Under the pieces are notes generated by a model. It did no database searches. It saw only the letters and a program-made list of their open reading frames with translations, and was not told where the DNA came from. 36,234 bases of DNA, from NCBI GenBank assembly GCA_009787355.1, contig WRGD01000140.1:1-36234 (forward strand). The letters run 5' to 3'. This document shows, piece by piece, positions 1 through 36,234 of this stretch. How positions within the stretch are numbered: position 1 is the stretch's first letter; each line of letters starts with the position of its first letter. Position numbers and translations under genes: made by a program. This DNA is from Defluviitaleaceae bacterium. Its GTDB lineage: Bacteria; Bacillota; Clostridia; Lachnospirales; UBA5962.

Positions 1-1
1 A

Positions 2-88
2 TTATGGAAAAATTGTGAGCGTACTTTACATAATTCTCTTCAAGCTCTTTCCCTTGCTTTTATTCATTTACTTTTGACTAGACTTTAG
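2..88 (+). pseudogene. IS5-like transposase, C-terminal tail only
   Basis: The first bases are an open frame ending at TAG 86-88 that encodes a tail beginning LWKNCERTLHNSLQ. This resembles the extreme C-terminus of DDE transposases of the IS5 group, where a VERTFSWL-type motif is followed by K-(N/D)-x-E and a hydrophobic last helix. Only the tail is inside the window, so whether the full gene is intact upstream is unknown. A second, decayed fragment of the same family lies on the minus strand near 30.4-30.6 kb and shares the LWKNCE-x-TLH string. Family assignment is by recognition of the motif, not by a search. Confidence 0.6.
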
Positions 89-175
89 ACAACTTCTTAG
101 AAGGATTGCTATTCTAAATATATAGTATTTATTGATGAATATTACGAATTAGATATAGACCACAGTTCTTTATTT

Positions 176-649
176 ATGGATTCTTTTATTGAGAGTATGA
201 TTTATTTATCAATCTACAAAATTTTAATTGAGTATTTAGAATTAAAAGATATTAAAAACATAATACACGAGTATTATAAAGAATATATGGAAGATAACAA
301 AGAACTTTTATTATCTACTGGAATAAGAATGTTTACAAATGAAAACATAGATATGTTGAGAGAATCTGCTTATTTAAGTGAAGAAATAAAATTCAAAGAT
401 GATTATATTGTTGAATTTCTTGATGAAAAAGAAAACTCTTATAACTTTGGTAATAACACACACAAATGTCCTATAAATGATTTTTTTATAAAACATAATG
501 CATCAGATTTAATGATTCATATATGTGAATTAGATTATATAAGAAGTGAATATATGAAGAGTGGTTTGGATAGAAAATATTGTTTAGCTAAAGGTGATAG
601 ATATTGTAGTTTTAGATGGAATAAAGGTAAAAAACCTATTTGGAGATAA
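176..649 (+). CDS. L-2-amino-thiazoline-4-carboxylate hydrolase-like protein, probably 5'-truncated
   Basis: This 157-residue acidic protein ends in a Gly-Asp-Arg-Tyr-Cys-Ser-Phe-Arg-Trp pattern (LAKGDRYCSFRW), with HxC upstream (HICELDYI). That fits the C-terminal signature of the ATC hydrolase family (PF14196), named for an enzyme that opens a thiazoline ring during L-cysteine formation; most members have unknown substrates. The ATG at 176 has no ribosome binding site. The same frame stays open back to 101, just after a TAG at 98-100, and upstream residues such as DEYYELDID look like real coding sequence. I infer that the 5' end was lost when the adjacent IS5-like element (tail at 2-88) inserted. 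The annotated start is therefore only the first available ATG. It is probably a non-functional remnant, although expression from a start donated by the element cannot be excluded. Confidence 0.55.
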   Translation: MDSFIESMIYLSIYKILIEYLELKDIKNIIHEYYKEYMEDNKELLLSTGIRMFTNENIDMLRESAYLSEEIKFKDDYIVEFLDEKENSYNFGNNTHKCPINDFFIKHNASDLMIHICELDYIRSEYMKSGLDRKYCLAKGDRYCSFRWNKGKKPIWR

Positions 650-699
650 AGTAGTAAAATTGTAAGTGAATGATTTTTATTTTCAAAAAAATCTTTTTT

Positions 700-745
700 A
701 AGTGTCAAATAATATGTAACCATGGTTACATATTATTTGACACTT
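700..745. repeat. 46-bp perfect palindrome
   Basis: Two 23-base arms meet with no spacer at the sequence ACCATGGT. Each arm begins or ends with AAGTGTCAAA / TTTGACACTT. The string TTTGACACTT recurs at 795-804, covering the -35 of the next promoter. The palindrome has no T-tract, so it is not a standard terminator. It may be an operator, a cruciform-forming site, or two abutted insertion-sequence ends. Confidence 0.85.
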
Positions 746-795
746 CTATAATCTACGAGAAAACTTTTTTAGGACATGACCTCAATTTCCACGGT

Positions 796-824
796 TTGAC
801 ACTTTTTTATGATTATTGTATAAT
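796..824 (+). promoter_or_regulatory. consensus sigma-A promoter for the kinase gene
   Basis: TTGACA (796-801) and TATAAT (819-824) are both perfect matches, separated by exactly 17 bases. The predicted start is about 831, leaving a leader of roughly 50 bases before the ATG at 884. Confidence 0.8.
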
Positions 825-883
825 ATTTTTTCGATTAATTAAACTAAATAAAGTATATTAGCAAGGTGGTAGGAGTACATTAT

Positions 884-2194
884 ATGTCTAACACACTTAT
901 AAATATAAACACAAGACTTGATATTGGTGATAATGATATTTGTATTGTAGAATCTTTTCTAGGTGGAGGTGGTCAGGGAGAAGTATATATGATTTCTACT
1001 TCTAAAGGTAAGTTTGCACTTAAATGGTATTTTAAGAGAAATCAAACAAAATTTTTGAAAAATTCTTTAAAAGAGTTAATAAATAGAGGTTCTCCAAACC
1101 ATACTTTTCTTTGGCCAATACAAATAGTAGAATATAAAGGACATTTTGGGTATATAATGAACCTTAGACCGGATAATTATAAAAAATCACAAAAATTATT
1201 AGATAGAGAATTTTCTCTAACATATACATCTGTTTGTAATGCTGTTCTTAGTTTATGTGATAGTTTTAGAAAATTACATGTAAAAGGTTTGTCGTATCAA
1301 GATATATCTTGGGGAAATTTATTTATAGACCCAATAAATGGTGAAATATTGATATGTGATAATGACAATGTATCTGTGCACGGGCAAGGAAAAGTAGGAA
1401 TAAGTGGAACATATGGTTTTATGGCACCAGAAATAGTACGTGGAGACCATGGGCCTGACCAGTATAGTGATTTATTTTCTTTGGCTGTTCTTATGTTTCA
1501 GCTTCTTTTTTTAGAACATCCTTTCAATGGCAAAAGATGGACGAAAATAGCTTGTTGGGATGATTTCGCAAAGAAAAAATTGTATGGCACAGAACCAATA
1601 TTTATATTCGATCCAAATAATCTAGAAAATAGACCGATGCCAGGAGTACAGGACAATGCTGAAATATTTTGGAATATGTATCCAGATTACATTAAAAATA
1701 ATTTCATAAAAGTATTTACAAAAGGTCTAATAGATAGAGAAAATGGTAGATTAATGGAAGAAATTTGGATGGATTCTTTTAGAAAGCTAAAAGAAAATAT
1801 ATTTCCTTGTCCTTATTGTGGTCGTGAAAATATTGCTTGTGAAAATATAAATACTGTATGTTGGGGTTCTAATTGCAAGAAAAAATTGGACAATCCACCA
1901 AAAATCAAAATTTCAATAGGTAAAAGAGAACGATACATAGTTCTAAACAAAGACACAAAATTATACTCATATCAACTAGAGGGAGGAGGATACGACGAAA
2001 ATTTTGCAAATAAAGTTGTAGGTGAAGTTACAAAATCTCCGAGTGGAAAGTGGGGAATACGAAATCTTACAAATTACAATTGGAATTACACAATAGGTGA
2101 TATAAAAAAACAAGTGGAACCAAACAAGGCATTTGTATTAACAAATAATATAGAAATAGATTTTGGAAAATCGAAAGGAATCATTATCAATTAA
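884..2194 (+). CDS. Hanks-type Ser/Thr protein kinase with C-terminal zinc ribbon (TerY-P-like)
   Basis: A 436-residue cytoplasmic kinase. The glycine loop GGGGQGEVY (about 27-35), ATP-binding lysine in ALKW (K47), catalytic loop YQDISWGN with D140 and N145, metal-binding D159 in CDND (in place of DFG), and GFMAPE (178-183) are all present, so it should be active. A four-cysteine ribbon (CPYCG ... CWGSNC, about 305-325) follows the kinase domain, then a beta-rich tail of about 100 residues. This kinase-plus-ribbon layout is known from TerY-P triads, in which it is encoded beside a vWA protein and a PP2C phosphatase. Neither partner is in this window. ATG 884 was chosen over an in-frame GTG at 866 because TAGGAG at 870-875 sits 8 bases upstream. 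A consensus promoter lies at 796-824. The substrate is unknown. Confidence 0.8.
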   Translation: MSNTLININTRLDIGDNDICIVESFLGGGGQGEVYMISTSKGKFALKWYFKRNQTKFLKNSLKELINRGSPNHTFLWPIQIVEYKGHFGYIMNLRPDNYKKSQKLLDREFSLTYTSVCNAVLSLCDSFRKLHVKGLSYQDISWGNLFIDPINGEILICDNDNVSVHGQGKVGISGTYGFMAPEIVRGDHGPDQYSDLFSLAVLMFQLLFLEHPFNGKRWTKIACWDDFAKKKLYGTEPIFIFDPNNLENRPMPGVQDNAEIFWNMYPDYIKNNFIKVFTKGLIDRENGRLMEEIWMDSFRKLKENIFPCPYCGRENIACENINTVCWGSNCKKKLDNPPKIKISIGKRERYIVLNKDTKLYSYQLEGGGYDENFANKVVGEVTKSPSGKWGIRNLTNYNWNYTIGDIKKQVEPNKAFVLTNNIEIDFGKSKGIIIN

Positions 2195-2233
2195 ATTTTT
2201 AATCTTACAATTTTAAAAAATAAAGAGGTTTTG

Positions 2234-3706
2234 ATGAATAGACCTTTATTTTTATCTTTAATTTTTTTGTGTTTTGGAATTTTAACAGGATTGTTTTTTT
2301 CAAATATATTTTATGTTTTTACTTTTTCTATACTTTGTATATGTTTTGTTCTTTACAAATCGTACAAAACAAAGATTGTAATATTGTTTATAGTATTTTA
2401 TTTTGTTGGATATTTTGGTATTTTGCAAAATATAACTCCCAAAAATTTATTTTTAGAAGAGTTAGCATTAGATAATAACTTTTTTTATATAAATGGAGTA
2501 GTACAATCTATATCTATTACAAATAATGGTAGAGAACGTGTAAATTTTTTAGCTAAATCTTTTTATACAGAAAATTACAGAATATATGAACGTTTATTAA
2601 TACAAGTAATATTGCCGCATGGAGAGAGTACAGAAATAGGACAAAATCTTTTGTTATATGGAAATTTACTTATCCCAATCGATGAAACATTAAATGGTTT
2701 TAATCAATTTAGATTTTTACGTACACGTGGTATATATTATACAATATTTCCAAGAAAAGTAGACTATATAGGCCAAATAACAAACTTGAATACTATTTTG
2801 CAAAGTTTTAGAAATAGAGTTTTAAATGTTTTTGATAAAAATCTACCACATGATCAAGCATCCGTATTAAAATCTATGATTATGGGAGATAGAAGTGATA
2901 TAGAACCAGAGATTTTAGAAGCATTTCGAGTATCTGGGCTTTATCATATACTTGTTGTTAGTGGTCTTCATATTTCTATTATTATGGTTTCTATAAATAG
3001 TTTACTTTCTAAATTTTTTCACAAAAAAATAAGTGCTATTATAAGTCTGTTAATTATAATTTTATATGCTTTTATGATAGGTAGTGTTTCTGTATATCGT
3101 GCTAGTATTATGGCTGCTGTATTAGTTTTTTCAAAAATAGTAGATAGAGATAAAGATTTTATTACATCTATATCTTTTTCCGCTATATTGTTACTGTTTT
3201 ATAGACCTTTATTTTTATTTGACCTTGGTTTTTTATTATCTTTTTCATCTGTTTTTGCAATTGCAATAGGACAAAAGCCTACAGAAAATTTTTTGTCCTA
3301 TATTTTTATAAAAATACGAATAAAGAAGATGTTGAGTAAAAATTTAATAACATCTATAGCTACGACTGTCTGTATTTTTCTTGTTCTTAGTCCTATTTTT
3401 TCATATTATTTTAATAGAATTATGACATATTCTATTATTACAAATATAGCTGTTATGTTCCTTGGAAAGATACTAGTTATTATAGGATTTTTAGTTGGCA
3501 TATTTGGAGTATTCTTCCCTGTTATTGCTAGCTTTTTTTCTGGTAGTATATATTTTATATCTAGCTTTTATATTTTAGTTGCAAATTTTGTATATAATAT
3601 GCCTTTTGCAACAATACGTACTAATACTCCACACATTTTAGTAATTCTAATTTATTATTTACTTTTAATATATTTTTTTGTATGGTTTAAAAAACCTAAA
3701 ACATAA
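2234..3706 (+). CDS. comEC: ComEC/Rec2-family DNA uptake channel protein, without beta-lactamase-like domain
   Basis: A 490-residue polytopic membrane protein. Hydrophobic N-terminal segments and a soluble DUF4131-like region (about 1-160) are followed by the Competence domain, whose signature HILVVSGLHISII begins near residue 236, and then many membrane spans to the end. ComEC forms the inner-membrane channel that carries single-stranded DNA during transformation. Full-length ComEC proteins are about 750 residues and end in a metallo-beta-lactamase-like domain thought to degrade one strand. That domain is absent here and no MBL gene adjoins. The start is ATG 2234, with AAAGAGG 5 bases upstream; TTG 2231 is an alternative. 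The short gap after the kinase gene suggests co-transcription. No other competence gene is in the window. Confidence 0.85.
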   Translation: MNRPLFLSLIFLCFGILTGLFFSNIFYVFTFSILCICFVLYKSYKTKIVILFIVFYFVGYFGILQNITPKNLFLEELALDNNFFYINGVVQSISITNNGRERVNFLAKSFYTENYRIYERLLIQVILPHGESTEIGQNLLLYGNLLIPIDETLNGFNQFRFLRTRGIYYTIFPRKVDYIGQITNLNTILQSFRNRVLNVFDKNLPHDQASVLKSMIMGDRSDIEPEILEAFRVSGLYHILVVSGLHISIIMVSINSLLSKFFHKKISAIISLLIIILYAFMIGSVSVYRASIMAAVLVFSKIVDRDKDFITSISFSAILLLFYRPLFLFDLGFLLSFSSVFAIAIGQKPTENFLSYIFIKIRIKKMLSKNLITSIATTVCIFLVLSPIFSYYFNRIMTYSIITNIAVMFLGKILVIIGFLVGIFGVFFPVIASFFSGSIYFISSFYILVANFVYNMPFATIRTNTPHILVILIYYLLLIYFFVWFKKPKT

Positions 3707-3762
3707 ATAAATTAATACTAAATTAAGTTAACAAAAATTAAAAAAATTACTTAATATACTTA

Positions 3763-3791
3763 TTGAAAAAATATAAAATAAATGATATAAT
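3763..3791 (+). promoter_or_regulatory. sigma-A promoter of 6S RNA
   Basis: TTGAAA (3763-3768) and TATAAT (3786-3791) are separated by 17 bases. This places the transcription start near 3798-3802, exactly where the terminal stem of the 6S RNA begins. Confidence 0.75.
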
Positions 3792-3798
3792 ATATTTA

Positions 3799-3972
3799 CA
3801 ATCTAAGATGTTCGACAAACCTTTATTTTGAACCTACACTTTTAAACTGGGACTCTAACATAATTTGTGCAAACTTCGGGCCTCGATGTTAGTGGAAGGA
3901 GAATGTACAATTGCGGATACCCACCTAGCTTTTGCTAGGAGTCAAAATACGGGACCGACATCTTGGATTTTT
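3799..3972 (+). ncRNA. ssrS: 6S RNA
   Basis: This gene-free stretch folds into a long rod. The 5' strand CTAAGATGTTCGAC closes with the 3' strand CCGACATCTTGG, and the segment between them can form further paired arms around an open region. The ends match the classical 6S RNA ends (GATGTTCG ... CGGCATCT in E. coli). 6S RNA mimics an open promoter and sequesters the housekeeping RNA polymerase in stationary phase; pRNA synthesis releases it. A good promoter sits immediately upstream and a T-rich stretch (ATTTTTATATTTTT) follows the closing stem. The exact ends are estimates. The flanking genes have their own ribosome binding sites and do not look regulated by it in cis. Confidence 0.8.
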
Positions 3973-4116
3973 ATATTTTTAAAAATTCTAAAATAAAATT
4001 ACAAAAATCTCATTGAACTTTCCTTATAATCCTAAGTATATACACATAAATTCTTGAATATATTTAATAACAAAAATCATTTTAAAAAACAATATTTTAT
4101 TTTTCGGAGGAATAAA

Positions 4117-6489
4117 ATGAAAACTCTACTTTTTTTATTCTTTATTATATTTTTAACATCTTGTTCTAATGAAGCATCTGCAAATTTTATAAAACAAGAT
4201 TACATAGAAACTGTAGGAGATAATACTCCAGTATCTCGTGCTTTTGTTGCAAAAATGTTATCACATATAGTAGATGATATTAGGACTATTTATAGTATGG
4301 ACATTTATGCAAATTTTAATGATGTTTCATCTGATATGTGGTATTTTAATTATATTAACACAGTATATGCAAGAAATATAATGAGAGGTACAGGTATAAA
4401 TTTCGAGCCAAATGAACCTCTTACCTTAGAGAAAGCACAAATTATTTTAAACAATATAAATGCAAACATAAATTTAAACATAACAGAAGAAAATAAAGAT
4501 TCTCCTATATCTCATGCTTTATGGAATAGACTCTATATAAGAGCACTACAAAATTTAAGTGGTGAAGAAACTGTAGAACAACGTTTTGGAATAAGAGAGC
4601 AAAATATAATAATACTTGCAACAGAAGAGAACAATCCAGCTCTAGAAAATGGCAATGTAATAACAAATAGAGGTGTTTTTTCATCTGTAGGAATATCAAA
4701 CCGAGATTTTCTAGACACAGAAATAACAGCTTTAACAAAAGGACAAGACATAATAACAGTTATAGATATTATTACAAATTCTCCAATATTAGAATATGTT
4801 TATGTTATAAATGGTGGTGATAATTTCACGATTTTTAAAGGTGGTGTTGAGCGTATTTTTAGTGGTGAAAACACCTTATCTTTTGGAGATATTGCAAGTA
4901 TACAAATACAAAATGGAGTTGTTTTAGAATATGTTTTACACAATAATATTATACAAAATAATACAATAGAAAGAGTAGGAAGCAATTTTATAGAAATATC
5001 TGGGTATGGCAGAATTGCAACAGCTGAAAATTTTTCTGTTTATAATCAAACGCAAAATTTGCGTTGGCAAAATAGACAAAATTTAATAGTAGGTACAAGT
5101 ATTGCAAGATTTATTATTGAAAACGATGAATTAGTAGCAGCAGTAATAACACAAAGACCAATACCTAGGTATTTACGTGTCGCTTTAAATACAACAAATT
5201 TTGAAAGTCTTATCCACAATGAAGTTACTGTAACCTCTGATACTTATTTTACAATAACGGATAAAAACGGAACTACAACATATTCTCCAAATGAAATAGT
5301 AACTTTTAGCACAGAAAACAAAATAGCTGGTTATAGAGCACACATACAGCCATATCAAGGAAGAATACAAATTTTGAGTATACAAAGAGCATGGCCAAGT
5401 AGCGAAAGTCCAAAATACTATGGTAGTATACAAATAACTTATGAGGGAACAGGTTTTTCTGTAATAAATATAGTACCATTAGAAGAATATTTAAAATCTG
5501 TTGTACCTAGTGAAATGCCTAGTAGTTTTGGTGTAGAAGCATCTATGATTCAAGCTGTAACAGCAAGAAGTTACGCTTACGGACAATTTTTAGCAAATAG
5601 AATGTCAAATATAGGGGCTAATTTAGAAGATTCTGTTATGAGTCAAGTATATAACAATATACCTGAAAATGATGTTTCGGTAGAGGCTGTCAGAAATACA
5701 GTAGGTCAAATATTATCGTATAATGGAAATGTAATAAATGCAAACTTTTTTTCTACATCAGCAGGAGTTACAGCAAATAATGGAGATGTTTGGGCAAATC
5801 TTGGTAGATTACCTTCTGCTACACAACCCTTTTTAACATCTGTTAGACAATATTTAAACAATGATTTTGGTGATTTATCGAACGAAGAAAATGCAAGAGT
5901 TTTTTTTAACAATCTTGAAATCGAATCATACGATGATAATTCCCCATGGTTTAGATGGAACGTGACAATGACACCAGAGCAAATTACAAATAGTATTAAT
6001 AGAGAATTACAAAATAGATTTAATACTAATCCATTTTTAATAAAAACATTAATGACAGATGGCACTTTTAAAAGTGAACCTATACATACAATAGGTGAAT
6101 TTGTAAATATAGAAGTAGCTAAAAGAGGAACTGGTGGTAATATAATGGAGCTTGTAGTACATGGTAGCGAAAATACAATAAAAATAATAACAGAATTTAA
6201 TATACGAATGCTTTTAGCTCCAAGAAGTGAAACTGAAGATATAATTTTAAGAAGATGGGATGGTACAAATATTACTAATTTTAATATGTTACCTAGTGCA
6301 TTTTTCACAATTGAAAGATTAACAAATGCAGAGGGCGATATCTTGGAAGTAAGATTTGTAGGTGGAGGCTTTGGTCATGGAGTAGGAATGAGTCAATACG
6401 GAGCCAGAGGTATGTTAGATAGAGGATATAATTATTTGCAAATACTTTTACATTTTTATACTGGTGTAGATGTTGTTACAATAGAGTAA
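4117..6489 (+). CDS. SpoIID/LytB-domain lipoprotein with N-terminal SLH-like repeats
   Basis: A 790-residue exported protein. The N-terminus MKTLLFLFFIIFLTSCSN is a lipoprotein signal peptide with lipobox LTSC, so it should be anchored by Cys17. An SLH-like region (about 40-110: SRAFVAKML ... DMWYFNYI) could bind cell-wall polymers. A long linker leads to the SpoIID domain, starting near residue 450 (PLEEYLKSVVPSEMP, then AVTARSYAYGQ) and ending with GGGFGHGVGMSQYGARGM near 750. SpoIID is a lytic transglycosylase that removes denuded glycan strands during engulfment. LytB relatives modify vegetative amidases, so the role here could be either. ATG 4117 was chosen because CGGAGG at 4105-4110 precedes it; an upstream in-frame ATG at 4054 has no such site and would bury the signal peptide. 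Confidence 0.85.
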   Translation: MKTLLFLFFIIFLTSCSNEASANFIKQDYIETVGDNTPVSRAFVAKMLSHIVDDIRTIYSMDIYANFNDVSSDMWYFNYINTVYARNIMRGTGINFEPNEPLTLEKAQIILNNINANINLNITEENKDSPISHALWNRLYIRALQNLSGEETVEQRFGIREQNIIILATEENNPALENGNVITNRGVFSSVGISNRDFLDTEITALTKGQDIITVIDIITNSPILEYVYVINGGDNFTIFKGGVERIFSGENTLSFGDIASIQIQNGVVLEYVLHNNIIQNNTIERVGSNFIEISGYGRIATAENFSVYNQTQNLRWQNRQNLIVGTSIARFIIENDELVAAVITQRPIPRYLRVALNTTNFESLIHNEVTVTSDTYFTITDKNGTTTYSPNEIVTFSTENKIAGYRAHIQPYQGRIQILSIQRAWPSSESPKYYGSIQITYEGTGFSVINIVPLEEYLKSVVPSEMPSSFGVEASMIQAVTARSYAYGQFLANRMSNIGANLEDSVMSQVYNNIPENDVSVEAVRNTVGQILSYNGNVINANFFSTSAGVTANNGDVWANLGRLPSATQPFLTSVRQYLNNDFGDLSNEENARVFFNNLEIESYDDNSPWFRWNVTMTPEQITNSINRELQNRFNTNPFLIKTLMTDGTFKSEPIHTIGEFVNIEVAKRGTGGNIMELVVHGSENTIKIITEFNIRMLLAPRSETEDIILRRWDGTNITNFNMLPSAFFTIERLTNAEGDILEVRFVGGGFGHGVGMSQYGARGMLDRGYNYLQILLHFYTGVDVVTIE

Positions 6490-6570
6490 AATAAATTCTC
6501 AAATAATATTTAATTTTTAAAAAGATTTAAAAATATTAAATCTGGGTACATGATAAAAATATATAAACTG

Positions 6571-6579
6571 TGGTATAAT
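6571..6579 (+). promoter_or_regulatory. extended -10 promoter for addB
   Basis: TGGTATAAT is an extended -10 element (TG-n-TATAAT) about 57 bases before the addB start. No clear -35 is visible, which is common for extended -10 promoters. Confidence 0.5.
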
Positions 6580-6635
6580 TTAAGGAATGGTTTTAGACGA
6601 TATAAAATAGAGGACTTTTATAACTGTGAGGATTT

Positions 6636-9600
6636 ATGAATATTAATTTTATACTAGGTAGAGCTGGTACTGGAAAAAGTACAAAAATTTTAAAGGAAAT
6701 GATAGAAAATAAAAATAATACAGTTTTTATAGTACCAGAACAATATTCATTATCCGCTGAAAAAGATTTACTTGATTTTACAAAAGCAACAAATGTAAAT
6801 GTACTTAGCTTTAAAAGACTTAGTATTAAAATTTTTTACGAATTTGGATTAAAAGATAAAGTAATACTAGATGATGTTGCAAAGGCTATGTTACTTAGAA
6901 AAATAATGATAGATGTTAAAAAAAATTTAGTATATTATAAAAATATAAAAATAACACAAGGTTTTATACAAAAATTAAGTCATACAATATCTATGTTAGA
7001 AGCTGGTGGACTTGGGCAACTTAATACATCTATAAATTCTCTAGATACAAATATTTACTACAAAACAAAAGATATATTATTAATATACAATACTTTTATA
7101 GAATATACACAAAATAATTATATATCTACAGAACAGGCATTAGATATCACAGCTCAGAAAATTAAAAATAGTAATTTTTTAAAAAACACAGATATTTATA
7201 TAGATTCTTTTAACTCTTTTACAAATTTAGAATATAAAGTTTTGACAGAATTATTTGCTATATCTAACAAATCTACAATTATACTTACAACAGATATAGA
7301 TAATTTTGAAATAGAAAAAAGCGATATTTTTTTTGAAACAAAAACAACTTTGTCTAAATTATATAGCATTTGCAAAAAATTAAACGCAAAAATAGAAAAT
7401 ATATTTTTAACAAAAAATGTTCGCCATAAAGACAACGATGAAATGTTAGAATTTGAAAAAAATATATTCGAAATTAATCATAGCTTTTCATATAAAACAA
7501 ACAATATAAAATTTCACGAATATAATACAATTTATGACGAAGTTTTTGGGATTACAACAGATATATTTAAACTCTTAGAAGATGGTTATAAATTTTCGGA
7601 TATAGCAATAATAATTCCAGAAAAATACCATTTATATGTAGAAAATATCTTTAAAGAAGTAAAAATACCATTTTTTATAGATAAAACAAAGGATATATCT
7701 ACTCATCCAATTATAAATACTTTAAAAAATGCTATAGAGATTGTAATAAATGGTTGGTCTGCTGATAATGTATTTTCTTTTTTAAAAAGTGGATTAATTG
7801 ATATAGAATATGAAGATATAGATTTAGTGGAAAATTATGTGCTTGCATATAATATAAAAAATTATAAATGGAAATTAGATTGGCAATACAAAGTACCTTG
7901 GGCAAGTGAAGAAGATAACGAAAAAATATTAAAATATATTAATATAGTGAAATTGGATATATTAGGAATTTTGGTTCCATTTGAAGAAGCATTTAAAAAC
8001 AAAACTGTGGAAGAAACGGTATTAGGTATTTTTAAAGCAATGCAAAGTGCTAATATTTTTAAAAATATCTTAATCGATCAAAATATAGAACTAAAAAAAG
8101 AAAATATTTTGGTATATAACAAACTTGTAAACTTATTTGAAATAATGTCAGAATTTTTAGGAGATAAAAAAATAAGTAAAAAAGAGTTTTTGGAAATAAT
8201 AGACTCTGGCTCTTTAAAATCTACAAGAGGAAAAATACCGGAGATTTCAAATTCTATATTAGTAGCAAGTTTTGAAAGAAGTAAATTGCCAAATGTATCT
8301 TGTATTTTTGCTGTTGGTATCTCTTTTGCTTTTGAAAATTCAAATTATTCTTTATATAGTGATATTGAAAAAGCAAAAGTAAATAGTTTTGGAGCAAATT
8401 TAATATTAGAAAATGATATATTGTTTGAAAATAATTTTAAACTTTATAGTCATTTTTCAAAACCTAGCAAAAAACTTTTTATATCATATTCAAAAAAGGA
8501 TATAAAAGGCTCTGAACTTCAAACTTCTCCAATTGTTACAATATTAAAAAATAAAAATATATCTGACGATGTAAAACATAAAAAAATAACTAAAAATCTA
8601 CTTTTTAAAAAGCTTTGTGAAGATATACATAATTATTACAAAGATATATCTAAAAATGAAGTATCAAAAGAAGTATTACAGTTATATTCATATTTTTTGA
8701 AAAAAGGGTACAATTTAAAAAAAATAGAAGAACTATCAAAAGGCATACAAATTCCAACTCTATCAAAAGAAAATATAAACCTTCTATATAAAGAAAGAAT
8801 AAATACAAGTATTTCGAAATTAGAAAAATATGCTGTATGTCCATATTCATATTTTGCAAGATATAATTTGAGAGCATCGGAACGTAAAATTTTCGAGTTT
8901 AGTAAATTGCAAACAGGAGATATATATCACCAATTATTAAATGATTTTTTCAAAAATACAAATTACAATTTGAGAACTATAACAAGGGATGATATAGCTA
9001 AAATTGTAAATGAAATAATGATAAATATAAAAGATAAATATAAAGTTTTTGTAGAAAATCCAAAAGAATCACATATTTTGAAAAGATTAGAAAATATAGC
9101 TATGAAGTCTATTTGGGCTCTTTCAAAACAATATGCACAAGGTGATTTCGAAATATTTGATACAGAAGTAGAATTTGGAAAAGAAAATATACAGAGTATA
9201 GTGGTTGACATAAATGATAAAAACAAATTTGTAATAAATGGTAAAATAGATAGAATAGATATTCTACAAAAAGATGAAAACAAATTTGTAAAAATTATCG
9301 ATTATAAATCTAGCGAAAGAAGATTACAAGAGAAAGATATAAATATAGGTATAGGGTTACAGCTTATTGTATATTTAAAATCTATTTTGGAACAAAAAAA
9401 ATTTTTTAAAAACGACAATATTATTCCTGCAGGTATTTTTTATTTTGTATTAGATAATCCTTTTTTAGAAAATTTGACAAATGATATTATAAGTCATACT
9501 GATATATTAGAAAAAAAAATTTTAGAAGAATTTTCTATGAACGGTTTTATTTTAGATGACACAATAGTTTTAGATGCAATTCAAAAAGAAATAAAAGTTA

Positions 9601-9794
9601 TAAAGGAATCTAAAAATTCAAAATACGAGATACAAGATTTTAAAAGAATAATGGATAATGCAACAGAAGTTTTAAAAGATATAGGAAAAGAAATACTATC
9701 TGGAAATATTAGTCCTTTTTCTTTTAAAAATAGGAATAAAAAAGATTGCGAATATTGTGAATACAAACCAATATGTAATTTTAAAGATATTTAG
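6636..9794 (+). CDS. addB: ATP-dependent helicase/nuclease subunit AddB
   Basis: A 1052-residue protein beginning MNINFILGRAGTGKST, with a Walker A motif at about 7-15. The C-terminal third carries a PD-(D/E)XK nuclease domain of the RecB type (GDIYHQLL; then KIDRIDI, IIDYKSS and GLQLIVYL). Its iron-sulfur cluster cysteines are one near residue 736 (AVCPYSYFARY) and C1038-x2-C1041-x5-C1047 (DCEYCEYKPIC). AddB pairs with AddA to process double-strand breaks to recombinogenic ends at Chi-like sites. The family is usually about 1100-1170 residues, so this copy is slightly short but has all key motifs. addA, normally directly downstream, is absent here. GTGAGGA at 6626-6632 is the ribosome binding site. 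Confidence 0.9.
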   Translation: MNINFILGRAGTGKSTKILKEMIENKNNTVFIVPEQYSLSAEKDLLDFTKATNVNVLSFKRLSIKIFYEFGLKDKVILDDVAKAMLLRKIMIDVKKNLVYYKNIKITQGFIQKLSHTISMLEAGGLGQLNTSINSLDTNIYYKTKDILLIYNTFIEYTQNNYISTEQALDITAQKIKNSNFLKNTDIYIDSFNSFTNLEYKVLTELFAISNKSTIILTTDIDNFEIEKSDIFFETKTTLSKLYSICKKLNAKIENIFLTKNVRHKDNDEMLEFEKNIFEINHSFSYKTNNIKFHEYNTIYDEVFGITTDIFKLLEDGYKFSDIAIIIPEKYHLYVENIFKEVKIPFFIDKTKDISTHPIINTLKNAIEIVINGWSADNVFSFLKSGLIDIEYEDIDLVENYVLAYNIKNYKWKLDWQYKVPWASEEDNEKILKYINIVKLDILGILVPFEEAFKNKTVEETVLGIFKAMQSANIFKNILIDQNIELKKENILVYNKLVNLFEIMSEFLGDKKISKKEFLEIIDSGSLKSTRGKIPEISNSILVASFERSKLPNVSCIFAVGISFAFENSNYSLYSDIEKAKVNSFGANLILENDILFENNFKLYSHFSKPSKKLFISYSKKDIKGSELQTSPIVTILKNKNISDDVKHKKITKNLLFKKLCEDIHNYYKDISKNEVSKEVLQLYSYFLKKGYNLKKIEELSKGIQIPTLSKENINLLYKERINTSISKLEKYAVCPYSYFARYNLRASERKIFEFSKLQTGDIYHQLLNDFFKNTNYNLRTITRDDIAKIVNEIMINIKDKYKVFVENPKESHILKRLENIAMKSIWALSKQYAQGDFEIFDTEVEFGKENIQSIVVDINDKNKFVINGKIDRIDILQKDENKFVKIIDYKSSERRLQEKDINIGIGLQLIVYLKSILEQKKFFKNDNIIPAGIFYFVLDNPFLENLTNDIISHTDILEKKILEEFSMNGFILDDTIVLDAIQKEIKVIKESKNSKYEIQDFKRIMDNATEVLKDIGKEILSGNISPFSFKNRNKKDCEYCEYKPICNFKDI

Positions 9795-9826
9795 ACAAGA
9801 TACTTTGATTTTCACTTGTCGTTTTT
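9794..9826 (+). terminator. possible terminator after addB
   Basis: GACAAG (9794-9799) pairs with CTTGTC (9815-9820), followed by GTTTTTT. The six-pair stem with a 15-base loop is weak. An overlapping second structure, TTTTTTCGA / TCGAAAAAA (9822-9849), could compete with it. Confidence 0.35.
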
Positions 9827-9884
9827 TCGAATTGTTATTATCGAAAAAAATTTATTATCAAAGATTAAAGAAAGTAGGTAAAAT

Positions 9885-11321
9885 ATGATAAACACTACAA
9901 AACCTATAAACGAAACGATGACAATAGAAATAAGTCCAGATAAAATGATTGCAAATGTAACATTTAAAGAAGCTATGAACGGTGGAGATGGTTTAACAAA
10001 AGAAGATATTATAGAACAATTAGAAAGACAAAATATAAAGCGTGGTATTATAAAAGGCACTCTTAGAGATATTATTTATAATAGAATGTATAATAAAAAA
10101 TATCTTATAGCACAAGGATTAAAAGCAGAAACTGGTGAATCTGGAAAAGTAGAACCGACTTTTGATATTTCCGGAGGATCTTTCAAGCCCGTGGTAAAAG
10201 AAGATGGTAGTGTAGATTATAAGAATCTTGATAATATAATTATGACTGAAAAAGATGACGTTGTTGCAAATATTTTTGAACCAACTATGGGTAAAAGTGG
10301 ATATACTGTATTAGGAGATGTATTAAAAGGAAAAGAAGGTAAAAAAATAGCATCTCCAAAAGGTAAAGGCACTTATATTTCGGAAGATGGAACAAAGCTT
10401 TTGGCAGAGAAATCTGGAAAAGTTTCATATCAAAATGGAAAAATATCTGTATTAGACGTATACGAAATTAAAGGAGACGTAAATGCAGGTACTGGTAATA
10501 TAAATTTTAATGGTTCTGTAATAGTTCGTGGAAATGTTACATCAGGTTTTTCTGTAAATGCTACTGGAAATATAGAAATTTTCGGTAATGTAGAAGCTGC
10601 TAGTTTAACTGCTGGAGGAAGTATCTTTATCAAAACCGGTATAAATGGTTCAAATGATGATAGCCATAATATTATAAAATCTATGGGTAATCTTACAAGT
10701 AAGATTATACAAAATGCAAATTTAGATATAAAGGGAGATCTTTTTTCTGAATCTATACTTCATAGTACCATTAATTGTGGAGGTACACTAGAAATAAATG
10801 GTTCAAAAGGGATTTTAATAGGAGGAAGAGCAGTAACATTAAAAGGGGTAAAAGCTAAAACATTAGGTACACATATGGGTACAAAAACTGAAATAGTAAT
10901 AGGTGAAGATGTAGATTATCAAGATATCTATAACAAAAAGTTAGAAAAATACAATAAAATTTCACACCAGTATAGAGAAAATATTAAATATATAAACGGT
11001 ATGATAGAAAGACAAAAAAGTGAAGAGGGTTCATTAAATGAAACTTTACAAAGCTCTCTTCTTAATACTGTTAATAAAACAAACGAATTAAAATCTGAAA
11101 AGGAAATTCTAGAAGTAGAACTAGAACAGTTAAAAGAAACAATTGAACAAAACAAAGGAACAGGAACAATAAAAGTTAGTGGTTCTGTATTCCCAGGAGT
11201 TATACTGCGTATAGGAAATGCAAAAGAAGAGATATTAATCGAAGATAAGAATTTAACATTTAGAAATGTTTATGATAAGAAAACTAATAGAGAAAAAATT
11301 GAAAAGAGAAGAGGAGTGTAG
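9885..11321 (+). CDS. FapA/DUF342-family beta-helix protein
   Basis: A 478-residue cytoplasmic protein of the DUF342 (FapA) family. An N-terminal domain (about 1-90) and a region with [16 protein letters not shown] lead into a parallel beta-helix made of repeated short G-N-I and G-x-I turns (about 195-345: [22 protein letters not shown]). A coiled-coil insert (about 350-430, rich in E, K and L) and a short beta-strand tail ([18 protein letters not shown]) follow. The family contains polymer-forming cytosolic proteins; some members are linked to flagellar assembly or motility, which this window does not otherwise support. GTAGG at 9872-9876 precedes the ATG. The following trhO gene starts 8 bases after this stop, so the two are probably one transcription unit. 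Confidence 0.75.
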
Positions 11322-11329
11322 GCAAAAAT

Positions 11330-12364
11330 ATGAAATTCTTACACAATACCATTTCTAACAGACAACTAAAAGAAGAAATCAAAAAAGAAAAAATACACAG
11401 AACTACGATATCTTTTTATAAATATTTTAATTTAGAAAACCCCAAAGAATATAGGGATAATTTATACAAAAAATTTTTTGATTTGAATGTTTTTGGCAGA
11501 GTTTATATAGCCTCAGAAGGTATAAATGGTCAGATAAGTGTACCTACTGAGAGTATAGAAAAATTCAAAAAAACATTATATGATTCCCATAAAGATTTAG
11601 ACGAAATAAGGCTAAATATAGCAATAGAAGAAAATCAAAAATCTTTTTGGGTACTTAGAATGAAAGTAAGAGAAAAAATAGTAGCAGATGGTATAACAGA
11701 TAAAAATTTTAGCGTTTTAAATACTGGAAAATATTTAAAAGCAAAAGAAGTAAACGATATGATAGAAGATACTCAGACTATTTTTGTAGATATGAGAAAT
11801 CATTACGAATACGAAGTTGGTCATTTTGAAGGAGCTATAGAAGTGCCATCGAATACCTTTAGAGAACAACTTCCTATGGCACTAAATATGTTACAAGGTA
11901 AAAAAGATAAAAATATAGTAATGTATTGTACAGGCGGTATACGTTGTGAAAAAGCAACCGCTTACATGAAGCACAATGGATTTGAAAATATATATCATAT
12001 AGAAGGTGGTATAATAGAGTATGCAAGGAAAGCAAAAGAACAAGGTTTACCACTCAAATTCATAGGTAAAAATTTTGTTTTTGATGAAAGAATGGGAGAG
12101 CGTATTACAAACGATATAATATCTAATTGCCATCAATGTGGAGAATTATGTGATAGCCATATTAATTGTGCAAATGATAATTGTCATATACTATTTATAC
12201 AATGCGAAAAATGTAAAGAAAAATATGAAAATTGTTGTAGTACAAAATGTACAGAAATAATGAAATTGTCTGAAGAAGAAAGAAAAATACTTAGAAAAGG
12301 TAAAAAAAATGACAAACTTGTTTTTAACAAGTCTAAACATAATCTTATGATGAATATTAATTAA
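11330..12364 (+). CDS. trhO: tRNA uridine(34) hydroxylase, rhodanese family
   Basis: A 344-residue protein with the three-part TrhO/YceA layout: an N-terminal acylphosphatase-like domain (about 20-120, with [10 protein letters not shown]), a rhodanese domain (about 140-240, with [15 protein letters not shown] and the active-site loop YCTGGIRC containing C200) and a C-terminal Cys-rich region (about 266-310, with several CxxC pairs). TrhO hydroxylates U34 of certain tRNAs, using prephenate-independent, O2-dependent chemistry in known cases. If this host is a strict anaerobe the physiological oxidant is unclear. GAGGAGTGTAGG, overlapping the end of the upstream gene, is the ribosome binding site and suggests translational coupling. 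A strong hairpin follows the stop. Confidence 0.88.
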
Positions 12365-12379
12365 AATTGGATAAAATAT

Positions 12380-12416
12380 AAGTTTTGCTATGGATTAAGT
12401 ATCCATAGCAAAACTT
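12380..12416 (+). terminator. long perfect hairpin, probable terminator
   Basis: AAGTTTTGCTATGGA pairs perfectly with TCCATAGCAAAACTT around the 7-base loop TTAAGTA, giving a 15-bp stem. Only a short T-run (TTTATATAATT) follows, so termination may be partial. Confidence 0.65.
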
Positions 12417-12439
12417 TATATAATTAAAATGGAGGTTAT

Positions 12440-13576
12440 ATGGATTTACTTTTAGCAGTAAGTCAAGAAGAAAATACTGTACCTTATACTTTCAAAGCTA
12501 CAGGATTGAAAGTATATTCCTTTGAAGAAGCAATTTTTTATACATATCATAATTGGCATTTCGACGATTTTTTAACTAAAGATTTTATTGATTGGCTTTT
12601 GATTTTAAAATTAGATAACTTAGTACAAAAATTAGAAAAAATAAAAGAGCTTACAAAATATAGCGAAAAACTTATGTATTTTTTATCAATAATATATTAT
12701 TTCAATAAGAATCAGTTAGAAAAAATAAGATGTGAAGTGATGAAATGGGAAAAGATAAATGAATCAAAATTACTAAAAAAAGAAGGAGATACAATAATAT
12801 TCAAAAGTCCAAAAGAAGCGATAAAAAAATATGAAAAAGCAATAAAAATAGAATCTAATGTAACTGTATATAACAATTTAGCAATATCGTATATGAAAAA
12901 TTTCGAATATGAAAAAGCAGTTATAGCATTTAAAACAGCACATGGGTTAGACAAAGAAAATATAGATATAATATTAAATTATGCAAATGCCTTAATAGAA
13001 ACATTAGATATAAAAACTGCAATAAAATATATTTCGAAAGCTCGAAGTATAGAAAATAATAGTCGAATACATTATTTAAATGCAAAAATAGCTTTTAAAA
13101 ATAATGATATTGCCTCGGCAATATGTCATATGGAAGAAGCAATATCAGTAGAAAGTAAAGACAATTATTTTTATTATTTATCAAATTTGTATATATTAGA
13201 AAATGATTATAAAAATGCATTGATTATATTAAAAAAAATGAATACAAAAAATGAAAATTATTATGAAAAACTTAGTGAAATATATGCTTTATGTGGTAAT
13301 TTTTCGTCTGCAATATCTAGTGTAAATAAAGCTTATAGTATATCCAAAAGTTCTAAACATTTAGCTATTTTAGCATCATATCATAGACAAAATAGAGATT
13401 TAGAAACAGCTACAAGAATTATAAAAATGGCTGTAAATATGCCAGATAATAATTTGGCAAAAATAGAAGAGGCAAAAATAAAAAAAGCGAAAGGATATAT
13501 AAAAGATTATCAAAATATAATGGATAGTATTTTAAAAGAAGCAAAGTCCAAATATTTTGCAAAAAATAGTTTTTGA
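12440..13576 (+). CDS. tetratricopeptide-repeat protein
   Basis: A 378-residue soluble, helix-rich protein. An N-terminal region of about 115 residues without a recognised domain is followed by degenerate 34-residue TPR units from about 125 to 340, for example SPKEAIKKYEKAIKIESN, NLAISYMKNFEYEKAVIAF and LAILASYHRQNRDLETATRI. TPR arrays are scaffolds for protein-protein contacts; no catalytic motif is visible. TGGAGG, 5 bases before the ATG, is a good ribosome binding site. The gene stands alone between a hairpin (12380-12416) and a terminator (13604-13645), so no partner can be inferred. Low-GC clostridial genomes carry many such proteins, and I assign no specific role. Confidence 0.7.
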   Translation: MDLLLAVSQEENTVPYTFKATGLKVYSFEEAIFYTYHNWHFDDFLTKDFIDWLLILKLDNLVQKLEKIKELTKYSEKLMYFLSIIYYFNKNQLEKIRCEVMKWEKINESKLLKKEGDTIIFKSPKEAIKKYEKAIKIESNVTVYNNLAISYMKNFEYEKAVIAFKTAHGLDKENIDIILNYANALIETLDIKTAIKYISKARSIENNSRIHYLNAKIAFKNNDIASAICHMEEAISVESKDNYFYYLSNLYILENDYKNALIILKKMNTKNENYYEKLSEIYALCGNFSSAISSVNKAYSISKSSKHLAILASYHRQNRDLETATRIIKMAVNMPDNNLAKIEEAKIKKAKGYIKDYQNIMDSILKEAKSKYFAKNSF

Positions 13577-13603
13577 AAGTAAATAATAATTTAATGTATA
13601 TTT

Positions 13604-13645
13604 AATCATGTATCAAAAGTATATTTTTGTTACATGATTTTTTAT
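13604..13645 (+). terminator. rho-independent terminator after the TPR gene
   Basis: AATCATGTA (13604-13612) pairs with TACATGATT (13631-13639), followed directly by a run of T residues. Confidence 0.7.
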
Positions 13646-13713
13646 ATTATAGCGAAATTTAGATAATCACACTTTGTACTTTTTTACATAATATATAAAG
13701 ACAAGAGGTACAA

Positions 13714-13752
13714 ATGAATGAAGTGAAGTATAACTTCATACGTAGGAGGTAA
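13714..13752 (+). CDS. possible 12-codon leader peptide
   Basis: ATG at 13714 is preceded by AAGAGG and reads MNEVKYNFIRRR. It ends with TAA 13750-13752, two bases before the ATG at 13755. Its last codons AGG-AGG are the ribosome binding site of the next gene, and ATGAAGT/ACTTCAT within it can pair as a small hairpin. It could regulate translation of the next gene or be chance. A peptide this short cannot be confirmed from sequence alone. Confidence 0.3.
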   Translation: MNEVKYNFIRRR

Positions 13753-13754
13753 TT

Positions 13755-14723
13755 ATGGGAGCTTTTGAATTTAGAGATTCATCTAATAGCAATAATTTTA
13801 ATACTAATAGTTTCGGAAACAACTTAAAACAACCTACACATTGTATTCCATCCCAAAATCCATTAGACCCAAATAGACTTAGGGAAGAAAATTTAATAAC
13901 AATGAAAATATACGATAGTTGTAGAAGTCAAGATTGTTTAACAATAAGACAGCTTGGACCAGCTAGAGCAGCTGAAAGTGTAATGATGGGTCAATATACA
14001 ATAAATGAGGGTGATGTAATAACTCCTCCACATGATGCAGCGTCTGTTAGTGTTGATAAGTTAAAAATAAAAAAAATACTAATAGTTGATAAAGAAAAAA
14101 ATGATTTTAAAAAAGGTTATTGGGATATAGAACTAAAATTTGTTTTTGAATATAGAGTTATATTTAGAGAAGCAGATGGATGTATAATAGGAAGTTTAAA
14201 AGCACACAGTATTTATAATAAAAAAGTAACTCTTTTTGGTTCTGAAGGCTCTGATTTGTTTATGGCAACAGATATGTTTAGAGGAGAAGCAGAAAACTTA
14301 CTTGGCTCTGAACCCTTTGTTCATGTAGAGGCAAAAGCTATGGTTTTGGAGTCTTCTATAATTAGTAGAAAACACCATGATAAATGTGATGATAGTCGTG
14401 CAGTTTTCCATCATCACAGAGAAGTGTCTGTAACAATCGGACTATTCTATATAGTAAAATTATTTAGAATAGTAGATTTAAGAGTAGAATCTCGTGGTTT
14501 TGCAATACCAAAAGAATGTGAAAATTCTGTAGCTGTAGATCCATGTGATTTCTTTGATGGATTAGCTTTTCCTATGGATTCTTTCGCACCACCTCAAAAA
14601 ACAGAGTTTTTAGCAGGGGTTAGTTCGGATATACCACCTACTTTAAATAATCATAACCACGGTCATAATCAAAACAATAATGGTTTTAGAGATATAAGAG
14701 AAAATAAAAATAGTTGTTGTTAA
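13755..14723 (+). CDS. conserved clostridial-type protein of unknown function, Cys/His-rich ends
   Basis: I do not recognise a named family. The 322-residue protein has no signal peptide or membrane span. An Asn/Ser-rich N-terminus (about 1-35) precedes a compact beta-rich core (about 45-270) that starts MKIYDSCRSQDCLTIRQLGPARAAE and contains GYWDIELKFVFEYRVIF and VSVTIGLFYIVKLFRIVDLRVESRGFAIP. The tail is low-complexity (NHNHGHNQNNN) and ends in Cys-Cys. Paired cysteines, His/Asn-rich tails and lack of a secretion signal are common in spore coat and exosporium proteins, so a spore-surface role is a reasonable guess but only that. AGGAGG, 5 bases before the ATG, is a very strong ribosome binding site, suggesting high expression. 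A short leader frame (13714-13752) overlaps that site. Confidence 0.55.
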   Translation: MGAFEFRDSSNSNNFNTNSFGNNLKQPTHCIPSQNPLDPNRLREENLITMKIYDSCRSQDCLTIRQLGPARAAESVMMGQYTINEGDVITPPHDAASVSVDKLKIKKILIVDKEKNDFKKGYWDIELKFVFEYRVIFREADGCIIGSLKAHSIYNKKVTLFGSEGSDLFMATDMFRGEAENLLGSEPFVHVEAKAMVLESSIISRKHHDKCDDSRAVFHHHREVSVTIGLFYIVKLFRIVDLRVESRGFAIPKECENSVAVDPCDFFDGLAFPMDSFAPPQKTEFLAGVSSDIPPTLNNHNHGHNQNNNGFRDIRENKNSCC

Positions 14724-14738
14724 TTTTATAAATAATTA

Positions 14739-14772
14739 AAAAATGTGGGTATTTGTTTTTACTCACATTTTT
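14739..14772. terminator. bidirectional terminator between convergent genes
   Basis: AAAAATGTGGGT (14739-14750) pairs with ACTCACATTTTT (14761-14772) with one G-U pair. The A- and T-rich flanks give a poly-U tail in either direction. It lies between the convergent genes ending at 14723 and 14792. Confidence 0.75.
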
Positions 14773-14791
14773 CATTAGATATTTTTTCATA

Positions 14792-16003
14792 TTACATAAA
14801 GCTTACATTTTTATAAAAATTCAAACTATCAATATACATATTATATAATTCTTCTGCAGGTATATTCTGTATTATTAAAAATCTAGAAACATTTGTCCAG
14901 TTACCAGCTTCATATAATTCTATAAATTCATATACAGGAAAATAAATCCCTTTATTATTTACAAGTGCTTCTATTATATTTTCTGATATATTTAGCATTT
15001 TTAATGCAGATTGTAAATTCAAACCAAGCATAACATCAACTAAAGAGAACAATCCCATTAAAAATAAACTTTCTGCTTCTTCTTCTAAATTAAAATATTT
15101 TGCCAAATTTTCTGCAAATTTGGCACGTATAAGAGAAACTCTATTTAATTCTGATGGTATATCTGAAGATATATTCATAAATACAGCAGTTATAACCCAT
15201 TTTTTTATTTCTTTTTGTCCAAGCATAGATGCTGCATGTCTAATTGTTTTTATTTTTGTACCAATTACAATTTTATTTATATACTTCAAAAATAAAACAG
15301 ATATAGAAATATCTTTCTCTATCAATTTTGATACATCATTAATTTCAAAATTATCATCTTTTATAATGTTTAAAAGTTGTATTGCAATAGTTTTATTCGG
15401 CTTTACATCATTTACAGATGATATACTAATTGGTGTTGTATAAAATTTTCCCTCAAATCTCTTATAACCTATAGATTTCACAATTCTAAAAATATTAAAA
15501 TTTTTAATATTTGAAGCTATATGTATTTTTTCTGGATACTTTTTAATTAAAGTTGACGCTTCTTTGTTTGAGAGTGTTTGTTTTATTATAATATAGTCCG
15601 CAAATTTTATAATATTTTTATAATTTTCTATACCTGAAAATAATATAGCAAATTTGTAACCAAGTTGTTTACATTCTAAAATTTTTTTTATATAGATTTC
15701 ATCATCTGTTACAGTTGAATCTAATGCAATAATAATATTTGAAGGCTCTGTTTTTGTTGTTTTATGAAAATCACTTAAAAGTAACAAATTTGTGAAAGGT
15801 ATTAAAAGTGGTTTTCCTAGTGTAAGAGTCTGTATACCAACGTCATCTAGTATTTGTAAAATTTTCGGATTTATGTTTCCGTCAAACATTCGTGCACCTT
15901 GACCATCTAATAATAAATCATTACTATTTTTAAATTTGAATCTATAGTAATGAACAAACATATTTTCATCGAATACTGGAACAGGAACAAAAAATAATTT
16001 CAT
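14792..16003 (-). CDS. EAL-HDOD signalling protein (YuxH-like), degenerate EAL
   Basis: A 403-residue cytoplasmic protein. The N-terminal half (about 1-190) resembles a degenerate EAL domain: it starts MKLFFVPVPVFDENMFVHYYRF and keeps the overall strand pattern, but I see no E-x-L catalytic motif, so c-di-GMP hydrolysis is unlikely. The C-terminal half (about 200-390) is an HDOD domain (LLNIIKDDNFEINDVSKLIEKDISISVLFLKYIN; AASMLGQKEIKKW; LMGLFSLVDVML). HDOD proteins such as YuxH and CdgJ act as signalling adaptors, often linked to motility or stress. A TGAGG site lies 5 bases before the ATG. It converges with the upstream unknown gene and diverges from spoVA across the long AT-rich gap. Confidence 0.8.
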   Translation of the reverse strand: MKLFFVPVPVFDENMFVHYYRFKFKNSNDLLLDGQGARMFDGNINPKILQILDDVGIQTLTLGKPLLIPFTNLLLLSDFHKTTKTEPSNIIIALDSTVTDDEIYIKKILECKQLGYKFAILFSGIENYKNIIKFADYIIIKQTLSNKEASTLIKKYPEKIHIASNIKNFNIFRIVKSIGYKRFEGKFYTTPISISSVNDVKPNKTIAIQLLNIIKDDNFEINDVSKLIEKDISISVLFLKYINKIVIGTKIKTIRHAASMLGQKEIKKWVITAVFMNISSDIPSELNRVSLIRAKFAENLAKYFNLEEEAESLFLMGLFSLVDVMLGLNLQSALKMLNISENIIEALVNNKGIYFPVYEFIELYEAGNWTNVSRFLIIQNIPAEELYNMYIDSLNFYKNVSFM

Positions 16004-16576
16004 AAAAACCTCATTTTGAAAGTTTTGTTTTTTATAATTATATTACTAATTTATCATATAAACAACAAAATATTATTTTAGATATTATTCAAGTATTTTC
16101 TATAATTTATTTTTCGAATTTTTAAAATAAAAATTTTATTATATACAAAAAAAACAAAAAATATTATTTTAGAATTTTTTTTGAAAAAAAAATATATAGC
16201 TATTAGTTATTTTTTTGTATTTTGTTTTTATATTTGTATTTTTATAATTCAAAAAAAGATAAGTATTTAGAAGTTTTATTTAATTAAAATATTAAAACAT
16301 AATATTTTTTTATAAATATTTGTTAAAAATTCATTTTCAAAAAAATAATCTATTAGTTATAATATTTTTATTTATAAAAATACATCTATTTGTTTGTTTT
16401 TTTGAATTTGTAAGTATTAAAAATCACTATTTCGTTTAATATACAGTATTTATTGATATCAATTTTTTCATTATTTAAAATATTTTATGATTTTAAAAAT
16501 ATATCTTTTGGTTTGATTAGTTTATTTTTTTGTATATCATAATTTTGTTTTATATAAAGTAAAAATAAAAATCGAA

Positions 16577-16616
16577 TAAAATTATAAATAAATTACAAAA
16601 TTTATTTATAATTTTA
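16577..16616. repeat. 18-bp-arm inverted repeat with 4-base loop
   Basis: TAAAATTATAAATAAATT (16577-16594) is the perfect reverse complement of AATTTATTTATAATTTTA (16599-16616) around ACAA. CTTTTTAA follows on the plus side, so it could terminate stray rightward transcription before spoVA. As it lies between divergent genes, another role is possible. Confidence 0.8.
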
Positions 16617-16672
16617 CTTTTTAATTGTTAAATGCTTTAAATATATAGAATTTTAACAATCAAATATCTATT

Positions 16673-16700
16673 CGAATATAGAAAATATCTTCTATATTCG
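16673..16700. repeat. inverted repeat upstream of spoVAA
   Basis: CGAATATAGAA (16673-16683) and TTCTATATTCG (16690-16700) are perfectly complementary around AATATC. It lies about 75 bases upstream of spoVAA and has no T-tract, so an operator or leader structure is more likely than a terminator. Confidence 0.6.
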
Positions 16701-16774
16701 GATTAATGAGATATGATAAAAAATAATTGTGAAAAAAATTGTATAAAAAAATATAAAAAAAAAAATAATAAAGC

Positions 16775-17359
16775 ATGGATATATATATAAAGCCAGTTAA
16801 AAAATTTAAAACAGATAAGAAAAATGTATATATCAAAGATATATGCGAAGTTATAGATGACGGAAAAAATATAGGTGATATTGAAATTATAAAAGATTTG
16901 AAAATATCTCATACAAAAGTATCATCTTTGGATTTGGTTAGAATTATAAAAAGTAAAATAAATAATTGTAGAATAATAAATATGGGAGAGACTATAACTT
17001 TAATAGAATTTTCGGCTAAAAAAGAAAATGTTATTTTAAAATATGCTAAAGTGTTTTTTGTTTCTTCCATACTTTTCATGGGTTGTGCTACAGCAATTAT
17101 TACTTTTCATATGGATACTCAGCTTAATAGACTTTTCAATACTTATGCACATATGGTAAATATAGATAAAAATCATAAAGCGGTAAAATTATATTTAGAA
17201 CTTCCATATACCATAGGTATATCTATTGGAATAATTGTATTTTTTAGTCATTTATTTGGCAAAAAAATAACAGACGATCCGACTCCAATAGAACTAGAAA
17301 TGTATAGCTATGAAAAAGATGTAGATGATATGTTACTTCAAGATAAGGAAGAAGAATGA
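16775..17359 (+). CDS. spoVAA: stage V sporulation protein AA
   Basis: A 194-residue protein: a soluble N-terminal domain (about 1-85, MDIYIKPVKKFKTDKKNVYIKD) followed by two membrane spans (about 94-113 and 148-166) and an acidic tail. Position as first gene of a five-gene spoVA operon and length (B. subtilis SpoVAA is about 206 residues) support the call. SpoVA proteins form the forespore inner-membrane apparatus that imports dipicolinic acid and releases it on germination. The ATG has no recognisable Shine-Dalgarno sequence (preceded by AATAATAAAGC), unlike every other gene in the operon. Its stop overlaps the spoVAB start as ATGA. In relatives the operon is transcribed in the forespore by sigma-G. 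Confidence 0.8.
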   Translation: MDIYIKPVKKFKTDKKNVYIKDICEVIDDGKNIGDIEIIKDLKISHTKVSSLDLVRIIKSKINNCRIINMGETITLIEFSAKKENVILKYAKVFFVSSILFMGCATAIITFHMDTQLNRLFNTYAHMVNIDKNHKAVKLYLELPYTIGISIGIIVFFSHLFGKKITDDPTPIELEMYSYEKDVDDMLLQDKEEE

Positions 17360-17766
17360 TTTTTCTATCTATTTTATTAAGTTTTAGTTTAGGAGTTATA
17401 GTAAGTGGTGCTATATTTTCTTTTATATCTATGATAGGTGTTGTTCCTAGACTTGCACAAAAAACAAAAACAATAAAATATATAAAATTTTATGAAGAGA
17501 TTATAATATTTTCTGGTGTTTTAGGAGCTTCTTCTATTATGATTCCTTATAATTTTCATTTGCCAGTTATCATAATAGCTTTTGCATTTTTATGTAATGG
17601 TATTTTTATTGGTTGTTTGGCAGTATCTCTTACAGAGATTTTAGATGTTATACCAATTATGGCAAGGCGTATAAAAGCTTTAAATGCTATAAGAATATTT
17701 ATGATAGTAATAGCAATTGGAAAATCTGTAGGAACTTTCTTATATTTTTTTATAAATTTAAAATAG
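17356..17766 (+). CDS. spoVAB: stage V sporulation protein AB
   Basis: A 136-residue, almost wholly hydrophobic protein with four predicted membrane spans. It includes the family-typical GAIFSFISMIGVVPRLAQKTKT stretch split around GVVPRLAQ and a later LDVIPIMARRIK. It shares the ATGA overlap with spoVAA, so translation is coupled. It is a membrane component of the dipicolinic-acid channel complex. Many Clostridium species lack AA and AB and have only AC-AD-AE, so their presence here is informative about lineage. Confidence 0.8.
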   Translation: MIFLSILLSFSLGVIVSGAIFSFISMIGVVPRLAQKTKTIKYIKFYEEIIIFSGVLGASSIMIPYNFHLPVIIIAFAFLCNGIFIGCLAVSLTEILDVIPIMARRIKALNAIRIFMIVIAIGKSVGTFLYFFINLK

Positions 17767-17806
17767 CAAAATATTTCAAATCATTTGAAATTTGAAAGAG
17801 GTTTTT

Positions 17807-18253
17807 ATGACACAAATGTCTAAAAAAGAATATGAACATATGGTAAAAATTTTCTCTCCAAATAGCCCAGTTTTAACCAATTGTATAAAAGCTTTTTTTG
17901 TAGGAGGATGTATTTGTGTTTTTGGAGAACTTATATCAAAATATTTAATTTATTTAGGTATTTCAGAAGATGTAAAGTCATTACTTACTGTTATAATATT
18001 AATATTTTGTGGAGTTTGTTTAACTGGTTTTAACATTTATAGTAAATTTGGAAGGTTTGCAGGGGCAGGTAGTATGATACCTATAACAGGTTTTGCAAAT
18101 GCAATAGCTTCATCGGCTATAGAATTTAAAAAAGAAGGATATATAATCGGAATTGGCACTAAACTTTTTTCTTTAGCAGGTCCAGTGCTTGCGTATGGTG
18201 TTTTTAGTTCTTTTGTCGTCGGTATTATATATTATATAAGCAAAATTATTTGA
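17807..18253 (+). CDS. spoVAC: stage V sporulation protein AC
   Basis: A 148-residue membrane protein. The start MTQMSKKEYEHMVKIFSPNSP is a soluble lead, followed by membrane segments including KAFFVGGCICVFGELI and the conserved FAGAGSMIPITGFANA. SpoVAC is the mechanosensitive channel component of the SpoVA complex, moving dipicolinic acid across the inner spore membrane. The start is ATG 17807 because AAAGAGG at 17795-17801 sits 5 bases upstream; a TTG at 17792 lies inside that site. It is paralogous to SpoVAE two genes downstream (shared FAGAG-x-x-x-PITGF motif). Confidence 0.93.
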   Translation: MTQMSKKEYEHMVKIFSPNSPVLTNCIKAFFVGGCICVFGELISKYLIYLGISEDVKSLLTVIILIFCGVCLTGFNIYSKFGRFAGAGSMIPITGFANAIASSAIEFKKEGYIIGIGTKLFSLAGPVLAYGVFSSFVVGIIYYISKII

Positions 18254-18353
18254 AATGGTGATTTCTTAAAAATTTTTAGATAAAATTATTGTAAAAATTA
18301 TAAATAAAAAATTAATATAGAAATGTTTTATTTGATAATGGGGTGAAGTAAAT

Positions 18354-19358
18354 ATGGCTAATATAGGTAAACAAACGATAAAATTCAAAAAAAATATAAG
18401 TATTTTAGAAACAGCATCTATAGTAGGTCCAAAAGAGGGAGATGGACCACTTAAAAATTATTTTGATATTGTTCTTGAAGATATAATGGCAGGCGAAAAT
18501 ACTTGGGAAAAAGCAGAAAGTATAATTGTACGAAAATCGTTAGAATTAGCTACAAAAAAAGCTAAGTTAGCTATGACAGATATAGATTATATAATAGCAG
18601 GTGATTTATTAAACCAAAATACTGGAAGCACTTTTGGTATTAGAGATTTACACAGACCTTTTATTGGAATATTTAGTGCTTGTTCTGCAATGGGTCTTTC
18701 TATGGGTCTTGGTGCTACATTTTTGGAAAGCAATTTTGCAAAAAATGTTTTAGCGAGTTCTAGCAGTCATTTTTGTGCTGCAGAAAAACAATTTAGATTT
18801 CCACTTGAGCTTGGTTCGCAACGTCCTCCAACATCTACAACAACTGTTACAGGTTGTGGAGTTGCTCTTTTAAGTAATGATAATTCCGATTTACCAAAAA
18901 TAAAAGCAATAACAACTGGTAAAATTGTAGATATGGGAATAACAGATCCTTTTAATATGGGAGCTGCAATGGCACCTGCAGCATTAGATACAATTATTAC
19001 ACATTTTAATGATTTAAATATAGAACCAGACTATTACGATTTAATAATTACTGGAGATTTAGGTCATATAGGAAGTGAAATAATTTTAACTTTATCAAAA
19101 AAAGAAGGATATTTACTAAAAAATTATAAAGATTGTGGAATATTAATATATGATAAAGACACACAAGATACTCATTCTGGTGGAAGTGGATGTGCTTGTG
19201 CAGGAACTACATTTGCTGGGTATTTATATAAAAAAATGATTGAAAAAGAAATAAAAAAATTATTATTTGTACCTACTGGAGCATTATTAAGTCCATTAAG
19301 TGTATTACAAAAAGAAAGTATACCAGGGATTGCCCACGCTGTAGCTATAGAGATATAA
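18354..19358 (+). CDS. spoVAD: stage V sporulation protein AD
   Basis: A 334-residue soluble protein of thiolase-like fold, close to the 338 residues of B. subtilis SpoVAD. Characteristic stretches are IAGDLLNQNTGSTFGIRDL, FSACSAMGLSMGLG, ASSSSHFCAAEKQFRFP and GGSGCACAG. SpoVAD binds dipicolinic acid directly and sits at the inner spore membrane with SpoVAC and SpoVAE. The fold is related to ketosynthases, but the protein is regarded as a binding rather than a catalytic subunit. GGGGTGAAG precedes the ATG. A 100-base gap separates it from spoVAC, longer than elsewhere in the operon. Confidence 0.95.
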   Translation: MANIGKQTIKFKKNISILETASIVGPKEGDGPLKNYFDIVLEDIMAGENTWEKAESIIVRKSLELATKKAKLAMTDIDYIIAGDLLNQNTGSTFGIRDLHRPFIGIFSACSAMGLSMGLGATFLESNFAKNVLASSSSHFCAAEKQFRFPLELGSQRPPTSTTTVTGCGVALLSNDNSDLPKIKAITTGKIVDMGITDPFNMGAAMAPAALDTIITHFNDLNIEPDYYDLIITGDLGHIGSEIILTLSKKEGYLLKNYKDCGILIYDKDTQDTHSGGSGCACAGTTFAGYLYKKMIEKEIKKLLFVPTGALLSPLSVLQKESIPGIAHAVAIEI

Positions 19359-19386
19359 AAATAAATATATTTAATAAGGGTGTGAA

Positions 19387-19734
19387 ATGATTAAAGCTTT
19401 TGTTGTTGGCGGTTTAATATGTACTATAGGTCAAATATTAATAGATAAAACAAGATTAACACCTGCAAAAATATTAGTTATTTTTGTTATAATTGGTTGT
19501 ATTTTAAGTGCTCTTGGATTATACGAACCTTTAGTTAATTTTGCAGGTGCAGGTGCCACAGTACCTATTACAGGTTTTGGACACTCTTTGGTAAAAGGCG
19601 TAATAAATGAAATAGATAGAGAAGGATTTATAGGTATTTTTACAGGAGGAGTAAAAGCTACAGCAGCAGGAATTAGTGCTTCAATTGTTTTTAGTATACT
19701 TGTTTCTTTTATCGCTAATTCGAAAGATAAGTGA
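19387..19734 (+). CDS. spoVAE: stage V sporulation protein AE (AEb)
   Basis: A 115-residue hydrophobic protein starting MIKAFVVGGLICTIGQIL and carrying FAGAGATVPITGFGHS. It is homologous to SpoVAC in its membrane core and corresponds to the SpoVAEb subunit. It follows spoVAD by 28 bases with GGGTGTG as ribosome binding site and is the last gene of the operon. The soluble AEa and the GerA-like SpoVAF found in Bacillus operons are absent. A terminator at 19811-19850 closes the unit. Confidence 0.93.
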   Translation: MIKAFVVGGLICTIGQILIDKTRLTPAKILVIFVIIGCILSALGLYEPLVNFAGAGATVPITGFGHSLVKGVINEIDREGFIGIFTGGVKATAAGISASIVFSILVSFIANSKDK

Positions 19735-19810
19735 TGACCTCAAAGCTAATAAATTTTCGGTAAGCTTTATGAAAATATTAATTGATAAAGAGAAATCTTA
19801 ACTGCTAATA

Positions 19811-19850
19811 AATCAACTATGAGAAATATAATTCATGGTTGATTTTTTTT
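19811..19850 (+). terminator. rho-independent terminator of the spoVA operon
   Basis: AATCAACTATGA pairs with TCATGGTTGATT (one T-G pair) around GAAATATAAT, followed by eight T residues. Confidence 0.85.
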
Positions 19851-19913
19851 GAAACACATTAGATATTATAGTGTAGTAAAAAAATTAAACAAATATTATT
19901 TAAATGTTTTTAC

Positions 19914-19942
19914 TTGACTTTAATAATATTTACTGATAATAT
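19914..19942 (+). promoter_or_regulatory. promoter of rpsO
   Basis: TTGACT (19914-19919) and TAATAT (19937-19942) are separated by 17 bases. The predicted start is near 19949, giving an 85-base leader before the rpsO ATG. Confidence 0.65.
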
Positions 19943-19953
19943 TTATCAGTAAA
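19929..19953. promoter_or_regulatory. inverted repeat covering the rpsO -10, candidate operator
   Basis: TTTACTGATAA (19929-19939) and TTATCAGTAAA (19943-19953) are perfect reverse complements around TAT. The repeat lies directly over the -10 element and start site, the usual place for a repressor site. Confidence 0.5.
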
Positions 19954-19954
19954 A

Positions 19955-20028
19955 GCCTATGCGTGGTATGGGACACTCCAACCCATTCTAGGCATATGGC
20001 GTATTATAAATAGCCAAAAGGCAAGGAG
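19955..20028 (+). promoter_or_regulatory. structured rpsO leader, candidate S15 autoregulatory RNA
   Basis: GCCTA (19955-19959) pairs with TAGGC (19989-19993), enclosing ATGGG (19968-19972) / CCCAT (19982-19986). Further on, GCC (20013-20015) can pair either upstream with GGC (19998-20000) or downstream with GGC (20020-20022), which touches the AAGGAG ribosome binding site. S15 represses its own mRNA through leader structures that differ between phyla. Whether this leader matches a described class cannot be told by eye. Confidence 0.5.
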
Positions 20029-20034
20029 AAAAAA

Positions 20035-20292
20035 ATGAAATCTAAAGCAGAAATAATAAGCAAATTTGGAAGAACAGAATCAGATACAGGTTCTCCGGAA
20101 GTACAAATAGCATTACTTACAGAAAGAATTAATCATCTTACTGAACATTTACGTACACATAAAAAAGACCATCATTCTCGTCGTGGTCTCTTGAAAATGG
20201 TTGGTCAAAGAAAAGGTTTATTAAATTACATGAAAAATCGTGATATAGAAAAATATCGTGATCTTATAACTAGTCTTGGATTAAGAAAATAA
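20035..20292 (+). CDS. rpsO: 30S ribosomal protein S15
   Basis: An 85-residue protein, close to the usual 88-89. It has the S15 signatures [34 protein letters not shown] and RKGLLNYM. S15 binds the central domain of 16S rRNA early in 30S assembly. AAGGAG lies 6 bases before the ATG. It has its own promoter and a strong terminator before pnp; the rpsO-pnp order is widely conserved. The long structured leader suggests autogenous control. Confidence 0.98.
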
Positions 20293-20315
20293 TAAAATAA
20301 ATCAACAAAAAAATA

Positions 20316-20344
20316 AAACCAGCAGACATTCTCTGCTGGTTTTT
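20316..20344 (+). terminator. rho-independent terminator between rpsO and pnp
   Basis: AAACCAGCAGA pairs perfectly with TCTGCTGGTTT around CATTC and is followed by TT(T)G. This 11-bp GC-containing stem is the strongest terminator in the window; some read-through into pnp is likely. Confidence 0.9.
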
Positions 20345-20370
20345 GTAAAAATTTTAATTTAGGAGATTTT

Positions 20371-22497
20371 ATGCAAATAAAGCAAAATAAATATACAATG
20401 AATCTAGCTGGGAAAGATTTTTCTGTAGAAACAGGAAAATTTGCAGAATTTGCAAATGCTTCGGTTATTGTATCTTACGGAGGAACCACTGTTTTTGTTG
20501 TTGCCACGGCATCTGAAAAACCCAGAGAAGGTATAGACTTTTTCCCTCTTTCTGTAGATTACGAAGAAAGATTTTATGCAATAGGTAAAATCCCGGGTGG
20601 TTTTGTAAAAAGAGAAGGAAGACCAACAGAAAAAGCAATACTTGCATCACGTCTTATAGATAGACCTATTCGTCCACTTTTTCCAGAAGATTATAGAAAT
20701 GATGTTTCCATTGTAGCTACTGTTATGAGTGCAGATCAAGATAGTAGTCCAGAAATAGCAGCTATGATTGGCTCTTCTATTGCACTAGCAATATCTGACA
20801 TACCTTTCAAAGAACCAACAGGTTCTACAAATATAGGACTTGTAGATGGAAAATTTATAATTAATCCAGATTCAAAACAAAGAGAAGAATCAAGTTTACA
20901 CCTAACTGTAGCATCTACAAAAAACAAAGTCATGATGATAGAGGCAGGGGCAAATCAAGTATCAGAAGAATATATGTATGAAGCTATTTTAGTAGCTCAT
21001 GAACAAAATAAAAAAATAGTAAATTTTGTAGAAAAAATAGTAAAAGAAATAGGTAAAGAAAAGCATTCTTATGAAAGTACATCTATTCCATTAGATTTTT
21101 ACACAAAATTAAAAGATATTGTTGGTATCTCTAATATGCAAAATGCTGTTTTTACAGATGATAAACAACAAAGAAATTTAAGTATTTCTAATATAAAAGA
21201 AAAATCGAAAGAAGAATTTTTAAAACTTATAGAAAATAATGAAATGAATTTAACTACTGAAGAATTTTTATCTCTTTTTGAAAAAAGCATATATAAGTTA
21301 GAAAAAGAAGTTGTTAGAAATATGATTTTGAAAGATAATAAAAGACCAGATGGTAGAGCTTTAAACGAAATGAGAAAGCTAACAGCAGAAGTAGATACTA
21401 TTCCTAGAGTACATGGTGCAGCTCTTTTTAATCGTGGTCAAACACAAGTTCTTACTATTACAACTCTTGCTTCTATGGGAGAAGTACAAGTCTTAGATGG
21501 ATTAGATTTAAGCGAAGAATCCAAACGTTATATGCATCACTATAATTTTCCTAGCTATTCTGTTGGAGAAACAAAACCAACTAGGGCACCTGGCAGACGT
21601 GAAATAGGACACGGTGCTTTGGCAGAAAAAGCATTAATACCAGTTTTACCAAAAGAAGATGATTTTCCTTATGCAATACGCACAGTTAGCGAAGTTTTGG
21701 CATCTAACGGTTCTACAAGTCAGGCTAGTGTTTGTGCAAGTACACTTAGTCTTATGGCAGCAGGTGTTCCTATTACAGAGCCAGTTGCTGGTATTTCTGT
21801 GGGACTTATTACTGATGAAGTTGGTGATAATTTTGTTCTCTTAACAGATATACAAGGAATAGAAGATTTTTTTGGTGATATGGATTTTAAAGTAGCTGGT
21901 ACAAAGAAAGGTATTACGGCAATACAACTAGATATGAAAATAGAAGGAATAAGCGAAGAAATTATAAAAAATTCATTAGAAGAAACAAAAATTTCAAGAT
22001 ATCATATTTTAGATGAAATAATGTTAAAAACTATAGATAAGCCAAGAGATAAAATATCGGATTTTGCACCAAAAATAGCTAAAATAACTATAGATATAGA
22101 AAAAATAGCTGATGTTATTGGACCACGTGGAAAAGTAATAAAAAGAATAATAGAAGAATCTGGCGTAGATAAAATTGATACAGAAGATGATGGACGTATT
22201 TTTATATCTAGCAATGATATGGACAAAGTGAAAATTGCATTAGAAATTATAAAGGCCATTGTTACAGTGCCAAATATAGGTGATATATTCCGTGGAAAAG
22301 TTACTAGAGTTGTAAACTTTGGAGCTTTTGTAGAAATAGCACCAGAAAAAGAAGGTCTTGTACATGTTTCACAATTGGATAAAAAACGTGTAGAAAAAGT
22401 AGAAGATATTGTAAAAGTAGGAGATATAATAGAAGTTAAAGTTACAGAAATTGATGAACAAGGAAGACTCAACTTATCTAGAAAGGCTTTATTATAA
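20371..22497 (+). CDS. pnp: polyribonucleotide nucleotidyltransferase (PNPase)
   Basis: A 708-residue enzyme with the complete domain order: first RNase PH domain (about 10-140), helical linker, second RNase PH domain (about 320-540, with GGTTVFVVATAS-type repeats and TSQASVCASTLSLMAAGVP), KH domain (about 555-615, VIGPRGKVIKRIIEES) and S1 domain (about 622-690, GDIFRGKVTRVVNFGAFVEI). It degrades RNA 3' to 5' using phosphate and takes part in mRNA decay. AGGAG is placed 6 bases before the ATG. The stop TAA directly abuts the ATG of the next gene. No domain is missing. Confidence 0.98.
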   Translation: MQIKQNKYTMNLAGKDFSVETGKFAEFANASVIVSYGGTTVFVVATASEKPREGIDFFPLSVDYEERFYAIGKIPGGFVKREGRPTEKAILASRLIDRPIRPLFPEDYRNDVSIVATVMSADQDSSPEIAAMIGSSIALAISDIPFKEPTGSTNIGLVDGKFIINPDSKQREESSLHLTVASTKNKVMMIEAGANQVSEEYMYEAILVAHEQNKKIVNFVEKIVKEIGKEKHSYESTSIPLDFYTKLKDIVGISNMQNAVFTDDKQQRNLSISNIKEKSKEEFLKLIENNEMNLTTEEFLSLFEKSIYKLEKEVVRNMILKDNKRPDGRALNEMRKLTAEVDTIPRVHGAALFNRGQTQVLTITTLASMGEVQVLDGLDLSEESKRYMHHYNFPSYSVGETKPTRAPGRREIGHGALAEKALIPVLPKEDDFPYAIRTVSEVLASNGSTSQASVCASTLSLMAAGVPITEPVAGISVGLITDEVGDNFVLLTDIQGIEDFFGDMDFKVAGTKKGITAIQLDMKIEGISEEIIKNSLEETKISRYHILDEIMLKTIDKPRDKISDFAPKIAKITIDIEKIADVIGPRGKVIKRIIEESGVDKIDTEDDGRIFISSNDMDKVKIALEIIKAIVTVPNIGDIFRGKVTRVVNFGAFVEIAPEKEGLVHVSQLDKKRVEKVEDIVKVGDIIEVKVTEIDEQGRLNLSRKALL

Positions 22498-23754
22498 ATG
22501 GAGATTATAACACTTAAAAATGGTATTCGTGTAATTTTAGAAAATATACCTTATTTGCGTTCTGTATGCCTTGGAATATGGGTAAAAAATGGTTCTAGAC
22601 ATGAAAGTGTTTCTACAAATGGTATTTCTCATTTTATGGAACATATGCTTTTTAAAGGTACAAAAACTAGAACAGCAAAAGATATTGCAAATGAAATGGA
22701 TAGTGTTGGAGGTCAGCTGAATGCATTCACTTCTAAAGAATATACTTGTTATTATACAAGAACATTAGATACCCACGTTTCTAAAGGTTTAGATATTTTA
22801 TCGGATATGTTTTTTAATTCTAATTTTGATAATGATGAGATAGAAAAAGAGCGAAACGTAATAATAGAAGAAATAAATATGTATGAAGACACTCCAGAAG
22901 AAGTTGCAAGTGATTTACTTCAACATAGCGTTTGGCAAAATTATCCTCTTGGTTTTTCTATTTTAGGCACTAAAAAAAGTATATCTTCTTTTAACTCTGA
23001 TACATTTAAAAATTTTTGGAAAGAAAAATATACACCAAAAAATATAGTTATTGCTGTTGCCGGTAATTTCAAAAAAGAAGAAATAGTAGATATGATAAAA
23101 TCTCATTTTGAAGACTTTGAAATAAAAGGAGATGTAAATACTCCTAAAGATGCTTTATATAGACCTACAGTTGTAACAAAAGAAAAAGATATAGAGCAAA
23201 TTCACCTACAACTCGGTTTTCCTAGTATAAATCTAAAAGATGATAATATATACGCAATGGCAGCATTAAACACAATATTTGGTGGAGGCATGTCTTCTCG
23301 ACTATTTCAAAAAATAAGAGAAGAAAATGGTCTTGCTTATTCTGTATATTCTTATAATTCATCACATGAAGATGTTGGACTTTTTTCTATATATGCAAGT
23401 CTTATAAAAGAGAATGTAAAAGATGTTCTTGTTTATATTTTTAAAGAAATACAAGACTTAAAAATACAAAGAATAGATAATATTGTACTAAATAGAACAA
23501 AAGAACAATTAAAAAGTAATTATATACTTAGTCTTGAAAGTTCTAGTTCTAGAATGAGCAATATAGGTAGGTCTCTTGTAATGCTAAACAGAGTATTAAC
23601 ACCAGATCAGGTACTATGCAAAATAGAAAGTGTAACAGTAGAAGATGTATTTAATCTTGCATTAAATATACTAGATGAAAGTAAAGTAAGCCTTTGTGCT
23701 GTTGGTAATATAGGAAATATCGATTTTGAAAATATGCTAAAAAACGTAATATAA
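22498..23754 (+). CDS. M16-family zinc peptidase (pitrilysin/processing-peptidase type)
   Basis: A 418-residue protein. The inverted zinc motif H-F-M-E-H is near residue 50 (GISHFMEHMLFKGT), and the downstream glutamate lies in IIEEINMYEDTPEE (about 120-135). The C-terminal M16 domain contains GGGMSSRLFQKIREENGLAYSVYSY. It is the size of YmxG of B. subtilis, which also follows pnp, so the neighbourhood is conserved. Substrates of these bacterial enzymes are poorly known. The start abuts the pnp stop with no gap, and the only ribosome binding site candidate lies within the pnp end, implying coupled translation. Confidence 0.93.
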   Translation: MEIITLKNGIRVILENIPYLRSVCLGIWVKNGSRHESVSTNGISHFMEHMLFKGTKTRTAKDIANEMDSVGGQLNAFTSKEYTCYYTRTLDTHVSKGLDILSDMFFNSNFDNDEIEKERNVIIEEINMYEDTPEEVASDLLQHSVWQNYPLGFSILGTKKSISSFNSDTFKNFWKEKYTPKNIVIAVAGNFKKEEIVDMIKSHFEDFEIKGDVNTPKDALYRPTVVTKEKDIEQIHLQLGFPSINLKDDNIYAMAALNTIFGGGMSSRLFQKIREENGLAYSVYSYNSSHEDVGLFSIYASLIKENVKDVLVYIFKEIQDLKIQRIDNIVLNRTKEQLKSNYILSLESSSSRMSNIGRSLVMLNRVLTPDQVLCKIESVTVEDVFNLALNILDESKVSLCAVGNIGNIDFENMLKNVI

Positions 23755-23755
23755 A

Positions 23756-24259
23756 ATGAACAGTAGAATTATATTAGATGATTTAGATAGTTATAGTGAA
23801 AAACTTAAAATAAGTCAGATTATAATTTTTTTTGAAAGAAAGGGTATCAGTCTTACAAAAACAACTATACAAAATTATGTAAGAATTGGTATTCTACCAT
23901 CTCTTTCAAATAAGAAATATTATGAAAAAATACACATTATTTATTTAACTATGATAATAGAATTAAGACAATTTTATTCTTTAAATGAGATAAAAAATAT
24001 ACTTTTTTTTGTACGTGATTTTGATTATAAAGAATTAAAAAATATATATGAAGAGTTTTTAGAAATTCAGGAAACTATAAAATTAGGTATAGATATTTTT
24101 TTTAAAAATATAATTATAAAAATTGACAGTTTAAATAAAACAACAGAAAATTATAAAAATTTTATGTTTCTATTATCAATAGCATCTTCATACAATTATT
24201 TAAAAGAAATTCATATAAATTCAATATTTATGAATAAAAATTTTTCACCAAAAATATAA
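23756..24259 (+). CDS. DUF1836-family regulator
   Basis: A 167-residue protein matching the DUF1836 pattern: ISQIIIFFERKGISLTKTTIQNYVRIGILP (about 20-50) is a MerR-like helix-turn-helix with the typical K-T-x-I-Q-N-Y-V and G-x-L-P, followed by KKYYEKIHIIYLTMIIELRQFYSLNEIKNIL. The rest is helical. The family is common in spore-forming clostridia and its targets are unknown. It starts one base after the M16 stop, so it is the last gene of a pnp operon and is closed by the terminator at 24281-24329. Confidence 0.8.
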   Translation: MNSRIILDDLDSYSEKLKISQIIIFFERKGISLTKTTIQNYVRIGILPSLSNKKYYEKIHIIYLTMIIELRQFYSLNEIKNILFFVRDFDYKELKNIYEEFLEIQETIKLGIDIFFKNIIIKIDSLNKTTENYKNFMFLLSIASSYNYLKEIHINSIFMNKNFSPKI

Positions 24260-24280
24260 TATTAAAAGATTTATAATTAC

Positions 24281-24329
24281 AACTTCCATTATATATCAAA
24301 ATACAGTTTATAAAAATGGAAGTTTTTTT
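24281..24329 (+). terminator. rho-independent terminator
   Basis: AACTTCCATT (24281-24290) pairs with AATGGAAGTT (24315-24324), with seven T residues at the 3' side. The loop of 24 bases is long. Confidence 0.65.
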
Positions 24330-24339
24330 GGGGGTTTTT

Positions 24340-24873
24340 GTGAAAATATTTACTATAAATGGAAACAAACTCGCAAATTTATTCTTTGCATTTTTTTGCA
24401 TGGGAGTAATAGTATACGTTGGTATTTTAAATCACCATACAATAGTTGTAACGGCTACAGTTAGAAATACTATACCAATAGCCTTGGTAGTAGATGGTTT
24501 TGGAGACGGTAGTTCTGGTTCTAGAGAATTTTTGTACATGGATATTGCTTTTACTGGTATAGTAAATAAAAATTTTCCTATGGCTGAAGAATATGAAAGG
24601 TTACTTTTATTAAGTGGTAGAGAAGTATACAGTAATATAGATGAAATAGAATTTGAAGTTATTTATATAGATGGTGTTAGCAGTATATCTTACATAGAAG
24701 AAAATATAAAAACGGCAATAAACATGGCAGAGAAAATTGGACATGGTATAATAGTAGCAAGACTTGGAGAAAATGGAGGATTAAATACAGTGACTGCAAT
24801 TAGTAATATATTGCAAGAAATAAATTATATAGAATTTGTAACAGTTGGAGAACTGAAAAATATTATAAAATAA
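24340..24873 (+). CDS. shortened divergent polysaccharide deacetylase-like protein
   Basis: A 177-residue protein with an N-terminal membrane anchor (about 10-30) and an extracytoplasmic domain. IALVVDGFGDGSSGSREFLYMDIAFTGIV (from about 47) resembles the first strand of the divergent polysaccharide deacetylases (COG2861/DUF610, usual IxIDDFG). GHGIIVARLGENGGLNTVTAI near the end resembles the last conserved block, before EFVTVGEL. The middle of the usual domain, including the H-x-P metal region, seems missing, so it may be inactive. The second D of the family IDDFG motif is G here. I chose GTG 24340, with TTGGGGG 5 bases upstream, because the upstream ATG at 24316 lies inside the preceding terminator stem. 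spoVM follows by 25 bases; a sporulation role is possible but inferred. Confidence 0.55.
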   Translation: MKIFTINGNKLANLFFAFFCMGVIVYVGILNHHTIVVTATVRNTIPIALVVDGFGDGSSGSREFLYMDIAFTGIVNKNFPMAEEYERLLLLSGREVYSNIDEIEFEVIYIDGVSSISYIEENIKTAINMAEKIGHGIIVARLGENGGLNTVTAISNILQEINYIEFVTVGELKNIIK

Positions 24874-24898
24874 AGGAATATCTAAAGGGGGATTTGTA

Positions 24899-24973
24899 AT
24901 GAAATTAAAAGTGATAAAAATGCCAAAATTTTTAAGTAGCATAATAAAAAAAATAATGAGAATAAAAAGCTGA
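24899..24973 (+). CDS. spoVM: stage V sporulation protein M
   Basis: A 24-residue peptide beginning MKLKVIKMPKFL and ending in a Lys/Ile-rich amphipathic helix. It lines up without gaps to B. subtilis SpoVM (MKFYTIKLPKFL...), keeping the essential proline at position 9 and the K-x-P-K-F-L core; the known protein is 26 residues. SpoVM inserts its amphipathic helix into the convex forespore membrane and anchors SpoIVA, so the coat builds at the right surface. AAAGGGGG at 24885-24891 is a strong ribosome binding site about 7 bases from the ATG. It is followed by a long hairpin. In relatives it is expressed in the mother cell under sigma-E. Neighbouring deacetylase-like gene and argC are not its usual partners. 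Confidence 0.88.
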   Translation: MKLKVIKMPKFLSSIIKKIMRIKS

Positions 24974-24988
24974 TTTATTAATAAAGGA

Positions 24989-25041
24989 TTTATAAGAAGA
25001 CTAACAACTACTTATTGTGTAGCTGTTGGTCTCTTTATAAA
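24989..25041. terminator. bidirectional hairpin between spoVM and argC
   Basis: TTTATAAGAAGACTAACAAC (from 24989) pairs with the segment ending at 25041 over about 23 positions with a few wobble pairs, loop TTATTGT. It lies between convergent genes and serves both strands. Confidence 0.75.
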
Positions 25042-25045
25042 TTGA

Positions 25046-25978
25046 TTATAATTCAGTATCTTCAGATAATCCAAGTGCAATATTCATACATTGTATAGCT
25101 GCTCCACTTGCTCCTTTACCTAGATTATCTAGTCTTGCTATTAAAGACATTTGCTCATCGTGTCCAAAAACAAAAATATCCATATTGTTTGTTTCATTGC
25201 ACAAAGTCGGATTTAAAAATCCATCTGTAGTATGAGATTCTGCAGCAAAATGTTTTACACTTATAAATCTGCTATCGTTGTAATGTCTTGCAAGTGCAGC
25301 CCATATTTCATTAACAGTAAAAGATTTTTCACCAAAAATAGGTACAGTAACAAGCATACCTCTAAAGAAATTACCGACTATAGGAAGAAAATGAGGTGGA
25401 TTTGCAAGGTCGCACATTATTTGCATTTCTGGTAAATGTTTGTGCATTAGACCTAATGAATATGGCATAGGTGCATTTATATTTTCAGTTTCGTACTTGT
25501 TTATCAAATATTTACCTCCTCCACTATAACCTGTTATAGATGTACAGCTAAGGTATGTAGCAGAAGATATAAAACCAGCTTTTACAAGTGGATAAACGAG
25601 AGATATAAAACCAGTTGCATGACAGCCCGGTACACTTATACGTTTAGAATTTGATATTGCTAACTTCTGTTCTTTCGATATTTCTGGTAAACCGTATACC
25701 CAATCATAATCTATACGATGTGCTGTTGATGCATCTATTACTATTTTATTTTTTGGAGCTATTTTTACTGTTTCTATAGCTGCAGCCTCTGGTAAGCATA
25801 AGAATATAACATCTGCTTCATCCATAATTTTAGATTTCTCGTCTAAATCTTTTCTTTTTTCTTCATCTATTTTAAGTATTCTTATGTCTTTTCTTTTTTT
25901 TAGTTTATTTTCTAATTCTAGACCTGTTGTACCTTCATTTCCATCTATAAATACATTTATTTTATTTATTAATGACAT
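25046..25978 (-). CDS. argC: N-acetyl-gamma-glutamyl-phosphate reductase, type 2
   Basis: A 310-residue enzyme of arginine synthesis, reducing N-acetylglutamyl phosphate to the semialdehyde with NADPH. The N-terminal Rossmann motif is VFIDGNEGTTGLEL (about 8-21). The catalytic cysteine lies in SVPGCHATGFISLVYPL (about 114-130), preceded by VYGLPEI, and the later AAESHTTDGFLNP fits the short type-2 class (about 310 residues versus 345 for type 1). AAGGAA, about 8 bases before the ATG, is the ribosome binding site. No other arg gene is nearby, which is unusual because argC normally heads an argCJBD cluster. An M20 amidohydrolase gene lies 83 bases upstream on the same strand. Confidence 0.9.
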   Translation of the reverse strand: MSLINKINVFIDGNEGTTGLELENKLKKRKDIRILKIDEEKRKDLDEKSKIMDEADVIFLCLPEAAAIETVKIAPKNKIVIDASTAHRIDYDWVYGLPEISKEQKLAISNSKRISVPGCHATGFISLVYPLVKAGFISSATYLSCTSITGYSGGGKYLINKYETENINAPMPYSLGLMHKHLPEMQIMCDLANPPHFLPIVGNFFRGMLVTVPIFGEKSFTVNEIWAALARHYNDSRFISVKHFAAESHTTDGFLNPTLCNETNNMDIFVFGHDEQMSLIARLDNLGKGASGAAIQCMNIALGLSEDTEL

Positions 25979-26061
25979 TTTTTATTTCCTTATTTAGTAT
26001 AAATTGTCCTAATTTATGTTTTCCTATTTATTAATTAAATAACAAGAAAACAACAAAATAT

Positions 26062-27222
26062 TTATTTTTTTAAATATTCAAGTGCAGATGTTAAAAGAAC
26101 CTTTGCAGCATTTATTATCGAATTTTCATCTACATCAAATTTTGGATGATGATGGGGGTATGTTATTCCTTTTTTCTTATTTCCAGAACCTGTATAGAAA
26201 AAACTACCAGGTACTTTTTGTAGATAATAAGAAAAATCTTCTCCACCCATTCTTGGTTTCATTTCTTCAGATTCAAATCCTAAGGTATTCATTACTTCTT
26301 TTACTAAATCCGTTTCATCTTTTGTATTTATAACAGCTGGGTATCCTTTTTCATATTTAAAAGTATAGTTTGCTCCTGCAGATTCACAAATACCTTTTAT
26401 TATTTTTTCCATTTCAGTTATTATTTTATCCTGTACATTTTTATTATAAGTACGTACAGTACCAGCAATTTCAGCTGTATCTGGTATTATATTAGAAGCA
26501 GTACCTGAATTTATTTTACAAACAGAAAGAACACAAGGTTCTATAGAGCTTGTTCTTCTGCTTACAATTTGCTGGAAATTGGTAATAATATTTGCAGATA
26601 GAACTATAGGATCTATAGAATTATGAGGGTAAGCACCATGACCTCCTTTGCCTTGTATGATTATTTGAAACATATCAGCATTTGCCATTATTTCACCATA
26701 TCCATAGAGTGTAATGCCTACTTCTTTTTCAGAAGACATATGGTTCCCAAAAATAGCATCTACACCATCTAAACAACCATCTTCTATCATTGCTATTGCA
26801 CCGCCTGGGGAGACTTCTTCTGCGTGTTGAAAAATAAAACGTACTTTACCGTCAAATTTTTTTGTATTTTGTGATAAAACTTTTGCAACTCCAAGAAGTG
26901 ATGCTGTATGTGCATCATGTCCACAAGCATGCATAACTCCGTCTATCTCAGACTTATATGAAACATCTTTTTCATCTTGTATTGGTAAAGCATCAAAGTC
27001 TGCTCTAAGTGCAACTGTTTTTCCATCATTTTTACCTTTTAACTCCGCAACAACACCTCTACCACCAACATTTTTTCTTATATCAAAGTTTCCTAGTTTT
27101 TTTAAATAATCGTATATGAAAGCTGGAGTCTTTTCTTCATGGAAAGAAAGCTCAGGATTTTTATGTAAATGCCTTCTTATTTCGATTATTTCTTCTTTTA
27201 TTTTTTCTAAATCATGTATCAT
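26062..27222 (-). CDS. M20D-family amidohydrolase (N-acyl-amino-acid / hippurate hydrolase type)
   Basis: A 386-residue cytoplasmic metallohydrolase. Metal-site residues are visible: MHACGHDAHT with C100 and H102, HAEE with E135 (base) and E136, GNHMSS, and HHHPKFDVDE near the end. A dimerisation domain (about 180-290, QGKGGHGAYPHNSIDP) interrupts the catalytic domain. The subfamily removes acyl groups from amino acids; members include N-acetyldiaminopimelate deacetylases, hippurate hydrolases and IAA-amino-acid hydrolases. Proximity to argC makes an N-acetyl-amino-acid substrate plausible but does not prove it. AAGGAG, 8 bases before the ATG, decides the start. Confidence 0.88.
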   Translation of the reverse strand: MIHDLEKIKEEIIEIRRHLHKNPELSFHEEKTPAFIYDYLKKLGNFDIRKNVGGRGVVAELKGKNDGKTVALRADFDALPIQDEKDVSYKSEIDGVMHACGHDAHTASLLGVAKVLSQNTKKFDGKVRFIFQHAEEVSPGGAIAMIEDGCLDGVDAIFGNHMSSEKEVGITLYGYGEIMANADMFQIIIQGKGGHGAYPHNSIDPIVLSANIITNFQQIVSRRTSSIEPCVLSVCKINSGTASNIIPDTAEIAGTVRTYNKNVQDKIITEMEKIIKGICESAGANYTFKYEKGYPAVINTKDETDLVKEVMNTLGFESEEMKPRMGGEDFSYYLQKVPGSFFYTGSGNKKKGITYPHHHPKFDVDENSIINAAKVLLTSALEYLKK

Positions 27223-27274
27223 GGAAATTCTCCTTTTTATTTTATTCTAACACAATTTTATTAAATTAGTAAAC

Positions 27275-27303
27275 AAAAATGAATAATATTAAAATTCATT
27301 TTT
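27275..27303 (-). terminator. terminator of the RCC1 gene
   Basis: AAAAATGAAT (27275-27284) pairs with ATTCATTTTT (27294-27303). On the minus strand the stem is followed by TTTTTGTTT, about 43 bases after the RCC1-protein stop. Confidence 0.6.
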
Positions 27304-27345
27304 ATTTTTTGATTATTCTTATAAAAATATCTAAATGAAAAAAAA

Positions 27346-28689
27346 TTATCTCAAATATATTTTTCTTGGACTATCCAAAAATCCTGCATAACCTATACCA
27401 AGTTGTCCCAGTGGTCCATTTCCCCAAACCCAAAGGCTACCGTCTTTTGTTACAGCAAAAGTTCTATTGAATCCTGTCCCAATATAATGTATATTTTCCA
27501 TAAAAGGTATTGGTATATTTCTGTTTACCGTAGTTGTATCTCCAAGTTGTCCTATATTATTGTTGCCCCATACCCAAAAAGTTTTATCTTCTGTTATTGC
27601 TCCTCTATTATTTAGTTCAACTACATTTTCCATTATTTTTTCAGGATAATTTCTATGGTAAAAAGTGCCGTCTCCTAATTGTCCAAAATCATTTCTTCCC
27701 CATGTGTACAAATGGTTATCCCTTGTTATTGCACCTCTTCCTTCTGCAAATCTTACATTATCCATTATAAATATAGGAGTATTTGAGTTATTATTTGTAC
27801 CATCTCCTATTTGACCAAAATTATTAAAACCCCAACTATATAATCTATAGTCTGTTGTTAATGCACGTAATACATTTGTTACTACTGTATCTTCTTGTAC
27901 TGGAAAAAAATCTAAAACATTATGTTTTAAAATTACAGGACTATATATATTTTCATAATGAGAAAGTCCTAAATGACCATATTCATTAAAACCCCATGCA
28001 TATAAAATATTATCATTTGTAATAGCAAATGTACCATGTCCAAAATTACCATTGTTAGGATTTGTTAAACGATAAGCGTTCACACTCCTTACATTTTCTA
28101 ATATCTTAATTGGTTTATTTCTATTTGTGGTTGTGCCGTCTCCAAGTTGTCCATGTACATTGTATCCCCATGCAAACAGAATATCATCGTTTGTTATAGC
28201 TACAGTAAATTCATCTATAGCGAGAGCATGCCTTATATTATCCATTACAAAAATCGGTTCATTTACTCTAGCAATATCTAAACCTATACCTAATTGACCA
28301 ACACGATTTGTGCCCCATGTATATAATCTATTATCTTTTGTTATAGCTATGGAATGGCTATTACTTGCAGAAATATGATATACATTTTCCATTATTTTAA
28401 CAGGAGAAAATCTATCTATTAAACTCCCATCTCCAAGTGCACCTGATATATTATCTCCCCATGCCCACAAATCTCCATTAGGTTCTAGTAACATTGTACG
28501 CAAAAAACGTATTTCTATAAATACTGGACCACTTGCAAGACCTTCATTTATTGTATCTAAAAGCTCTATATTTGGTATTACTGGTTCTTGAATATATTCT
28601 ATACTTTCTTCTTGTATTTGCAAAGATGGAATTAAATTTGAAGGTCTACAACCTGTAAGAAAAATTAAAAATAAAAGAAATTTTTTCAT
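27346..28689 (-). CDS. RCC1-repeat lipoprotein
   Basis: A 447-residue exported lipoprotein. MKKFLLFLIFLTGCRPSN is a signal peptide with lipobox LTGC. About eight RCC1 repeats of roughly 48 residues fill the rest, each with a W-G-x-N-x-x-G-Q-L-G-(D/I)-G core, e.g. LFAWGYNVHGQLGDGTTTNR and LWVWGNGPLGQLGIGYAGF. Such arrays form a beta-propeller. Bacterial RCC1-repeat proteins are usually surface-exposed and of unknown ligand; they are not exchange factors for Ran. The start has AGGTGGT as ribosome binding site. It is divergent from the flavoprotein gene at 28795 and separated from the M20 gene by a hairpin. Confidence 0.88.
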   Translation of the reverse strand: MKKFLLFLIFLTGCRPSNLIPSLQIQEESIEYIQEPVIPNIELLDTINEGLASGPVFIEIRFLRTMLLEPNGDLWAWGDNISGALGDGSLIDRFSPVKIMENVYHISASNSHSIAITKDNRLYTWGTNRVGQLGIGLDIARVNEPIFVMDNIRHALAIDEFTVAITNDDILFAWGYNVHGQLGDGTTTNRNKPIKILENVRSVNAYRLTNPNNGNFGHGTFAITNDNILYAWGFNEYGHLGLSHYENIYSPVILKHNVLDFFPVQEDTVVTNVLRALTTDYRLYSWGFNNFGQIGDGTNNNSNTPIFIMDNVRFAEGRGAITRDNHLYTWGRNDFGQLGDGTFYHRNYPEKIMENVVELNNRGAITEDKTFWVWGNNNIGQLGDTTTVNRNIPIPFMENIHYIGTGFNRTFAVTKDGSLWVWGNGPLGQLGIGYAGFLDSPRKIYLR

Positions 28690-28794
28690 AATATTTTACC
28701 ACCTATATATTTTTTGTTTAACTATACCACATAATACTAAATCATGATATACTAATTTAGAAATAAAAATATAAATAAAAAATGGGATAATGTA

Positions 28795-30054
28795 ATGCAA
28801 AATACAAAAACAATAGTAGTAATTGGAGGTGGTCCATCTGGAATGATGGCAGCATCTACAGCAGCACGTGAAAATACAAATTCAAGAGTAATATTAATAG
28901 AAAAAAACTCAATTCTTGCGAAAAAAATGTCTATAACAGGTGGTGGTCGTTGTAATATTACAAATATTTGTGATACAGAAACATTAATAAAAAAAATACA
29001 AAGAAATCCTAAGTTTTTATATAGTTCTCTATATACATTTACATCTGAAATGATAATAGATATTTTAAAAAATACTGGATTAGATATAAAAGTTGAAGAC
29101 AATGGACGTGTTTTTCCTGTTTCAAATAATTCAAAAGATGTAATAGGTAGTTTTAAACAGTATTTGAACTTAAAAAATATCGATATTCTATTAAATACAA
29201 ATGTAAAAGATATATTAAAAACTACAGATAACAAGTTTATTATAAAAATAGAGAATGAAAAAATAAATAAAGAAATAAAATCTGACTGTGTAATAATTTC
29301 TACAGGTGGTTTAAGTGCAAAAGTAACAGGTTCTACTGGTGATGGTTATAGATTTGCAAAAAAACTAGGTCATTCTTTAACTGAAAACTTTTATCCATCT
29401 GTAGTACCTTTAAAAATAAAAGAAAAATTTACAAGTGATTTACAAGGTATTAGTTTTAAAAATGTTTACGTTAAAATGTTTTTAGATAATAAAAAAATAT
29501 TTGAAGATAATGGGGACATTATTTTTACACATTTTGGTGTTTCTGGTCCTGTAATATTACGTGCAAGTGCACATATTGCCAAAAAATTAAATACAACTCC
29601 TAAGATATATATAGATTTTTTTCCAAATGAAAAATCTTTCGACATTTTTTTATTGGATATTTTTAAAAACAATATTAATAAAAATTTAAAAACTGTACTG
29701 GAAGGTATTACAACGCAAAGACTTGTAGAAGTTATGTTTATAAAAGAAAAAGTTGATTTGAATTTAAAAATAAGGGATATAACAAAAGAAACAAGGTTAA
29801 CTGTAGTAAATTTTTTCAAAAATTTAGAGCTGACAGTTGTAGATACTATGGGATTTAATCCTGCAATTGCAACAGCAGGTGGAGTTTTAGTAAAAGAAGT
29901 AAATCCATCTAACATGGAGTCTAAAATAGTAAATGGTTTATATTTTACTGGTGAAGTATTAGATGTTGATGCTTATACTGGAGGTTACAACTTGCAAATA
30001 GCCTTTTCTACTGGATATGTGGCAGGATTATCAGCAGCAAGGAGCATTTTGTAG
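28795..30054 (+). CDS. BaiN/HI0933-family FAD-dependent oxidoreductase
   Basis: A 419-residue flavoprotein. The dinucleotide motif VVIGGGPSGMMAAS (about 8-21) and the KKMSITGGGRCNITN signature (about 43-57) identify the HI0933/YhiN family. A middle insertion domain (about 190-345) and the C-terminal FAD-contact TGEVLDVDAYTGGYNLQIAFSTGYVAG (about 383-409) are also present. The family includes BaiN, reported to act on bile-acid intermediates, but most members have unknown substrates, so I use the family name only. Length is normal (about 400-420). A weak GGGATA precedes the ATG. The gene has no operon partner; decayed insertion sequences follow. Confidence 0.85.
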   Translation: MQNTKTIVVIGGGPSGMMAASTAARENTNSRVILIEKNSILAKKMSITGGGRCNITNICDTETLIKKIQRNPKFLYSSLYTFTSEMIIDILKNTGLDIKVEDNGRVFPVSNNSKDVIGSFKQYLNLKNIDILLNTNVKDILKTTDNKFIIKIENEKINKEIKSDCVIISTGGLSAKVTGSTGDGYRFAKKLGHSLTENFYPSVVPLKIKEKFTSDLQGISFKNVYVKMFLDNKKIFEDNGDIIFTHFGVSGPVILRASAHIAKKLNTTPKIYIDFFPNEKSFDIFLLDIFKNNINKNLKTVLEGITTQRLVEVMFIKEKVDLNLKIRDITKETRLTVVNFFKNLELTVVDTMGFNPAIATAGGVLVKEVNPSNMESKIVNGLYFTGEVLDVDAYTGGYNLQIAFSTGYVAGLSAARSIL

Positions 30055-30177
30055 ACAAATAAAAAATTAATCATATAATCGAAAAAACAATATTTACCAC
30101 ATCAAATAAATTCAAGTCATATATCACTTTAAGTGAGGTAAGAAAAAGAGTATAATAATCTAAAAAGGGATTAGATT

Positions 30178-30435
30178 ATGTCAAATATAAAAATAAAATG
30201 TATTTATTGTAACAGTGAAAAAGTAAGTAAAAATGGTAAAAACTCAAAATGAATACAAAAATTATTGTATAGAAATTGTAACAAAAGATTTCAAAGCGAG
30301 TATAGTAATAACGGTGCTAAACCAGAAACAAAGAGGTTAATAATAGAGATGTCCTTAACGGCATTGGCAACTTTTAGAACACGCTTAAAGAAACTTGCTC
30401 GGAAAACTATTTATTATTATATTTATGTAAAGTAA
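30178..30435 (+). pseudogene. IS1-like insA remnant, interrupted by TGA
   Basis: Reads MSNIKIKCIYCNSEKVSKNG, then TGA at 30250-30252, then on through YRNCNKRFQSEYSNNG and KPETKRLIIEMSL. This is the zinc-ribbon plus helix-turn-helix pattern of IS1 InsA (CPxC ... NGK ... C-x-x-C-x-K). The TGA most likely replaces a Gly codon (GGA) of the usual G-K-Q. No insB follows; homology fades around 30400, where a minus-strand IS5-like fragment begins. The element is dead. Confidence 0.6.
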
Positions 30436-30606
30436 GCTCGCAATTTTTCCATAATAATATATAGTGTTCTAACCAAGAAAAAGTACGCTCAATAATCTAA
30501 ACATTTAGGTAAAACAGTAAAAGTATGTAGACTTATACGTTTAATAACTTCTGTTGTAGCAGAAATATTTTCTTTAATACTATCAGAAAATTTATCAACT
30601 GTGGTT
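30407..30606 (-). pseudogene. IS5-like transposase remnant, frameshifted
   Basis: On the minus strand the segment TTEVIKRISLHTFTVLPKC is followed, after a one-base frameshift and an in-frame TAG, by IIERTFSWLEHYILLWKNCE and a decaying TLHKY. VIKR..HTF.VLPKRW.VERTFSWL is the C-terminal signature of IS5-group transposases. Only this part survives. The string LWKNCE-x-TLH is shared with the intact tail at 2-88, so both come from one family in the same genome. Confidence 0.7.
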
Positions 30607-30674
30607 ATAGTGATACTAAAACGACATATGAAGAATTATTTATGGGTAAATATCAACATTAAAGAGGTGTGATA

Positions 30675-32468
30675 ATGTTATCAGTAAAGAAAAAGTATAC
30701 TACTTTTGATATGATTCTGCTTTCCTTTAAAATATCTCCGTTTCTTACTACTCTTAATATAGTTATTACAATTTTGCAGTCTATACTCCCAACAATAGTG
30801 CTAACTATTGCTGGGGCATTTTTTATAGACACTGGGATATCAATTTTTCAATATGGACGTGACCCAAGTTATATCTATATTCCAATAGTATTATTAATCG
30901 CCACTTATTCATTTAACAATATACTATCAAGTATTCCAGAAATAGTATTAAAAAAAATAAAAACCTTGCTTGAACCTAAAGTTATGTCACAAATTATTAA
31001 CTTTCAGTCGAACATAGAATACAAGCATATGGAAGATTCTAATACACTTGAAATGATAGAACGTATAAACTCTAAATTTATGGATACTTTTGAAAACACC
31101 AATGTTGCTTATAATCTATATGCTTCGACTGTAATAAGTATATTTTTGATAGTATCAATTGTAATAGCCTATGTATGGTGGTCTGCTTTACTAGTGATTT
31201 TAGTATGCATACCACTTCTATATCTAGCTTCATTTATAGGCAAGAAAACATATGATTCAGAAGTTAAAACATACAAACATGTTAGAAGATACCAATATTA
31301 TAGTAATGAAGTTTTAATAAGTCGTGAAGCTACGGAAGAACGCACGCTCTTCGGATATACAGAAAATATAAATGCTAGATATTTATATGAATTTGAAAAA
31401 ACAAGGGTCATAAGATTTTGGACTAATCTTAAAAACTGGGCATTTGTTAAGATATCAAGCGTATTTCTTATCTTGATAGCCTTTATTTTAAGTATGACCT
31501 TGGTAAATCCATTTATATATGGATATATTAGTCCTGGTATGTTTACAAGTGTTATAGTAGTAATATTTGGTCTTGTAGATAGCTTGGGATTTTCATTGAA
31601 AAATGCTACCAGCACACTGTCAATTTCTAAAGAGTATATGACAGAACTCTCTGATTTTTTTGGGCTAAGTACTATTGATAAAGCCAATTGTAAGCCTAGT
31701 AATGAAGACTATGAATTTAGAAGTTTGGAATTTAGAAACGTAAGTTTTAAATATCCCAATTCTAAAACTTATATACTTAATAATCTGTCTTTTAAACTTT
31801 TAAGAGGAAGGCACTACGCTTTTGTTGGGGTGAATGGCTCTGGTAAAACCACCATAACAAAATTAATAACACGATTATATGATGATTATGATGGTGAAAT
31901 TTTGCTTAATGGTGTAGATATCAGAAAATATGAACTAGCCGTAATAAAATCAATTTTTTCTGTCGTGCATCAAGATTATGCCCAGTATGAAATATCATTA
32001 AAAGACAATCTATTTATTGGGAACGAAAATAATAATGTGAGCTTTGAAAATGTAGAGAAAGTGTTACGTGACCTATCTTTGGATGAATTTCTAAAAGATT
32101 TGAAAAATGTAATCGATATACCTATAGGTAGACTTGTTGATGGAAGTGTGAATATTTCTGGAGGTACTTGGCAAAAGATAGCAATTGCACGTGCATTATT
32201 GAATAATGCACCAATAAAGATTTTAGATGAACCAACATCTGCATTAGATCCTATTGCAGAAAGTCAAATATACAATGATTTTAAAAAGATATCTACTACA
32301 GCAACCACTATATTTATAAGCCATCGCTTAGGATCAACAAAATTGGCTGATGAAATCTTACTAGTATATGAGGGAAGTATTAAAGAGTTTGGAAATCATG
32401 GAGAGTTGATGAAATTAGGCTCATTATATTACGATATGTTTAACTCTCAAAAGAGGTGGTATGAATAA
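30675..32468 (+). CDS. ABC exporter half-transporter (membrane + ATPase), subunit 1
   Basis: A 597-residue fused permease-ATPase. About five to six membrane spans occupy residues 1-310, then an ATPase domain: Walker A GVNGSGKTT (about 388), an H-Q-D Q-loop (VVHQDYAQYE), signature NISGGTWQKIAIARAL (a shift from LSGGQ), Walker B KILDEPTSALD and switch His in FISHRLGS. These are exporters of peptides, lipids or drugs; the substrate is not evident. ATG 30675 follows AAAGAGG by 7 bases; a GTG at 30669 overlaps that site. Its end overlaps the next gene by 8 bases, so the two form a heterodimer. Base use looks less extreme than in the surrounding genes, and IS remnants lie directly upstream, both signs of transfer. 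Confidence 0.85.
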   Translation: MLSVKKKYTTFDMILLSFKISPFLTTLNIVITILQSILPTIVLTIAGAFFIDTGISIFQYGRDPSYIYIPIVLLIATYSFNNILSSIPEIVLKKIKTLLEPKVMSQIINFQSNIEYKHMEDSNTLEMIERINSKFMDTFENTNVAYNLYASTVISIFLIVSIVIAYVWWSALLVILVCIPLLYLASFIGKKTYDSEVKTYKHVRRYQYYSNEVLISREATEERTLFGYTENINARYLYEFEKTRVIRFWTNLKNWAFVKISSVFLILIAFILSMTLVNPFIYGYISPGMFTSVIVVIFGLVDSLGFSLKNATSTLSISKEYMTELSDFFGLSTIDKANCKPSNEDYEFRSLEFRNVSFKYPNSKTYILNNLSFKLLRGRHYAFVGVNGSGKTTITKLITRLYDDYDGEILLNGVDIRKYELAVIKSIFSVVHQDYAQYEISLKDNLFIGNENNNVSFENVEKVLRDLSLDEFLKDLKNVIDIPIGRLVDGSVNISGGTWQKIAIARALLNNAPIKILDEPTSALDPIAESQIYNDFKKISTTATTIFISHRLGSTKLADEILLVYEGSIKEFGNHGELMKLGSLYYDMFNSQKRWYE

Positions 32469-34233
32469 ATATAGATTTATAAATATAATTTTAAGGTCGT
32501 GGTATGATTATTTTAGAAATTCAGGTTTTCTAGGATTATTACAACATATACTTGCAAGTCTATATGCTCTAGTTAGCGTACTGTCAATTGTTTTAATGGA
32601 GAAAATTTTTACAACCATAATAAATTCAGATAATATAACTCTAAATATTATTGATATAGCTATGCCTCTGATTATTTTTGTGTCAGTTTTGACTTTGCAA
32701 CAAATATTAAATGGTGCAGAAAATCTCCTTTTTTATGAAGTTTCGTATAAAAATAAGGGGAAATTTATGTCGAGTATACAAACAAAAATAGGAAAGCTAG
32801 AAGCGATTAGATTTGAGAATAGTGATTTTTTAGATAATGTTAATGAGATAAAAGAGTTAATTGAGGAAGAATCCTTGGATTACTTGCCGTTTGCATCATT
32901 ACAGATATTTAGCTACTATGCAGTATTTTTTATAGCATTGTATGTATACTTATATTCACTATCACCCAATTTTATTTTTCTTATAATACTTTCTTTTATA
33001 CCTGCTATATTAGGTGAGGTATTTAGGATAAAACTTTTCTCTAAGTTATATATAGAAAATGCTCCTCTAAGAAGACAATCTAATTACTACAAGGAAGTCA
33101 TAGTTTCTAAAAGGTTCTTTAAAGAAACACGTATGCTTGGTGCTTTTGGATTTTTTGAGGATAAATATAAAGAAAACTTGAAATTGCTATTAAGGAAAGA
33201 ATTTATTACAGCTAAAAAAAGTTTTTTCATAAAATTCTCTTTAGATATTTTATCAGTAGTGGGATTCGGTGTTTCTATATTTATACTTTTCAGATCAGTA
33301 ATGTCTGGTGAAGTATCTCTTGGTGGATTTATGGCAGTTTTTGCGGGTCTTTCGAGTATTTTTAGTCTTGCACATATGCTTGTTTCCGACAATGTAGGAA
33401 CTAGTATAGAAGTATTTGGCAGAATATCTAATTACTACAAATTTATGGATTTGGAAGAGGTTAGAGGTATAGAATTTACCTCTAACTCTAATAAAGGTAT
33501 AGTTTCTAGAAATGTTAGTTTTAAGTACCCGAACAGAGAAGAATATTCTATAAAGAATATATCTCTTTCTATACATAGCGGAGAAACAATAGCTCTAGTT
33601 GGTTTAAATGGATCTGGAAAATCAACTCTTATTAAGTTACTAATGGGATTATATAAACCTTTAATCGGTAAAATAGAAATATTTGATATGGATACATCTA
33701 AAGTGAAGTCATCATATTTATATAAGGATATTTCTGGAGTTTTTCAAAACTTTCAAAGATATAAGATGACTTTACGTGAAAATGTTTACATTAGTAACCC
33801 TTACTATAATTATGAAGATGTAAAAATAACATCTTCTTTAGAGAAAGTTCGTTTTATGCGTGATGACATTACTTTAGATACAATGATATCTCCAGAATTT
33901 TCTGGAGAAGATTTATCTGGTGGAGAATGGCAACGGATAGCAATAGCACGTGCTATGTACAGAAATAATAAGATATTGCTACTAGATGAGCCTACTTCTT
34001 CTATTGACCCTGTAGAGGAATCTCGTATTTTCTTGAAATTTAAAGAACTAGCAAAAAACAAAACGGCAATTATTGTTACACACAGACTTGCATCTACAAA
34101 GTTTGCGGATCGTGTAATTGTTTTAAAAGATGGTGAGATAGCTGAAAGTGGAACTCATCAATCTTTACTTGATTTAGGAGGAGTTTATTCAAAAATGTGG
34201 ACTTCTCAACAATCTTGGTATATTAGAGATTGA
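32461..34233 (+). CDS. ABC exporter half-transporter (membrane + ATPase), subunit 2
   Basis: A 590-residue partner of the preceding gene, with the same order: membrane domain (about 1-320) then ATPase with Walker A GLNGSGKST (about 381), Q-loop FQNFQRYK, signature DLSGGEWQRIAIARAM, Walker B ILLLDEPTSSIDP and switch His in VTHRLAS. Both subunits keep the Walker B glutamate, so both ATP sites may be active, although subunit 1 has SGGTW instead of SGGQ. AAGAGGTGGT at the end of subunit 1 is its ribosome binding site. A perfect hairpin closes the pair. The adjacent surface-protein gene is separately promoted, so a link to it is not shown. Confidence 0.85.
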   Translation: MNKYRFINIILRSWYDYFRNSGFLGLLQHILASLYALVSVLSIVLMEKIFTTIINSDNITLNIIDIAMPLIIFVSVLTLQQILNGAENLLFYEVSYKNKGKFMSSIQTKIGKLEAIRFENSDFLDNVNEIKELIEEESLDYLPFASLQIFSYYAVFFIALYVYLYSLSPNFIFLIILSFIPAILGEVFRIKLFSKLYIENAPLRRQSNYYKEVIVSKRFFKETRMLGAFGFFEDKYKENLKLLLRKEFITAKKSFFIKFSLDILSVVGFGVSIFILFRSVMSGEVSLGGFMAVFAGLSSIFSLAHMLVSDNVGTSIEVFGRISNYYKFMDLEEVRGIEFTSNSNKGIVSRNVSFKYPNREEYSIKNISLSIHSGETIALVGLNGSGKSTLIKLLMGLYKPLIGKIEIFDMDTSKVKSSYLYKDISGVFQNFQRYKMTLRENVYISNPYYNYEDVKITSSLEKVRFMRDDITLDTMISPEFSGEDLSGGEWQRIAIARAMYRNNKILLLDEPTSSIDPVEESRIFLKFKELAKNKTAIIVTHRLASTKFADRVIVLKDGEIAESGTHQSLLDLGGVYSKMWTSQQSWYIRD

Positions 34234-34307
34234 AATAAAAGGATCATAATATCAATAATTTCAAATAATATAAATTAACTCTAAGGATAATAATAAAAAA
34301 GTTATCA

Positions 34308-34346
34308 AAAAAATGTCTTAGAAATTAAATTTCTAAGACATTTTTT
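34308..34346. terminator. rho-independent terminator after the ABC pair
   Basis: AAAAAATGTCTTAGAAAT pairs perfectly with ATTTCTAAGACATTTTTT around the triloop TAA, giving 18 bp with built-in A and T tracts on both sides. It can work on either strand. Confidence 0.9.
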
Positions 34347-34602
34347 CAATTAACAGTATTTATAATTTTGCTAGTCATTCAAAAAAACGCCTAAAAAACA
34401 GCAAAGATATTTATCATACTTCATCTTTTTCTGCTATTTTGTTACATGACCTTTCAGATTGATTTATAAAAAATGATTTTTTCGATATTTTATTAAATTG
34501 CTACTAGATTTCTACAAAAAATTTCTTAAACTTGCTATATAATAGAGTTTAATGAAAATCAAAATAAGGTTTTCAAAACAAAATAGAGGAGGGAGGTCTC
34601 CC

Positions 34603-35097
34603 ATGTATGTAGATACAAAGCAAGCAAGCAAGCAAGCAAAGCGAATAATTGCGTTTATACTCGCATTTTTGATGGTATTTTCATCAATACCATTAGTACC
34701 ACTAACAGTGTTAGCTCAAACAATAGCTAACGAATTAAACGAATCGCCTTCTTCAGAACAAGAAGAGAATCCCGATGAAAGTTTTCCTATAGAGGAAGAA
34801 GACTCTTACGAAAACAAATACATAGAAGAAGGGGGTGATTACAATGAACAAGGAGAAGATTATGAAGACGACATCCTTTTATATGAAGAGGAATACGAAG
34901 ATGAGGGGATTTTTGGGGATTTACCAGAAACAGTTCCAATAAATGTTCCTAGCTACTCATTTAGTTCAAATCTTGTTTTTCCATATGTAAGGCAAATTTC
35001 TATAGGAAGCAATGTAAGTATTCCTATAGAAATAAATGTAAATACATCTGATAATTTTCAAGATACAATTACTATAACAGAGTATGCCTTACAATAG
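34603..35097 (+). CDS. secreted acidic surface protein, apparently truncated
   Basis: A 164-residue fragment. A signal peptide (positively charged QASKQAKRI, then a hydrophobic core AFILAFLMVFSSIPLVPL, about 10-38) precedes a very acidic low-complexity linker (about 45-105, many E, D and Y) and the beginning of a beta-type domain (ISIGSNVSIPIEINVNTSDN) that ends abruptly at ITEYALQ. This looks like the N-terminal part of a much larger cell-surface protein, cut where a recombinase-bearing element adjoins. I chose ATG 34603, with AGGAGGGAGG at 34587-34596, over ATG 34552, which has no good site. The signal-peptide region contains an AAGC tetranucleotide repeat. A TATAAT -10 lies at 34538-34543. 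It may still be secreted as a short product. Confidence 0.6.
   Translation: MYVDTKQASKQAKRIIAFILAFLMVFSSIPLVPLTVLAQTIANELNESPSSEQEENPDESFPIEEEDSYENKYIEEGGDYNEQGEDYEDDILLYEEEYEDEGIFGDLPETVPINVPSYSFSSNLVFPYVRQISIGSNVSIPIEINVNTSDNFQDTITITEYALQ
34618..34633 (+). repeat. AAGC tetranucleotide repeat, four copies, inside a surface-protein gene
   Basis: Four tandem AAGC units lie in the codons just before the hydrophobic core of the signal peptide (TKQASKQAKR). A change of one unit would shift the frame. Four copies is a short tract. Confidence 0.7.
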
Positions 35098-35122
35098 TGA
35101 TACTTTTTTAATTTAATGATAT

Positions 35123-35998
35123 TTAAACCAAGCCAATAAAGTTATAGTAAATATCAACTTGTTGACTTTTGGTTCTATTTTTAACAACCTTAACTTTCTC
35201 ATGAATAATTATTTTATCAATTAGTTCACGAATAGCTAAATGATTTAATTCTTTCAAATCAAAATATTTTTTAGCTATCTGCACAAACTTTTTTATATTT
35301 GCTTTATTATCTTTTTCTAATTTTCCCCTATTTTCTTCTTTTTCTATAAAATAATTAAGCCGTGTTTGCTCTTCTTCATAGTTTCTGCTCATTTTTAAAA
35401 AACGTTCTTCTGTTAAATGCCCTAAAGTATATTGCTCAAATAAATTTTCTATAAGTTTATCAAGTTCATTTACTCTAACTTTAGATTTGTTTATTTCTTT
35501 TTTTATTTTTATGTCATATTTATTATTATCGAATAAAATTTTCTGCTCTAATGATTTTATAAACTCATTTTCATTATTTTTTATAAAACTTGTGATGTTA
35601 TTTATACTTTGCAAAATTAGCTTCTCCAGCATACCAATTCGTATGCTATGTGGAGTACATTTACTCGTGTTTTTTCTGTACGTTCCGCAATTGTAACTGT
35701 AATCTTTAATATGTTGTTTATTTGTCCTGCAGACATAATGGGCACTACCGCAAGTTGCACAGTATAACATACCACTGTAAATAGGATGTTCTCCTAATTT
35801 TGTTGGTCTTTTTTTATTAGCTCTTATTTTTCTTGCAATATCAAAAGTTTCTTGATCTATTATGGGTTCATGTGTGTTATAAAAAACAAGTTGTTCTTCT
35901 TTAGGAATGATAATGCGTTTTTTATTTTTATAAGAAAGAGTATAACTTTTTTTATTAACTGATGTAAAAAGTATATAAAAAGCTAAATTTCTATCATT
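35123..35998 (-). CDS. large serine recombinase, C-terminal exon (split by a group I intron)
   Basis: The minus-strand frame is open from 35998 to the stop at 35123, 291 codons, but its first ATG is deep inside (35770). The sequence from about 35965 downward reads VNKKSYTLSYKNKKRI, then NTHEPIIDQETFDIARKI and RRPTKLG-type spacing (KKRPTKLGEHPIYSGML), the recombinase domain of large serine recombinases. A zinc ribbon follows (YCATCGSAHYVC ... NCG), then a coiled coil (about 35300-35560) and a C-terminal YNFIGLV of the DUF4368 type. The catalytic serine domain is missing, expected beyond the window behind the intron at 36005-36234. If spliced, the protein should integrate and excise a mobile element whose end lies just past 35123, next to the truncated surface gene. 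The exact exon edge, about 35960-36005, is not resolved. Confidence 0.75.
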   Translation of the reverse strand, partial: NDRNLAFYILFTSVNKKSYTLSYKNKKRIIIPKEEQLVFYNTHEPIIDQETFDIARKIRANKKRPTKLGEHPIYSGMLYCATCGSAHYVCRTNKQHIKDYSYNCGTYRKNTSKCTPHSIRIGMLEKLILQSINNITSFIKNNENEFIKSLEQKILFDNNKYDIKIKKEINKSKVRVNELDKLIENLFEQYTLGHLTEERFLKMSRNYEEEQTRLNYFIEKEENRGKLEKDNKANIKKFVQIAKKYFDLKELNHLAIRELIDKIIIHEKVKVVKNRTKSQQVDIYYNFIGLV

Positions 35999-36004
35999 TT
36001 ATAT

Positions 36005-36234
36005 TTTTTACGTGTTCACATTAGGTCGTTAATCAAATGCAGTTCTCTTACGAACTTCTTACGCTTTCATGTAAGCACAGACTATATCACATACCCGCCA
36101 TTACGCTTGGTATCACACCGCTTCCACCCACTTGGGTGTACTGGACTTCCGTCCATAGTCGTTGAACGTTCCTATTTCTAGGCTTCGCTGCTGATTGCCC
36201 TCTGTATGAATTTAATCATTAGCATTTAGGATTT
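36005..36234 (-). ncRNA. group I intron, IA-like, 3' part with catalytic core (runs off the window)
   Basis: Read on the minus strand, all four conserved elements appear in order: P (AAATGCTAATGATT, about 36214-36227), Q (AATCAGCAGCGAAGCC, 36181-36196), R (GTTCAACGACTATGGACGG, 36149-36167) and S (TATAGTCTGTGCT, 36074-36086). P and Q pair through TGCT/AGCA (P4) and GATT/AATC (P5). R and S pair through GACTA/TAGTC (P7). Two small hairpins between R and S, GGAC-GGAA-GTCC and CACCC-AAG-TGGGTG, resemble the P7.1/P7.2 pair of subgroup IA. CTTAC/GTAAG and AGTTC/GAACT after S fit P9 hairpins. The intron interrupts the serine recombinase gene, self-splices in principle, and needs the unseen 5' part (P1-P2, possibly a homing endonuclease or transposase gene). 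IStrons of C. difficile have the same core type, but the transposase part is not seen here. The 3' splice site is uncertain. Confidence 0.82.

Follow-up and report, generated by a model that had tools for sequence, protein, structure and literature searches.

The window (the whole stretch of DNA that was analysed, 36,234 nucleotides long) ends, on its minus strand, in what we read, with a probability of roughly 70%, as an ORF-less, IStron-type group I intron lying inside the recombinase gene of an integrated mobile element. The original prediction, that a group I intron interrupts a large serine recombinase gene at this place, remains the best reading, since the homologues of the recombinase are continuous and the 3' motif of the intron ends exactly at the junction. 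Both parts are of known kinds, and it is their combination that is unusual: one mobile element would be nested in the integration gene of another, with a ribozyme as the thing that keeps the host element functional.

The ribozyme half at the end of the contig

The window corresponds to the whole of contig C140, one of 152 in the draft genome, and the contig truly ends at position 36234. Read inward from there on the minus strand, the first 276 bases make up the 3' half of a group I intron (Table 1). As had been predicted, the Rfam model RF00028 matched the minus strand, from 36234 to 36058, with 31.3 bits (E 7.3e-6) over model positions 66-253 of 253, and cmscan flagged the match as 5'-truncated at the contig end. 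The absence of the 5' half of the ribozyme keeps the score below the 50-bit gathering threshold, and a plain Rfam scan at that threshold therefore shows nothing here. The elements Q, R, S, P6, P7, P7.1, P7.2, P8, P9, P9.1 and P9.2 are all readable; the Q, R, S and P7 parts of the P3-P7 catalytic core are thus present in the half that is visible, and the P7.1 and P7.2 side hairpins together with the P9.1/P9.2 extensions are those of class IA. The prediction had named P, Q, R and S elements with IA-type side hairpins, of which Q, R, S and both hairpins were found, while P (P4, 5' strand) falls outside the window. When nine introns from related genomes and viral contigs were compared, P7 was invariant across all nine, 94% of the cells of P7, P9, P9.1 and P9.2 taken together were paired, and two-sided changes occurred in 10 of the 19 pairs of these four helices, a result that was equalled in 0 of 500 shuffles.

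The 5' half of the intron, and with it the 5' exon encoding the catalytic serine domain, presumably lie beyond the contig end. Searches of the assembly with PF00239 or PF07508 yielded no candidate 5' exon, and the only PF00239 matches in this genome were two other recombinase genes, both of them large recombinases. When the same genome was searched for the 5' half and the 5' exon with these two profiles, with the intron DNA and with the 5' half of a sister IStron, every hit was either to another recombinase gene or due to chance; of the additional matches the best (contig C126) fell in an ordinary gene region, and no partner contig was recovered with the sister IStron as the query. The assembly is estimated to be 96% complete.

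Table 1. Features of the intron, the recombinase gene and their surroundings (positions are those of the window unless another contig is named)
Feature	Position	Strand	Basis or remark
Host gene, secreted protein	34552..35093	+	boundary by comparison with C88
Putative mobile-element end (AAAAAGTATCACTAT)	35094..35109	-	common to C88 copy, divergence beyond
3' exon, C-terminal part of large serine recombinase	35123..35958	-	domain matches, homologue comparison; stop 35125-35123
Class IA (IA2-like) group I intron, 3' half	35959..36234	-	RF00028 match, covariation of P9, P9.1, P9.2
Predicted intron 3' terminus ATCAG, terminal G at 35959	35959..35963	-	IStron 3' ends in PMC4227781; recombinase homology resumes directly after
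AU-rich inverted-repeat stem-loop, 15 bp, no ORF inside	35964..36011	-	fold -7.3 kcal/mol
GAACAC motif, site behind which IStrons carry IS genes	36012..36017	-	sequence; motif list in PMC4227781
P9.2 hairpin (GCATT..AATGTG)	36017..36040	-	covarying; 88.9% of cells paired
P9.1 hairpin (AGTTC..GAACT)	36041..36056	-	covarying; 90.9% of cells paired
P9 hairpin (CTTAC..GTAAG)	36058..36075	-	covarying; 95.6% of cells paired
S element and P7 3' strand (TAGTC, 36084-36080)	36080..36090	-	cmscan, alignment, covariation
P7.2 hairpin (CACCC AAGT GGGTG), class IA side hairpin	36125..36138	-	sequence; fold
P7.1 hairpin (TGGAC GGAA GTCCA), class IA side hairpin	36142..36155	-	sequence; fold
R element (GTTCAACGACTA) and P7 5' strand (GACTA, 36160-36156)	36156..36167	-	cmscan, alignment
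P6/P6a hairpin (CCTA GAAA TAGG)	36167..36187	-	sequence; intron alignment
Q element (AATCAGCAGC), P4 3' strand	36187..36196	-	cmscan alignment; AGCAG invariant in intron alignment
TnpB-bearing group B IStron	contig C119, ~373-2203 (L001/L090), same genome		interrupts M23 peptidase-like gene

The recombinase gene and the predicted splice junction

By its domain content the gene downstream of the intron is the C-terminal half of a TndX-like large serine recombinase: the exon holds the last 40% of PF07508, a PF13408 zinc ribbon and PF14287 (DUF4368), that is, the recombinase domain, zinc ribbon and C-terminal region of the large serine recombinases. The recombinase frame had been placed from about 35998 onward, and a frame does open at 35998, but the exon does not begin there; homology starts only at the codon 35959-35957, and 35998-35959 is therefore assigned to the intron. 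The protein was continuous across the junction in 86 of the 86 uninterrupted homologues scored, mostly as YLGHT-V-N, and the residue before the asparagine was Val in 66 and Ile in 15 of the 87 sites tallied. Among intact relatives, the nearest one (Defluviitaleaceae; 48% identity; 563-aa frame) has EYIGHT-E-NKKSYSLSYKNKKR at the position of (..)-V-NKKSYTLSYKNKKR in the window. The exon alone as the query against genome and viral contigs gave nothing that could be confirmed; a two-sequence alignment as the query gave 54 genome loci and 0 viral ones, and the junction was uninterrupted at every readable genome locus of the 54, the exceptions to reading being L127, which is truncated by a contig end, and L150 and L152, which are degenerate.

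The recombinase C-terminus occurs a second time in the same genome, in a copy with 82% identity that lies at the end of contig C88. The 3' exon in the window is intact and in phase, and its dN/dS against the C88 copy (0.11) indicates that the recombinase is under purifying selection. The sequence AAAAAGTATCACTAT is common to the regions downstream of both stop codons, after which the flanks diverge, placing the end of the element near 35094. The gene for a secreted protein next to this end was apparently truncated by the insertion, and its stop codon, TAG, lies in the end of the element; the frames related to it in the same genome (697 and 727 aa) are weak matches. The signal-peptide codons of the secreted-protein gene contain a fourfold AAGC repeat, at which slippage might occur. 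Elsewhere in the window, a 6S RNA was found at 3797-3973 on the plus strand (RF00013, 56.8 bits), and on C88 the second recombinase copy is adjoined by a small gene pair (L087, 3644-4128) that looks, by appearance only, like a RelE/ParE-type toxin-antitoxin system.

At the other edge of the exon, the order on the minus strand is GTGAACAC, a 48-base AU-rich hairpin whose ends are joined by 15 pairs, ATCAG, and then TTAATAAAAAAAG. As many end-to-end pairs occur in just 81 of the 36186 48-base segments of the window (0.2%); the energy of the stem-loop alone is unremarkable (z -2.1), and hairpin energy combined with CAG is not distinctive, many equal or stronger hairpins preceding CAG elsewhere in the window. 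We predict the 3' splice site at ATCAG^TTAATAAA (35959/35958), some 40 bases past the point where the frame opens; a terminal G at 35959 agrees with the exon phase. An end at TTTAG (~35983) was also considered and was rejected, as the homologues leave no room for the extra residues.

Taken together, these comparisons suggest that an integrated element ends in a recombinase gene and that the intron would sit in this gene, in the codon that follows the conserved YLGHT motif. Provided that the last base of the 5' exon is G, as is the case for group B IStrons (see below), the joined codon would be GTT and thus Val, the family consensus. The intron is probably competent to splice, and the pre-mRNA would then self-splice at ...G^[intron]...ATCAG^TTAATAAA to give ...YLGHT-V-NKKSY..., so that full-length recombinase, and hence mobility of the element, would depend on splicing. 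Should splicing be confirmed, recombinase output would be set by the ribozyme, and the locus would offer a simple system in which to ask if the mobility of integrative elements is tuned by group I introns. Any regulatory role for splicing is speculative, and we consider it very improbable that splicing serves as a gate on excision and integration of the element through which mobility responds to GTP, magnesium, temperature or translation of the upstream exon.

The type of intron and its likely origin

IStrons are class IA2 introns whose IS genes lie after P9.2, behind a GAACAC-type motif and within an inverted repeat (Tourasse et al. 2014, PMC4227781). Their 3' ends are TCAG, CGG or CAG: those of group A end in TCAG, those of group B (IS607 type) end in CGG, are inserted after a G-ending site and have a stem of 15-34 bp that is >80% AU, and the variant CsISt1 has AG/CAG (PMC4227781). 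IStrons are known in diverse protein genes, and ORF-less IStrons, in which only the stem-loop is kept, are also known (PMC4227781). According to the original prediction, sequence beyond the window would decide between a plain intron, one with a homing endonuclease and an IStron. This holds only in part: since an IStron keeps its IS genes between P9.2 and the 3' splice site, the 3' half by itself can speak to the IStron question, and that slot is inside the window. Neither TnpA nor TnpB was found after P9.2, where the slot consists of 48 nt without an ORF; being empty except for the terminal stem-loop, it is not that of a gene-bearing IStron and looks like that of an ORF-less one. The GAACAC motif after P9.2, the 15-bp AU-rich stem-loop and a defined 3' terminus, ATCAG, are all present, and their order matches the published ORF-less IStron layout.

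Within the IStrons, the intron fits the IS607-type group B best, in an ORF-less form. Its 3' end is CAG, unlike the typical group B CGG, and TCAG is also the group A end; the IS607 assignment therefore rests on the long AU-rich stem and on the reading frame, and the 3' end taken alone would be compatible with group A as well. The exon phase predicts a G-ending insertion site. A TTGAT-type (group A) 5' site was rejected, as it would put a TGA stop in frame. We infer that the intron arrived by IS607-type transposition and later lost TnpA and TnpB, leaving the terminal AU-rich inverted repeat alone, much as in the ORF-less BcISt1, and that it is now unable to move by itself. The assembly yielded no serine TnpA of the IS607 type, PF00239 detecting two large recombinases only, and the intron is therefore probably not mobile at present.

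An alternative is an intron of a plainer history, a group I intron of class IA that is akin to IStrons but never had an IS, splices in the same way and came by homing or reverse splicing. Such an intron would suit the finding that neither the loops from P6 to P9.2 nor the stretch behind P9.2 contain an ORF, and IStron-related plain IA2 introns are known in Fusobacterium and Turicibacter (PMC4227781); those, however, were reported to lack the stem-loop and the IStron 3' terminus (PMC4227781), both of which the window intron has in addition to GAACAC, and we regard this origin as unlikely. Since the 5' half is off the contig, it could in principle house a homing endonuclease gene (e.g. in P1/P2 or P5) that would make this an endonuclease-mobilised intron, an arrangement to which we give only a slight chance given that all loops of the visible half are ORF-free and that the related introns L001, L007 and L089 have compact 5' halves.

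Two further explanations concern the recombinase side of the junction. A serine-recombinase TnpA does follow the intron in group B IStrons, as in L179, so the downstream frame might be the IStron's own IS607-type TnpA and the gene not interrupted at all; the domain content of the frame contradicts this, as its matches are to domains from the middle and C-terminus of large serine recombinases (PF13408, PF14287), and it lacks a start and a catalytic domain and has no MerR or TnpB neighbour; the idea can practically be dismissed. There is a slim chance of a chance join of intron and recombinase fragments in the assembly, or of a dead remnant, a decayed pseudogene without an upstream exon, and such an origin would account for a contig that ends in the intron and for a 5' exon missing from so complete an assembly. 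Against it, recombinase homology resumes exactly at the intron terminus and in the phase that yields the consensus residue, and the low dN/dS of an intact 3' exon is that of a gene maintained by selection.

Related introns and known systems

A home-made profile of large serine recombinases was run against ~70 further group I intron loci, drawn from the order, the class and viral contigs, and none of those examined interrupted a large serine recombinase; the sole weak profile match was the TnpA of L179 (G438:C14), a complete IStron of the IS607 type in which the intron is followed by a MerR-Resolvase TnpA and by TnpB. No published intron in a large serine recombinase gene was found in the open-access literature searched, the coverage of which is incomplete. 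The IStron on contig C119 is inserted after TGGG, and joining of the flanks after TGGG and CGG restores the frame (VQM-GQLIGLSGNTGS). The closest intron by DNA, in G264 (L089; 73% over 191 bases), is likewise a TnpB-bearing IStron with TGGG/CGG ends, and its flanks also join in frame.

Some other loci seen along the way are recorded here. L007 (G001:C12, ~1450-2000, minus strand) is an ORF-less group A-type intron of 518 nt, located after TTGAT and ending in TTCAG, that splits off the first codons of a TrmH-like rRNA methylase gene; the join reads IIIESIDNKIVKHLK, which lacks an ATG, the start codon perhaps being ATA or ATT. On the IMG/VR contigs L026 and L027, a phage terminase-like gene is apparently split by group I introns with HNH-like ORFs, and the 36-base core motif of these introns is identical to that of the window intron.

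The known system that the window intron resembles in its layout is the ORF-less BcISt1 of emetic Bacillus cereus (PMC4227781), which has a group IA2 core and a GAAC-type motif after P9.2 and has lost both IS genes, so that a long AU-rich inverted-repeat stem-loop is all that is left before the 3' end. In contrast to BcISt1, the window intron ends in CAG rather than CGG, its host is a large serine recombinase gene and its 5' half is not seen. The group B IStrons of C119 (L001) and G264 (L089) belong to the same core family (80% identity over 81 nt and 73% over 191 nt, respectively) and are likewise inserted in frame in protein genes; they differ in carrying TnpB, in being inserted after TGGG and in ending in CGG. 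On the side of the host gene, the homologues examined are uninterrupted at the intron site (86/86 scored), and the TndX-type recombinases (Tn5397 and relatives) share with the window recombinase the zinc ribbon and DUF4368 C-terminus, ~33-48% identity and the position of the gene at the end of an integrated element.
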